DNA of 64,000 nucleotides from Pseudomonas sp. GD03919 (GTDB lineage: Bacteria; Pseudomonadota; Gammaproteobacteria; Pseudomonadales; Pseudomonadaceae). The position numbers and the translations under genes were made by a program. Location: positions 3,720,001 to 3,784,000 of the forward strand of contig NZ_CP104582.1 in NCBI RefSeq assembly GCF_029814935.1, in the 5' to 3' direction. The notes below the pieces were generated by a model. That model saw only the letters and a program-made list of their open reading frames with translations, was not told the origin of the DNA and searched no databases. Shown piece by piece: positions 1-64,000 of this stretch (its first letter is position 1; each line of letters begins with the position of its first letter).

Positions 1-2
1 GT

Positions 3-113
3 AATGAAGTGAGTGTCGAGGAATGGGTCTATGGCCCGAAAAGCGGCATGTACCACTTTCTACGCTTCGAAGGCGGTCGTCTGAGCGAGATACGCAGCAA
101 ACGCGGCAGTTGA
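3..113 (+). CDS. DUF2845 family protein, C-terminal end only
   Basis: The window opens inside this gene; 36 residues and a TGA stop are visible. The tail reads VEEWVYGPKSGMYHFLRFEG and ends in RSKRGS. The pattern of a VEEWVYGP turn followed by a LRFEGGRL strand is the end of DUF2845 domains as I know them, small exported Pseudomonas proteins of unknown function. The signal peptide and conserved cysteines would lie upstream of the window. A strong hairpin follows at 174-204, so this is the last gene of its transcript. Family assignment rests on a short fragment and is moderate. Confidence 0.6.
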   Translation, partial: NEVSVEEWVYGPKSGMYHFLRFEGGRLSEIRSKRGS

Positions 114-173
114 GGTCACGCGGCCTGCAGGAGGCACGCTGCTGATATCTTGCGAACACCGGGCACACCAATC

Positions 174-204
174 AAGACTCCGCCGGTCATACCGGCGGGG
201 TCTT
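174..204. terminator. Bidirectional intrinsic terminator between DUF2845 and csbD genes
   Basis: AAGACTCCGCCGGT (174-187) pairs with ACCGGCGGGGTCTT (191-204) through one G-T wobble, with a 3-nt loop. The T tract is short on both strands. It lies between two convergent genes and can serve both. Confidence 0.7.
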
Positions 205-248
205 TGCGCCTACCTACTTGGGCGGCATCCTTGCCAGCCAATCCGTAC

Positions 249-446
249 TCAGAGCTTGTCGCTGAACGCGCGCAGCTCCTGCTGGGCCTTTTCCTTGGTC
301 CAGCTGTAACGTTCCTGCAACTTGCCGGCCAGGTATTCGCTGTGGCCCTCGGCAACGTCCAGGTCGTCATCGGTCAGGTTGCCCCAGCGCTCCTTGATGC
401 GGCCGCCGAGCTGCTTCCATTTGCCTTTGATGATATCGCTGTTCAT
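249..446 (-). CDS. CsbD family stress-response protein
   Basis: A 65-residue protein starting [15 protein letters not shown]. The opening [22 protein letters not shown] and the later [18 protein letters not shown] match the CsbD/YjbJ family: small, very hydrophilic, helical, abundant in stressed or stationary cells, of unknown molecular function. I chose the ATG at 446 because GGGAG lies 7 nt upstream; the in-frame ATG at 452 leaves no spacing from that Shine-Dalgarno. The BON-domain gene ends 57 nt upstream on the same strand without an obvious terminator between, so the two are probably co-transcribed from the sigma-54-like promoter at 925-940. Pairing of a CsbD and a BON gene is consistent with an osmotic or envelope stress role (inference). 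Confidence 0.85.
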
Positions 447-503
447 GGTCATTCTCCCTGTCACGCAACGTGAGGCCGGGCGCAGGCCCGGCCGGCTCGG
501 CTA

Positions 504-857
504 TCAGTCAGCGGTTTTCAGGGCTTCAGCCGCCACGTCACGCACGCCTTCGACCTCGCGGGTCTTGGCGATGGCCAGGTCACGCTCAGCGTCGCTCGCG
601 ACCACACCGGACAGGGACACCACGCCCTGATTGGTTTCAACCTTGATATCCAGGGCACTGAGGCTCTGATCAGCGATGAAGGTGGACTTCACCTTGCTGG
701 TGATCCAGGTATCGGAGACCGCCTGCTCAGCCTTGTCCACGGTGTCACTGGCCGTCAGCATGGTCGGCTCTGCGGCGATGGCTGCCGAGGCCAGCGACAT
801 GCTCACTACGGCAGCAGTCAGGGTGGTAGCGACAAAACGGTTGATTGGCTGTTTCAT
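504..857 (-). CDS. BON-domain periplasmic protein (OsmY-like)
   Basis: A 117-residue protein with a Sec signal peptide (MKQPINRFVATT then a hydrophobic stretch ending SAAIAA, cleavage probably before EPTML). Residues about 42-115 form one BON domain: TWITSKVKSTFIADQSL, then DIKVETNQGVVSLSGVV and AKTREVEGVRDV, the usual alpha-beta-beta-alpha-beta signature. OsmY has two such domains, this protein one. BON proteins act at membranes in osmotic and envelope stress. The ATG at 857 has AGGAG 7 nt upstream. csbD follows in the same direction. The upstream DNA carries a sigma-54 motif and a perfect IHF consensus, suggesting activator-dependent expression. Confidence 0.85.
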   Translation of the reverse strand: MKQPINRFVATTLTAAVVSMSLASAAIAAEPTMLTASDTVDKAEQAVSDTWITSKVKSTFIADQSLSALDIKVETNQGVVSLSGVVASDAERDLAIAKTREVEGVRDVAAEALKTAD

Positions 858-924
858 GATTCGACTCCTGTACATTCCAGACAATCTGCAAACCAACTCC
901 TGGCTGCAGGTTCAGCAGTACTGT

Positions 925-940
925 TGCAGGGGCTATGCCA
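925..940 (-). promoter_or_regulatory. Candidate sigma-54 (-24/-12) promoter of the BON-csbD unit
   Basis: On the minus strand the motif reads TGGCATAGCCCCTGCA. GG and GC are spaced exactly as in the sigma-54 consensus TGGCAYR-N4-YTGCA. Transcription would start about 55 nt before the BON start codon. An IHF consensus and a palindrome lie upstream at the distances expected for activator-driven promoters. Seen in sequence; function inferred. Confidence 0.6.
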
Positions 941-968
941 GCTTTTGAATGATTAAAAATTACTTATA

Positions 969-981
969 AATCAATGGTTTA
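969..981 (+). promoter_or_regulatory. ihf site: Candidate IHF binding site
   Basis: AATCAATGGTTTA fits the IHF consensus WATCAANNNNTTR at every defined position and lies in an A/T-rich stretch (945-990). It is about 30 bp upstream of the -24 element of the sigma-54-type promoter, where IHF usually bends DNA between activator and polymerase. Confidence 0.5.
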
Positions 982-1044
982 ATAAAATTCAGGAATTTGC
1001 TTTCAATTGCATTTCGCCGGGTTGCAGAAAAACATCCGGGCAAA

Positions 1045-1060
1045 TTGCATGATCAGGCAA
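1045..1060. promoter_or_regulatory. Palindrome, possible upstream activator site
   Basis: TTGCATGATCAGGCAA is a 16-bp inverted repeat (TTGC/GCAA around TGATCA, one mismatched pair). It is roughly 105 bp upstream of the candidate -24 element, a normal position for an enhancer-binding protein. I do not recognise the regulator. The group II intron begins only about 50 bp further upstream. Confidence 0.3.
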
Positions 1061-1151
1061 CCCAATCAACGCATGCCCCGCCGGTCCACCTCGGTGTTGG
1101 CCGAGCACGCAATCGGGATAAGGGGGAACCAATAAGTTCCGCCCCTCCCAC

Positions 1152-1185
1152 ACCACCCGGCATGCGGGTCCGCACCGGGCGGTTC
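1152..1185 (-). ncRNA. Group II intron domain V (catalytic hairpin)
   Basis: On the minus strand a 34-nt segment folds as a 9-bp lower stem (ACCGCCCGG with CCGGGTGGT, one wobble), a 2-nt TG bulge on the 3' side, and a 4-bp upper stem TGCG/CGCA closed by a GACC loop. This is the length and shape of domain V, which holds the catalytic metal site. It starts 15 nt after the maturase stop codon, and domain VI with the expected A-containing helix follows. Confidence 0.75.
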
Positions 1186-1353
1186 GAGAAGTTGAGGTTT
1201 CACGAGAGTCTCGGCACTCCCAACCGATCAAAGTAGGCAATGGTCAGCACATTATGGATGGCAGAGCGACTGTTATGCCACCAGCGACGGCTCAGCGCCG
1301 CCACGGATTCCGCAACCCAGGAACTCGCGCCTAAGCGGATCAGCTCCCGGTAG

Positions 1354-1368
1354 CAGGCCGTTGAAAAA
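1354..1368 (+). repeat. Left terminal inverted repeat of the IS
   Basis: CAGGCCGTTGAAAAA, identical to the complement of 2670-2684. It is flanked on its left by the GTAG target duplication. Confidence 0.93.
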
Positions 1369-1517
1369 CTCGGCTTCAACTGCCCCAACCCGTCCGGTTT
1401 GGCGCTTTTTCAAGCGCTTTGGCCTAACGGAGTCCACACAAGGCCTGACTTCAGGCCTTTTTGACAGGTTTCAGCACCACGTTCACGCCTTTCGGTGTTT
1501 TTTGGGCGTAACTCGCC

Positions 1518-2642
1518 CTATACATGCGATCCTCGCCACCAACCCGACAGGCTACCCAGTCGGATCAGGTTGTAGACCGAGAAACCCAGCAATAACTGAG
1601 CACTCAGCTTGGCGCGACCGATCAGCTTGGTCTTGCGCAGGCCGCCAACCGTCTTCAGCCAGCCAAAACCTTCTTCGATCCGCTTGCGGATCTTCTGGCT
1701 GGCGGCATACCCCGGATGCCGCGTGGTGCGCCCATCGATGGCGCTGCCCTTGCGCTTCTGCGCCACATGCGGTGTCACTTTCAGCTCGCGCGCCCTCTGC
1801 ACGAAACGCTTCTGGTCGTAATTCTTGTCTGCACCTACCGTGCTGCCCGGCTTGGCCGTGCGCTCCAGCATCTCCAGCGCCGCCTCTACCTCGGCACGTC
1901 CATTGAACTCGGTGCATTCCACATCCACGATCAGACCGTTGCGGTGCTCCATCATCGTGTGGGCCATGTGCGCCAGACGACTGGCATCGCCATTGCTCTT
2001 GCGCGCCAGCCGGGCCTCGGGATCGCTGGTCGATTGGTGGGTCGCGTTGCTGCGCTTCTCGCCCTTGAAGTCGGCATCGGGGTTGCGCGTGCCATCCTCC
2101 GGTGGGTCGCCGCCATCCTTCTTGATAAAGGACTTGTGCGAGGCCCAGGCGTCGATCAGCGTGCCATCGACGCTGAAATGCTCGTTGCTGGCGTACTCGG
2201 ACCATGCGGCCAGCGACTTGATGCGCTGGAAGAACAGCCGCGCTACATCCTGGTTGAACAAGCGGTCACGGTTCTGGCTGAAGGTCGAGTGATCCCACAT
2301 GCGCTCGTCCATCGACAAGCCGACGAACCAGCGAAACAGCAGGTTGAAATCAATCTGCTCGACCAACTGCCGCTCGGAGCGAATGGTGTAAATCACCTGC
2401 AGCAACGAGGCGCGCAGCAGCCGCTCCGGCGCAATCGAGGCCCGTCCCAGGGTGGAGTACAGCCCGTCGAAGTCCCGATCCATCGAAGCCAGAACGGTAT
2501 CGACCAGGCCTCGCAGGGGACGCAGCGGGTGATCGTTCGGGATGCGCTGCTCCAGCGTCGTATAACTGAACAGCTCGTTTTGTTTGAGGTCGAGTCCACG
2601 CATCGGCTTGGGCTGGCTTCGGCAGAAGAGGATGGCCGCCAT
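1518..2642 (-). CDS. IS5 family transposase
   Basis: A 374-residue DDE transposase. The N-terminal part (about 15-115) has the helical DUF772-type domain, with YTTLEQRIPNDHPLRPLR and RLLRASLLQVIYTIRSERQL. The catalytic core begins FSVDGTLIDAWAS (first Asp), continues with VGADKNYD (second Asp) and closes with the signature KIRKRIEEGFGWLKTVGG holding the Glu; the C-terminus is LLLGFSVYNLIRL. It carries an extra lysine/asparagine-rich loop between the first two catalytic residues. The start is uncertain: ATG at 2642 or at 2603 (MRGLDLKQNE), neither with a good Shine-Dalgarno. A GCCAGAGCC/GGCTCTGGC hairpin immediately before 2642 may block translation from read-through transcripts. It has the same orientation as the intron maturase it disrupts. 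Confidence 0.93.
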   Translation of the reverse strand: MAAILFCRSQPKPMRGLDLKQNELFSYTTLEQRIPNDHPLRPLRGLVDTVLASMDRDFDGLYSTLGRASIAPERLLRASLLQVIYTIRSERQLVEQIDFNLLFRWFVGLSMDERMWDHSTFSQNRDRLFNQDVARLFFQRIKSLAAWSEYASNEHFSVDGTLIDAWASHKSFIKKDGGDPPEDGTRNPDADFKGEKRSNATHQSTSDPEARLARKSNGDASRLAHMAHTMMEHRNGLIVDVECTEFNGRAEVEAALEMLERTAKPGSTVGADKNYDQKRFVQRARELKVTPHVAQKRKGSAIDGRTTRHPGYAASQKIRKRIEEGFGWLKTVGGLRKTKLIGRAKLSAQLLLGFSVYNLIRLGSLSGWWRGSHV

Positions 2643-4282
2643 TTTGCCAGAGCCACGCAGGCTCTGGCTTTTTTCAACGGCCTGGTAGATCGTCTTGCCC
2701 CGTCGCCAGTGCCGGAGGTGGAGCATTCTCAGGCGGCGACGTATCCACTCATCCAGTGATCGCCAGATGCGTGGCGTTTGTGCCAGCCTGAAGTACCCTT
2801 TCCAGCCGAGCAGGTAACTGCGGAGCTTCTCCACCACCTGTGCCATGCTGCGACCACCTGACCCCCGGGTCAGTTGCCTGATCCGGAGCTTGAACGCCTG
2901 TAACGCCTTGGCGGATACCGCCCGTCGAACGTCTCCACCCCTCCCTTGCCACAGGGCATAGCCGAGGAACTGGCGACCGAACACGCTGGCGACTGCACTT
3001 TTGGATTCGTTGATCACCAAGCGCAGTTTGTTGTAACACCGGCGTAGCAGGCGCATCACCCGTTCTCCCGCCTTCTCACTGCGAACGTAAACGTTGCAGT
3101 CATCAGCGTAACGGGCGAAGCAGTGCCCCCGACGTTCCAGCTCTTTATCCACCTCGTCCAGCAGAACGTTGGCCAGCAACGGCGAGAGCGGCCCGCCTTG
3201 CGGCGTGCCCTCATGCCGATCCATGACCACACCGCCATCCATGATGCCCGCGTTCAGGTACGCACGAACCAGCCGGATGACTCCAGGATCGTTTATGCGC
3301 CTCTTCAGGCGGTCGATCAGGATGTCGTGGTTAACCCGGTCGAAGAACTTCGATAGGTCGACATCCACCACGATGTGGCGGCCCTGTTGGGCATAGCGTT
3401 GCGCAGCCAACACCGCATCGTGGGCCCGGCGGCCCGGGCGGAAGCCGTGGCTGTGCTCGCTGAAGGTGGGATCAATCAGAGGTTGCAGCACTTGCAGCAG
3501 TGCCTGTTGAATCAGACGGTCGGTGACGGTGGGGATACCCAGTTCCCGCTCACTGCCGTCCGGTTTCGGGATGCCTACCCGACGAACGGGTTGTGGTTGG
3601 TAGGAGCCGCTCAGCAGTTGCTGGCGAAGCTCCGGCCACACCCATCGCAGGTGTTCGGCAGTCTGGGCAATATCCAGCCCGTCCACACCTGCCGATCCCT
3701 TGTTGGACTTCACGCGCTTCCATGCCCGCTGCATATTCTCTCGTGCGAACGCCTGCTCAAGCAGGCTTCGCCCTGCGCCCTCCGGTTCTCGCCGCGGGAG
3801 CCCTGTTTCATCGCTGATCGCATTCGGTAAGGCTTCACCTTCCCGTTCCGCGACCCGCCCCGCTGGCGCGGGCATCTGATGCGTTACAGCGCTCATCGAC
3901 AAGGCGTTTGACGCTCCTTCTCGTTCAGCCCTTCGCCCTGACCAAGCAGCTACTATGGCTTCTGCTGACTTCTCGCTCCGTGTTGCCACGTCGCCCTTTC
4001 AGACATGAGGCGAGATCTCCCCGGGTAAGAACACACTCCTTCACCGCACAACCGCCGGATTTACACCGCCTCGCCTTGGCCACAAGAGCTTCGCGACTTT
4101 TGGCCCGCTCGCCCTGCTTGGCAGTGCCTCGTATCCGATTCTTGTTCATCGGCTCACGGTTTACGCTCCACGCTTTCTCCCCACGGTCGGTCGCCCTTCC
4201 GCAGTTGCGCTTCGCTTCGTTCGCTGTGGCCAGCTCACGGGAGGACTTGCACCTCCAGGAGTGCGCCCGTGCCGGGCGCACC

Positions 4283-4306
4283 AAAAAAGGGCTCCCGCAG
4301 GAGCCC
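4283..4306 (-). terminator. Intrinsic terminator of pnp
   Basis: On the minus strand GGGCTCC/GGAGCCC with a 4-nt loop is followed by six T. The next bases are G and then the GTGCG start of the group II intron, so the intron sits exactly past the T tract and leaves the terminator complete. Confidence 0.9.
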
Positions 4307-4332
4307 TTCTCGTTCGCACAGAGGAGTCGTGC

Positions 4333-6438
4333 TTAGGCGCCAGAGGCCTCGGCAGCCGCGACGTCCTTGATCGACAGCTTGATACGGCCGCGGTTGTCCA
4401 CGTCCAGTACCAGTACCTTCACTTCCTGACCTTCTTTCAGTACGTCGGTGACCTTCTCCACGCGCTGATCGCTCAGCATGGAGATGTGCACCAGACCGTC
4501 CTTGCCCGGCAGGATGTTGACGAAGGCGCCGAAGTCGACGATACGCTCGACCTTGCCGACGTAGATCTTGCCGATCTCGGCTTCGGCGGTGATGGCCAGA
4601 ACTCGCTGCTTGGCAGCCTCAGCGGCTTCCTTGGTTTCGCCGAAGATCTTGATCGAACCATCGTCCTCGATATCGATCGACGCCTTGGTCTCTTCGCAGA
4701 TGGCGCGAATGGTGGCGCCGCCCTTGCCGATGACGTCGCGGATCTTGTCCTGGTCGATCTTCATCGCCAGCATGGTCGGAGCGTTGGCCGACAGCTCGCT
4801 GCGCGACTGGGCGATGACCTGGTTCATCTGGCCGAGGATGTTCAGACGGGCTTCCAGCGCCTGCTCCAGCGCCTGCTCCATGATCTCTTCGGTGATGCCC
4901 TGGATCTTGATGTCCATCTGCAGCGCGGTAACACCCTTGGCGGTACCGGCTACTTTGAAGTCCATGTCGCCCAGGTGATCCTCGTCACCGAGGATGTCGG
5001 TCAGAACGGCGAACTTATCACCTTCCAGTACCAGACCCATGGCGATACCGGCAACCGGCGCCTTCATCGGTACACCGGCGTCCATCAGGGCCAGCGAAGC
5101 GCCGCAGACCGAAGCCATGGAGGAAGAACCGTTGGACTCGGTGATTTCCGATACTACGCGGATGGTGTACGGGAACTCGTCAGCGCTCGGCAGCATGGCG
5201 GCAACGCCACGACGGGCCAGACGGCCGTGGCCGATTTCGCGGCGGCCAGTGGCGCCCATGCGACCACACTCACCCACCGAGTACGGCGGGAAGTTGTAGT
5301 GCAGCATGAAGGAGTCTTTCTTCTCGCCTTCGAGGGTGTCCAGCAGCTGTGCGTCGCGTGCGGTACCGAGGGTCGCCACGACCAGCGCCTGGGTTTCGCC
5401 ACGGGTGAACAGCGCCGAACCGTGAGTCTTGTCCAGAACGCCGACTTCGATGTTCAGGCCACGCACGGTACGGTTGTCACGACCATCGATACGCGGCTTG
5501 CCGTTGACGATGTTCTCGCGCACGGTGCGGTATTCGATCTCGCCGAAGGCTTCCTTGACTTCACCGGCAGTAGGCTGACCTTCTTCGCCGGAGAACTTGG
5601 CCACGACCTGATCACGCAGCTCGCCCAGACGCGCGTAGCGGTCCTGCTTGACGGTGATGGTGTAGGCCTGGGAAATCGCCTCGCCGAACTCGCTACGGAT
5701 GGCATTCAGCAGTGCGGTGTTTTCCGGCTTCGGCTGCCAGTCCCAGGTCGGTTTGCCGGCCTCGGCGGCCAACTCGGCAACGGCCTGGATGACCACCTGG
5801 AATTCTTCATGGGCAAACAGTACGGCGCCCAGCATCTGGTCTTCGGTCAGCTCTTTGGCTTCCGACTCGACCATCAGCACAGCGTCCTTGGTACCGGCCA
5901 CGACCATGTCCAGGCTGGAAGCCTTGAGCTGCTCGTAGTTCGGGTTCAGCAGATAGCCGGTTTCCGGATGGAAAGCCACGCGCGCGGCGCCGATCGGACC
6001 GTTGAACGGGATACCGGAGATGGCCAGGGCAGCCGAGGTGCCGATCATCGCAGCGATGTCCGGATCGGTCTTCTTGCTGGTGGAAACCACGGTGCAGATG
6101 ACCTGCACTTCGTTCTGGAAGCCTTCCGGGAACAGCGGACGGATCGGACGGTCGATCAGGCGCGAGGTCAGGGTTTCCTTCTCGGAAGGACGCGCTTCAC
6201 GCTTGAAGAAACCGCCAGGGATCTTGCCGGCTGCGTAGGTCTTTTCCTGATAGTGCACGGAGAGCGGGAAGAAGCCCTTGCTCGGGTCAGCGCTCTTGGC
6301 GCCTACCACGGTGACCAGCACGCTGACGTCGTCATCGACGGTGACCAGCACGGCGCCGGAGGCCTGACGGGCGATACGGCCAGTCTCGAGGGTAACGGTC
6401 GACTGACCGAACTGGAATTTCTTGATTACCGGGTTCAC
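4333..6438 (-). CDS. pnp: Polyribonucleotide nucleotidyltransferase (PNPase)
   Basis: A 701-residue protein, the full length of Pseudomonas PNPase. It degrades RNA 3' to 5' by phosphorolysis and is the exonuclease of the RNA degradosome. Two RNase PH cores are visible: the first with [15 protein letters not shown], the second with [14 protein letters not shown] and the [15 protein letters not shown] motif, then [17 protein letters not shown] with the metal-binding Asp residues. A KH domain ([15 protein letters not shown], about 555-610) and an S1 domain ([20 protein letters not shown], about 620-690) complete it. The start is GTG at 6438 with AAGGA 8 nt upstream; a start at ATG would remove conserved residues. 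It lies 171 nt downstream of rpsO, the usual pair; in enterobacteria PNPase represses its own mRNA through RNase III cleavage of the leader. Confidence 0.98.
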
Positions 6439-6609
6439 GGTGTTTTCCTTCTCTTTGTTGCCTTGGGGGAAATTGGAAAGAGGCGCGGGAGTCGGACCCG
6501 GAGCATCCCTCGAAAAGCCAAAAGCTGGAAGCCCAGCGCCACGCGATGAGGATCACTCCCCACTCGCGACGCCGAACTCCCAGCTTCCAACTTGTGCAGC
6601 TCGCGTCTA

Positions 6610-6879
6610 TTAACGACGCAGGCCCAGGCGACCGATCAGGGCGCTGTAACGACTGGTGTCTTTACCCTTCAGGTAGTCCAGCAGCTTGCGGCGCTGGTTA
6701 ACCATACGGATCAGACCACGACGGCTGTGGTGATCCTTACCGTTGGCCTTGAAGTGACCTTGCAGCTTGTTGATGTTGGCGGTCAGCAGGGCTACCTGCA
6801 CTTCCGGGCTACCGGTATCGCCTTCAGCTTGCTTGTAGTCGTTAACGATCTGGGCTTTTTCTTCAACGCTGAGTGCCAT
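6610..6879 (-). CDS. rpsO: 30S ribosomal protein S15
   Basis: An 89-residue protein, exactly the S15 length, beginning [15 protein letters not shown] after initiator Met. The 16S-rRNA-binding residues [14 protein letters not shown] and [16 protein letters not shown] block (here [14 protein letters not shown]) are present, with the final [17 protein letters not shown]15 nucleates the platform of the small subunit. The ATG at 6879 has GAGAGGAAG just upstream. The leader contains a small ACTGC-TTCG-GCAGT hairpin (6900-6914) close to the ribosome site; S15 represses its own translation by binding leader structure in several bacteria, so this may be part of such a control (inference). Confidence 0.98.
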
Positions 6880-7049
6880 GTTGGCTTCCTCTCATCTGGA
6901 AACTGCCGAAGCAGTCTCAATAGGCCGGGAATCGCTTCCCGTGTTTTAAAAAGAGGCATGACCGTGCCTACTAACAGCCACCCTCGCTGCACCTGATGCC
7001 GACAACATCGGCGCCAGGCTTTCAGCCGTTACGGCCGAATCTATCGGTG

Positions 7050-7970
7050 CTACGCACCGGTATAAATCAATCGACGCGGGGCAACACGCCCATCGTCACT
7101 CACTTCACCGATCCCGATGAAGCGACCATTGTGATCCTGCACCCGCACCATACCGAACTTCGGCGCTTCAGGTGCCCGCACCGGCTGACCTTGCAGCCAG
7201 TAGAACGCGCTGTGCTCGGAGAACTGCAGCAGCGGCCAGTCCTGCAGACCGCTATCGGCCGGCAGCAGGAAGCGATCCAGCGCCTCGTTACCGCCTTCGG
7301 CGTGTGCGGCCTCCAGCTCTTCCAGCGTCACGGTGCGCGCCAGGTCGAACGGGCCTACCTTGGTACGGCGCAGTTCGGCGACATGTGCTCCACAGCCGAG
7401 CAACTGACCAAGATCCTCGACCAGCGTACGAATATAGGTGCCTTTGCTGCAATCAACCGCCAGGCGCGCCTGCTCGCCTTCGCAAGCCAGCAACTCCAAG
7501 CGCGCAATAGTAACAGAACGCGCTTCGCGCTCCACTACTTCACCCGCACGAGCCAGCTTGTAGAGTGGCTGACCGTCCTTCTTCAGGGCCGAGTACATTG
7601 GCGGTATCTGTTTGATTTCGCCACGAAAGCGCGGCAGCAGCGCTTCGATTTCGACACGACCAACGGTCACCGGACGCCGTTCGAGCACATCACCCTCGGC
7701 ATCACCGGTGGTAGTGGTGACACCGAGCTGAGCGACGGTCTCGTAGCCCTTGTCGGCATCGAGCAGGTATTGGGAGAACTTGGTCGCCTCGCCGAAGCAC
7801 AGCGGCAGCACGCCGGTGGCCAGCGGGTCGAGGCTACCGGTATGCCCGGCCTTCTCGGCGTTGAGCAACCAGCGCACCTTCTGCAGCGCCGCGTTGGAGG
7901 TAAAGCCACGCGGCTTGTCGAGCAGAATGATGCCGTCGACCTTGCGGCGAATACGTTTGACCTGCGCCAC
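7050..7970 (-). CDS. truB: tRNA pseudouridine(55) synthase TruB
   Basis: A 306-residue enzyme that makes pseudouridine 55 in the T loop of tRNAs. The catalytic Asp is D48 in [21 protein letters not shown] (motif I) precedes it and [16 protein letters not shown] and [15 protein letters not shown] follow in family order. The C-terminal PUA domain starts near residue 250 ([15 protein letters not shown]). The start codon is GTG at 7970, two bases after the rbfA stop, so translation is probably coupled to rbfA. Part of the long nusA-infB-rbfA-truB transcript. Confidence 0.97.
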
Positions 7971-7972
7971 GC

Positions 7973-8362
7973 TTAGCCCTCGCTGCCGTCTTGGTGCTTG
8001 CGATCTTCCGCCACCGCACGCTCGATCAGCGCCGACAGCTCGGCGCCGCGGCGGATGCTGGCGTCGTAGTGGAAGTGCAACTGCGGGATGGTACGCACCT
8101 TCATCGACTTGCCCAGCAGCATGCGCAAGTAACCCGCTGCCTCGCCGAGGATCTCCAGGTTGAGCTTGATCTGCTCGGCATCGTCGTCCTTGCCCATCAC
8201 GGTGATGAACACCTTGGCATGGGACAGGTCGCGACTCACGTCGACCGCAGTGATGGTTACCAGACCCAGGCGTGGGTCCTTGATCTCGCGCTGGATCAGC
8301 ACTGCCAGCTCACGCTGCATCTGATCACCGATACGCTGGGTACGGCTGTAATCTTTGGCCAT
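7973..8362 (-). CDS. rbfA: 30S ribosome-binding factor RbfA
   Basis: A 129-residue KH-type protein that assists late maturation of the 30S subunit and processing of the 16S rRNA 5' end, important in the cold. It shows [20 protein letters not shown], then [18 protein letters not shown] and [17 protein letters not shown], all conserved RbfA blocks. It lies between infB and truB; an 11-bp hairpin separates it from infB, and truB begins two bases after its stop. Length and start agree with other pseudomonads. Confidence 0.97.
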
Positions 8363-8419
8363 TTCTTACTTACCTTTCCTTCGTCTGCAGCCTAGCCGGC
8401 AGCGGACGTAAAAGCGGCA

Positions 8420-8453
8420 AACGCCCGGCCGCGCTTGAGCGGGGCCGGGCGTT
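8420..8453 (-). terminator. GC-rich hairpin between infB and rbfA
   Basis: AACGCCCGGCC (8420-8430) pairs perfectly with GGCCGGGCGTT (8443-8453). On the minus strand it follows the infB stop by 20 nt and the T-run is poor (TTTGCCGCTTTT), so it may attenuate or stabilise rather than end the transcript. Confidence 0.5.
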
Positions 8454-8473
8454 GCATGATCGGGATGTCGCGC

Positions 8474-10963
8474 TTACAGGCTGCGCGCCACCTGGACCTT
8501 CTCGAACACTTCGATCTTGTCGCCGACCTTGACGTCGTTGTAGCTCTTCACGCCGATACCGCACTCCATGCCGCTGCGCACTTCGGCAACGTCGTCCTTG
8601 AAGCGGCGCAGCGATTCCAGCTCGCCTTCGAAGATCACCACGTCCTCGCGCAGTACGCGGATCGGACGGTTGCGGTAGACGGTGCCCTCGATGACCATGC
8701 AGCCAGCGACAGCGCCGAACTTCGGCGAACGGAACACGTCACGCACTTCGGCGGTGCCCAGGATGTTCTCGCGAACATCGCTGCCGAGCATACCGGTGAG
8801 CGCTTTCTTGACGTCTTCAATGATGTCGTAGATAACGTTGTAGTAGCGCATGTCGAGGCCTTCGGACTCGACAATCTTGCGCGCACCAGCGTCAGCACGG
8901 ACGTTGAAACCGAACAGCACGGCATTGGAAGCCAGCGCCAGGTTGGCATCGGACTCGGTGATACCACCAACGCCGCCACCGACCACGCGCACTTGCACTT
9001 CGTCATTGCCCAGGGTGCTGAGCGAGCCTTGCAGGGCTTCCAGAGAACCGCGAACGTCGGCCTTGAGCACGATGTTGAGGGTTTTCTTCTCTTCCTGGCC
9101 CATGTTCTCGAAGATGTTTTCCAGCTTGCCGGCGTGGGCACGAGCCAGTTTGACCTCACGGAACTTGCCCTGACGGAACAGCGCAACCTCGCGGGCCTTC
9201 TTCTCGTCGGCCACCACCATCATCTCGTCACCGGCATCCGGCGTGCCGTCCAGACCGAGGATCTCGACCGGAATCGACGGGCCGGCTTCCTTGATCGGCT
9301 TGCCGTTCTCGTCGAGCATGGCCCGCACGCGACCGTAGTTGACGCCGACCAGGACCATGTCGCCCTGACGCAGGGTACCGTCCTGAACCAGCACGGTAGC
9401 CACCGGGCCACGGCCCTTGTCCAGACGCGACTCGACCACCACACCACGACCCGGGGCAGACGGCGTGGCTTTCAGCTCAAGCACTTCAGCCTGCAGCAGC
9501 ACGGCTTCGAGCAGCTCGTCGATACCGGTACCGGCCTTGGCGGAAACCGGTACGAACGGTGCGTCGCCGCCCCACTCTTCCGGAATCACGTCCAGCGCGG
9601 CCAGGCCGTTCTTGATGTTGTCCGGGTTGGCTTCCGGCTTGTCCATCTTGTTCACCGCAACCACGATCGGCACGCCAGCTGCTTTCGCATGCTGTACGGC
9701 TTCCTGGGTCTGCGGCATCACGCCGTCATCGGCTGCGACGACGAGAATGACGATGTCGGTGGCCTTCGCACCACGGGCACGCATCGCGGTGAACGCGGCG
9801 TGACCGGGGGTGTCGAGGAAGGTGACCATGCCGCGCTCGGTTTCGACGTGGTAGGCACCGATGTGCTGGGTGATACCACCCGCTTCACCGGAAGCCACCT
9901 TGGCACGACGGATGTAGTCGAGCAGCGAAGTCTTACCATGGTCGACGTGACCCATTACGGTCACCACCGGCGCACGGGACATGGCCTCGCCTTCGAACTT
10001 CAGCGACTCGGCCAGGGAATCTTCCAGCGCGTTGTCGCTAACCAGCTTGACCTTGTGGCCCAGTTCTTCGGCGACCAGCTGGGCAGTTTCCTGATCCAGT
10101 ACCTGGTTGATGGTGGCAGGCGAGCCCATCTTGAACATGAACTTGATGACTTCAGCGGCCTTCACCGACATCTGCTGGGCCAGTTCGCCCACGGTGATGG
10201 TCTCGCCGATCGACACTTCACGCACCACCGGACCGGCCGGAGCCTGGAAACCGTGCTGGTTGCGCTTCTTCATCTTGGCCTTGCCGCGACCACCACGACG
10301 GAAGCCGTCGCTCTCTTCGTCAACACTACGCGGCGCGACACGCGGCGCCGGCGCCTTTTCCTTGAGGGTCGGACGGTGCTGTGCGTGCTTGCGCTCACGG
10401 CGCTCGTCTTCGTCACTGCGCGCCTTCTCGGGGCGACGCACTTCCTCTTTCTTGCGCTCGGCGTCGACGACCGGAGCGGCAACAACCGGCTCGCTGGCCG
10501 GGGCCGGCGCAGCAGCGGGTGCAGGGGCTTCGGTAGCGGCGGCAGCCTGACGCTTGGCTTCTTCTTCGGCCTTGCGCTTGGCTTCTTCCTCGGCTTTCAG
10601 ACGCTCGGCTTCGGCCTCGGCAGCAGCCTGCTGAGCTTCCAGTTCGCGCTGCTTCTCGGCTTCGAGCTCTTCCGGGCTGCGCTTGACGAAGGTCTTCTTC
10701 TTGCGCACTTCAACGCTGATGGTCTTGCTGCCAGCAACCTTGAGGGTGCTGGTGGTCTTGCGCTGCAAGGTGATCTTGCGCGGTTCTTCGACCTTGTCGC
10801 CGTGACTGCTCTTGAGATGGGCCAACAGGGCCTGTTTCTCACTATCGGTCACTACTTGTTCGGCACTGCTGTGGGACAGGCCGGCTTCGCGCATCTGCTG
10901 CAGCAGGCGCTCAACCGGAGTGTCGACCACTTTGGCCAGTTCTTTAACCGTGACTTGCGTCAT
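8474..10963 (-). CDS. infB: Translation initiation factor IF-2
   Basis: An 829-residue GTPase that brings initiator fMet-tRNA to the 30S subunit and promotes subunit joining. The N-terminus ([20 protein letters not shown]) is the IF2-N fold, followed by a long charged, Glu/Ala/Lys-rich linker (about 95-240) that forms coiled coil. The G domain has [20 protein letters not shown] and NKMDK. Domains II-IV follow, ending in the fMet-tRNA-binding C2 domain with [17 protein letters not shown]. It starts 27 nt after nusA and shares its transcript. Enterobacteria make shorter IF2 forms from internal starts; I did not identify one with confidence here. Confidence 0.98.
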
Positions 10964-10990
10964 GCATCTTTCTCCTCAGGCCGCAACCGC

Positions 10991-12472
10991 TTATTCGAAC
11001 CAATGGGCTCGAGCGGCCATGATCAGCTTGCCGGCACGCTCTTCGTCGATGCCGTCGATGTCGAGCAGGTCGTCGATCGACTGCTCGGCCAGGTCTTCAC
11101 GGGTAATCACGCCGCGCAGCGCGAGCTCAAGAGCCAGCGCCTTGTCCATGCCTTCCAGTTCCAGCAAATCATCTGCCGGATGGGCATCGGCCAACTTCTC
11201 CTCGTTGGCGATCGCCTTGGTCAGCAGACGATCCTTGGCCCGTGCACGCAGCTCATTGACGATCTCCTCGTCAAAGCCATCGATGCTGAGCATTTCTTCC
11301 ATGGGTACGTAGGCAATCTCTTCGAGACTGGTGAAACCCTCTTCGACCAGGACTTGGGCCAGTTCTTCGTCGACTTCCAGCTCGTCGATGAAGGACTGCA
11401 TGATGTCGCCGGTTTCTGCCTGCTGCTTGGCCTGAATGTCCGCCTCGGTCATCACGTTCAGCGTCCAGCCGGTCAGCTGACTGGCCAGACGCACGTTCTG
11501 ACCGCCGCGGCCGATGGCCTGAGCCAGATTGTCTTCGGCGACGGCGATGTCCATGGCATGGGCATCTTCGTCGACGATGATCGCAGCCACTTCGGCCGGC
11601 GACATGGCATTGATCACGAACTGCGCGGGGTTGTCGTCCCACAGCACGATATCCACGCGCTCACCGCCCAGTTCGCCGGAAACGGCCTGAACGCGCGAAC
11701 CGCGCATGCCGATGCAGGCACCCTGCGGGTCGATACGCTTGTCCTTGGAACGCACGGCGATCTTGGCGCGCGAACCTGGATCACGGGAGGCGGCCTTGAC
11801 GTCGATCAGCCCTTCGGCGATTTCCGGTACTTCGATGCGGAACAGCTCGATCAGCATTTCCGGAGCGGTACGCGACAGGATCAGCTGCGGGCCGCGGTTC
11901 TCGGTACGAATTTCCTTGAGCAGGGCACGCAGACGCACACCAACGCGGAAAGTCTCGCGTGGAATGATGTCTTCGCGGGCCAGCAGGGCCTCGGCGTTGT
12001 TGCCCAGGTCGACGATAACGTTATCGCGGGTGACCTTCTTCACGGTACCGGAGATGATCTCGCCCAGACGCTCGCGGTAGGCATCGACCACCTGAGCGCG
12101 TTCGGCCTCGCGCACTTTCTGCACGATGACCTGCTTGGCGGTTTGCGCGGCGATACGGCCGAACTCGATGGACTCGACCTTTTCTTCGAGCACGTCACCG
12201 ATCTTGGCCTTGGCTTCGACGGCCTGGGGCATGTCTTCGGTCAGCTGATAGGCCGGATCTTCGAATTCGGACTCGTCAACCACGGTCCAGCGACGGAAGG
12301 TTTCGTAGCTACCGTTCTGACGATTGATCGACACACGCAGATCGACTTCGTCCTCGAAACGTTTCTTGGTCGCGGTCGCCAGAGCCAGCTCCAGCGCCTC
12401 GAAAATCACGCCGGCCGGTACACCCTTCTCGTTGGATACCGACTCAACAACCAGCAGTACTTCTTTGCTCAT
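10991..12472 (-). CDS. nusA: Transcription termination/antitermination factor NusA
   Basis: A 493-residue protein. It binds RNA polymerase and controls pausing, termination and antitermination. The order is: N-terminal polymerase-binding domain ([17 protein letters not shown]), S1 ([17 protein letters not shown]), KH1/KH2 ([38 protein letters not shown]) and, after residue 350, two acidic helical repeats found in gammaproteobacteria ([18 protein letters not shown] and [14 protein letters not shown]). I place the start at ATG 12472 (MSKEVLL), not at an earlier in-frame codon, because family members begin there. It lies between rimP and infB. Three intrinsic terminators lie upstream of rimP, so its supply is probably set by read-through that NusA itself can influence. 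Confidence 0.98.
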
Positions 12473-12629
12473 CGTACGCCTCGCCTTTCGCAATCCATTG
12501 GTTATGCGCAATCCGCGTCACGTTCACGCCATTGGCGCTGTCGTGCGCTGCCGCGCTACCTTCGCGCCATCTGTGTCGCTCGCTCCGCACCGAAAATCGG
12601 CAGCACGGCAGCGACGCAGAATCCGCATC

Positions 12630-13088
12630 TCAATCAAATCGGGGGATGATATTGGCCTTGTCGATCAGGTCGATCGGCAACAGATACTCGTGGTCATCCA
12701 CCTGAACCACCACGTCCTGCTCCTCCACACCGCGAAGGAGGCCCTGGAAGTTACGACGCCCATCGAAAGGCGAACGCAGCTTGATCTTCACCTGTTCCCC
12801 AACATGCGCCGCAAACTGTTCGAGGGTGAACAACGGGCGATCCATGCCAGGAGAAGAAACTTCCAGCGTGTACTCGGAGGAAATCGGGTCCTCGACATCG
12901 AGTACGCCACTGAGCTGACGGCTGACGATCTCGCAATCGTCGATCAGGATGCCGTCGGCCTTATCGATATAGACACGCAGCAGCGAATGACGCCCCTGCG
13001 ACAGGAACTCGATGCCCCAACACTGATAACCGAGCGCCTCGATTACCGGGGCCAACAAGGCCTGCAACTGTTCTAGCTTGCTCGACAC
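12630..13088 (-). CDS. rimP: Ribosome maturation factor RimP
   Basis: A 152-residue protein needed for 30S assembly. The N-terminal domain has [16 protein letters not shown] and [18 protein letters not shown], followed by the hallmark [16 protein letters not shown]; the C-terminal Sm-like domain ends [17 protein letters not shown]. The start is GTG at 13088 with GAGGG 7 nt upstream. It is the first gene of the rimP-nusA-infB-rbfA-truB cluster. An intrinsic terminator lies only about 28 nt before the start codon, so expression depends on read-through or on a promoter I cannot see. Confidence 0.97.
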
Positions 13089-13115
13089 TTAACGGCCCTC
13101 GTGCATGCTGTGCAA

Positions 13116-13139
13116 ATAAAAAATGGGCGAAACGCCCAT
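13116..13139 (-). terminator. Intrinsic terminator in the rimP-nusA leader
   Basis: On the minus strand ATGGGCG-TTT-CGCCCAT is followed by TTTTTTATTT. It stands between the tRNA-fMet terminator and rimP. No promoter is evident between it and the start codon, which suggests attenuation. Confidence 0.8.
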
Positions 13140-13182
13140 CCCGTCTGCCGCGATAAAGCTGCGGACACTGTGTTTCAGCTAA

Positions 13183-13207
13183 CAAAAAGCCCCTTAAAAG
13201 GGGCTTC
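13183..13207 (-). terminator. Intrinsic terminator after tRNA-fMet
   Basis: On the minus strand AAGCCCC/GGGGCTT with a TTTTAA loop is followed by TTTTTG, 7 nt past the CCA end of the tRNA. Confidence 0.85.
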
Positions 13208-13213
13208 TGAAAC

Positions 13214-13290
<77 letters not shown>

Positions 13291-13353
13291 TCAAAGCTGG
13301 GCCAGAATTATACGGCCACCCCCTGGCGAGGGTCAACCAAACACTCCAGCAAC

Positions 13354-13382
13354 AAGAAAGCCCGCGAACTGCGGGCTTTCTT
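13354..13382 (-). terminator. Intrinsic terminator between tRNA-Leu and tRNA-fMet
   Basis: AAGAAAGCCCGC (13354-13365) and GCGGGCTTTCTT (13371-13382) form a 12-bp stem with a 5-nt loop. On the minus strand it follows tRNA-Leu by 5 nt and ends in TTTCTTGTT. Confidence 0.8.
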
Positions 13383-13387
13383 GAGTA

Positions 13388-13473
13388 TGGTACCGAGGAG
13401 GGGACTCGAACCCCTACAGCCTATGGCCACTACCACCTCAAGGTAGCGTGTCTACCAATTCCACCACCTCGGC
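13388..13473 (-). tRNA. tRNA-Leu (anticodon GAG)
   Basis: An 86-nt class II tRNA with encoded CCA. Acceptor GCCGAGG pairs with CCTCGGT (through a G-T closing pair), the anticodon loop is CTTGAGG, a long variable arm follows (TGGCCATAGGCTGT), and the T arm contains GGTTCGAGTCC. It lies 7 nt downstream of secG on the same strand. Confidence 0.96.
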
Positions 13474-13480
13474 AAAACGG

Positions 13481-13858
13481 TTACTGCCCTGGAGCCTCCG
13501 GCACATCCGAAGCATCGGATGCTGGAGCTTGCTCTTCGAGCACCGGCACGTCTTCGACCGCCGGCTTTTGTTGAACTTCCAGAACCGCTGGATCTGGCAG
13601 ACCAACCTGAGTCAGTGCATCAGCTTTTTCTTTAGCAAAGAACGCTAAACCCAAGCTGGTAATGAAAAAACCTGCGGCGAGTATACCAGTAAACTTACTC
13701 AGAAAGGTAGAGGAACCTTGGCTTCCGAATACAGTTGCCGAAGCACCCGAACCGAACGACGCACCTGCGTCAGCACCCTTACCCTGCTGCAGCAAAACCA
13801 GCACTACAATCCCGATCGCACCCAGCAGGTGCAGAACAACAATGACTGTTTCCAGCAT
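13481..13858 (-). CDS. secG: Protein-export membrane protein SecG
   Basis: A 125-residue inner-membrane subunit of the SecYEG translocon. The first membrane span is about residues 3-23 ([20 protein letters not shown]), followed by the conserved [17 protein letters not shown] loop and the FGS-rich stretch; the second span is about 55-75 ([16 protein letters not shown]). The tail after residue 80 is acidic and proline-rich, longer than the E. coli one, as in other pseudomonads. It directly follows tpiA (3-nt gap) and precedes the two tRNAs. Confidence 0.96.
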
Positions 13859-13861
13859 TCT

Positions 13862-14617
13862 TCAGTTTCCTGCAGCGCGACAGATCGCACCGAATTCATC
13901 CGCATTCAGAGAGGCTCCACCCACGAGCCCCCCATCGATATCCTGCATGCCGAACAACTCGGCTGCACTGGCGGCCTTTACACTGCCGCCATAAAGAATT
14001 CTCAGCTCGCCAGCGACATCAGCATTCAGCTGCGCAACCTGCGCGCGAATCGCTGCGTGCACTTCCTGAGCCTGCTCGGGCGTAGCGGTCAACCCGGTAC
14101 CGATGGCCCATACAGGCTCATAGGCAACCACGGCATTTTTCAGCGCCTCGACGCCCAAAGCATCGATCACCGCAGCCAGCTGGCCGCCCACCACTCCCAG
14201 CGTTGCATTCGCTTCACGCTGCTCACGAGTCTCACCGACACAGAGCACCGGAACCAGACCCGCCGCCTGGACTGCCGCAAACTTGCGTACGATCACCTCA
14301 TCGCTCTCGCCCAGAATCAGGCGACGCTCTGAGTGCCCAACCAACACCAACGCGCAACCGCAATCAGCTACCTGGCTCACAGCCAGCTCGCCGGTCAGAG
14401 CACCCTGCTCGACTTGCGCCGCGCAATCCTGGGCTCCAACTTTCACAGCCTTGCCACTCAAGCCTTCGACGACCTGAGCGATATGCAGACTGGAGGGAAA
14501 AACCGCGACATCGACATCGGCAGGCAGTACCTGCTGACGCAACCCTTCGATCAGCTCTGCGACGCTGGCGCGGGTACCGTGCATTTTCCAGTTACCGGCG
14601 ACCAAGGGGCGACGCAT
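13862..14617 (-). CDS. tpiA: Triosephosphate isomerase
   Basis: A 251-residue TIM barrel that interconverts dihydroxyacetone phosphate and glyceraldehyde 3-phosphate. Active-site residues are all visible: Lys in GNWKMHG, electrophilic His in LVGHSERR, catalytic Glu in [12 protein letters not shown], the phosphate-gripping loop with TPEQAQEVH after it, and [15 protein letters not shown] at the end. It lies between glmM and secG on the same strand with a 65-nt gap to glmM. Confidence 0.98.
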
Positions 14618-14682
14618 GTTTTACCTCGTCGATCAAAGAGGGCGCAGATGTTACCCAAGAGCACTCACGGTAGCAAGCGCAA

Positions 14683-16020
14683 TCAAGCACAGACTTCGGC
14701 AACAATCTTAGCCAATTCATCGGCATAGCCGCGAACCGAGCTTTCCTCGTCGCCTTCGACCATCACTCGCACCAGCGGCTCGGTGCCAGACTTGCGCAGC
14801 AAAACGCGGCCACGCCCAGCCATGCTCTCGGTTACCCGCGCACAGGCTTCTTTCACCGAAGGATGCTCAAGCGGATCGACCGCGCCGGAAAAACGCACAT
14901 TGATCAGCACCTGCGGGCACTTCTTGACGCCCATGCGCGCCTCGGCCAGCGATTGATCACGACGCTTGAGCGCTACCAGTACCTGCAGCGCAGCAATGAT
15001 GGCATCCCCCGTAGTGGTGTGCTGGAAGCACACCAGATGCCCGGAATTTTCCCCACCGAGCAACCAGTTGCGCGCCATCAGCTCGGCGATCACATAACGA
15101 TCACCAACCTTGGCCCGCACAAAGGGGATGTTCAACTCGGCCAGCGCCAACTCCAACCCCAGGTTACTCATCAAGGTACCGACCACGCCGCCATGCAGGC
15201 GCCCGCGCTCCTGCAAATCACGGGCGATGATGAACAGCAGTTCATCACCATCGACCACAGTACCCGTGTGATCGACCATCAATACGCGGTCGGCATCACC
15301 ATCGAAGGCAATGCCAAGGTCAGCACCCTGCGCGAGAACCTCAGCCTGCAACCCGGCGATATGCGTCGAACCGCACTCATGGTTGATATTGAGGCCGTCC
15401 GGCTGCGCCGCCATGACCTTGACATCAGCGCCCAGCTCGCGAAATACGCTGGGGGCAACCTTGTAGGCAGCGCCATGGGCGCAGTCGACGACGATTTTCA
15501 GGTGCTTGAAGTTGGTACCCGTAGGTACGCTGCCCTTGCAGAATTCGATATAGCGCCCGGACGCATCGTTGATGCGCGATGCCTTGCCAATGGCAGCAGA
15601 CTCCACCACGGTCATCGGCTGGTCGAGCAGCTCCTCGATCATCAGCTCCACATCATCAGGCAGCTTGGTGCCCTCGCTGGAAAAGAACTTGATACCGTTG
15701 TCGTCGTGCGGATTGTGCGATGCGCTGATGACGATGCCCGCATCAGCCTGAAAGGTCCGCGTCAGATACGCAATGGCCGGAGTCGGCATCGGCCCGAGCA
15801 ACTGCACGTCAGCGCCAGCGGCAGCCAGACCCGCCTCAAGGGCAGACTCGAACATGTAGCCGGAAATGCGCGTGTCCTTACCGATCAGGATGCGGCACTT
15901 GCCCTGCTTGCGAAACGCCATGCCAGCGGCCCAGCCGAGCTTGAGCATGAAATCCGGGGTGATGGGGAACTGCCCGACACGACCCCGAATACCATCGGTG
16001 CCGAAGTACTTTCTAGCCAT
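14683..16020 (-). CDS. glmM: Phosphoglucosamine mutase GlmM
   Basis: A 445-residue enzyme converting glucosamine 6-phosphate to glucosamine 1-phosphate for peptidoglycan and lipopolysaccharide. The phospho-Ser is S101 in [16 protein letters not shown], the Mg-binding loop is [11 protein letters not shown], and the phosphate-binding end is [17 protein letters not shown]. The substrate-specificity loop GGENSGHLV is present. It begins [16 protein letters not shown] as in other GlmM proteins. folP ends 13 nt upstream, so ftsH-folP-glmM form one unit, an order shared with E. coli. Confidence 0.98.
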
Positions 16021-16033
16021 AATGCTTTCCTTG

Positions 16034-16885
16034 TTATTGCGCTGCCTCGACCGCAGCGATCATGCGCACCACGTCGACCGTTTCAGCAACGTCGTGCACA
16101 CGCAAAATATATGCGCCCTTGGTCAGGGCCAGCGCCGCCAATCCTAGACTCCCGTAGAGACGCTCGCCAACCTCATGACCGAGCACCTTGCCGATCATGC
16201 TTTTGCGCGAAACACCCACCAACAAGGGACGCCCAAGGACTGAAAGCTCATGCATGCGCCTGAACAAGACCAGATTGTGCTCCAGGGTCTTGGCAAAACC
16301 AAAGCCCGGATCGAGCAGGATCCGCTCAGCGGGAATACCGGCTGTCGCGCACGCTGCCATGCGCTCGACAAGAAAATCACGCACTTCGCTGATGATGTCC
16401 GGGTACTGTGGATTGTCCTGCATATTGCCCGGCTCACCACGCATGTGCATCAGACACACCGGCAGACCGGTATCGGCAGCCGCATCAAGAGCACCATCGC
16501 GCTGCAACGAGCGCACGTCATTGATCAGCCCCGCGCCCACTCGCGCACTTTCGCGCATGACGGCCGGAGTCGAGGTATCCACGGAGATGATCACGTCCAG
16601 ATTACGCGCAATGACCTCGACCACTGGCACGACCCGCTCCAGCTCCTCGGTCGGCGAAACGGCATGGGCGCCTGGGCGAGTCGACTCGCCCCCTACATCG
16701 ATCAGCGTCGCACCTGCAGCAACCATCTGCTCGGCATGACGTAACGCTGCATCGCGCGCGACGAAGCGACCACCATCGGAAAAGGAATCAGGCGTGACAT
16801 TGAGGATGCCCATCACCTGCGGACGGGACAAATCAAGAAGCCGGCCGCCACAGGGCAGCCGGCTTGGGTGTAGCTGCTGGGACAT
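16034..16885 (-). CDS. folP: Dihydropteroate synthase
   Basis: A 283-residue TIM-barrel enzyme of folate synthesis, joining p-aminobenzoate to dihydropterin pyrophosphate; it is the sulfonamide target. Signature 1 is [16 protein letters not shown]; signature 2 is [39 protein letters not shown] and [15 protein letters not shown] follow, then the GVSRKSMIG strand. I take the ATG at 16885 (MSQQLHPS); an upstream in-frame start would run into ftsH. It starts 7 nt after the ftsH stop. Confidence 0.97.
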
Positions 16886-16892
16886 AGAAACC

Positions 16893-18815
16893 TTAGTGCT
16901 CGGCAGCCGGCCCACCAATGGGCGCTTCCGAACGATCAGACTCGTCAGCCTTGGCCTGCGGCGCGCCGGAATCACCGCCACCATCCCAGCCACGCGGTTC
17001 ACGGAGCTGACGACCGTTCATGATGTCGTCGATCTGATCGGCGTCGATGGTTTCGTACTTCATCAGCGCTTCAGCCATGGCGTCCAGCTTGTCGCGATTC
17101 TCCACCAGCAGCTTCTTGGCCGTGGCGTAGCATTCATCGATGATGCGGCGCACTTCTTCATCGATCAACTTGGCGGTTTCGCCGGAGACATTGCTGTTCT
17201 GGCTGCCCATGCTGCGACCGAGGAATACTTCACCCTCCTCTTCGGCATACATCAGCGGGCCCAGCTTCTCGGACAAGCCCCACTTGGTCACCATGTTCCT
17301 GGCCAACTGGGTGGCGCGCATGATGTCGTTGGACGCACCCGTGGTGACGCCGTCGAAGCCCAGGGTCATTTCCTCGGCGACACGGCCACCGAACAGCGAG
17401 CAGATCTGACTGATCAGTGCACGTTTGCTAAGGCTGTAACGATCCTCTTCCGGCAGGAACATGGTCACGCCCAGAGCACGACCGCGGGGAATGATGGACA
17501 CCTTGTAAACCGGATCATGCTCAGGCACCAGACGACCGACGATGGCGTGGCCCGCCTCGTGGTAAGCGGTATTGAGCTTCTCCTTGTCGGACATGACCAT
17601 GGTCTTGCGCTCAGCGCCCATCATGATCTTGTCCTTGGCCAGCTCGAATTCCTTCATTTCCACCAGGCGCTTGCCGGCACGAGCTGCGAACAGCGAAGCC
17701 TCGTTGACCAGGTTGGCCAGATCGGCACCGGAGAAGCCCGGCGTACCACGGGCAATGACCGCCGGATTGACGTCGTCACCCACCGGAACCTTGCGCATGT
17801 GCACTTTCAGAATCTGCTCGCGACCACGGATATCCGGCAAACCAACGACTACCTGGCGGTCAAAACGGCCGGGGCGCAGCAGCGCCGGATCCAGAACGTC
17901 AGGGCGGTTGGTGGCGGCAATAACGATGATGCCGTCATTCATTTCGAAGCCGTCCATCTCCACCAGCAACTGGTTGAGGGTCTGCTCGCGCTCGTCGTGA
18001 CCACCGCCCATGCCGGCGCCACGATGGCGACCCACGGCGTCGATCTCGTCAATGAAGATGATGCACGGCGCATGTTTCTTGGCCTGGTCGAACATGTCAC
18101 GCACGCGGGACGCACCCACACCGACGAACATTTCGACGAAGTCGGAACCGGAAATGGTGAAGAACGGCACTTTCGCTTCGCCGGCAACGGCCTTGGCCAG
18201 CAAGGTTTTACCGGTACCTGGCGAGCCGACCATCAGCACGCCGCGCGGGATTCGCCCACCTAGACGCTGAAACTTGCCCGGATCGCGCAAAAACTCGACC
18301 AGTTCACTCACCTCCTCCTTGGCCTCGTCGCATCCGGCAACGTCAGCGAAGGTAGTCTTGACCTGATCTTCGGAGAGCAAACGCGCCTTGGACTTGCCGA
18401 AGCTCATCGGCCCGCCCTTGCCACCGGCACCGCCCTGCATCTGGCGCATGAAGAACATGAACACGGCGATGATCACCAGAATCGGGAAACTGGCGACCAG
18501 CAGCTGAGTCCAGATGCTCTGCTGCTCAGGCAGCTTGCCTTCGATAACCACATTGTTGTCGATCAGATCACCGATCAGACCGCCGTCCTGAATGGCCGGA
18601 CGAATGGTCCTGAAGCCCTCGCCGTCGGTACGCTTGCCGGTGATCACGTAACCGTCGACGGTCACGCGCTCGACACGCCCTTCCTTCACCTGCTCGATGA
18701 ATTGCGAGTAGCTCAGTGTCTGCGGCTCGCTCGGGCTGGAAAAGTTATTCATCACGGTGACCAGCACCGCCGCGATGATCAGCCACAGAATCAGATTCTT
18801 TGCCATGTCGTTCAA
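16893..18815 (-). CDS. ftsH: ATP-dependent zinc metalloprotease FtsH
   Basis: A 640-residue membrane AAA+ protease that degrades membrane proteins and unstable regulators such as sigma-32 and LpxC. Two membrane spans (about 7-24 and 105-122) flank a periplasmic domain; Walker A is [13 protein letters not shown], Walker [12 protein letters not shown], and the zinc site [11 protein letters not shown]. The C-terminal tail is Gly/Asp/Ser-rich. The likely start is TTG at 18815, with GAGGG 7 nt upstream; the ATG three codons later (18806) has no ribosome site at a usable distance, though most annotations of orthologues use it (MAKNLILW). It heads the ftsH-folP-glmM cluster. Confidence 0.97.
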
Positions 18816-18947
18816 TTAGCTACCCTCTGAAGCAGGCCTCTTGGCGAAGCAGGCTTCCCATGACGACCAGTGATATACCGACCTAACTTACACCAAACGC
18901 CTGCATCCCGCAGGCACCGTCTGTAACCCTTTATGAGGTTTCCCACA

Positions 18948-18972
18948 CTGAGACCGGCAGAGCAGGTCTCAG
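18948..18972 (-). terminator. Hairpin downstream of rlmE
   Basis: CTGAGACC (18948-18955) pairs with GGTCTCAG (18965-18972). It lies 7 nt past the rlmE stop, before ftsH. The T tract is weak. Confidence 0.45.
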
Positions 18973-18979
18973 TTTCGTG

Positions 18980-19601
18980 TCATGCACCCCGAAAACCACG
19001 TGCCAGCAGGTACTGCTCGCGCAAGCGATCGCGCGACGACAGCGGCTTGCGCATCTGCACCTTCTCGAAGGTCTCACGCACCTGCTTGTGATACGCATCG
19101 AAACCTTCGCCCTGGAAAATCTTGATCAGGAAATCGCCGCCCGGAAGCAAAACCCGCCCGGCCAGATCCAGCGCCAGCTCGCACAGATACATCGCGCGCT
19201 TGGTCGGCAGTCCTTACCCCACTCATATTGGGGGCCATATCGGAAATAACAAGGTCGACCGGATTTTCACCGATAGCCTCGAGAATCCGCGCGAACACCG
19301 CATCGTCGCTAAAGTCGCCCTGAATGAAGGTAACGTCGGGGATGCTACCCATCTCCAGAATGTCGGAAGCGATCAGACGGCCCTTGTCGCCGATTACCCG
19401 GCTGGTGACCTGCGACCAGCCACCCGGCGCGGCACCAAGGTCGACCACGGTCATGACGGGACGCAGGATGCGATCCTTCTCCTGGATTTCCAGCAACTTG
19501 TAGCTTGCGCGCGAACGATAGCCATCTTTCTGCGCCATCTTCGCGTAAGGATCGTCGAAATGTTCTTTCAGCCAACGCTGGCTGGTCTTGAAACGTGCCA
19601 C
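18980..19601 (-). pseudogene. rlmE: 23S rRNA 2'-O-methyltransferase RlmE (FtsJ), frameshifted
   Basis: RlmE methylates U2552 in the 23S rRNA A loop. The first part (from ATG 19601) has [14 protein letters not shown] (SAM-binding) and [13 protein letters not shown] with a catalytic Asp. The frame is then lost near 19190-19203: the normal continuation, [19 protein letters not shown] with the catalytic Lys in [11 protein letters not shown], is in another frame ending at 18980 (LLARGFRGA). The break lies in a GCGCGCG run; two bases appear to be missing compared with the expected coding sequence. Read in frame, the product loses the catalytic Lys and Glu and ends in unrelated Arg/Gly-rich residues near 19074. 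Either a real slippage mutation or a sequence error; loss slows growth in E. coli but is not lethal. Confidence 0.85.
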
Positions 19602-19691
19602 TGAAGCCTCGGATTCAACGGGTCATGAATAACTGCGCGGGCTCGGGTAAGATAAGCGCCGTTTTCCTGACCGAATTAGGTACTGACGATT

Positions 19692-20003
19692 ATGCCGCTC
19701 ACTCAAGAGCAGAAGAAACAATTCAAATCTATCGGCCACCACCTGAAACCTGTATTGATCGTGGCGGACAATGGTTTGACCGAGGGCGTACTGGCCGAAC
19801 TGGATCGCGCCCTGAACGATCACGAGCTGATCAAGGTACAACTGCGCCTCACCGAACGCGAGGATCGCCAGGCCGCCATCGCTGCCCTGTGCGCAAGTGG
19901 ACGTGCCGAACTGGTTCAGTCGATTGGCAAGGTCGCCCTGCTCTATCGCAAGAACCCCAAGCCCAATCGCAACCTGTCCAACGTGATTCGTTACCAGGGC
20001 TGA
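19692..20003 (+). CDS. yhbY: YhbY family RNA-binding protein
   Basis: A 103-residue CRM-domain protein that associates with pre-50S ribosomal particles. It has KKQFKSIGHHLKPVLIVADNGLTEGVLAELDRALNDHELIKVQ and the GxxG-like loop replaced by the usual LCASGRAELVQSIGKVALLYRKN motif. It is divergent from rlmE (91 nt between starts), the arrangement found in E. coli too. A hairpin GCGCCTG/CAGGCGC at 20016-20037 lies at its end and overlaps the convergent gene. Confidence 0.95.
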   Translation: MPLTQEQKKQFKSIGHHLKPVLIVADNGLTEGVLAELDRALNDHELIKVQLRLTEREDRQAAIAALCASGRAELVQSIGKVALLYRKNPKPNRNLSNVIRYQG

Positions 20004-20029
20004 CGGCTGCGTGCAGCGCCTGTCAGACG

Positions 20030-20476
20030 TCAGGCGCCGCGCAATTTACCCGGAACGGGCTGCAGTACCAGTAACAGCCCGCAAAAGGCCATCACCAGAT
20101 AGCTGAAACGCAGCAGGCGCTCAGCATCCGGCCAGTAACGCAGCACGGCAAAATAACCCAGGGCCATGACCGCAACGGTCAACAACAACTGCCCGCGCAT
20201 ATCTCGCCAAAGACTCGATAACCCATCACTGCGCAACAAGGCAAAGGCCTGCAGCGCAATGCATACGGCCGTCATGCCGACCAGCAAAGGCACCAGCTGC
20301 GTAGCGATTTCCTCCACCAGCAGAGGCGCCAGGCCAATCTGGCCGATGGCCGGCAAAATGACGAACTGCAGCAACCACAAGCCACCGACCCAGAGAGTCT
20401 GGGCCAGCTGCCAGCTAACGGCAGCGGCCCGCGACGGCTGTTGTGACTTAGATGTGGCGGACTTCGACAATCTCAT
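20030..20476 (-). CDS. DUF4149 family membrane protein
   Basis: A 148-residue integral membrane protein of unknown function. Four hydrophobic segments are visible at about 20-45 ([21 protein letters not shown]), 57-80 ([21 protein letters not shown]), 92-112 ([18 protein letters not shown]) and 120-140. The first carries the LWVGGLW motif of DUF4149 proteins. The start at 20476 overlaps the greA end by 29 nt, so it is probably translated with greA; a shorter start is possible. The gene stands after greA in other pseudomonads. Confidence 0.8.
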
Positions 20477-20920
20477 ACTCGATCAGGCCACTGGGGGTCT
20501 GCACGGCCACCACATCACCCTCGTTCTTGCCGATCAGGGCACGAGCGATGGGCGAGCCGACAGAGATCTTACTCTGCTTGATGTCGGCTTCATCTTCGCC
20601 AACGATTTGGTAGGTCACGCTTTCGTCGGTTTCGACGTTGGCGATTTCCACCGTGGTGCCGAAGATCACCTTGCCGGTGTGCTCGATGGTGGTGACATCG
20701 ATGATCACCGCGTTCTGCAGGCGACCCTCGATATCACGCACACGCGCCTCGACCATGCCCTGCTCTTCACGGGCGGCGTGGTATTCGGCGTTTTCCTTGA
20801 GATCGCCCAGCTCGCGAGCCTCGGCAATCGCCTGGCTCAGTGCGGGGCGACGCACCTTGGTCAGGTGCGCCAGCTCTTCTTCCAGGGCGCGAGCGCCCTG
20901 GACGGTCATAGGGTACTTGT

Positions 20921-20924
<4 letters not shown>
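20448..20924 (-). CDS. greA: Transcription elongation factor GreA
   Basis: A 158-residue factor that enters the secondary channel of RNA polymerase and stimulates cleavage of backtracked RNA. The N-terminal coiled coil (about 1-75) carries the tip acidic residues in [16 protein letters not shown]; the C-terminal FKBP-like domain has [19 protein letters not shown] and [16 protein letters not shown] GDVVAVQTP. It starts [18 protein letters not shown]. Its ATG overlaps the carB TGA by the sequence ATGA, so it is translationally coupled to carB. Confidence 0.98.
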
Positions 20925-24142
<3,218 letters not shown>

Positions 24143-24178
24143 TTTCTTACTCTCGAATCCTTGGGTCAGTCGGCAGGC

Positions 24179-25327
24179 TTAGCGGCGCTTGGCCATGGCT
24201 TCGATGAAGCGGTCGAACAATGGAGCCACATCGTGCGGGCCGGGGCTGGCCTCCGGGTGACCCTGGAAGCTGAAAGCGTCCTTGTCGGTACGCTCGATGC
24301 CCTGCAGGGTGCCATCGAACAAGGATTTGTGGATCGGCCGCAGATTGCTCGGCAGGCTGTTCTCGTCCACGGCGAAACCGTGGTTCTGGCTGGTGATCAT
24401 CACCACGCCCGTGACGAGATCCTGTACCGGGTGGTTGGCACCGTGGTGGCCGTGCCCCATTTTCAGGGTCTTGGTGCCGGAGGCCAGGGCCAGCAGTTGG
24501 TGGCCGAGGCAGATGCCGAACACCGGAATATCAGTCTCGAGGATTTCCTTGATCGCCTTGATCGCGTAGTCGCACGGCTCAGGATCGCCCGGGCCATTGG
24601 AGAGGAACACGCCATCAGGATTCAGCGCCAGCACGTCACTGGCCGGAGTTTGTGCCGGTACCACGGTCAGACGGCAGCCGCGAGCGACCAGCATGCGCAG
24701 GATGTTCAGCTTCACGCCATAGTCGTAGGCAACGACGTGGTACGGCAGATCGGCAGCGGCGATTTCCGGATGACTGTCGTTTTCCAGATTCCACACGCTG
24801 GAGCGCCATTCGTAAGGCTTGTCGCAGGTGACTTCCTTGGCCAGGTCCATGCCCTTGAGGCCCGGGAAGCTGCGCGCCAGTTCCAGCGCCTTCTCTTCGG
24901 TAGCGTCGTCACCGACCAGGATGCAGCCGTTCTGCGAGCCCTTCTCACGCAGGATGCGGGTCAGGCGACGGGTATCGATGCCGGCGATGGCGACGGTACC
25001 GTTCTCCTTCAGGTACTCATCGAGCGGTTGCTTGTCACGCCAGTTGCTGGAGATCAGCGGCAGGTCGCGAATGATCAGACCAGCAGCCCAGACGCGGTTG
25101 GACTCGGCATCTTCCGGCGTGGTGCCGGTGTTGCCGATGTGCGGGTAAGTCAGGGTGACGATCTGCTGGGCATAGGATGGATCGGTAAGGATTTCCTGAT
25201 AGCCGGTCATGGCGGTGTTGAACACCACCTCTCCGATCGTCTGGCCATCGGCCCCGATGGAATCGCCGCGAAAAATGCTGCCGTCAGCAAGGGCCAAAAT
25301 GGCAGGTTTGGGGGCTGGCTTAGTCAA
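24179..25327 (-). CDS. carA: Carbamoyl-phosphate synthase small subunit
   Basis: A 382-residue glutaminase subunit that releases ammonia for CarB. The N-terminal domain has [17 protein letters not shown] and [15 protein letters not shown]; the class I glutamine amidotransferase domain has [14 protein letters not shown], the nucleophile Cys in [17 protein letters not shown], and His/Glu in [13 protein letters not shown]. The start is taken as TTG at 25327, because GGAGG lies 5 nt before it and the family starts just there ([11 protein letters not shown]); an upstream ATG at 25360 has no ribosome site. The leader before it contains a strong terminator and a perfect palindrome. carA-carB-greA run together on the minus strand, with dapB upstream. 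Confidence 0.97.
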
Positions 25328-25371
25328 GAAGACCTCCGTCTCGATCAAGGCTTGAAGCAAACGCAGGTTGT

Positions 25372-25411
25372 AAAAAAGCGGGATGACGTGTGAAGGTCAT
25401 CCCGCTTTTTT
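25372..25411. terminator. Strong bidirectional terminator between dapB and carA
   Basis: AAAAAAGCGGGATGAC (25372-25387) pairs perfectly with GTCATCCCGCTTTTTT (25396-25411) around an 8-nt loop. On the minus strand it lies after dapB and only 45 nt before the carA TTG start, so it must either separate carA from dapB or attenuate carA. Confidence 0.85.
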
Positions 25412-25432
25412 ATTTGAGCCATTCTGCGTAAC

Positions 25433-25452
25433 TTTTAGTGGACACACTAAAA
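25433..25452. promoter_or_regulatory. Perfect palindrome upstream of carA, possible operator
   Basis: TTTTAGTG and CACTAAAA are an exact 8-bp inverted repeat separated by GACA. It lies between dapB and the terminator, about 106 bp upstream of the carA start. I do not recognise the binding protein; arginine and pyrimidine control of carAB makes a regulator site plausible. Confidence 0.4.
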
Positions 25453-25517
25453 CAGGAAGCCTACAGGAAAACCCTTTTTCGGTCCACCCGATAAGACGCC
25501 TCAGTCACACATTCACA

Positions 25518-26327
<810 letters not shown>

Positions 26328-26383
26328 TCAGCTCCAAGCTGACGCATCGAGGCGCGGACGGCATCCGCGCCCGATACGCTGTT

Positions 26384-27514
26384 TTATACGTCGCCGAAGA
26401 AGCGCTTCACGCCTTCGAACCAGCCACTGGCCTTGGGCGAGTGGGAGTCGTCGCCCTGCAGCGACTTGCGGAACTCTTCAAGCAGCTCGCGCTGACGCTT
26501 GTTCAGGTTAACCGGCGTTTCCACCACCACCCGGCACATGAGGTCGCCAGCACCACCACCGCGCACCGGGGCCACGCCCTTGCCGCGCAGGCGGAACAGC
26601 TTGCCGGTCTGCGTCCCTTCCGGGATCTTCAGCTTGACTCGACCATCGAGGGTCGGCACTTCCAGCTCGCCACCCAGGGCGGCATCGGCAAAGCTGATCG
26701 GCACTTCGCAGTACAGGTGCTTGCCGTCACGCTGGAAGATCGCATGCTCACGGACGTTGACCACCACATACAAGTCGCCCGCCGGGCCACCATGAGACCC
26801 CGCCTCGCCTTCGCCAGACAGACGAATACGGTCGCCGGTATCGACGCCCGGCGGCACCTTGACCGACAGTGTCTTGCTCTCTTCCACACGGCCCTGGCCG
26901 TGGCAGCTGCCACAGGGGTCGGTGATCATCTTGCCGCTGCCGTGGCAACGCGGGCAGGTCTGCTGTACAGAGAAGAAACCCTGCTGCATGCGCACCTGGC
27001 CAATACCGCCGCAGGTGGTACAGGTCACCGGGCTGGTACCCTTCTTGGCGCCAGAACCATCGCAGGTCTTGCAACCAACCAGGGTCGGCACGCGGATGGT
27101 CACGGCGGTGCCACGTACCGCCTCTTCCAGATCCAGCTCCAGGGTGTAGCGCAGGTCGCTGCCGCGCTGGGCACCGCCACGAGAGCCGCCGCCGCGACCA
27201 CCGCCGAAGAAGTCGCTGAACACGTCGCCGAAGATGTCGGAGAAGTTGGCGCCACCGAAACCGGCACCGCCGCCACCGCCCATCTGCGGGTCGACCCCGG
27301 CGTGGCCGTACTGATCGTAGGCCGAACGCTTGCTGGCGTCGGAGAGCACTTCGTAGGCCTCGTTGGCCTCCTTGAATTTCTCTTCGGCGTCCTTGTCATC
27401 CGGGTTGCGGTCCGGGTGGTATTTCATCGCCAGGCGCCGATAGGCCTTCTTCAGCTCGGCCTCACTGGCGCCGCGCTCGACCCCCAGGATCTCGTAATAG
27501 TCACGTTTTGCCAT
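26384..27514 (-). CDS. dnaJ: Chaperone protein DnaJ
   Basis: A 376-residue co-chaperone that stimulates DnaK ATPase and delivers unfolded proteins. The J domain (1-70) carries the HPD motif in [10 protein letters not shown]; a Gly/Phe-rich segment (about 75-120, [21 protein letters not shown]) follows; four zinc-binding repeats are [24 protein letters not shown] and CGSCHGQG; the C-terminal substrate domains end in VKRFFGDV. It follows dnaK after a 135-nt gap with a weak hairpin. Confidence 0.98.
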
Positions 27515-27623
27515 AGTTGTGCTGCACTCTCAGATTCGTGAGCTCCAGATACGCCGACGCGGGAGATGGCTCCCGCGCGGCGAATCCTGCCCGTCGCGAG
27601 CGACGGTGGAGCGTAAAGAAGAA

Positions 27624-27644
27624 GCGGCCCGCCGAGCAGGCCGC
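27624..27644 (-). terminator. Weak hairpin between dnaK and dnaJ
   Basis: GCGGCC (27624-27629) pairs with GGCCGC (27639-27644); on the minus strand it is followed by TTCTTCTTT, 6 nt past the dnaK stop. It may lower dnaJ transcription relative to dnaK. Confidence 0.45.
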
Positions 27645-27649
27645 ACCCC

Positions 27650-29566
27650 TTACTTGTTCTCCTTGACCTCTTCGAACTCAGCGTCGACCACGTCGTCACC
27701 GGCATCCTTGGCATCGCCAGCGTCAGCTTGCGCGGCACCACCTTGCGGCTGCTCGGCGTACATCTTCTGCGCCAGCGGCGTGGTGGCTTCGGACAGCGCA
27801 TTCATCTTGGCTTCGATGTTCGCCTTGTCATCACCCTTCACGGCCGCTTCCAGTTCGCCGATGGCCTTCTCGATGGCCGCTTTCTCGTCAGCCGTGGCCT
27901 TGTCGCCGGCCTCGGTGAGCATCTTGCGGGTGGCATGCACAAGCTGGTCGCCCTGGTTGCGTGCAATAACCAGCTCTTCGAACTTGCGGTCTTCCTCGGC
28001 GTTGGCCTCGGCATCACGCACCATTTGCTCGATCTCTTCCTCAGACAGACCGGAGTTGGCCTTAATCACGATGGACTGCTGCTTGCCGGTGGCCTTGTCC
28101 TTGGCGGACACGTGCAGGATACCGTTGGCATCGATATCGAAGGTCACTTCGATCTGCGGCACGCCGCGCGGCGCCGGCGGAATATCGGACAGGTCGAACT
28201 TGCCGAGCGACTTGTTCTGCGCAGCCTGCTTGCGCTCACCCTGCAGCACGTGAATGGTCACGGCGCTCTGGTTGTCTTCAGCGGTAGAGAACACCTGCGA
28301 CTTCTTGGTCGGGATGGTGGTGTTCTTTTCGATCAGCGCAGTCATCACGCCGCCCATGGTTTCGATACCCAGGGTCAGCGGGGACACGTCTAGCAGCAGC
28401 ACGTCCTTGACGTCACCGGCCAGTACCGCGCCCTGAATGGCAGCGCCCATGGCCACGGCTTCGTCCGGGTTGACATCCTTACGCGCTTCCTTGCCGAAGA
28501 ATTCGGCCACGGCTTTCTGCACCAGCGGCATACGGGTCTGACCGCCGACTAGGATCACGTCGTCGATCTTGCTCGCGTCGATGCCGGCATCCTTGAGCGC
28601 GATACGGCAAGGCTCGATGGTACGGGCGACCAGATCTTCGACCAGCGACTCCAGCTTGGCGCGGGAAAGCTTCACGTTCAGGTGCTTGGGACCTGTGGCG
28701 TCAGCCGTGATGTACGGCAGGTTGACGTCGGTCGACTGAGCGGACGACAGCTCGATCTTGGCCTTCTCAGCGGCTTCCTTCAGACGCTGCAGCGCCAGCG
28801 GATCATTCTTCAGATCCATGCCGGACTCTTTCTTGAATTCGTCGACGAGGTAGTCGATCAGACGCATGTCGAAGTCTTCACCACCGAGGAAGGTATCCCC
28901 GTTGGTGGCCAGCACTTCGAACTGGTGCTCACCATCGACTTCGGCGATCTCGATCACCGACACATCGAAGGTACCGCCACCCAGGTCATAGACGATCACG
29001 GTGCGGTCGCCCTTGGCCTTGTCCATGCCATAGGCCAGCGCTGCAGCGGTCGGCTCGTTGATGATGCGCTTGACGTCCAGACCGGCGATACGACCGGCGT
29101 CCTTGGTGGCTTGACGCTGGCTGTCGTTGAAGTAAGCCGGCACGGTGATCACCGCCTCGGTGACCGGCTCGCCCAGGTAATCCTCGGCGGTCTTCTTCAT
29201 TTTCTTCAGCACTTCGGCGCTGATCTGCGGCGGTGCCATTTTCTTACCGGCCACCTCAACCCAGGCGTCGCCGTTGTCAGCCTTGACGATCTTGTAAGGC
29301 ACCAGCTTGATGTCTTTCTGCACGACGTCTTCTTCGAAGCGACGACCGATCAGGCGCTTGACGGCGAACAGGGTGTTGTGGGGGTTGGTCACGGCCTGAC
29401 GCTTGGCCGACTGGCCAACCAGAATCTCGCCGTCGTTGGCGTAGGCGATGATGGACGGCGTAGTGCGAGCGCCTTCGGCGTTCTCCAGCACCTTGACGCT
29501 GCCGTTTTCCAGAATGGAGACGCAGGAGTTGGTGGTTCCCAGGTCGATACCGATGATTTTACCCAT
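27650..29566 (-). CDS. dnaK: Chaperone protein DnaK (Hsp70)
   Basis: A 638-residue Hsp70. The nucleotide-binding domain starts [15 protein letters not shown], has [48 protein letters not shown] and [11 protein letters not shown]; the linker [15 protein letters not shown] leads to the substrate-binding domain and a helical lid (about 510-605). The tail is acidic and ends EFEEVKENK, the usual EEVK terminus. Order grpE-dnaK-dnaJ with 98 nt between grpE and dnaK; driven by the sigma-32-type promoter upstream of grpE. Confidence 0.98.
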
Positions 29567-29664
29567 GAAAATTCTCCCGAAACTTTGATTATTCCGTCGC
29601 GCCTGTCGCGGGCGCCGGTAGCACTAAAACGCTTGACTCACAAATGGGGTCGCCCCCGGAAATT

Positions 29665-30234
29665 TCAAGCCTGCTCGTCGATGGACGGCGGCGGCGTAGT
29701 CGGCGCCTTGCTGACCACGACCATGGCCGGGCGCAGCAGGCGACCATTGAGCAGATAACCCTTCTGGAATACCTTGAGCACCGAGTTCGGCTCGGCATGG
29801 ATGCTTTCCTCCATGGCCATGGCCTGATGATGGTCCGGATTGAACGGAGCCCCATGCGGATCGATCGCTTCCAACTGGTGACGCGCCAGGGTGTCGAGGA
29901 ACAGCTTGAGGGTCAGCTGCATCCCCTCACGCACAGCCTTGATGGCCTCATCGTCCGGGCTGGACAGCTCCAGGCCACGCTCCAGGCTGTCGACCACCGG
30001 CAGCAGGTCGTTGGCGAATTTCTCCAGAGCAAACTTGTGCGCCTTTTCCACGTCCTGCTCGGCGCGACGGCGCACGTTCTGCAACTCGGCCGCTACGCGC
30101 AGCGACTGATCCTGCGCGGCGGCCAGCTGCTCTTCCAGGGCCTGTACGCGAGCCGCCAGGTCATCGCTCGGCGCAGCACTCTCGGCCGCCTGAGGTTCGG
30201 GGTTCTGCGTGTCCAGGTTCTGTTCGTCAGCCAT
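29665..30234 (-). CDS. grpE: Nucleotide exchange factor GrpE
   Basis: A 189-residue protein that releases ADP from DnaK. The N-terminal half is a long coiled coil ([31 protein letters not shown]) after a disordered acidic start; the C-terminal beta domain contains [12 protein letters not shown] and [22 protein letters not shown], the GrpE signature. The ATG at 30234 has AGGAG 6 nt upstream; an earlier in-frame start at 30255 lacks one. A clear heat-shock promoter lies 55-80 nt upstream, and recN is divergent. Confidence 0.97.
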
Positions 30235-30288
30235 GCCTATCTCCTCTCGAATCAATCAGCGCGGCTCCAGCCCGCGCACCTGCCGGCT

Positions 30289-30316
30289 ATATGGAGTCAA
30301 TTCCACAGGTTTCAAG
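30289..30316 (-). promoter_or_regulatory. Sigma-32 heat-shock promoter of grpE-dnaK-dnaJ
   Basis: On the minus strand CTTGAAA (-35) is separated by 13 nt from CTCCATAT (-10), close to the RpoH consensus CTTGAAA-N11-16-CCCCATNT. It lies about 55 bp before the grpE ATG and has no CIRCE repeat nearby, consistent with positive control by RpoH. Confidence 0.8.
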
Positions 30317-30353
30317 GGGCGATAGACGAGGATTGCCAGGAAAAGAAAAAACA

Positions 30354-30369
30354 CTGTATAAATAACCAG
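30354..30369 (+). promoter_or_regulatory. LexA (SOS) box of recN
   Basis: CTGTATAAATAACCAG matches the LexA rule CTG-N10-CAG with an A/T-rich centre, 24 bp before the recN start. RecN is a strongly SOS-induced gene in many bacteria, so the site is expected here. Confidence 0.85.
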
Positions 30370-30392
30370 ACATCAACTCGGGAGCGTTCGCC

Positions 30393-32069
30393 ATGCTGGT
30401 GCACCTGTCCATTCACAACTACGCCATCGTCGACCACCTGGATCTCGAACTGGATGCCGGCATGAGCGCCATTAGCGGTGAAACCGGCGCCGGCAAGTCG
30501 ATCATGCTCGACGCGCTTGGTCTGTGCCTGGGTGATCGTGCCGACAGCGGTGTGGTGCGCCCCGGCGCCGACAAGGCGGACATCCTCGCCAGCTTCGACC
30601 TGGCGGACATTCCCGAAGCCCGCGCCTGGCTCGCCGAGCGCGACCTGGACAACGACGGCCCGTGCATCCTGCGCCGGGTGATCACCGCCGAAGGCCGCTC
30701 GCGCGGCTACATCAACGGCAGCCCCTGCCCGCAGGCCGACCTCAAGGCACTGGGCGAGCTGATCATCGATATCCACAGCCAGCACGAACACCAATCGCTG
30801 CTCAAGACCGACACCCACCGCCGCCTGCTCGACGAGTACGCCGGCAGCCAGGAGCTGGCGCGCCAGGTGCAACTCGCCGCGCAGCGCTGGAAGCAGACGC
30901 GCAACGAACTTGAGCGTATCTCCAGCCAGGGCGACGAGCAGCGCGCTCGCCATCAACTGCTTAGCTATCAACTGGAAGAGCTGGAAAATCTGGCACTCGG
31001 CGAGCATGAACTGGAGCAACTGGAACAGGAGCACAAGGCGTTGAGCAATGCCGAAGCCCTGCTCGGCGCCTGCCGCCAGGTCCTGGATCTGTGCAGTGAG
31101 AGCGACGCCGGCAACGTACTGTCGGCACTCACCGCCAGCCTCAACCGCCTTTGCGCATTCGGCGGCCAGGGCGGCGCACTGAGTGAAGCGAGCAACCTGC
31201 TGGCCAGCGCGCAGATCCAGATCGAGGAGGCCGTGGGCGAACTGAACCGCTTCGTCGATCACTTCGATGCCGACCCGCAGCGCCAGCAGCTTCTCGAAGA
31301 ACGCCTGGACAGCATCTACACCCTGGCACGCAAGCACCGTATTCAGCCAACCGAACTGGCAGCCCTGCAGCAGCAACTGTTCGATGAACTGGAAGGCCTG
31401 AATGCCGATGATCAGGCCAGCGAGCGCCTGAGCGAGGAGCTGGCCGCCTACGAGCGCCACTACCAGGAAAAGGCCGCCGAGCTCAGCACGCTACGCGGTA
31501 AGGCTGCCGCATGCCTGGCCGCCGCCGTCGAGCAGGAAATGCAGGCGCTGGGCATGCCGGGCGGGCGTTTCAGCATTCAACTGCAGGCATTGAACAGCGA
31601 AGAGCCCCATGCCAACGGTCTGGAGAGCGTGGAGTTTCTGGTCAGCGCCAACCCCGGCCAGCCGCTACGTGGCCTGGCCAAGGTGGCCTCGGGCGGTGAA
31701 TTGTCACGCATCAGCCTGGCCATCCAGGTGATCACCGCGCAGACCTCGCGCGTACCGACCCTGGTCTTCGATGAAGTGGACGTCGGCATTGGCGGGCCGA
31801 CGGCAGAAGTGGTCGGCCAACTGCTACGCCGCCTCGGCGAGCGCGGTCAGGTGCTGTGCGTTACCCACCTGCCGCAGGTGGCTGCACAGGGCCATCAGCA
31901 CCTGTTCGTGCACAAGCGGCGCGGCGAGGATGCAACCTCCACGGCAGTCAGCAAGCTGGACGAGAGCGGCCGCGTCGAAGAAATCGCCCGCATGCTCGGC
32001 GGCGTCGACCTGACCGAAGAGTCCCTGGCCCACGCGCGCAAGATGGTTACCAGCGCCCAGGCGGCCTGA
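30393..32069 (+). CDS. recN: DNA repair protein RecN
   Basis: A 558-residue SMC-like ATPase used in double-strand break repair. The N-terminal ATPase half has LVHLSIHNYAIVDHLDLEL and Walker A GETGAGKSIMLDAL. The middle (about 150-390) is a long antiparallel coiled coil with many Leu/Glu/Gln. The C-terminal half has KVASGGELSRISLAIQ (ABC signature) and VFDEVDVGIGG (Walker B), then the VCVTHLPQVAAQGHQHL-type switch. The start follows GGGAG. Expression is probably LexA-repressed through the box 24 bp upstream; grpE is divergent. Confidence 0.98.
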   Translation: MLVHLSIHNYAIVDHLDLELDAGMSAISGETGAGKSIMLDALGLCLGDRADSGVVRPGADKADILASFDLADIPEARAWLAERDLDNDGPCILRRVITAEGRSRGYINGSPCPQADLKALGELIIDIHSQHEHQSLLKTDTHRRLLDEYAGSQELARQVQLAAQRWKQTRNELERISSQGDEQRARHQLLSYQLEELENLALGEHELEQLEQEHKALSNAEALLGACRQVLDLCSESDAGNVLSALTASLNRLCAFGGQGGALSEASNLLASAQIQIEEAVGELNRFVDHFDADPQRQQLLEERLDSIYTLARKHRIQPTELAALQQQLFDELEGLNADDQASERLSEELAAYERHYQEKAAELSTLRGKAAACLAAAVEQEMQALGMPGGRFSIQLQALNSEEPHANGLESVEFLVSANPGQPLRGLAKVASGGELSRISLAIQVITAQTSRVPTLVFDEVDVGIGGPTAEVVGQLLRRLGERGQVLCVTHLPQVAAQGHQHLFVHKRRGEDATSTAVSKLDESGRVEEIARMLGGVDLTEESLAHARKMVTSAQAA

Positions 32070-32110
32070 CCCTGTTCAGCCCGGCGTGTATCCGGGCCAC
32101 TTGAAAGCAA

Positions 32111-32290
32111 AAAGGCGACCCGAGGGTTAATGCCGATCAGATAAGATTGCCAAAGCGGCCTTTCGTAGGAGCCCCGCCTCGGGGCGAAGCTTTTCAATTG
32201 CGCATCGCCCTGGTTCGCGGCGGGGCGCCGCTCCTACGTATTCGCAGCGGCGACGCTTAATTGACTGGCATTAACCCGAGGGTCGCCTTT
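32111..32290. terminator. Intrinsic terminator of recN/fur, split by a 148-bp element
   Basis: Left arm AAAGGCGACC (32111-32120) pairs with GGTCGCCTTT (32281-32290). Removing 32127-32274 and one CCCGAGGG copy restores AAAGGCGACCC-GAG-GGTCGCCTTT, a bidirectional terminator between the convergent recN and fur genes. The inserted element is itself near-palindromic, so the arms can still meet at the base of a long hairpin. Confidence 0.8.
32127..32274 (+). mobile_element. 148-bp MITE-like element, copy 1, with an inner REP doublet
   Basis: The element starts TTAATGCCGATCAGATAAG and ends TTGACTGGCATTAA; the outer 8 bp are an exact inverted repeat. CCCGAGGG flanks it on both sides (32119-32126 and 32275-32282) as an 8-bp target duplication. 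Inside, GTAGGAGC (32165-32172) and GCTCCTAC (32230-32237) bound two REP-type hairpins in inverted orientation. A second copy of identical length lies at 46195-46342 in the other orientation. No coding capacity; a transposase acting in trans is required (inference). Confidence 0.88.
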
Positions 32291-32308
32291 CTGATTGCAG
32301 CAGAAGCA

Positions 32309-32713
32309 TCAGCCTTTCTTGCGTACGTACAGCACCAGGTTGTGATCGACCAGCTCAAAACCGTGTTCTTTAACGATCTCTTTCTGGCGCTTCTCGATCT
32401 CGGCGTCGAAGAACTCGATGACCTCGCCCGAGTCGACGCAGACCATATGATCATGATGGCCACTGTCGGCCAGCTCGAATACGGCATGGCCGCCGTCGAA
32501 GTTGTGACGCACCACCAGGCCGGCAGCCTCGAACTGAGTCAACACGCGGTATACGGTGGCCAGACCGACATCCTCGCCAGCCTCCATCAGCGCCTTGTAG
32601 ACATCCTCGGCGCTCATGTGCCGATGCTCGGCGTTATCCAGCATCTGCAGGATTTTGACTCGTGGCAGAGTCACCTTCAGTCCAGCTTTGCGCAGTTCGT
32701 TATTTTCAACCAT
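32309..32713 (-). CDS. fur: Ferric uptake regulator Fur
   Basis: A 134-residue iron-dependent repressor. The winged-helix part has ELRKAGLKVTLPRVKILQML and VGLATVYRVLTQFEAAGLV (recognition helix). Metal ligands are visible in HAVFELADSGHHDHMVCVDSG and FELVDHNLVLYVRKKG. This Fur lacks the CxxC pairs found in the E. coli protein, as do other Pseudomonas Fur proteins. I take the ATG at 32713 (MVENNELRK); longer in-frame starts overlap bamE. It is divergent from bamE with a 95-nt shared region, the typical Pseudomonas arrangement. Confidence 0.98.
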   Translation of the reverse strand: MVENNELRKAGLKVTLPRVKILQMLDNAEHRHMSAEDVYKALMEAGEDVGLATVYRVLTQFEAAGLVVRHNFDGGHAVFELADSGHHDHMVCVDSGEVIEFFDAEIEKRQKEIVKEHGFELVDHNLVLYVRKKG

Positions 32714-32808
32714 GGTCTGCTTTCTCGTAGGGGCTGCTTTCGCAGCCTCCCTTAATACGGGTATGATCCGGGGTTCAAGTTGCCCAAGATAGTGGAAGTC
32801 ACCCTCCG

Positions 32809-33327
32809 ATGCAAAAAACCAAGCTCTTGCTGACCAGCCTGTCGCTGACCGGGCTCTTCGCACTCGCCGGTTGTTCATTCCCCGGGGTTTACAAGATCGA
32901 CATTCAACAGGGCAATGTCGTGACACAGGACATGATAGACCAGCTGCGCCCTGGAATGACCCGACGCCAAGTGCGGTTTATCATGGGCAACCCGCTGATC
33001 ACCGATACCTTCCATGCTGATCGCTGGGACTACCTGTACAGCATCCAGCCAGGTGGTGGGCAGCGCTTTCAGGAGCGCGTGAGCCTAGTGTTCGACGGCA
33101 ATGACCAGCTGGTCGGTCTGGCCGGTGATTTCATGCCCGGCGTCAGCCGTGATCAGGCCATTATGGGCCAGACCAGCGACACCAGCAGCGCTCAGCCGCA
33201 AGCCCAAACGCAGGATGAAACGCCGCCCGCACCCGGCTCGCTGCTGGAGCAGATTCAGCGCGAAGTGGACCAGGTCGAGACCGTTCCGGTCCCTACGCCC
33301 GAGCCACTGGACACCGATCCACAGTAA
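32809..33327 (+). CDS. bamE: Outer membrane assembly lipoprotein BamE (OmlA)
   Basis: A 172-residue lipoprotein of the BAM complex that inserts beta-barrel proteins in the outer membrane. The signal sequence ends in lipobox LAGC with Cys22 as the lipidated residue. The SmpA/OmlA domain follows, with [38 protein letters not shown] and DRWDYLYSI. After residue 115 the tail is Gln/Pro-rich and low complexity, longer than in E. coli. It is divergent from fur. A strong terminator lies 14 nt downstream. Confidence 0.96.
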
Positions 33328-33340
33328 CAAGCAGACACGA

Positions 33341-33367
33341 AAAAGCCCGGACGAGTCCGGGCTTTTT
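33341..33367. terminator. Bidirectional terminator between bamE and rnfH
   Basis: AAAAGCCCGGAC (33341-33352) pairs with GTCCGGGCTTTT (33355-33366) with TTTTTT beyond. It ends bamE on the plus strand and rnfH on the minus strand. Confidence 0.92.
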
Positions 33368-33402
33368 TCATATCTACCCTCTGCCGAACGGCCTTGCAGT
33401 AA

Positions 33403-33723
33403 TCAGGCTGGCTCCCCGCCGTCTTCCCGCGCCTTGGCTTTGGCTGCACGCTGCTTGCGCACTTCTTTCGGATCGGCAATCAGCGGCCGATAGATCTCGA
33501 CTCGCTCCCCTTCCTCCAGCACTCGATCTTCCGGCTTGCTTACCGCCTTGCCGAAAATACCCAACGGCGCCTGGCCGAGGTCCAGTTCAGGGAAGAACTG
33601 CTGCATGCCTGAGCGCAATGCCGCTTCCCGCACCGTCGTGCCAACCGGCACCGACAGGCGCAACAGCTTCTGTCGCTCAGCGAGAGCATAGACCACCTCG
33701 ATAGCGATACTGGGCTTATCCAT
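33403..33723 (-). CDS. rnfH: RnfH family ubiquitin-like protein
   Basis: A 106-residue member of the RnfH family, a beta-grasp fold whose role is unclear. It shows IAIEVVYALAERQKLLRLSVPVG, LGIFGKAVSKPEDRVLEEGERVEIYRPLIADPKEVRKQRAAKAK, the conserved C-terminal block. In many gammaproteobacteria it accompanies ratA, as here. The ATG at 33723 overlaps the end of ratA by 8 nt, so the two are translationally coupled. Confidence 0.95.
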   Translation of the reverse strand: MDKPSIAIEVVYALAERQKLLRLSVPVGTTVREAALRSGMQQFFPELDLGQAPLGIFGKAVSKPEDRVLEEGERVEIYRPLIADPKEVRKQRAAKAKAREDGGEPA

Positions 33724-34150
33724 ACAGCTGCTTGGCTCGCTGGCAGAAGGCGTCGACCATGGTATTGGTCGCCTGATTGAACAACGGCCCCAGCGTGGCA
33801 CGTACCAGTGGCCCGGCGTAGTCGAATGTCAGGTCCAGACTGATCTTGCAGGCCTTGTCACCCAGCGCCTTGAATTCCCAGACGCCATTGAGACTGGAGA
33901 ATGGCCCTTCCTGCAGGTTCATCTCGATGCGCTGCCCGGGCAGTAGCACATTGCGCGTGACGAAGCGCTGACCGATGCCACCCTTGGCCACTTCGAGGCT
34001 AGCCAGCATATGCGTTTCGCTGGCTTCCAATATTTCACTGGCGCTACACCAGGGCAGAAACTGCGGGTAGCTGGCCACATCGTTAACGAGGTCATACAGC
34101 GCCTGCGCCGGATAAGGCAGCAACGCCGAGCGCTGGATTCGAGTAGTCAT
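33716..34150 (-). CDS. ratA: RatA-like START-domain protein
   Basis: A 144-residue single-domain START/polyketide-cyclase-like protein. It begins TRIQRSALLPYPAQALYDLVNDVASYPQFLPWC and has LEVAKGGIGQRFVTRN and FKALGDKACKISLDLTFDY. The E. coli homologue was described as a toxin that blocks 70S assembly; homologues in mitochondria (COQ10) bind ubiquinone, so the role may instead be in quinone handling. Its ATG directly follows the stop codon of the upstream sodium symporter gene (TAA-ATG), and it overlaps rnfH. Confidence 0.93.
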   Translation of the reverse strand: MTTRIQRSALLPYPAQALYDLVNDVASYPQFLPWCSASEILEASETHMLASLEVAKGGIGQRFVTRNVLLPGQRIEMNLQEGPFSSLNGVWEFKALGDKACKISLDLTFDYAGPLVRATLGPLFNQATNTMVDAFCQRAKQLYG

Positions 34151-35554
34151 TTACTTGCTCAGCTCCGCGATGAATACGATCAGCACGCCGATTGGCGCCA
34201 CGACGCGAATCAGCCAAAGACACAGATTGAACAGCAGCGGGCTTCTGATGGCCAACTCTTCGCGCACGGCGTCGCGATTCAGTACCCAGCCGGCGAACAG
34301 GGCGAAGGACAACCCGCCCAGCGGTAACAGAATACGGCTGGTGAGGTAATCGATGCTGTCGAAGAAGGTCTTGCCGCCCTCGGCGCCCCACTGCAGCAGA
34401 TGGAAGCCATCCTCGGCGAAGACGAAGAACTTGGCATCAGCCCAGAGGTTGAACGAGAGCACCGTGCCCATGCCGAAAACCCAGCAGAACAGAGCCAGTA
34501 CAGCGGTTACCTGGGTACGGCTGCGCCCGGTTTTTTCGACGAAGTAGGCCACGGCCGGCTCCAGCATGGAGATCGACGAACTCCAGGCAGCGACGGCGAC
34601 CAGCACGAAGAAGATCAGCCCCATCACCTGGCCGAAAGCGATATTGCCGAAGGCGATCGGCAGCGTGACGAACATGAGCCCCGGCCCACCGCCAGGTTCC
34701 AGGCCCGCAGCAAACACGATGGGGAACAGCGCCATACCGGCGGTCAGCGCCACCAGCGTATCGAGCAGGCCAACGGTCAGTACCGTGGTGCCAATCGACG
34801 CCTTCTTCGGCATATAGGCGCCGTAGACCATGATCGAGCCGACGCCGACACTCAAAGTAAAGAACGCATGGCCCATGGCAGCGAGAATGCCGTCCTGCAC
34901 CTTGCTCGAATCGAAATGGAAGAGAAAGTCGAAGCCTTCGCGGAAATGCCCGGTGGTGAAGCTGTACCCCAGCAGTACCAGCAGCAGCACGAACAGCAGC
35001 GGCATCATGATGCGCAGGCTGCGCTCCAGCCCGGCCACCACACCTTTGGCGATGACGAATGCGGTCCCCAGCATGAACAGGCTGTGCCACAGGGTCAGCC
35101 GCCACGGGTCGGAGGTCAGGCCGCCGAACGCCGCACCGGCACCATCGGCGCTGATACCGGTAAAGTCGCCACGGCCCATGCCAAGGATGTAATCCAGCGA
35201 CCAGCCCGCCACCACGCTGTAGAAGGACAGGATCAACAGCGCCGCGACCATGCCGATCAGCGCCGCCAGCGACCAGTGCCTGGACGCCCCGGCCTCGGCC
35301 GCCAGGCTCTTCATCGCGTTGACCGGGCTCTGCCGGCCGCGACGACCGATCAGGGTTTCCGCCAGCATGATCGGCACGCCGACCAGCGCGATGCAGAACA
35401 GGTACATGACCACGAACGCGCCACCGCCGTAGACGCCCGTCATGTAGGGAAACTTCCAGATATTGCCGAGGCCTACGGCCGAACCGGTGGCCGCCAGAAT
35501 GAACACCCAACGACTGGCCCACGCACCATGAATTGAAACTTTGTCGCTCGCCAT
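34151..35554 (-). CDS. Sodium-dependent transporter of the SNF/NSS family
   Basis: A 467-residue inner-membrane symporter for a small organic solute, probably an amino acid. The first span contains ASRWVFILAATGSAVGLGNIWKFPYM, with the unwound Na+/substrate-binding Gly-rich helix typical of LeuT relatives. Eleven or twelve spans follow; GIGVGSIMVYGAYMPKKASI-like SVGVGSIMVYGAYM is the conserved TM6 region and VAAWSSSISMLEPAVAYF the TM8 sodium site. The ATG at 35554 (MASDKVSIHG) fits the family; an upstream in-frame codon would add an unlikely 30 residues. Its stop touches the ratA start. Substrate unknown. Confidence 0.93.
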   Translation of the reverse strand: MASDKVSIHGAWASRWVFILAATGSAVGLGNIWKFPYMTGVYGGGAFVVMYLFCIALVGVPIMLAETLIGRRGRQSPVNAMKSLAAEAGASRHWSLAALIGMVAALLILSFYSVVAGWSLDYILGMGRGDFTGISADGAGAAFGGLTSDPWRLTLWHSLFMLGTAFVIAKGVVAGLERSLRIMMPLLFVLLLVLLGYSFTTGHFREGFDFLFHFDSSKVQDGILAAMGHAFFTLSVGVGSIMVYGAYMPKKASIGTTVLTVGLLDTLVALTAGMALFPIVFAAGLEPGGGPGLMFVTLPIAFGNIAFGQVMGLIFFVLVAVAAWSSSISMLEPAVAYFVEKTGRSRTQVTAVLALFCWVFGMGTVLSFNLWADAKFFVFAEDGFHLLQWGAEGGKTFFDSIDYLTSRILLPLGGLSFALFAGWVLNRDAVREELAIRSPLLFNLCLWLIRVVAPIGVLIVFIAELSK

Positions 35555-35666
35555 TGCCGCCAAGACCCCAGACTGCGGGAAAAAAGATCGCGCATTGTCG
35601 GGGATTAGCGACATGGGCTCAAGTTTGGCTCGGTAAAGCCCCATGGCGCAGGCGCGGGAGACTCCC

Positions 35667-35672
35667 TATAAT
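35667..35672 (+). promoter_or_regulatory. Consensus -10 element (TATAAT) just before smpB
   Basis: TATAAT lies 9 nt before the smpB ATG. If used, transcription would start at or within a few bases of the start codon. No good -35 hexamer is seen at 17 bp, so the site may need an activator or be coincidental. Confidence 0.5.
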
Positions 35673-35681
35673 GCGCGGCCT

Positions 35682-36164
35682 ATGGCTAAGCAAAAGAAAC
35701 ATCCCCAAGGCACCATCGCGCTGAACAAAAAGGCGCTGCATGACTATTTCATCGAGCACAAGTTCGAGGCCGGGCTGGTGCTGTCCGGCTGGGAAGTCAA
35801 AAGCCTGCGTGCCGGCAAGGCACAACTGGTCGACAGCTATGTGCTGCTCAAGGACGGCGAGGCCTGGTTGATGGGCTGCCACATCAGCCCGTTGAAAACC
35901 GCCAGTACGCACGTCATCGCCGACCCGACCCGCACGCGCAAACTGCTGCTGAACAAGCGCGAGCTGGAAAAGCTGTTCGGCTCCGTGCAGCAGAAGGGCT
36001 ACACCGCCGTGGCGCTGTCGCTCTACTGGAAGCAGCATCTGATCAAATGTGAAATTGCCTTGGCCAAGGGCAAGAAGGACTTCGACAAGCGCCACACCGA
36101 GAAGGAACGTGACGCCGACCGCGAAGTTCAGCGCGCCATGCGCAGCAAGGGCAAGGAAGACTAG
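35682..36164 (+). CDS. smpB: SsrA-binding protein SmpB
   Basis: A 160-residue partner of tmRNA in ribosome rescue. It starts [22 protein letters not shown], has [23 protein letters not shown] and the [25 protein letters not shown] block, and ends in a basic, helical tail that enters the mRNA channel. No Shine-Dalgarno is visible at a normal distance; a TATAAT is 9 nt upstream, which suggests a nearly leaderless mRNA. It is divergent from the sodium symporter gene. Confidence 0.97.
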
Positions 36165-36225
36165 GAGCAGCTGCAAGCCAAAGCAACGCAGGCTCTTACT
36201 GGCAGCTTGTGGCTTGCATCTCGCC

Positions 36226-36993
36226 TTACATCCCCAAGCGCCTCTGCGCACGCGCCACGCGCCGGGCCTCAAGTTGCACTTCCGAGAGCACTTCCTGCAC
36301 GTAGTCGATATGTCGGTTCGATAGCGCGCGCGCGTCTTCCGCACGGCCTTCGAGGATGGCTTCGTAAAGTGCGCGGTGCTGGCTGATCAGCATGTCGCGA
36401 GTTTCCTCGCGCTGGGCGTACATGCCGCCGATATTGGTCACCACGTTGCGCTTGAGCAGGTCGAACAGACCCCGAATGGTATGCAGCAGTACGGCGTTGT
36501 GGCTGGCCTCGGCAATCGCCAGGTGAAAACGCGCATCGGCTGCCCCCTCCTCGGCACGTGTCACCTTGCCAGATCTCTCATAGCAGTCCTGCAGGGCCGC
36601 GAAAGCCTCGGTCAAACGCTGTCGGTCGATATCGGTGGCACGCTTGGCCGCGTAGTAGGCGCACGAGCCTTCCAGCGTGTGACGAAACTCCAGTAGGTCA
36701 CGCTGGGCATCCTCCTTGTGCTCCAGCAGTTGCAGCAGCGGATCACTGAAGGTCGAGCCGAGTGATTCGGCCACGTAGTTACCGCCGCCCTGGCGACTGA
36801 CCAGCAAGCCCTTGGCCACCAGTTTCTGGATCGCTTCGCGCAGGGACGGGCGGGAAACACCGAACTGCTCAGCCAGCGCACGCTCGGCAGGCAGCCGCTC
36901 GCCGGCACGCAAGGTGCCCTCGAGAATCATGGTTTCCAGCTGCGCGACGATGTCATCCGAAAGACGTCGCTGCCGCACCTGACCTACTTCCAT
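36226..36993 (-). CDS. lldR: GntR/FadR-type transcriptional regulator LldR
   Basis: A 255-residue repressor. The winged helix (about 1-75) contains RLPAERALAEQFGVSRPSLREAIQKL; the FCD effector domain (about 95-235) has DLLEFRHTLEGSCAYYAA, FHLAIAEASHNAVLLHTI and the metal-binding HRALYEAILEGRAEDA. It is closest to LldR/PdhR proteins, which release DNA on binding lactate or pyruvate. The ATG at 36993 has GGAG 9 nt upstream; an earlier ATG at 37008 has none. Candidate operators lie over its own start region and before lldP, matching divergent control of the lactate genes. Confidence 0.93.
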   Translation of the reverse strand: MEVGQVRQRRLSDDIVAQLETMILEGTLRAGERLPAERALAEQFGVSRPSLREAIQKLVAKGLLVSRQGGGNYVAESLGSTFSDPLLQLLEHKEDAQRDLLEFRHTLEGSCAYYAAKRATDIDRQRLTEAFAALQDCYERSGKVTRAEEGAADARFHLAIAEASHNAVLLHTIRGLFDLLKRNVVTNIGGMYAQREETRDMLISQHRALYEAILEGRAEDARALSNRHIDYVQEVLSEVQLEARRVARAQRRLGM

Positions 36994-37007
36994 CACCCGT
37001 ATCTCCA

Positions 37008-37020
37008 TTGGTTTGACCAG
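37008..37020. promoter_or_regulatory. Candidate LldR operator near lldR
   Basis: TTGGTTTGACCAG has the half-sites TTGGT and ACCAg separated by 3 nt, like the operators known for LldR/PdhR-type repressors. It lies about 15 bp before the lldR start codon, suggesting autoregulation. Confidence 0.5.
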
Positions 37021-37151
37021 ACCAGAAGTCTGAGCGCAAGCCTATAGCGCCCGCTCTCACTGAACAAGCAAGCACCATACGACCAAAGTCTTAATGGCTC
37101 GATTTGACAGCCTGCTGAGCAACTTTTAACCTGCCCCCTTCACCCTGTAAG

Positions 37152-37164
37152 TTGGTCTTACCAA
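37152..37164. promoter_or_regulatory. Candidate LldR operator of lldPD-dld
   Basis: TTGGTCTTACCAA is a perfect TTGGT-N3-ACCAA palindrome, the core of FadR-subfamily lactate/pyruvate operators. It lies about 120 bp before lldP and 40 bp before the leader ORF. Confidence 0.7.
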
Positions 37165-37201
37165 TTTAGCCCAGAAGAATAACAATCCTTCGAGGTTCGC
37201 C

Positions 37202-37279
37202 ATGACAGCCCAACACGCTGCCAGCCAGTTCGATAACGCCTCATCCCTGCCGCGCCAGACGCGCACTCGTGTGGAGTAA
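37202..37279 (+). CDS. 25-residue leader ORF upstream of lldP
   Basis: An ATG at 37202, preceded by GAGG at 6-nt spacing, opens a 25-codon frame (MTAQHAASQFDNASSLPRQT and five more) that stops at 37277-37279, only 6 nt before the lldP ATG. It resembles nothing I know. Its ribosome site is at least as good as that of lldP, so lldP may be translated by re-initiation. It could be a true small protein, a coupling leader, or an accident of a non-coding leader. Confidence 0.4.
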   Translation: MTAQHAASQFDNASSLPRQTRTRVE

Positions 37280-37285
37280 GCCCTG

Positions 37286-38977
37286 ATGTCCAACGGAATT
37301 CTCGCCCTGCTGGCGTTCTCGCCGATCCTGCTCGCCGCCATCCTGCTGGTCGGCCTGCGCTGGCCGGCCAAGCGCGCCATGCCGCTGGTCTACCTACTCA
37401 CCGCCGGCATCGGCCTGTACGTATGGGACATGAGCCTCAACCGCGTGCTCGCCTCCACCGTGCAGGGCCTGATCATCACCGTCGGCGTACTGTGGATCAT
37501 CTTTGGCGCAATTCTGCTGCTGAATACCCTCAAGCATTCCGGCGGCATCACTGCGATCCGGGCCGGCTTCACCACCATCAGCCCTGATCGCCGCATCCAG
37601 GCCATCATCATCGCCTGGCTGTTCGGTTGCTTCATCGAAGGCGCCTCCGGCTTCGGCACCCCGGCCGCCATCGCGGCACCACTGCTGGTGGCCATCGGCT
37701 TTCCGGCCATGGCCGCCGTGCTGATGGGCATGCTGGTGCAGAGCACTCCGGTGTCCTTCGGCGCCGTGGGTACGCCGATCATCGTCGGCGTCAACACCGG
37801 CCTGGATACCGCCAGTATTGGCGCACAACTGGTCGAACAGGGTTCGTCCTGGGGGCAATTCCTGCAGCTGATCACCAGCCAGGTAGCGATCATTCATGCC
37901 ACCGTTGGCGTGGTCATGCCACTGATCATGGTCATGATGCTGACACGCTTCTTCGGTCAGGAGAAAAGCTGGAAAGCCGGTCTGGAAGTGCTGCCGTTCG
38001 CCCTCTTCGCCGGCCTGGCCTTCGTCCTGCCCTACGCCGCCACCGGCGTGTTCCTCGGCCCGGAATTCCCCTCGATGCTGGGCGGTCTGATCGGCCTGGC
38101 CATCGTCACCAGCGCCGCCCGCTTCGGCTTCCTGGTACCGAAGAAGACCTGGGACTTCGCCCCGGCCGACAAGTGGCCGAGCGAGTGGCTGGGCACCGTC
38201 GAGATGAAGCTGGACGAGCTGACCGCCAAGCCGATGAGCGCCCTGCGCGCCTGGCTGCCCTATGTACTGGTCGGCGCCCTGCTGGTGATCAGCCGCGTAT
38301 TCCCGGAAGTGGGTAATGCACTGAAAGCCGTGGTGGTGAACTTCCCCGACCTGCTTGGCGAAACCGGCATCAGCGCCAACTTCCAACCGCTCTACCTGCC
38401 GGGTGGCATTCTGGTCGCCGTGGTGCTGGCCACCTTCTTCCTGCATGGCATGAAAGCACGTGACCTGGGCAAGGCCGTGAAGGAATCGTCCAGCGTGCTG
38501 CTCAGCGCCGGCTTCGTGCTGCTGTTCACCGTGCCGATGGTACGCATCCTGATCAACTCCGGCGTCAATGGCGCTGAGCTGGCCAGCATGCCCATCCTCA
38601 TGGCGCGCTGGGTGGCCGACAGCGTTGGCGGGATCTATCCGCTGCTGGCGCCAAGTATCGGCGCACTGGGCGCCTTCATCGCCGGCTCCAATACCGTCAG
38701 CAATATGATGTTCAGCCAGTTCCAGTTCGGTGTAGCCAGCAGCCTGGGTATCTCCAGCGCACTGATCGTCTCCGTTCAGGCCATCGGCGCCGCGGCCGGC
38801 AACATGGTGGCGATTCACAACGTGGTTGCTGCCTCGGCCACCGTCGGTCTGCTCGGGCGCGAAGGCAGCACCCTGCGCAAGACCATCTGGCCGACGCTGT
38901 ACTACGTGCTGTTCACCGGCATCATCGCGATGATCGCGATCTACGTGCTGGGTGTGACTGACCCGCTGGTGCACTGA
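37286..38977 (+). CDS. lldP: L-lactate permease
   Basis: A 563-residue inner-membrane lactate:H+ symporter of the LctP family (LldP/GlcA). About 13 hydrophobic spans are visible. The family blocks [45 protein letters not shown] and [21 protein letters not shown] are present, as is the late [22 protein letters not shown] lies 9 nt before the ATG, which follows a small leader ORF. It heads the lactate-use cluster lldP-lldD-dld and is probably induced when LldR binds L-lactate. Confidence 0.96.
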
Positions 38978-38995
38978 ACCTCGTCACGCGAAAGC

Positions 38996-39018
38996 GCCCC
39001 GACCCTGTCGGGGCATTT
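38996..39018 (+). terminator. Hairpin between lldP and lldD
   Basis: GCCCCGAC/GTCGGGGC with a 3-nt loop and a short ATTTTC tail. It lies 18 nt after lldP and 44 nt before lldD. Being inside the operon, it may reduce downstream expression or protect the lldP mRNA 3' end. Confidence 0.5.
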
Positions 39019-39061
39019 TCCGTCAGGCTACGCTTTCTCTTTTCAGTAACAGGATGAGCCC

Positions 39062-40201
39062 ATGATCATTTCTGCCTCTACCGACTATCGCGCCGCCGCG
39101 CAGCGCAAGCTGCCGCCCTTCCTGTTCCACTACATCGACGGCGGCGCCTACGCCGAGCACACCCTGCGCCGTAACGTTGCCGACCTGTCGGACATCGAAC
39201 TGCGCCAGCGGGTGCTGAAGAACATGTCCGACCTGAGCCTGTCCACCGAGCTGTTCGGCGAACAGCTTTCCATGCCTGTCGCCCTGGCTCCGGTCGGCCT
39301 GACCGGCATGTATGCCCGTCGCGGTGAAGTGCAGGCGGCCAAGGCCGCAGCAGCCAAAGGCATTCCCTTTACGCTGTCCACCGTTTCGGTGTGCCCGATC
39401 GAGGAAGTCGCGCCGGCCATCGACCGGCCAATGTGGTTCCAGCTCTACGTGCTGAAGGATCGCGGCTTCATGAAGAATGCCCTGGAGCGCGCGAAGGCGG
39501 CCGGCTGCTCGACCCTGGTGTTCACCGTCGACATGCCCGTACCCGGTGCGCGCTATCGCGATGCCCACTCGGGCATGAGCGGCCCGAACGCGGCGCTGCG
39601 CCGCATGCTGCAGGCCATGACTCATCCGCAGTGGGCCTGGGACGTCGGCCTGATGGGCAAGCCGCACGACCTGGGCAACATCTCCGCTTACCGCGGCAAC
39701 CCGACCGGCCTGGCCGACTACATCGGCTGGCTGGGCGCCAACTTCGACCCGTCGATTTCCTGGAAAGATTTGGAATGGATCCGCGACTTCTGGGACGGTC
39801 CGATGGTGATCAAGGGCATCCTCGACCCTGAAGATGCCCGCGACGCGGTGACCTTCGGTGCCGATGGCATCATCGTTTCCAACCACGGCGGACGCCAGCT
39901 CGACGGCGTGCTGTCCAGCGCCCGGGCGCTGCCGGCCATCGCCGATGCCGTCAAGGGCGAGCTGAAGATCCTCGCCGACTCTGGCATCCGTACCGGTCTC
40001 GATGTGGTACGCATGCTGGCCCTGGGTGCCGACACCGTGCTGCTCGGCCGCGCCTTCATCTACGCCCTGGCGGCAGCCGGTGGCGCCGGTGTGAGCAACC
40101 TGCTCGATCTGATCGAGAAGGAAATGCGCGTGGCCATGGTACTGACCGGCGCCAAGTCCATCGCCGAGATTACCTCGGATCTGCTGGTCAAAGAGCGCTG
40201 A
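39062..40201 (+). CDS. lldD: FMN-dependent L-lactate dehydrogenase
   Basis: A 379-residue membrane-associated flavoenzyme oxidising L-lactate to pyruvate with electrons passing to quinone. It begins [20 protein letters not shown], with [35 protein letters not shown] and the active-site motif [14 protein letters not shown] holding the catalytic His and substrate Arg; [22 protein letters not shown] binds the FMN phosphate. Length and order match E. coli LldD. It lies between lldP and dld, the latter 4 nt downstream. Confidence 0.97.
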
Positions 40202-40205
40202 TCCC

Positions 40206-41921
40206 ATGACTGCTGCCGCAACCACCGTCACCCGCGATGCCCTGCTGGCGCAGATGCGCCAGATCGTCGGCAGCAGCCATGTGCTGACCGACGAACACGC
40301 CACGCGGCGTTTTCGCAAGGGCCATCGCACCGGTGAGGGCAATGTCCTGGCGGTGGTACGCCCAGGCTCGCTGCTGGAACAGTGGCGCATCCTGCAGGCG
40401 GCGGTGGCGGCTGATCGCATCGTCATCATGCAGGCGGCCAACACCGGCCTGACCGGCGGATCGACGCCCGATGGCGACGACTACGACCGCGAGATCGTGT
40501 TGATCAGCACCCTGCGCATCACCGGCGTACAACTGATCAACGATGGCCAACAGGTGGTGTGTCTGCCGGGCGCGACCCTGGATCGCCTGGAACAGGCATT
40601 GGCGCCGCTGAATCGCGAACCGCATTCGGTGATCGGCTCGTCCTGCATCGGCGCCTCGGTGCTCGGCGGCATCTGCAACAACTCCGGCGGTGCCCTGGTA
40701 CGCCGTGGCCCGGCCTATACCGAGCTGGCGCTGTATGCGCAGGTGAAGGATGACGGCTCGCTGGAACTGGTCAACCACCTGGGAATCGAGCTGGGCGACA
40801 CCCCGGAGGACATTCTTACCCGCCTGCAGAACGGCGATTACACGCCGCAGCAGGTGCGCAACGAGGAAACGGCCAAGGCCTCCGACGCCCGCTACGGCGA
40901 GCATGTGCGCGATGTCGATGCTGACACCCCGGCGCGTTTCAATGCCGACCCCTCGTGCCTGTTCGAGGCCTCCGGCTCGGCCGGCAAGCTGTGCCTGTTC
41001 GCCGTGCGCCTGGATACCTTCCCGAAAGAGCCGAGCACGGTGTTCTACATCGGCAGCAACGACCCGCACGACCTCACTGAAGTGCGCCGCCACCTGCTAG
41101 CCAAGTTGCCGCGCTTGCCGATTGCCGGTGAGTACATTCATCGCACGGCCTTCGATATCGGCGAGAAATACGGCAAGGACACCTTCCTGGTGATCGATAA
41201 ATTCGGCACCGCCAAGGTGCCGGCCGCCTTCGCCATGAAGAGCCGGGTCGACGGTTTCTTCGAGCGCTTCGGCCTGCGCGGGGTGACCGACAAGGTGATC
41301 CAGGCACTGATGAACCTGCTGCCCAGCCACCTGCCGGCGCGCATGCGCGAGTACCGCGATCGCTACGAGCATCACCTGCTGGTGCGGGTCTCCAACGACA
41401 CACTGGAGCAGACCCGTGCCTTCCTCAGCGAGTATTTCACCGGCAGCGACAGCGGCGCCTATTTCGAATGCGATGCCGATGTGGGACGCAAGGCCTTCCT
41501 GCATCGCTTCGCCGTGGCCGGTGCCGCGATCCGCTACCGCGAGGCGCACCGCAGCAGCGTCGAGGATATCCTCGCCCTGGATATCGCCCTGCGCCGCAAC
41601 GACCGTGACTGGGTCGAAACGCTGCCGCAGGAACTGGAAGACAGGATCATCCACAAGCTCTACTACGGGCACTTCTTCTGCCATGTGTTCCACCAGGACT
41701 ACATCGTCAAGAAGGGCAATGACCCGCTCGCCATGGAACATGCCATGTGGAAGCTGCTGGACGAACGCCGCGCCGAGTACCCAGCCGAGCACAACGTCGG
41801 CCATCTCTACGTGGCCAAACCGGCACTGGCGGGGTTTTACCGCGAGCTCGACCCGACCAACACCTTCAACCCCGGCATTGGCCATACCTCGAAGAAGAAG
41901 CATTGGGGTGGTTGCTGCTGA
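40206..41921 (+). CDS. dld: Quinone-dependent D-lactate dehydrogenase (E. coli Dld type)
   Basis: A 571-residue FAD enzyme oxidising D-lactate to pyruvate at the membrane. The PCMH FAD domain (about 20-260) shows VVRPGSLLEQWRILQAAVAA, QAANTGLTGGSTPDG and SVIGSSCIGASVLGGICNNSGGALV; the rest is the Dld membrane-binding/cap domain with GEYIHRTAFDIGEKYGKD and the ending DPTNTFNPGIGHTSKKKHW. Length equals that of E. coli Dld (571). It starts 4 nt after lldD, so the cluster handles both lactate enantiomers. As I recall, the third gene of the P. aeruginosa lactate operon encodes a larger, different D-lactate dehydrogenase, so this is a variant arrangement. Confidence 0.95.
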   Translation: MTAAATTVTRDALLAQMRQIVGSSHVLTDEHATRRFRKGHRTGEGNVLAVVRPGSLLEQWRILQAAVAADRIVIMQAANTGLTGGSTPDGDDYDREIVLISTLRITGVQLINDGQQVVCLPGATLDRLEQALAPLNREPHSVIGSSCIGASVLGGICNNSGGALVRRGPAYTELALYAQVKDDGSLELVNHLGIELGDTPEDILTRLQNGDYTPQQVRNEETAKASDARYGEHVRDVDADTPARFNADPSCLFEASGSAGKLCLFAVRLDTFPKEPSTVFYIGSNDPHDLTEVRRHLLAKLPRLPIAGEYIHRTAFDIGEKYGKDTFLVIDKFGTAKVPAAFAMKSRVDGFFERFGLRGVTDKVIQALMNLLPSHLPARMREYRDRYEHHLLVRVSNDTLEQTRAFLSEYFTGSDSGAYFECDADVGRKAFLHRFAVAGAAIRYREAHRSSVEDILALDIALRRNDRDWVETLPQELEDRIIHKLYYGHFFCHVFHQDYIVKKGNDPLAMEHAMWKLLDERRAEYPAEHNVGHLYVAKPALAGFYRELDPTNTFNPGIGHTSKKKHWGGCC

Positions 41922-41935
41922 AACGCTGAAGCACC

Positions 41936-41995
41936 GTAGCCCGGATGCAATCCGGGGCAACCTGACGCTGACTTCCCGGATTGCATCCGGGCTAC
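41936..41995. repeat. REP-like inverted repeat (GTAGCCCGGATGCAATCCGGG type)
   Basis: GTAGCCCGGATGCAATCCGGG (41936-41956) is matched by the near-exact complement at 41975-41995 (CCCGGATTGCATCCGGGCTAC), with an 18-nt spacer. Each half is itself a small hairpin. Units of this kind are common intergenic repeats in some Pseudomonas. It lies just after dld and before the clpB/dld terminator. Confidence 0.75.
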
Positions 41996-42001
41996 AAACG
42001 C

Positions 42002-42033
42002 AAAGGCCCGCCAATTTGGCGGGCCTTTGTTTT
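42002..42033. terminator. Bidirectional terminator between dld and clpB
   Basis: AAAGGCCCGCC (42002-42012) pairs with GGCGGGCCTTT (42018-42028), followed by GTTTT on the plus strand. It ends the lactate cluster and probably clpB on the minus strand. Confidence 0.88.
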
Positions 42034-42047
42034 AACGCGACACTCGA

Positions 42048-44612
<2,565 letters not shown>

Positions 44613-44681
44613 AAATGTCCTTCCTCCAGGATGGCGAGCCGGGACAACTTCCCCGAAAAAAGAAACTCGCTCAGATGCAGA

Positions 44682-45470
44682 CTAGATAAGGACGATTACG
44701 CCGTATTCAAGAGACGGCGACTTGATCCAGATCAGCGCCAGAGTCACCTGCTGCTCCAGCGGGAAGCGCAAACGCGGGTTGTACACCCCCTTCTCGCCCT
44801 GCCGCCCGACGGCCAGCAGCATGATGGGGATGGCCTGGCGCGGGATATCCAGCACACGACGCAAACGCGGCTCGTCGAAGCCTTCCATCGGACAAGTGGC
44901 ATAACCATGGCTCTGGAAGGCCAGCATCAGGTTCTGCGCCGCCAGCGCGGTGGATTTGACCGCCCACAGGCGCATGTCGGCCTTGCTGTTGGGCGTGCGC
45001 ATCAGCGGCTTGCGCAACGCCATCAGCCGTACCAACTGACGCTTGAACAGCCCCAACAGGCCCAACGGCCCCTGGTTGTACTGAAACGGCGCAGTCTTGC
45101 TGTAGAAGTGGCGGATGCGCGCCGGCACGTCGGCCTCGGGCCACTGCTCGATGATGTTCTGGCAGGCCTGGCGCCAGGTATCCGGACGCGCCAGCACGGC
45201 GATGATCAGCGGCGCACGGGCAGCGTTCTGGCTCATGCAGACTGGATGCAACTGCGCCAGCAGCGCCGCATCGCGAATCACCTGAAAGCTCCAGGGCTGC
45301 AGGTTGCAGGAATTGGGCGCCAGCACGGCCAGTTGCAGACAATCACGGATCACATCCTCGGGCACCGGCTCGGGCGTGAAGCGACGCACGGCGCGGCGAC
45401 TTTCGATCAGCGCGCGCAACTCGGCCGGCGTGGCCATGGCAGGTAGTTGCTCGTTGGCAAAGCGGGTCAT
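44682..45470 (-). CDS. Nitroreductase family protein
   Basis: A 262-residue FMN-dependent oxidoreductase of the nitroreductase superfamily. The N-terminal FMN-phosphate motif is ALIESRRAVRRFTPEPVPEDVI, followed by LAPNSCNLQPWSFQVI (FMN ring contacts) and, near the end, LAFQSHGYATCPMEGFDEPRLRRVL and AIPIMLLAVGRQGE. The long middle insert (about 110-170) with LLGLFKRQLVRLMALRKPL is hydrophobic/basic and may bind membranes or substrate. The ATG at 45470 has GAGGAG at 7 nt. Substrate unknown; it is followed by clpB in the same direction. Confidence 0.9.
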   Translation of the reverse strand: MTRFANEQLPAMATPAELRALIESRRAVRRFTPEPVPEDVIRDCLQLAVLAPNSCNLQPWSFQVIRDAALLAQLHPVCMSQNAARAPLIIAVLARPDTWRQACQNIIEQWPEADVPARIRHFYSKTAPFQYNQGPLGLLGLFKRQLVRLMALRKPLMRTPNSKADMRLWAVKSTALAAQNLMLAFQSHGYATCPMEGFDEPRLRRVLDIPRQAIPIMLLAVGRQGEKGVYNPRLRFPLEQQVTLALIWIKSPSLEYGVIVLI

Positions 45471-45566
45471 CGGCACACTCCTCGGCAAGTCGCCCGATTA
45501 AGCAAGCGGGCGACCACGCGAACAAGAGCAAAAGAGGAAATGGCCGTCAATTTGGCTGATTCGCCT

Positions 45567-45596
45567 CACCTGCTTCTCGGTTCGAGAACGCAGGTG
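45567..45596 (-). terminator. Hairpin after the glutathione peroxidase gene
   Basis: CACCTGCTTCTCG (45567-45579) pairs with CGAGAACGCAGGTG (45583-45596) with one bulged C. It lies 9 nt past the gpx stop but lacks a T tract. Confidence 0.45.
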
Positions 45597-45604
45597 TCAA
45601 ACGC

Positions 45605-46090
45605 TTACAGGCCGAGGGCTTTCTCGATGGCCTGGATCAGTGCCGGATCGTCCGGTGTGGTACGCGGCGAAAAACGCGCCAGCACACGCCCGTCCTGGCC
45701 GACCAGAAACTTCTCGAAGTTCCAGGTGATATCGCCGGGAAATTCCGCGCCCTCGCCAGCCAGCAGACGATACAGCGGATGGCGACCGGGGCCGTTGACC
45801 TCCAGCTTGCTGCCCAGCGGGAAGCTCACGCCATAGTTGAGGCTGCAGAACGAGCGGATCTCGTCCTCGCTGCCCGGCTCCTGAGCGGCGAACTGGTTAC
45901 AGGGCACGCCGAGCACGGTGAAACCATTGCCCTTGTATTGCTGATAGAGCTTTTCCAGCCCGGCGTATTGAGGTGTCAGGCCGCATTTGGAGGCGACATT
46001 GACCACCAGCACTACCTGCCCCTTGTAGGGCGCCAGCGGCAGCTCCTGACCGTCCAGCGCGCGCAGATTGAGATCGTGAAAGGCACTCAT
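45605..46090 (-). CDS. Glutathione peroxidase family protein
   Basis: A 161-residue thioredoxin-fold peroxidase that reduces hydroperoxides. The peroxidatic Cys is C36 in VNVASKCGLTPQYAG; the catalytic Gln is in VPCNQFAAQEPG and the Trp/Asn in DITWNFEKFLVGQDG. Cys replaces selenocysteine. The Cys in SFCSLNYGVSF is placed like the resolving Cys of thioredoxin-dependent members, so thioredoxin rather than glutathione may be the donor. A bacterial copy of the 148-bp repeat lies between it and slyD upstream. Monocistronic or with the nitroreductase. Confidence 0.95.
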   Translation of the reverse strand: MSAFHDLNLRALDGQELPLAPYKGQVVLVVNVASKCGLTPQYAGLEKLYQQYKGNGFTVLGVPCNQFAAQEPGSEDEIRSFCSLNYGVSFPLGSKLEVNGPGRHPLYRLLAGEGAEFPGDITWNFEKFLVGQDGRVLARFSPRTTPDDPALIQAIEKALGL

Positions 46091-46179
46091 GACGAACTTC
46101 CTCGGCGAATTCAGTGCAACGGGCGCAAGGCCCGTAAACCTTCAAGGCGGCCGCGAATGAGCACGCCTACCTACATGAA

Positions 46180-46355
46180 AAAGGCGCCGTGAGGCTAATG
46201 CCAGTCAATTAAGCATCGACGCTGCCAATGGGTAGGAGCGGCGCCCCGCCGCGAACCAGGGCGATACGCGATTGAAAAGCTTCGCCCCGGGGCGGGGCTC
46301 CTACGAAAGACCGCTTTGGCAAGCTTATCTGATCGGCATTGGCCGTGAGGCGCCT
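46180..46355 (-). terminator. Intrinsic terminator of slyD, split by a 148-bp element
   Basis: AAGGCGCC (46181-46188) pairs with GGCGCCTT (46348-46355) on excision of 46195-46342 and one CCGTGAGG copy, giving AAGGCGCC-GTGA-GGCGCCTT with five T on the minus strand (TTTTTC). It lies 69 nt past the slyD stop. Confidence 0.8.
46195..46342 (-). mobile_element. 148-bp MITE-like element, copy 2, with an inner REP doublet
   Basis: Same length as copy 1 and in opposite orientation. Read on the minus strand it starts CCAATGCCGATCAGATAAG and ends TTGACTGGCATTAG; I count about 13 differences from copy 1 over 148 positions. CCGTGAGG flanks it on both sides (46187-46194 and 46343-46350), an 8-bp target duplication different in sequence from that of copy 1. 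GTAGGAGC (46232-46239) and GCTCCTAC (46297-46304) bound the inverted REP pair. Confidence 0.88.
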
Positions 46356-46423
46356 TGATCGCAAGCTTGAGCTTAGCAGCGGTTGCTCCGTTCGGAACGA
46401 CCGCAAGTCGCCTGACAGACGAC

Positions 46424-46909
46424 TCAGTGGTGGTGACCACCTTCGCCGTGGATGTGACCGTGAGCCACTTCCTCTTCGCTGGCGTCACGCACGCTTACCA
46501 CCGTGACCTTGAAGTTCAGGCGCTGGCCGGCCAGTGGGTGGTTGCCGTCGACGGTCACGTCGTCGCCATCGATATCGCGGATGGTGACGATCTGCATGCT
46601 GCCGTCCGGGCCGGAGGCATGGAACTGCATGCCGACTTCCAGGGTGTCGACGCCTTCGAACATGGCGCGGCTCAGAGTGGCAACCAGCTCGGCGCTGTAT
46701 TCGCCGTAGGCTTCTTCCGGCTCGACGGAGACTTCGACGTCGTCACCGGCTTTCTTGCCGACCAGAGCCTTTTCCAGACCGGCGATGATGTTGCCGGCAC
46801 CATGCAGATAAACCAGTGGCGCGCCGCCAGCGGAGCTGTCGATCACCTCACCGGCATCGTTGGTCAGGGTATAGTCGATGGAGACAGCCTTGTTGGCGGC
46901 GATCAGCAT
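46424..46909 (-). CDS. slyD: FKBP-type peptidyl-prolyl isomerase SlyD
   Basis: A 161-residue cytoplasmic prolyl isomerase and chaperone with metal-binding tail. It begins MLIAANKAVSIDYTLTNDAGEVIDSS, has YLHGAGNIIAGLEKALVGKKAGD (FKBP site), the inserted flap domain with GMQFHASGPDGSMQI, and VDGNHPLAGQRLNFKV. The C-terminal HGHIHGEGGHHH is short but histidine-rich and would bind nickel. The ATG at 46909 has a GGTCTCC-type weak leader; longer in-frame starts lie in the opposite gene. Divergent from the DUF3565-ackA-pta genes. Confidence 0.96.
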   Translation of the reverse strand: MLIAANKAVSIDYTLTNDAGEVIDSSAGGAPLVYLHGAGNIIAGLEKALVGKKAGDDVEVSVEPEEAYGEYSAELVATLSRAMFEGVDTLEVGMQFHASGPDGSMQIVTIRDIDGDDVTVDGNHPLAGQRLNFKVTVVSVRDASEEEVAHGHIHGEGGHHH

Positions 46910-46920
46910 GGGGAGACCTT

Positions 46921-47205
46921 TTGCGAAAGAGAAATGAACGAGCAAGTCTAACCAAGGCCGGCCTGGATTGCGACCCGAGCCCGGACAAACGGGCTGTGCG
47001 TATCGTTGATTTTCGTCAGGACGAGCACGGCGACTGGGTGGCAGTCTTGTCCTGTGGTCACACTCAGCATGTGCGCCACCGACCACCCTGGCAGAATCGG
47101 CCCTGGGTACTCGACCCCGAACAGCGCCAGGCCAGACTGGGCAGCCCCTTCGTCTGCGGCTGGTGTGCCGGGGAGCGGTCGCACGATGAATTCAAGGAAA
47201 TCTAA
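46921..47205 (+). CDS. DUF3565 family protein
   Basis: A small protein of unknown function whose conserved core runs from VRIVDFRQDEHGDWVAVLSCGH through QHVRHRPPWQNRPWVLD to FVCGWCAGE. The Cys/His pattern (SCGHTQHVRH and CGWC) suggests one metal site. The start is uncertain: TTG at 46921 has GGGAG 5 nt upstream and gives 94 residues; GTG at 46996 gives 69 residues without a ribosome site. The stop codon is followed at once by the ackA ATG (TAA-ATG), so it is probably translationally coupled to ackA. Confidence 0.75.
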   Translation: MRKRNERASLTKAGLDCDPSPDKRAVRIVDFRQDEHGDWVAVLSCGHTQHVRHRPPWQNRPWVLDPEQRQARLGSPFVCGWCAGERSHDEFKEI

Positions 47206-48390
47206 ATGCCTGCACGCAACATTCTGGTGATCAACTGCGGCAGTTCGTCGATCAAGTTCGCCTTGGTCAACGAAGCCCAGGAGCACTTCCCCCTCAGTGG
47301 CCTGGCCGAACGCCTGGGCAGCCCCGAAGCCATCCTGCACTGGCAGCAGGGTGATGAGCGCGACAGCCTGGTGATTGCCGGCGCCGACCATCGCCTGGCG
47401 CTGTCGCACCTGCTGCCTATCGTGCAGCGCGTCGCCGCTGGCGAACTGCATGGCATCGGCCATCGCGTGGTACACGGCGGCGAGTATTTCTCCGGGGCCA
47501 CGCGCCTGGACACTATCAGCCTGCAGGCTATCCGCCAGGTCGCGCCGCTGGCGCCCCTGCACAACCCCGCCAACCTGCTGGGCATCGAAGCGGCGATGAA
47601 GCTGTTTCCCGGCCTGATGCAGGTTGCCGTGTTCGATACCGCCTTCCACCAGAGTCTGCCCGAACACGCCTATCGCTACGCCGTACCGGCCGCGCTGTAC
47701 CGTGAGCATGGTGTGCGCCGCTACGGTTTTCATGGCACCAGCCATCGCTACGTCAGCCAGCAAGCGGCACAGATGACCGGTCTGCCGCCAGAGGCCAGCA
47801 GTTGGCTGGTGGCCCACCTGGGCAATGGCTGCTCGACCTGCGCCGTGGAGAATGGCCACAGCCGCGATACCAGCATGGGCCTGACCCCCCTGGAAGGCCT
47901 GGTGATGGGCACGCGCAGCGGTGACGTCGACCCCAACCTGCACAGCCACCTGGCGCGTACCCTGGGCTGGAGCCTGGAGCAGATCGACGCCATGCTCAAC
48001 AAGGACAGCGGCCTGCTCGGCCTGTCCGGTCTGTCCAACGACATGCGCACCCTGGAACAGGCCCGCGAACAGGGCCACGCCGGCGCCACGCTGGCCATCG
48101 AGGTGTTCTGCTACCGCCTGGCCAAGTCGCTGGCGGCGATGAGTTGTGCGCTGCGCCGGCTCGACGGCCTGATCTTCACCGGCGGTATCGGCGAGAACTC
48201 GGCGCTGATCCGCAGCAAGACGCTCGACCACCTCGGCCTGCTCGGCTTTACCCTCGACCCTGCGGCCAATGCGCGCTGCATTCGTGGCGTCGGCGGGCCG
48301 ATCCAGGCAGCGCACGGCCCACGGATACTGGTGGTGCCAACCAACGAAGAGCGGCAGATCGCCCTCGATACCCTTGCCCTGCTCGACTGA
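47206..48390 (+). CDS. ackA: Acetate kinase
   Basis: A 394-residue kinase interconverting acetyl phosphate and acetate. The ASKHA fold is seen in [41 protein letters not shown], the catalytic region [76 protein letters not shown] and [14 protein letters not shown]. It is immediately after the DUF3565 gene and 9 nt before pta; both act in overflow and acetate metabolism. Confidence 0.97.
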
Positions 48391-48399
48391 GGCCTTTAC

Positions 48400-50493
48400 A
48401 TGCATACCTTCTTCATCGCCCCCACCGGTTTCGGTGTCGGCCTTACCTCCATCAGCCTCGGCCTGGTCGGTGCGCTGGAGCGCAGCGGTCTCAAGGTCGG
48501 CTTCTTCAAGCCCATCGCCCAGCCGCATGCCGGCGACCTCGGCCCGGAGCGCTCCAGCGAACTGATCGCCCGCACCCATGGCCTGCACTCGCCCAAGCCG
48601 CTGCCGCTGAGCCATGTCGAGCGCATGCTCGGCGACGGCCAACTGGATGAATTGCTGGAAGAGATCATCAGCCTCTATCAGCAGGCCGCCGTCGACAAGG
48701 ACGTGGTCATCGTCGAAGGCATGGTGCCAACGCGCCACGCCAGCTACGCCGCGCGGGTCAACTTCCACCTGGCCAAGAGCCTGGATGCCGACGTGATTCT
48801 GGTCAGCGCACCGGAGGATGAGAGCCTCACCGAGCTGTCGGATCGTATCGAGATCCAGGCGCAGCTGTTCGGCGGCCCGAAGGATCCCAAGGTACTCGGC
48901 GTGATCCTCAACAAGGTGCGCAGCGAAGACGGCATCGAGGCCTTCGCCGAACGCCTGCAGGAGTTCTCGCCGCTGCTCAAGACCGAGGACTTCCGCCTGC
49001 TCGGCTGCATTCCCTGGCAGGACGAGCTGAACGCACCGCGCACCAAAGACATTGCCGAGCTGCTCGGCGCACGCATCCTCAATGCCGGCGACTACGAACA
49101 GCGGCGCATGCTGAAGATCGTGCTCTGTGCCCGCGCCGTGGCCAACAGCGTGCAGTTGCTCAAGCCCGGCACCCTGGTGGTGACACCCGGGGACCGCGAC
49201 GACATCATCCTCTCCGCCAGCCTGGCGGCGATGAATGGCGTGCCGCTGGCCGGTCTGCTGCTGTGCAGCGATTTCGCCCCGGATCCGCGCATCATGGAGC
49301 TGTGCCAGGGTGCCCTGGCCAGCGGCCTGCCGGTGATGACCGTCAGCACCGGCTCCTACGACACCGCCACTCACCTCAACCGCCTGAACAAGGAAATCCC
49401 GCTGGATGACCGTGAACGCGCGGAAAAGGTTGCCGACTTCGTCGCCGGGCATATCGATCACGACTGGCTGACCACCCGCTGCGGCACGCCCCGCGAGCTG
49501 CGCATGTCGCCACCGGCGTTCCGTTACCAACTGGTGCAACGGGCCAAGGCAGCGGCCAAGCGCATTGTCCTGCCCGAGGGCAGCGAACCACGCACCGTTC
49601 AGGCGGCCGCCATCTGCCAGGCACGCGGCATTGCCCGCTGCGTGCTGCTGGCCAAGCCGGAAGAGGTGCATGCAGTCGCCCGCGCGCAAGGTATCGAGCT
49701 GCCGGATGGTCTGGAAATTCTCGACCCGGACCTGATTCGCGGTCGCTACATCGAGCCGATGGTCGAGCTGCGCAAGGGCAAGGGCCTCAACGCGCCGATG
49801 GCCGAGGCGCAACTGGAAGACACCGTGGTGCTCGGCACCATGATGCTGGCACTGGACGAGGTGGACGGCCTGGTCTCCGGCGCCATTCACACCACCGCCA
49901 ACACCATTCGCCCGGCGCTGCAGCTGATCAAAACTGCACCGGGTTACAACCTGGTGTCCTCGGTGTTCTTCATGCTGTTGCCGGATCAGGTGCTGGTGTA
50001 TGGCGACTGCGCGGTGAACCCGGACCCGAACGCCGAGCAACTGGCGGAGATCGCCCTGCAAAGCGCTGACTCGGCGCAGGCCTTCGGCATTCCGCCGCGG
50101 GTGGCCATGATCAGCTACTCCACCGGCGACTCCGGCAGCGGTGAGGAGGTGGAAAAGGTACGGGCCGCGACCCGCCTGGCTCGCGAGAAACGCCCGGACC
50201 TGCTGCTCGACGGCCCACTGCAGTACGACGCCGCGGCCATCGAGAGCGTCGGCCGGCAGAAGGCACCCAACAGCCCGGTGGCCGGCCGCGCCACGGTGTT
50301 CGTGTTCCCCGACCTGAACACCGGCAACACCACCTACAAGGCGGTGCAGCGCAGCGCCGACTGCATCAGCGTCGGGCCGATGCTGCAGGGGCTGCGCAAG
50401 CCGGTAAACGACCTGTCGCGCGGTGCGCTGGTCGACGACATCGTCTTCACCATCGCACTGACGGCGATTCAGGCGGCCAATCTGCCGAACTGA
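48400..50493 (+). CDS. pta: Phosphate acetyltransferase
   Basis: A 697-residue long-type Pta that interconverts acetyl-CoA and acetyl phosphate. The N-terminal P-loop-like domain (about 1-200) starts MHTFFIAPTGFGVGLTSISLGL, a DRTGG domain follows (about 215-330), and the catalytic PTA domain (about 370-690) has KRIVLPEGSEPRTVQAA, YGDCAVNPDPNAEQLAEIA, MISYSTGDSGSGEEVEKV and VFPDLNTGNTTYKAVQRSA. Co-transcribed with ackA. No convincing terminator follows; GGGGCG/CGCCCC at about 50666-50686 is a possible one. Confidence 0.97.
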   Translation: MHTFFIAPTGFGVGLTSISLGLVGALERSGLKVGFFKPIAQPHAGDLGPERSSELIARTHGLHSPKPLPLSHVERMLGDGQLDELLEEIISLYQQAAVDKDVVIVEGMVPTRHASYAARVNFHLAKSLDADVILVSAPEDESLTELSDRIEIQAQLFGGPKDPKVLGVILNKVRSEDGIEAFAERLQEFSPLLKTEDFRLLGCIPWQDELNAPRTKDIAELLGARILNAGDYEQRRMLKIVLCARAVANSVQLLKPGTLVVTPGDRDDIILSASLAAMNGVPLAGLLLCSDFAPDPRIMELCQGALASGLPVMTVSTGSYDTATHLNRLNKEIPLDDRERAEKVADFVAGHIDHDWLTTRCGTPRELRMSPPAFRYQLVQRAKAAAKRIVLPEGSEPRTVQAAAICQARGIARCVLLAKPEEVHAVARAQGIELPDGLEILDPDLIRGRYIEPMVELRKGKGLNAPMAEAQLEDTVVLGTMMLALDEVDGLVSGAIHTTANTIRPALQLIKTAPGYNLVSSVFFMLLPDQVLVYGDCAVNPDPNAEQLAEIALQSADSAQAFGIPPRVAMISYSTGDSGSGEEVEKVRAATRLAREKRPDLLLDGPLQYDAAAIESVGRQKAPNSPVAGRATVFVFPDLNTGNTTYKAVQRSADCISVGPMLQGLRKPVNDLSRGALVDDIVFTIALTAIQAANLPN

Positions 50494-50734
50494 AGCGCCT
50501 GCCGGGCGCGCCGTGGCGCACAGGCGTTGCCTGCGGCGCGCTCGGCGCCCCACACCATGGCACCCATTGGTCATGGCTGGCACTTGCAGGTCAGTGCACA
50601 ACCGTTACCCTTGGCGCCGAACCCGCTCGCTGCACGGAACGCCGCAGCTTTTTCGACAGATACGGGGCGCAGAGAACGCCCCATTCTCAGGCTGCCCAAC
50701 GGGCGTATAGCCTGCTTACGGAGGCATTAGCCCG

Positions 50735-51631
50735 ATGCTGCACTTTCTTCCCGCGCCGCTGCGCGGCCTGATCGCGAGCCTGCTGCTGGCACTGAACACC
50801 CTGTTCTGGTGCTGGCCGCTGTTTTTCGTCGCCCTGCTCAAACTGCTATTGCCCTTCGCGCCGATACAACGGGCGCTGCGCTTCGTCATGCATGGCATCG
50901 CCGAAAGCTGGATCGGCCTCAACAAATTCTGGATGCGCCTGGTGGGTCGTATCGACTGGCAGGTCCAGGGGCTTGAACGCTTCGATACCCGCCACTCCTA
51001 CCTGGTCACCAGCAACCACCAGAGCTGGGTGGACATTCTGGTGCTGCAGTACCTGCTCAACCGGCGCATGCCACTGCTGAAATTCTTCCTCAAGCAGGAG
51101 TTGATCTGGGTACCGGTGATCGGTCTGTGCTGGTGGGCGCTGGAGTTTCCCTTCATGAAGCGCTTCAGCAAGGAGTACCTGGCCAAGCACCCGGAAAAAC
51201 GCGGCCAGGATCTGGCCACCACACGCAAGGCCTGTGCACGCTACAAGAGCAATCCGGTGGCGGTGTTCAACTTCCTCGAAGGCACACGCCTGACGCCGGC
51301 CAAACATGCCCAGCAACAGTCGCCGTTCAAGCATTTGCTCAAGCCCAAGGCTGGCGGTATCGCCTTCGTGCTCGACGCCATGGGTGAACAGCTGCACGCC
51401 ATCGTCAACGTCACCATCCACTACCCCCATGGCGTACCCGGTTTCTGGGATCTGCTCTGTGGGCGCCTGGATGCCGTGCAGGTGAACTTCAGGCAGGTCG
51501 ATATCCCCCGCGAGTTCATCGGCCGCAACTACGACCAGGACGATGACTACCGCCTGGCTTTCCAGCAGTGGGTCAACCGTCTGTGGGAAGAGAAGGACGC
51601 CGAACTCGCGGCTTTGCATCAGCAAGCCTAA
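50735..51631 (+). CDS. 1-acyl-glycerol-3-phosphate acyltransferase-like protein (YihG type)
   Basis: A 298-residue membrane-bound acyltransferase. One or two hydrophobic segments (about 10-45) precede the PlsC domain, which has the catalytic HX4D in SNHQSWVDILVL, the FLKQELIWVPVIG stretch, and FNFLEGTRLTPAKH as the phosphate-binding EGTR motif. Such proteins acylate lysophospholipids; the E. coli relative is YihG. The ATG is preceded by GGAGG at 10 nt. It is the last plus-strand gene before the convergent GGDEF-EAL pseudogene. Confidence 0.92.
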   Translation: MLHFLPAPLRGLIASLLLALNTLFWCWPLFFVALLKLLLPFAPIQRALRFVMHGIAESWIGLNKFWMRLVGRIDWQVQGLERFDTRHSYLVTSNHQSWVDILVLQYLLNRRMPLLKFFLKQELIWVPVIGLCWWALEFPFMKRFSKEYLAKHPEKRGQDLATTRKACARYKSNPVAVFNFLEGTRLTPAKHAQQQSPFKHLLKPKAGGIAFVLDAMGEQLHAIVNVTIHYPHGVPGFWDLLCGRLDAVQVNFRQVDIPREFIGRNYDQDDDYRLAFQQWVNRLWEEKDAELAALHQQA

Positions 51632-51646
51632 AGCGCCTGCGGCGCT

Positions 51647-53640
51647 TCAGGGGCTGCGCGGCAGGGGCAACGTACTCCAATCCAGTTGCGCCGGCATCTG
51701 CATGGCCGTGCTGGCGGGCACCCCTGGCGCTACCAGAAAGCCCTGCATGATGTTGCAGTGATGGCGCGTCAACCACTCGCGCTGCGCCTGGGTTTCAACG
51801 CCTTCGGCGATAACCTCCAGGCCCAGATGACGCCCGAGATCGATGATGGTGCTGACCACCGCCGCGTCGCGCGGTGAGTCGAGCATGTTAGCAATGAACA
51901 GGCGGTCGATCTTCAGCGTATCCAGCTCGAAATGACGCAGATACGCCAGTGACGAGTAGCCAGTGCCGAAGTCGTCAATGGCGATCTTCACCCCCAGCTC
52001 GCGCAGATGACGCAACTGCGCCTGGGTCAGCTCCAGATCCTGCATCAGTGCACTCTCGGTCAGCTCCAGATCCTGCATCAGTGCACTCTCGGTCACCTCC
52101 ACCTCCAACTGACTGGGCTGAAGGCCGTGGGCGTCGAGTACGCGCTGCAGATCGGCGACCAACTGCGGCATGCCAAACTGCACCGGGCTGACATTGATGC
52201 TGAGCACCATGTCTGCGCCGAACTGCTGCCGGAACGCGGCCAGCTGCATGGCTCCCTCGCGGAAGCTCCAGTCAGCGAGGCGGTTGATCAGGCGGGTTTC
52301 TTCGAGCAACGGAATGAACACGTTCGGCGCGACGATGCCGGCAACGCGGTGCTGCCAGCGCAGCAGTACCTCGAAACCACGCAGGCGCCCCGTGCCCAGG
52401 TGGAACTGCGGTTGGTAGACCAGCACGAAGTCATCGTTCTCGATGGCATGGCGCAGGCTTTCTTCGAGCATCAGCCTCGAGCGCGGACGGCCGTTCATCT
52501 CTTGCGAGAAGAAACAGTATTGCTGGCGACCGGCGCGCTTGGCTTCATACATCGCCATGTCGGCGGCACGCAGCAAGCCTTCGACGCTTTGCCCGCACTC
52601 GGGAAAGCAGGCAATACCCACACTGGCACCGAGGGTAAAATCCACGCCATCGAGGGTGTGGCGTACCGAGACCAGTTCGATCAGTTTTTCCGCAACCTTG
52701 GCGGCATCCTCGGGATGGTTGAGATTGTCCAGCAGCGCGGTGAACTCATCGCCGCCGATGCGTGCCAGGCTGTCATAGGGTGCAGGCAGGCCTTGAGCTG
52801 TTCGCCGACGCGGCGCAGCAACTGATCGCCGACATCATGGCCGAGCGAGTCGTTGATGCGTTTGAAGCCATCGAGATCCAGATACAGCACCGCCACGCGC
52901 TGACCGCTGCGTTCGATGCGCGCCAGTGACGACTCCAGAGCGCGATGAAAGCCTCGACGATTGAGCAGGCCGGTCAGCGCATCGGTAACGGCTTGCGACT
53001 CCAGTTGCGCGTGCAGGTTGCGCACCACCGACATGTCCAGGGCGATCACCACCATGGCGTGCTGTTGTCGCGGCAGCGGCGAGCAGGACAGCGCTATCGG
53101 CAGACAGCCGCCCTTGAGGGTACGCATCATCGCCTCATGTACGCGATAGGTCGCGCCGCGCCTGAAGTGTAGGTAGAACTCGGAGTGCAGCCAACCGTCT
53201 GCGCAAAGAGGATTGTCGAGAAACGCGAGCAGCTCGGCGCCCTCCATATCGCTCACGTCACCCTCGAGCATCTGCGCCATGGCGGGTTGGCGTACTGGAT
53301 ACGCCCGTCCTCGCCCACCACCAGAATGCCCTCGGCAGCGTTGGCCAACACCGAGGCGTTGAAGGCTCTGGCACTTTCACTCTCACCTTGCGAAACCTGG
53401 TCACTGCCAATCATCAGGCCGGATACGCCGCCCCATTTCATAGGTGCGCATGCGATCCAGAACCCGCTGGCCGATCTCCTGCGACTCCAGTTGAAAACGT
53501 CGCTGGCTTTCCTCCTGCTCCAGCACTTGCAGGGTATTCCATTGCCAGAAGATCAACCCACCCAGCCCTAGCAGCAAGGCAATCGCGACCAGCAGCGGCG
53601 TCCAGGGCCGCGCCGGCCGTGCGACAGCTCTGTCGTCCAT
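51647..53640 (-). pseudogene. PAS-GGDEF-EAL protein (c-di-GMP turnover), broken by three frameshifts
   Basis: The reading frame starts at ATG 53640 (AAGGAG 5 nt upstream) with a membrane span (about residues 14-33, LLVAIALLLGLGGLIFW), then changes frame at about 53427-53435 (after MRTYEMG), again at about 53280-53286 inside the PAS domain (IQYANP then MAQMLEGD), and again at about 52778-52790 just before the GGDEF motif (ACLHP then YDSLARIGGDEFTALL). The last part is an EAL domain in one frame: FEVLLRW (Val for the Ala of EAL), LSINVSPVQF, EVTES, IDDFGTGYSSLAYL, VIAEGVET. A perfect 33-bp tandem duplication adds 11 residues after EVTES. With all shifts repaired it would be a diguanylate cyclase/phosphodiesterase. 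Real decay or sequence errors are both possible; the duplication argues for decay. Confidence 0.85.
52028..52093. repeat. Perfect 33-bp tandem duplication inside the EAL domain
   Basis: The 33-bp unit at 52028-52060 is repeated exactly at 52061-52093. In the EAL frame it encodes the 11 residues TESALMQDLEL twice, next to the metal-binding Glu of EVTES. The lack of any difference points to a recent event. Confidence 0.95.
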
Positions 53641-53835
53641 TCGCTCTCCTTCGGTCATCCAGAACCAACGCGCACGAGTCATCCGCACGCGGACTTCACA
53701 GAACCACAGCAAGCAGTCTAGCCAGGATTGGAACAGGTGGCTTTTGCCAGAAGAGATGCGACAGGCGGTCGCATAGGTTGTCAGAAATGCCTGCGGATAA
53801 GGCTCCGAACGCCCGCACAACGATGATTGCAGACC

Positions 53836-53861
53836 TTAAAAAGCCTCCCGAAGGGAGGCTT
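53836..53861 (-). terminator. Terminator of the first OmpA-like lipoprotein gene
   Basis: On the minus strand AAGCCTCCC-TTCG-GGAGGCTT is followed by TTTAAGG, 19 nt past the stop of the gene at 53881. Confidence 0.88.
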
Positions 53862-53880
53862 CGTACAACGCGATACGGCT

Positions 53881-54537
53881 TTAAAGCGGACGCAGGTTGA
53901 TCTCGACGCGGCGATTTTGCGCGCGCCCCGCTTCGGTGGCGTTGCTGGCGATCGGCTGGCTCGGGCCGGCGCCGTACGCGGAGATGCGCTGCCCGGGGAC
54001 GCCGTTGGCGGTCAGGTAGTTGGCCACGCTCTGCGCGCGACGCTGCGACAGGCTCTGGTTCAGCTCCTGGGAGCCGGTGCTGTCGGTGTGGCCGACGATG
54101 TTCACGCCGTTCTTGTCGAATTCCTTGAACACCAGCACCAGCGAATTGAGGGTCGGGTAGAAGCTGCTGGAAATATCCGCCGAGTTGCTGGCGAAGGTGA
54201 TGTTGCCCGGCATGATCAGCTTCAGGTCATCGCCGTTGCGCTGCACCTGCACGCCAGTCCCCTGCAGGGTCTGACGCAGCTTGGCCTCCTGGGTGTCGAC
54301 GTAATAGCCATAACCACCACCGGCGGCGCCGCCGACAGCCGCACCGATCAGCGCGCCCTTGGTACGGTCCTTCTTGCTCGAGGTGGCCGCGCCGATCACG
54401 GCCCCGGTCGCAGCGCCGATGCCGCCATAGATACCGGCCTTGCTAGCCTGGCTTTCGCCGGTATAGGGATTGGTGGTACAGCCAGCCAACAGGGCCATGA
54501 CCGCAGTGGCTGCGATCAGATTACGCCTGGTCTTCAT
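53881..54537 (-). CDS. OmpA family lipoprotein with glycine-zipper domain
   Basis: A 218-residue outer-membrane lipoprotein. The signal ends in LLAGC with Cys20 as lipidation site. Residues about 35-80 are a glycine zipper (GIYGGIGAATGAVIGAATS, KGALIGAAVGGAAGGGYGYYVD), and the C-terminal OmpA domain (about 105-218) has IMPGNITFASNSADI, VNIVGHTDSTGSQELN, LSQRRAQSVANYL and EAGRAQNRRVEINL, the peptidoglycan-binding motifs with Asp and Arg. It is 137 nt after a close paralogue; the two resemble E. coli YiaD. It probably links the outer membrane to peptidoglycan. Confidence 0.93.
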   Translation of the reverse strand: MKTRRNLIAATAVMALLAGCTTNPYTGESQASKAGIYGGIGAATGAVIGAATSSKKDRTKGALIGAAVGGAAGGGYGYYVDTQEAKLRQTLQGTGVQVQRNGDDLKLIMPGNITFASNSADISSSFYPTLNSLVLVFKEFDKNGVNIVGHTDSTGSQELNQSLSQRRAQSVANYLTANGVPGQRISAYGAGPSQPIASNATEAGRAQNRRVEINLRPL

Positions 54538-54674
54538 AGGATTTCCTTGCAGATTCTTGGTATGGGCAGACTTGCCGCAGCCTTCGAGCTAACAGGGCGC
54601 GGCGAAGTTCCGCCCAAGCTTAACAGCCTGGGCGGACGAGAACTGCGATCTGCAGCAGGTCCGTGGCGCGTGCG

Positions 54675-55343
54675 TCACTGCACGCCCGGCAGCGGCCGCA
54701 GGGTGACCTCGACACGACGGTTTTGTGCACGCCCTTCGGCAGTGGCATTGCTCGCCACCGGCTGGTCAGGCCCCATGCCACGCGTGCTGACCCGGCTGCC
54801 ATCCACGCCCTGGGCGATCAGATAGCTGGCCACGCTCTGCGCGCGACGCTGCGACAGGCTCATGTTGTAGCTGTGCGAGCCGGTGCTGTCGGTATGGCCG
54901 ACCACCTCGATGCTGTTCTGGTTGTACTGACGGAAGGAGTTGGCCAGGTTGTTCAGCGGGGCGTAGAAGCTGCTGGCGATTTCTGCCGAATCGGTGGCGA
55001 AGGTGATGTTGCCGGGCATGATCAGCTGGATGACGTCACCCTGGCGCTGCACCTCGACCCCGGTGCCCTGCATCTGCCGGCGCAGCTCGGCCTCCTGCCT
55101 GTCGGCGTAGTAGCCATAACCGGCACCGGCCGCACCGCCCACCGCAGCGCCGATCAGCGCGCCCTTGCCGCGGTTGTCGTGATTGATCAGGGCGCCAGCG
55201 GCAGCGCCGGCCAGGGCGCCCAGACCGCCATAGGTGGCCGTCCTGTTCGAACTCGGGGCGCTCTGGTCATAAGGATTCTGCGAGGCACAGCCGGCCAGCA
55301 GCAGTGCAGCGGAGCAAGCAGCGATCAGGGATAGACGGGGCAT
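54675..55343 (-). CDS. OmpA family lipoprotein, paralogue of the neighbouring gene
   Basis: A 222-residue protein with the same layout: lipobox LLAGC (Cys19), glycine zipper (GGLGALAGAAAGALIN, KGALIGAAVGGAAGAGYGYY) and OmpA domain (IMPGNITFATDSAEI, IEVVGHTDSTGSHSYN, LSQRRAQSVASYL, EGRAQNRRVEVTL). By eye roughly two thirds of positions agree with the protein encoded at 53881-54537, so this is a tandem duplication that has diverged. The ATG at 55343 has GAGGAG upstream. It may be transcribed with the downstream copy. Confidence 0.93.
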   Translation of the reverse strand: MPRLSLIAACSAALLLAGCASQNPYDQSAPSSNRTATYGGLGALAGAAAGALINHDNRGKGALIGAAVGGAAGAGYGYYADRQEAELRRQMQGTGVEVQRQGDVIQLIMPGNITFATDSAEIASSFYAPLNNLANSFRQYNQNSIEVVGHTDSTGSHSYNMSLSQRRAQSVASYLIAQGVDGSRVSTRGMGPDQPVASNATAEGRAQNRRVEVTLRPLPGVQ

Positions 55344-55403
55344 GGCGATTTCTCCTCGAGGGACGGCAGAATGCCAGTGTAGACAGTGCCCGCGACAGCG
55401 GGT

Positions 55404-56051
55404 TCAGGCACGGATAAACGGGTTCTCGCGCATCTCGTCGCCCAGGCGCGTGTCCGGGCCATGGCCGGTGACCACGGTCGCGTCCTCGTCGAGGCGATAC
55501 AGGCGCTGCCTGATCGAACGCTCGATGGTGGCGTAGTCGCCGCCCCACAGGTCGGTACGGCCGATACCGCGACGGAACAGGGTGTCACCGGCGATCAGCA
55601 GCTTGGCATCGGCGAACCAGAAGCTCATCGAACCCGGCGTGTGCCCGGGCGTGTGCAGGGCTACACCACAGCCGCAGGCCAGCTCCTCGTCATCGGCCAG
55701 CCACTGGTCCGGCGCCGGCACCGGCGTGTAGGGCACGCCGAACATGCGGCACTGCATCTCCAGGTTGTCCCAGAGGAACTGATCCTCCTTGTGCAGGTGC
55801 AGCGTGGCGCCGGTCTTCTCCTTCATCTGCCCGGACGCAAGGAAGTGATCGAGATGGGCGTGCGTGTGAATGATGCTCACCACCTTGAGGCCATGGGCCT
55901 CCAGACGCGCCATGATCAGATCGGGATTACCGCCCGGATCGACCACGATGGCCTTCTTCGTCACGGGATCGCCAATGATCGTGCAGTTACACTGCAAAGG
56001 GCCGACGGGGAAGGTTTCACGGATCAGGGCGGGGCGTTCGGTGGTAGTCAT
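55404..56051 (-). CDS. MBL-fold metallo-hydrolase (glyoxalase II-like, YcbL type)
   Basis: A 215-residue metallo-beta-lactamase-fold enzyme. The zinc motif is IIHTHAHLDHFLASG, later ligands are LHTPGHTPGSMSFW, LIAGDTLFRRGIGRTDLWGG and VVTGHGPDTRLGDE. Length and the GRTDLWGGD loop fit the YcbL/GloB2 group, which hydrolyse S-lactoylglutathione-like thioesters slowly; the C-terminal glutathione-binding helices of true GloB are missing. The start follows GGTCTCC in the other strand sense (AGGAGACC... ATG unclear). Stands alone between the lipoprotein gene and the regulator. Confidence 0.93.
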   Translation of the reverse strand: MTTTERPALIRETFPVGPLQCNCTIIGDPVTKKAIVVDPGGNPDLIMARLEAHGLKVVSIIHTHAHLDHFLASGQMKEKTGATLHLHKEDQFLWDNLEMQCRMFGVPYTPVPAPDQWLADDEELACGCGVALHTPGHTPGSMSFWFADAKLLIAGDTLFRRGIGRTDLWGGDYATIERSIRQRLYRLDEDATVVTGHGPDTRLGDEMRENPFIRA

Positions 56052-56167
56052 CAGGAGACCTCGTAACGAAAAGATCAGCAGTTTACCCTGTCATGGCTGC
56101 AATGCTGGCCAGCTCCGGAAGCATGCTGAAAACCTGAATGGGCGGCGGTTACAGCCGCACTGCAGCC

Positions 56168-58912
56168 TCAGTGCAACAGGCCAAGCGCCTTGGCGCGTGC
56201 CACGGCCTGAGTGCGGCGCTCGACATCGAGCTTGCTGTTGATGTGCCGCGCATGGGTCTTGACCGTATGCAGGGAGATGAACAGGCGTTCGCTGATCTGC
56301 TGGTTCGAGTAGCCACGGGCGATCAGCTGCAAGACAGCCAGTTCACGCGTACTGAGCCTTTCGCTCGGCGCTCCTGCCTCGGGCTCGGGTGACTCCGCAA
56401 CCGGCTGCTCCTGTGGCAGTGCAGCAAGCAGGCTATCCCGAACCTGACATGATGCACCCCGCCCCCGCAGGCTCTCTCGTAGCCACTGCGGCTGGTGCTG
56501 CAGCAACTCGACGAAAGGCAGCAGCGCGCCACCCTGAGCCAGGTCCAGGCAATTGTCGAGCAACTCACGGGCCTCTCGCTCACGGCCAGTCTGCTTAAGC
56601 AACTGCGCGAGCTGAGCCTGCGCCATCAGCCCCACCAGTTGCCCTCCCAGCCCGTGGGCTCGCTGCTGCAACGCCCGCAGGCGGCGCTCGGCCTGCTCCA
56701 GCCCGCCGGTCAGGCGCTCCAGAGCCGCCAGTTGCAAGTCGATGTGCAATGCCAGTTGCGGGTGAAACTCGGGAGCCAGGGCACGCCCTTGCTCGCCATA
56801 GGTTTCCGCCAGTTGCGGTAGCCAGGCGGCGGCCAGTTCAACCTGGCCCTGGCGTAACCACAACTCGCACTTCATCAGGGTGATCATCGCCAAATAATAA
56901 ATCGCCGGCACATCCCAGATATGCATCAGCCGCTCGGCCTCACCGAGCAGGGCAAATGCCTCGGCAGAGCGGCCTTCACGGCCTTCCAGGCTGGCGAGCA
57001 CGCAGTAACCGATCAGCGCCGCGACATCGCGACAGGCCCTGGCTTCAGCAACCCCGGCGCGCACCTGTTCGGCGGCTTGAGGCTGCAGTCGCAGGCTGAG
57101 CAGATAGCCCTCGTAAATGGTCAGGCGTGCCCGTACCGAGTAATGCCGCTGGGCTGGCAGACGCTGCGCCAGCAGCAAGCCCTGGTGCACCTCATCCTGC
57201 GCCCGCGCTATTTCGCTGCGAGCCTGCAACACCCGAGCGCGTTCATAGTGCGCCAGGGCTTCGAACAGTGGATTACCGATGCGCTGCGCCAACTCCAAGG
57301 CGTCACGATTGAGCCCGCGTGCGCGCCAGAGATCCCCCCGCACCACGGCCAGATTGGACAGGGTGGACAGACACATGTAATGGGGGCCGTAACGTTCCAC
57401 AGGCAGGCATGCAAGCGCCTCGCTGCACTGCTGCTCGGCACGCTCGCCATCACCACGGCCACGCGCGATGACACCATCGAGCGCCTGCCACTGGGCCAGC
57501 ATGCTGCGCTGGGTCGTGGCATCGGCCGCCGGCAGGAATCGCCCGAGCTGACCGAGCAACTCCTGCGCAGCATCAAGCTGACAGGCCAGTGCCAGCGCCC
57601 AGCCGTAGATCATGATCAAACGTGGCGTGCTGGCCAGCAAATCGTCCGGCAGATTGGTTTTCCAGCGCAGCAGCATGGCAATGTTCTGCTCGGCCAGCAT
57701 CTGCTCTTCGGAGAGGTTCTGCACCAGGCTGGCGGCCACATCCACCTGCCCCGCCAGCAGCGCCTGTTCGATGGCATCGTCGAGCATGCCCTGCGCCGTG
57801 AACCAGCGACAGGCTCGCAGGTGAGCATGGCCGCGGGAATGACTCAGACGCTCGGCCGGGCGGGCATTGAGCAGATCGGAAAACAGGTGGTGGTAACGGA
57901 ACCAGTGCCCCTGCTCGTCGAGTGGCACCAGAAAGACCTGATTGGCCTGCAACTGTCGGATGATCGCGGCACTGTCATGGCTGTCCCGCACGGCATCGCA
58001 CAGCTCAGCGCAAAAGCGTTCCAGGCAGGCGGTATCGTAAAGAAAGTGCTGCACATCAGCGGGCTGACGCTCGATGACCTCCTCAAGCAGGTAGTCACGA
58101 ATCAGCCCGTCACCACCGTACAACCGCAGCCCATCGCCAGCGTCCCTGTGCTCTTCGAGCGCCAGCAGCCAGAGGCGCAAACCGGCAATCCAGCCCTCGC
58201 TGCGCTGCAGAATGCCGATAGCTTGCTGCCGCTCCAGGCACGCGCCCTGACTCGCCAGCAGGGCATCGAGCTCGGCAGCCGTGAGGCGCAGATCCTGCTC
58301 GTTCAACTCGAGCAATTGCCGTGACAGGCGCAAACGGGCCAGATGCCAGTCAGGACGCTGGCGGCTGGTGACCAATAGCAATACACCAGGCGGCAGATGA
58401 TTGAGGAAGAATTGCAGGCAACGATCGAGCACCGGACCCTGCGCCAGGTGATAGTCATCCAGCACCAGCAACAGCGGCTGACCATCGTCAAGGCGTTGAG
58501 TGAGCTCATCGAGCAAACCGTCGAGCCATTGCTCGAAGGCGAAGGGCTGGTGACGCTGGCGCATTTTCAGCAGGCTGAGAGCATCCTCGCCCAGACCAGG
58601 GTGAAACTGCTGCAAGCCCTGCAGCAAACGCTCGAGAAAACGCCCCGGATCATGGTCGCGTTCACTGAGCCCGAGCCAGAGGCTGTGCCAGTGATCGGGT
58701 AAGCGCTCACAAAATTCGATAGCCAGAGAACTCTTGCCAAACCCTGCCGGAGCACTAACCAGTAACAGGCGCCCCTGCAGTCCCTCTTCGAGACGCTCGC
58801 ACAGCCGGGGGCGCGGCACATGCCCCTCAGGCAGCGGAGGACGATAGAAACGCGCTTCCAACGGCGTGGCCGGCGTAAAAGGGCAACCTGGCGAGCGAGA
58901 AAGGTCTGTCAT
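56168..58912 (-). CDS. MalT-like LuxR family transcriptional activator
   Basis: A 914-residue STAND-type regulator like MalT and AlkS. The NTPase part has Walker A SAPAGFGKSSLAIEF (about 52-66) and Walker B LLLVLDDYHLAQGP; WH-type and TPR-like helical repeats with many Gln/Leu/Ala fill 400-830; the LuxR helix-turn-helix at the C-terminus is LSTRELAVLQLIARGYSNQQISERL and LHTVKTHARHIN. Such proteins are activated by an inducer plus ATP. The neighbouring ligase, DUF1302 and DUF1329 genes are the probable targets. A terminator for DUF1329 separates it from them. Confidence 0.92.
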   Translation of the reverse strand: MTDLSRSPGCPFTPATPLEARFYRPPLPEGHVPRPRLCERLEEGLQGRLLLVSAPAGFGKSSLAIEFCERLPDHWHSLWLGLSERDHDPGRFLERLLQGLQQFHPGLGEDALSLLKMRQRHQPFAFEQWLDGLLDELTQRLDDGQPLLLVLDDYHLAQGPVLDRCLQFFLNHLPPGVLLLVTSRQRPDWHLARLRLSRQLLELNEQDLRLTAAELDALLASQGACLERQQAIGILQRSEGWIAGLRLWLLALEEHRDAGDGLRLYGGDGLIRDYLLEEVIERQPADVQHFLYDTACLERFCAELCDAVRDSHDSAAIIRQLQANQVFLVPLDEQGHWFRYHHLFSDLLNARPAERLSHSRGHAHLRACRWFTAQGMLDDAIEQALLAGQVDVAASLVQNLSEEQMLAEQNIAMLLRWKTNLPDDLLASTPRLIMIYGWALALACQLDAAQELLGQLGRFLPAADATTQRSMLAQWQALDGVIARGRGDGERAEQQCSEALACLPVERYGPHYMCLSTLSNLAVVRGDLWRARGLNRDALELAQRIGNPLFEALAHYERARVLQARSEIARAQDEVHQGLLLAQRLPAQRHYSVRARLTIYEGYLLSLRLQPQAAEQVRAGVAEARACRDVAALIGYCVLASLEGREGRSAEAFALLGEAERLMHIWDVPAIYYLAMITLMKCELWLRQGQVELAAAWLPQLAETYGEQGRALAPEFHPQLALHIDLQLAALERLTGGLEQAERRLRALQQRAHGLGGQLVGLMAQAQLAQLLKQTGREREARELLDNCLDLAQGGALLPFVELLQHQPQWLRESLRGRGASCQVRDSLLAALPQEQPVAESPEPEAGAPSERLSTRELAVLQLIARGYSNQQISERLFISLHTVKTHARHINSKLDVERRTQAVARAKALGLLH

Positions 58913-59015
58913 CAGCCTGTTCTTGAAATTCTTCTGTCTGCATCGGCGGGTTCTGGCTGAACCCAGACTAACGAGTTGTTACGGGCATTTGAAGCACCCG
59001 CTACAGTCCGTAACG

Positions 59016-59040
59016 AAAAAGCCGGCGCAAGGCCGGCTTC
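59016..59040 (-). terminator. Terminator of the DUF1302-DUF1329 unit
   Basis: On the minus strand AAGCCGGC-CTTGC-GCCGGCTT is followed by TTTCG, 23 nt past the stop of the DUF1329 gene. Confidence 0.88.
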
Positions 59041-59062
59041 ATCGTGTTGCCCTGGACAGGTT

Positions 59063-60436
59063 TTAGCGAACGCCGGCCTGACGAAGAGCAGCCGGAGTAT
59101 AGTCGCTGCTGGATGGCTTGTAGTTGAAGTCGTAGGCCTGTTTCTCCTCGTTCTTCATACCCATGGCCAGGTAGCGACCGGACAGCAGGTCGTACAGGGT
59201 TTCCACGGTGTACCACGGCACTTGCTTGTCGTAGTAGTACTGGGCATGGGCCTCAGCTACGCGCCACAGGGTGCCACGGCCATCGTAGTGGTCGATCAGA
59301 GCGGCTTGCCAGGTATCCTCGTCGAGGTAGAAGTCACGCTTGGCATAGATGTGACGCTCGCCCGATTTCAGGGTTGCAGTGACATGCCAGACACGGTGCA
59401 GCTCGTAACGAGTCAGATCCTGATTGATGTGACCAGCCTTGATGATGTCCGCGTACTTCAGGTTCGGCGAATCCAGCTTGTAGGCGTTGTAGGGGATGTA
59501 GATCTCCTTCTTGCCAACCAGCTGCCAGTCGTAGCGATCCGGCGCACCGTTGTACATGTCGAAGTTATCGGACGTACGCAGACCATCAGCAGCGGTACCC
59601 GGACCGTCGTAAGACACCTGCGGGGCACGACGCACACGACGCTGACCAGCGTTATAGAGCCATGCCAGACGCGGCTCCTTCACCTGGTTGAGGGTTTCGT
59701 GCACCAGCAGCACGTTACCGGCCAGACGCGACGGAGCGGTTACGCGCTGCTTGAAGTAGAACAGGACGTTGCTTTCCTTGCTCGGGTCGAAGTCGGTCAG
59801 GGCATCGCGGAAGGTGAACTCATCCTGGAAGTAGACCAGCGAGTAGGAACCATTCGGCTGCGGAGTCGCCTGGGTTACCACGCGACGCAAGCTACCGCCA
59901 CGATAACGGGTGATGTGGTTCCAGATCACTTCCAGGCCGTTCTGCGGGATCGGGAAGGGGTTGGCGGTCTGGAAGTTCTCCAGGCCGTTGCCACCTTCCA
60001 CCATCCTGGTGTTCACCGCATTCTGCTTGGTCGCCTCGAGCACCGCAGCCGGCAGAGTGGCCGAACGGTGAGTTGGGTAGACCGGCATCTTGTAGCTTTC
60101 AGGGTAGCGCTTGAACATCGCCAGCTGACCAGGGGTCAGCTTGTCCTTGTACTGCTCGACGTTCTGCGCGGTGATGGTGAACAGCGGCTGCTCGTTGGCG
60201 AACGGATCGGCCAAAAAGCCACGCGGATCGACCGCACCGGCATTGGTCGGCAGGCCGCCAGTCCAGGCCGGGATCGAGCCATCGGCATTGCCTGCCATCT
60301 CGGCGCCCACCGGGGTCAGGGTGGTGCCCAACTTCGCAGCCTCGTCAGGCGACACTGCCGCCATCACGCCGGTCGCCAGCAGAGACAGGGTCAGCACGCC
60401 GGATTGCAACAGGTTTTTTTTCACGTTCATCTGCAT
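59063..60436 (-). CDS. DUF1329 family outer-membrane lipoprotein-sorting-like protein
   Basis: A 457-residue exported protein. The signal peptide (NVKKNLLQSGVLTLSLLATGVMA) is cut before AVSPDEAAKLG. The DUF1329 blocks are PVGAEMAGNADGSIPAWTGG, NPFPIPQNGLEVIWNH, RLAWLYNAGQRRVRRAP and RHIYAKRDFYLDEDTW. DUF1329 proteins have a LolB-like fold and almost always accompany DUF1302, in clusters for sterols, long-chain or other hydrophobic substrates. The start is ATG at 60436, 4 nt after AAGGA; ATG at 60430 is an alternative. It starts 24 nt after the DUF1302 gene, so the two are one operon. Confidence 0.92.
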   Translation of the reverse strand: MQMNVKKNLLQSGVLTLSLLATGVMAAVSPDEAAKLGTTLTPVGAEMAGNADGSIPAWTGGLPTNAGAVDPRGFLADPFANEQPLFTITAQNVEQYKDKLTPGQLAMFKRYPESYKMPVYPTHRSATLPAAVLEATKQNAVNTRMVEGGNGLENFQTANPFPIPQNGLEVIWNHITRYRGGSLRRVVTQATPQPNGSYSLVYFQDEFTFRDALTDFDPSKESNVLFYFKQRVTAPSRLAGNVLLVHETLNQVKEPRLAWLYNAGQRRVRRAPQVSYDGPGTAADGLRTSDNFDMYNGAPDRYDWQLVGKKEIYIPYNAYKLDSPNLKYADIIKAGHINQDLTRYELHRVWHVTATLKSGERHIYAKRDFYLDEDTWQAALIDHYDGRGTLWRVAEAHAQYYYDKQVPWYTVETLYDLLSGRYLAMGMKNEEKQAYDFNYKPSSSDYTPAALRQAGVR

Positions 60437-60460
60437 AGTGTCCTTATTCCTCGTTCGCAT

Positions 60461-62260
60461 TTAGAAGCTCACGCCGAAGCTGACGGCCAGGAAGTCGCGG
60501 TCGACCAAAGTGTTGTAGTCGCCGCCGAAGAAGTTGGTGTAGGAGAGGCTGGTGGTGTAGGTGTTCTGGTATTCGGCATCGAGTCCGATGCTGATGGCCT
60601 TGGCGCCTTCGTTGAACACCGGCCCATAGCCGTCCACGTCATGGGACCAGGCTACATTCGGCTTGAGGTTGATACCGGCGAACACGTTGTTGTAGTCGAG
60701 GATGCCACGCGCCCGGTAGCCCCAGGAGCCGGAGGTGTAGAAGCCATGCCGGCCGTTCATGGCGATGGCGCTCGCATCGTTGTAACCGCCGTAGATCGCA
60801 TCGCGGCCATAACGTACCTTGTCCAGGCTTTCCAGGCCACCGATGCGGGTGTAGCCGATCTCGCCGACCAGGGTCATCCGCTCGGCGCCGAGTACCTGAT
60901 CGATGAAGTGGGTGAAGGTGGTCTGCAACTGGGTGACTTCCTTGCGGTTGTAACCTCGGTGCGCCTGCCCGGCCTGGGCCTGCGCCGCCGATACGTTGCC
61001 GACGGCCAGCGCACCGCCGATGCCGCTGGCCAACCAGCCGGTAGTGTCGACTGTATTGATCTGCAGCGGCATGTTCGGCCGGTAGCTGATCTCGCCCTGC
61101 CACGCGGTGCCGGTGGGCAGGGTGGTCGAGAAGCTGGCGCCATACAGGCGGATGTCTTCCGGGTAGTCCAGGAAGTAGCTGCCGGTTCCCAGCAGGCCCA
61201 GGGAAACGAATGGCGTCCGGAAAGCCGCCGGAAGACGTCCCGCGGTAGTCGCGATGGCGGCAATGGATGCCGCATCGGCATTGATGTAGCTCACGTTCGG
61301 CGTGCGGCTATGGTAGTTGAGCGCATACAGGCCGTATTCGGCCTCGTCGCCCAGCCAGCGCAGGGCCACGCCCCACTGGCCGCTGTCGCGCGCATCGTTG
61401 TCTCCGGCACGGCGCAGCATGACACCCTCGGAGCTGCCGGCGGCTCCCACGGCGCCCAGGGCGCCGGCCAGTCCCGCGGGATAGCTCTGCACATGGTAGT
61501 TGCTGGCACAACCATCCTGCAGCACGTCGACGGCGAAGAAGGTACCGCAGTTGTCGACGACCGTCTGGTCCCACTCCAACTGGTAGAAGGCCTCGGCAGA
61601 CAACCGGTCGGTCAGACTCTGAGCCACATAGAGCATATTGACCGGGATCAGGCCTTCCTTGACCTCGGCACCTGGGCGGCGGAAGGCGGCGACGTCGACC
61701 GGGTTGATCGCGTTGATGCCGTTGATGATGAAGGTGCTCTCACCCCAGCTCACCACCTGCTTGCCCAGACGTACCGATCCAGGCTGGTCACCGATCGCGT
61801 AGTTGTGGTAGATGAAGGCGTCGAGAATCTCGGCCCCCGATGACTGTGCTCCCTCCTTGCGGTTGCTATCGCTGATGTCCTTGAAAAGGCGGCTTTCGTC
61901 CTTCAGTTCGAAGTCATACCAGTACTTGCCGCGCCCGAATACGCCGGTGTCGCCGTATTTAAGTTCAAGATCGTGGATACCCTTGAAGATCTTCGAGAAG
62001 GTCTCGCCGCGCTTGAAGTTCAGGCGGCCGTCGTCACCGGTCTGGGTGAAGCCGGTACCGCCATTGGACGAACCGATCAGGTCACGATCCCGTTTGGCGG
62101 TCGACAAGCTCGCCCCCACCGACAGCGACGAGTCGAACTGCCCTTCGATCTCACCGATATTGAAAGTGACGCCGAATGCCGGAGCGGCAAGGGTGGAAGC
62201 GAGGCTGACGGCCAACGGCAGTTTTGCCAGGCGCCAGTAGGGTTTTGTTTTTGTTGTCAT
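60461..62260 (-). CDS. DUF1302 family outer-membrane protein
   Basis: A 599-residue predicted beta barrel. A signal peptide (LAKLPLAVSLASTLAAPAFG) precedes VTFNIGEIEGQFDSSLSVGAS, the usual DUF1302 start. WGESTFIINGINAINPVD is the family hallmark, and the sequence alternates amphipathic strands with turns rich in Asn/Gly to the final DRDFLAVSFGVSF, with C-terminal Phe as for BAM substrates. It probably forms a pore or binding site for a hydrophobic substrate and acts with the downstream DUF1329 protein. The 215 nt upstream of it should hold the promoter and an activator site. Confidence 0.9.
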   Translation of the reverse strand: MTTKTKPYWRLAKLPLAVSLASTLAAPAFGVTFNIGEIEGQFDSSLSVGASLSTAKRDRDLIGSSNGGTGFTQTGDDGRLNFKRGETFSKIFKGIHDLELKYGDTGVFGRGKYWYDFELKDESRLFKDISDSNRKEGAQSSGAEILDAFIYHNYAIGDQPGSVRLGKQVVSWGESTFIINGINAINPVDVAAFRRPGAEVKEGLIPVNMLYVAQSLTDRLSAEAFYQLEWDQTVVDNCGTFFAVDVLQDGCASNYHVQSYPAGLAGALGAVGAAGSSEGVMLRRAGDNDARDSGQWGVALRWLGDEAEYGLYALNYHSRTPNVSYINADAASIAAIATTAGRLPAAFRTPFVSLGLLGTGSYFLDYPEDIRLYGASFSTTLPTGTAWQGEISYRPNMPLQINTVDTTGWLASGIGGALAVGNVSAAQAQAGQAHRGYNRKEVTQLQTTFTHFIDQVLGAERMTLVGEIGYTRIGGLESLDKVRYGRDAIYGGYNDASAIAMNGRHGFYTSGSWGYRARGILDYNNVFAGINLKPNVAWSHDVDGYGPVFNEGAKAISIGLDAEYQNTYTTSLSYTNFFGGDYNTLVDRDFLAVSFGVSF

Positions 62261-62434
62261 CGACGCTACTCCATGTGTTTTTTGTTATGGATGCTTTGAC
62301 TATAGCCAGCGGCTGCTACTGCTTGATCCCTCGAAAGTGTGATTTGCAGCTTCCACCACTCTGGCTCGCAGGTTTCAGACCCTGTGTCTAGCAAGCATGG
62401 ACGTGAAACAGCAATTAGCAAGCCAAACGCTTGT

Positions 62435-62467
62435 TTGACTGGGCGGTCACTTTCGCCGCCCAGTCAA
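62435..62467 (-). terminator. Hairpin downstream of the acyl-CoA ligase
   Basis: TTGACTGGGCGG (62435-62446) pairs perfectly with CCGCCCAGTCAA (62456-62467) around a 9-nt loop. It lies 8 nt past the ligase stop on the minus strand; the T tract is missing, so it may act with another factor. Confidence 0.6.
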
Positions 62468-62475
62468 TTCGCACC

Positions 62476-64000
62476 TCACAGCGTGGACAGGAACGCGCTG
62501 CCAGCCTCCTGCCACTGGGCGATTTCGACGCGGATGCGCTTCTTGTCCAGTTTGCCGACGCTGGTCTTGGGAATTTCAGTAACAAGGGCGATCTGCGTGG
62601 GAATCGCCCACTTGTTGATGTGACCTTGCTCGACGAAAGGCTTGAGGTGCTCCTTCAGCCCCCTGGCATCCAGCCCCTGCTCTTCGCGCAGCACCAGCAG
62701 TGCGAACGGTCGTTCGCCCCATTGCGGATCAGGCACCCCCACCACCGCCACCTCACGCACCGCCGAGTGACGACTGATCAGGTCCTCCAGTTCCAGCGAG
62801 GAAATCCACTCGCCACCGGTCTTGATCACGTCCTTGATGCGGTCACGGATTTCGATGAACCCCATACCGTCGATGGTCGCCACATCGCCAGTGTGCAGCC
62901 AACCATGTGCCCAAAGCTCTTCGCCCTTCTCAGGCTCACGGAAATAGCCCTGGGTCAGCCAGGGCGCGCGCAGCACCAGCTCGCCCTGGGATTCGCCATC
63001 GCTCGGCAATAGCTTACCCTCGGCATCCATGATCGCAGCCTCCACCAGCGGCACCGGAATACCGGCCTTGATTCGATAGGTGGTGCGCTCGTCCTCGCTA
63101 CCCGCGCGCAGTTCCTCGTTGAGGTAGGCACAGGAGATCAGCGGGCAGGTCTCGGACATGCCATAAGCCGCCGTCAATTGAATACCCCGCTCTTTCGCCG
63201 CTTCGTACAGCGAGCGATTGAGCGCGCTACCGCCAATGATCATCTTCATGCCGCCGAAATCATGGCCCTGCGCACCTGGTGCGCCCAGCACCATCTGCAG
63301 AATGGTCGGCACGCAGTGGGAGAAGGTGACCTTTTCTTCCTTGATCAGGCGGCAGAGCATGTCCGGCTCATAGCGACCGGGGTACACCTGCTTGACCCCG
63401 AGCATGGTGGCCACGTACGGCACACCCCAGGCATGCACATGGAACATCGGCGTAATGGGCATGTAGACATCGTCGTTGCCCAGCAGACGGATGCTGTCGA
63501 GTCCGCCCATGGTGGTCGCCATGGACATGGTGTGCAGCACCAGTTGCCGATGAGTGAAGTACACGCCCTTGGGGTTGCCAGTGGTGCCGGTGGTATAGAA
63601 GGTGGTGGCCACCGAATTCTCGTCGAAATCGGCGAAGTCATAGTGCGGGCTGGCGGCTGACAACAGGCTCTCGTACTCGCCAACGAGGTTCGGCAACTCG
63701 GCGGTCTTGTCCTCACCATCGGTCAGCAGCAGGGTCTTTTCGACGGTGGTGAGTTGCCCGGCAATGCCGTTGTAGAGCGGCACGAACTCACTGTTGACCA
63801 GCACGAAACGGTCTTCGGCATGGTTCATGGTGTAGAGGATCTGATCCGGCGACAGGCGGATGTTGATGGTATGCAGCACCGCGCCGAGCATGGGAATGGC
63901 GAACATGCATTCGAGGTAGCGGTGACTGTCCCAATCCATCACCGCCACGGTATCGCCGGCCTTGACCCCGGCTTCGCTGAGCACATTGGCCAACCGTGCG
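62476..64000 (-). CDS. Fatty acid-CoA ligase (AlkK-like AMP-binding enzyme), N-terminus outside the window
   Basis: The last 508 codons or so of an ANL-superfamily adenylate-forming enzyme; the frame continues past the window edge. The P-loop motif is [19 protein letters not shown], followed by [71 protein letters not shown] and the catalytic Lys in [15 protein letters not shown]. The GEWISS motif and overall pattern resemble AlkK-type medium-chain fatty acyl-CoA ligases. Acid chain length cannot be read from sequence. The DUF1302/DUF1329 operon lies downstream in the same direction. Confidence 0.93.

Follow-up and report, generated by a model that had tools for sequence, protein, structure and literature searches.

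The window analysed here, a stretch of 64,000 nucleotides from Pseudomonas sp. GD03919, carries two copies of a 146-bp element that we interpret, with a probability of roughly four in five, as a non-autonomous MITE of the IS4 subgroup, carrying a captured REP doublet as cargo and inserted by an IS4-type transposase into intrinsic transcription terminators. The ends of the element, its target-site duplications, one empty site, the enrichment of terminators among the targets and symmetric tracts at set offsets were directly observed in the genome of the window, and likewise for IS4 of Escherichia coli and IS4-group elements from 16 named genera. These observations come from genome sequences, and transposition itself was not observed.

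Insertion of the element in the slyD terminator

Copy 2 lies within the terminator that stands 3' of the minus-strand slyD gene and has its T-tract on the minus strand (Table 1), and copy 1 lies between the convergent genes recN and fur, both named from their translations. Each is flanked by duplications of 10 bp, GCCGTGAGGC at copy 2 and ACCCTCGGGT at copy 1. The initial annotation had described two copies of the same length and in opposite orientation, and these were indeed seen at 46193-46340 and 32129-32276. By its ends and flanks, the element measures 146 bp, and the proposed 148-bp frame covers the same element with its edges displaced; the 8-bp duplication CCGTGAGG is a part of the 10-bp one, and the copies differ at 11 positions where about 13 had been counted. 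A comparison with Rfam gave no match at the gathering threshold within 46000-46500.

Table 1. Coordinates, in the window, of both copies of the element and of the neighbouring features
Feature	Position	Strand	Remarks
IS4-type MITE copy 2, TAATGCC...GGCATTG	46196..46341	+	146 bp; from the sequence and the empty site in relative L199
Target-site duplication GCCGTGAGGC, left of copy 2	46186..46195	+	
Target-site duplication GCCGTGAGGC, right of copy 2	46342..46351	+	
slyD intrinsic terminator, left half (A-tract and arm), interrupted by the MITE	46178..46195	+	
slyD intrinsic terminator, right half	46342..46356	+	
Copy 2 left terminal inverted repeat TAATGCCAGTCAATTAAGC	46196..46214	+	
Copy 2 right terminal inverted repeat CTTATCTGATCGGCATTG	46324..46341	+	
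REP arm 1, inside the MITE	46232..46255	+	21-mer with 111 genome matches at up to 2 mismatches
REP arm 2, inverted partner, inside the MITE	46281..46304	+	from the sequence
ORF with slyD (FKBP-type prolyl isomerase, named from sequence)	46424..47086	-	true start probably internal
Glutathione-peroxidase-like gene (named from sequence)	45605..46090	-	downstream of the terminator
IS4-type MITE copy 1	32128..32273	-	146 bp
Copy 1 target-site duplication ACCCTCGGGT	32274..32283	-	
Copy 1 target-site duplication ACCCTCGGGT, second copy	32118..32127	-	

Removing the element together with one duplication leaves AAAAAGGCGCC-GTGA-GGCGCCTT, which is the slyD terminator, as had been anticipated. The same empty site exists, to the base, in a close relative (genome G012, locus L199), where the sequence runs through the intact terminator. 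This site demonstrates the insertion and directly provides the target as it was before the event.

The flanking arms could conversely be seen as belonging to the element, which would then have brought the terminators in instead of targeting them, and the element does fold with these arms as one long hairpin. However, the element is conserved whereas its flanking arms change between sites, and the slyD terminator is found empty in L199 and without any MITE in further relatives too. Contradicted by the empty slyD site, this explanation was rejected and its probability is negligible.

The MFE folds of the filled terminator sites of the 146-bp family (18 of 18) keep the outer arms paired, in one long hairpin, which agrees with the earlier proposal that the terminator arms can still pair. 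Terminator insertion as a safe-site strategy is a plausible candidate, although E. coli IS4 also occurs within genes.

Other events were encountered at terminators. In two relatives of the window's species (L203 and L205), the slyD terminator loop contains other insertions or expansions, with IS4-like ends absent by eye. In E. coli 20Y000092, a copy of IS4 between tdk and adhE (L189) has the flanks CCCCAGAAGGGG and CCCCTTCTGGGG, the duplication being inverted on one side as if the terminator hairpin loop had flipped after insertion.

The MITE family and its putative mover

The 146-bp element was found by BLAST at 42 places of the 4.66-Mb genome, 31 of which have both ends, while 11 were left unscored (an insertion splits one, one matches in the REP part only, and the others are degenerate or tandem). 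A duplication accompanies 26 of the 31 both-ended copies; the five without a clean one are L012, L015, L026, L029 and L033, L012 being a terminator by eye. Short, dispersed in many copies, bounded by terminal inverted repeats and target duplications and devoid of a transposase gene, the element has the features of a MITE. A search with the inverted-repeat pattern revealed two more MITE families of ~157 and ~174 bp, which combine different cores with the same ends or near variants of them. Of twelve small loci that end like MITEs, 8 entered the analysis, 7 of them with a duplication.

The inverted pair of REP arms that makes up a REP doublet is present in the 146-bp MITE, in its core only, and many of the listed genome matches of the 21-mer from REP arm 1 fall outside MITE copies. 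Taken together, loci L062-L068 and the 146-bp family display three cores (two REP-like doublets and one CCCTCTCC-type palindromic repeat) between similar IS4 ends, which suggests a repeated capture of host repeats. Some copies are compound: the REP core of one 146-bp MITE (L030 and L073, genome positions 1752650-1754234) is split by ~1.46 kb of DNA that is not part of it, perhaps a different IS with REPs as its target; two units of the 146-bp family stand in tandem at L032 (4466684-4466934), and a tandem pair of 157-bp-family units at L072 (4521828-4522150) has a short flanking repeat in common.

Among the 59 genomes of the genus that were searched, the 146-bp element was matched in two, the window's own and G012. 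Copies L219, L221, L223 and L225 of G012 share their sites, by eye, with L015, L019, L029 and L028. With the empty slyD site of the same genome, these four shared sites point to older copies held in common and newer private ones.

The same inverted-repeat pattern uncovered a resident 1.42-kb element, present in five copies. Its transposase, a single ORF of 452 aa in L074, is 52% identical to E. coli InsG over 442 aa, contains the Nterm_IS4 and DDE_Tnp_1 domains and matches NCBIfam IS4 (NF033592), PF13006 and PF01609; its YREK motif reads YSQRWEIELGYREMK at residue 316. All five copies are flanked by duplications of 9-12 bp, about one helix turn, as in the IS4 subgroup. Both ends carry AATGCCAGTCAGTTAAG, which IS4 of MG1655 carries at one end with a close variant at the other. 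A YREK DDE transposase encoded by a single ORF, helix-turn duplications and IS4-homologous ends place the resident IS in the IS4 subgroup. Relatives of its transposase at 97-98% occur in Pseudomonas oleovorans, P. mendocina and Pokkaliibacter plantistimulans. At the transposase-distal end of the resident IS (L075/L046) as of E. coli IS4 (L076), the terminal repeat precedes its own inverse and a T-run, which together resemble a terminator hairpin that faces inward.

To judge from the similar ends and the common type of target, the 146-bp MITE would be moved by a transposase of the IS4 subgroup. Its right end, AATGCCGATCAGATAAG, is one mismatch away from an end of many other IS4-group elements and differs from the AATGCCAGTCAGTTAAG of the resident IS, so the mover may be another IS. 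The duplications and the IS4-like ends suggest, for the whole unit, a mover other than a REP-associated Y1 transposase.

Terminators, tracts and palindromes in the target

Target sites were rebuilt for all copies taken up that had both ends and a duplication. A strict terminator was defined by a stem of at least 6, an axis at most 3 bp from the centre of the duplication, and an A- or T-tract. In the genome of the window, strict terminators received 18/26 MITEs of the 146-bp family, 5/7 other MITEs and 4/5 copies of the resident IS, that is 27 of the 38 sites. Elsewhere, they account for 43/48 sites of IS4-group elements (16 named genera and two further lineages), or 34/39 without Thaumasiovibrio, which contributes 9 of the 48. 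For E. coli IS4 the proportion is 8/11, or 6/9 when L159, L183 and L184, variants of one raiA-bamD site, are counted once. Over all sites, 78/97 are strict terminators (72/97 with a first scorer that missed tracts paired into the stem), and the non-strict ones amount to 11/38 own and 8/59 other sites. The IS4-group sites derive from 79 loci minus 31 that had no ends, a short flank or no duplication, four of the dropped ones (L078, L103, L104 and L148) being terminator-like by eye; of 15 E. coli loci, 13 have a duplication, 11 of which were retained as distinct. One genome contributes two near-identical sites, L090 and L138, and L123 misses the strict test solely through a 9-base loop.

As a baseline, 299 of 114,950 sampled positions are strict terminators (0.26%), and 211 of 25,810 (0.8%) when only intergenic positions are considered, with genes called by a greedy longest-ORF approximation; the binomial P of 27/38 against the intergenic baseline is ~5e-48. 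The initial annotation, with two of two copies in terminator loops, had called for the share of all copies to be set against the intergenic expectation and had named a majority outside terminators as evidence to the contrary. With 27 of the 38 own sites in terminators, insertion into their loops is the rule and no such majority was seen; the comparison for the 146-bp family is 18/26 against 0.8%. By a crude measure, the 18 terminator copies showed no bias in their orientation to the T-tract.

Such an enrichment might arise from near-random insertion if only the copies in harmless terminators survived selection, since a long hairpin can still form at a filled site and terminators lie mainly outside genes. 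However, two control IS families of the genome, with nine and eight copies, gave 0/17 in terminators (for the eight-copy family the junction itself was scored, the duplication not being determined), and the same flanks moved by 20-120 bp gave 0-6 terminators out of 193 at each offset. Survival in harmless places thus does not explain the pattern. It also leaves unaccounted for the centring of the insertions and the choice of terminators with two tracts, and post-insertion selection was rejected as the cause, its probability being very low. The nine-copy control IS has CAGGCCGTTGAAAAA ends, 4-bp and mostly CTAG-like duplications and a PF01609 transposase with a 388-aa frame in most copies; one copy lies at 1354-2684 of the window, and none of the nine is in a terminator.

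Targeted insertion is centred on the terminator loop, with the A- and T-tracts at set offsets. Sides pooled, A is found outside the duplication at -6 in 81% and at -5 in 75% of own sites, and in 97% and 94% of other sites, with G/C-rich positions between the tract and the core. A near tract exists on both sides in 66/88 sites, and for 131 of the 132 sides it begins 2-5 bp beyond the duplication. The length of the duplication correlates weakly with the A-to-T spacing when this is measured from the centre, with r 0.33 (n 67, P 0.006), and r 0.23 (P 0.08) once Thaumasiovibrio is left out. Spacing taken from the duplication edges (r 0.39, n 66) contains part of the correlation by construction and was replaced by this measure. 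At most, the weak correlation hints that one tract positions each subunit.

Terminators in use also differ from the background set of the same genome, which comprises 193 loci in 464 kb, 65 of them intergenic (a count limited to even loops, with 96 loci and 28 intergenic, was replaced by it). Both tracts are present in 22/27 used own terminators versus 27/65 intergenic background terminators, and a stem of at least 8 in 27/27 versus 34/65.

The sharp A and T positions are what would be expected if the transposase recognized sequence only, as symmetric half-sites made of an A-tract followed by G/C-rich bases, and hit terminators merely as their carriers. The existence of hairpin-free sites with tracts fits this possibility, as does the fact that 8 of the 9 highest half-site scores in the background belong to terminators anyway, so that sequence and structure are not fully separated. 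Nevertheless, above the lower-quartile half-site score, 25/28 own sites are palindromic versus 10/26 in the intergenic background (P ~1e-4, with a matrix built from the same own sites that it scores). Recognition of sequence only is a tenable account to which we give less than even odds.

The pairing of the arms could instead reflect recognition of structure only, the transposase binding an extruded hairpin or cruciform, or a terminator-paused transcription complex, whatever its sequence. Arm complementarity indeed exceeds that of half-site shuffles, with 5.05 versus 3.60 of 8 pairs in own sites and 5.86 versus 3.18 in other sites (P 0.0005 each), and the excess extends to the 8 other non-strict sites (3.88 versus 2.40, P 0.001); at the 11 own non-terminator sites it is not significant (P 0.21). 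In addition, AAA-N14-20-TTT motifs are palindromic at 16/17 own insertion sites versus 5/50 in the intergenic background. Yet the A- and T-tracts occupy set positions, the preference for both tracts is needless for a signal that requires a U-tract only, and 11/97 sites have a tract without a stem and 6 have neither. Structure recognition of this kind is less likely than not.

The sites with a tract and no stem include IS4 of MG1655 and an E. coli copy within an oxidoreductase gene; E. coli IS4 is thus also found inside genes, and its copy inside yicI displays AAA...TTT by eye while scored as neither stem nor tract. As hairpin-free sites exist, most of them with tracts, the hairpin is favoured and not required. 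Five own sites have neither (L010, L016, L019, L037 and L063), which means that targeting is less than absolute, unless older sites have decayed. What the data support is tracts plus a palindrome, and structure alone is unsupported. The original suggestion that the element recognizes the hairpin and not a sequence therefore stands in part: arm pairing does add to the tracts, and independence from sequence is not supported in view of the A at 75-97% of positions -5 and -6 and of the tract-only sites.

In the mechanism that we propose, an IS4-type DDE transposase, from the resident 1.42-kb IS or a relative, would paste the MITE into intrinsic terminators. The preferred target would consist of an A-tract, ~3 bp, a GC-rich palindromic core of 10-13 bp that becomes the duplication, ~3 bp and a T-tract, with the insertion centred on the terminator loop. 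Two subunits may each read one half-site of tract and arm on bent or extruded DNA, and terminators would be used because such a target usually takes this form in genomes and because landing there does no harm.

Implications and known systems

Beyond this genome, it is probable that the whole IS4 subgroup, its founder included, is a lineage that targets terminators and whose transposase reads symmetric A-tract/stem-loop/T-tract DNA. The arm specificity of IS4 would then correspond to the intrinsic terminator, and the MITEs would carry host REPs into terminators throughout a genome, converting these into long hairpins still able to form. For a classic insertion sequence, this offers a concrete target rule that can be tested, namely the loop of a transcription terminator. 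If it is true, a DDE transposon uses a common signal of gene ends as a likely safe harbour. The system would allow the effects of DNA sequence, DNA structure and transcription on target choice to be separated, and in many Gammaproteobacteria, elements with a possible effect on read-through may interrupt terminators.

The closest known system is IS4 of E. coli (insG), which shares with the resident IS close ends, helix-turn duplications, the YREK motif and the same NCBIfam and Pfam models, and for which 8/11 sites are terminators. An older target rule for IS4 is AAA-N20-TTT. Compared with IS4, the 146-bp element is a derivative that lacks a transposase gene and carries REP cargo. Of some members of the IS4 subgroup, the 2008 survey of the IS4 family (PMC2266710) notes a 'spectacular apparent insertion specificity in left and right target arms'; it also describes family duplications of ~10 bp and a relaxed first end nucleotide, and the word 'terminator' is absent from its main text. 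In the open-access literature, none of the titles and abstract beginnings among the matches listed concerns IS4-type elements that target terminators, subscription papers being mostly uncovered. IS231, from another subgroup of the IS4 family, is associated with insertion specificity and target bending, going by the titles of references.

The 146-bp element also resembles bacterial MITEs and REPINs, being short and without a transposase gene, with inverted ends, duplications, many copies and a core made of a REP pair. REPINs depend on the REP-associated Y1 transposase, whereas the ends and duplications of the 146-bp element suggest an IS4-type mover, and this element is usually found in a terminator. 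Group IIC introns insert at intrinsic terminators as well, but these are RNA-based retroelements, while the 146-bp element is a DNA transposon that duplicates its target.
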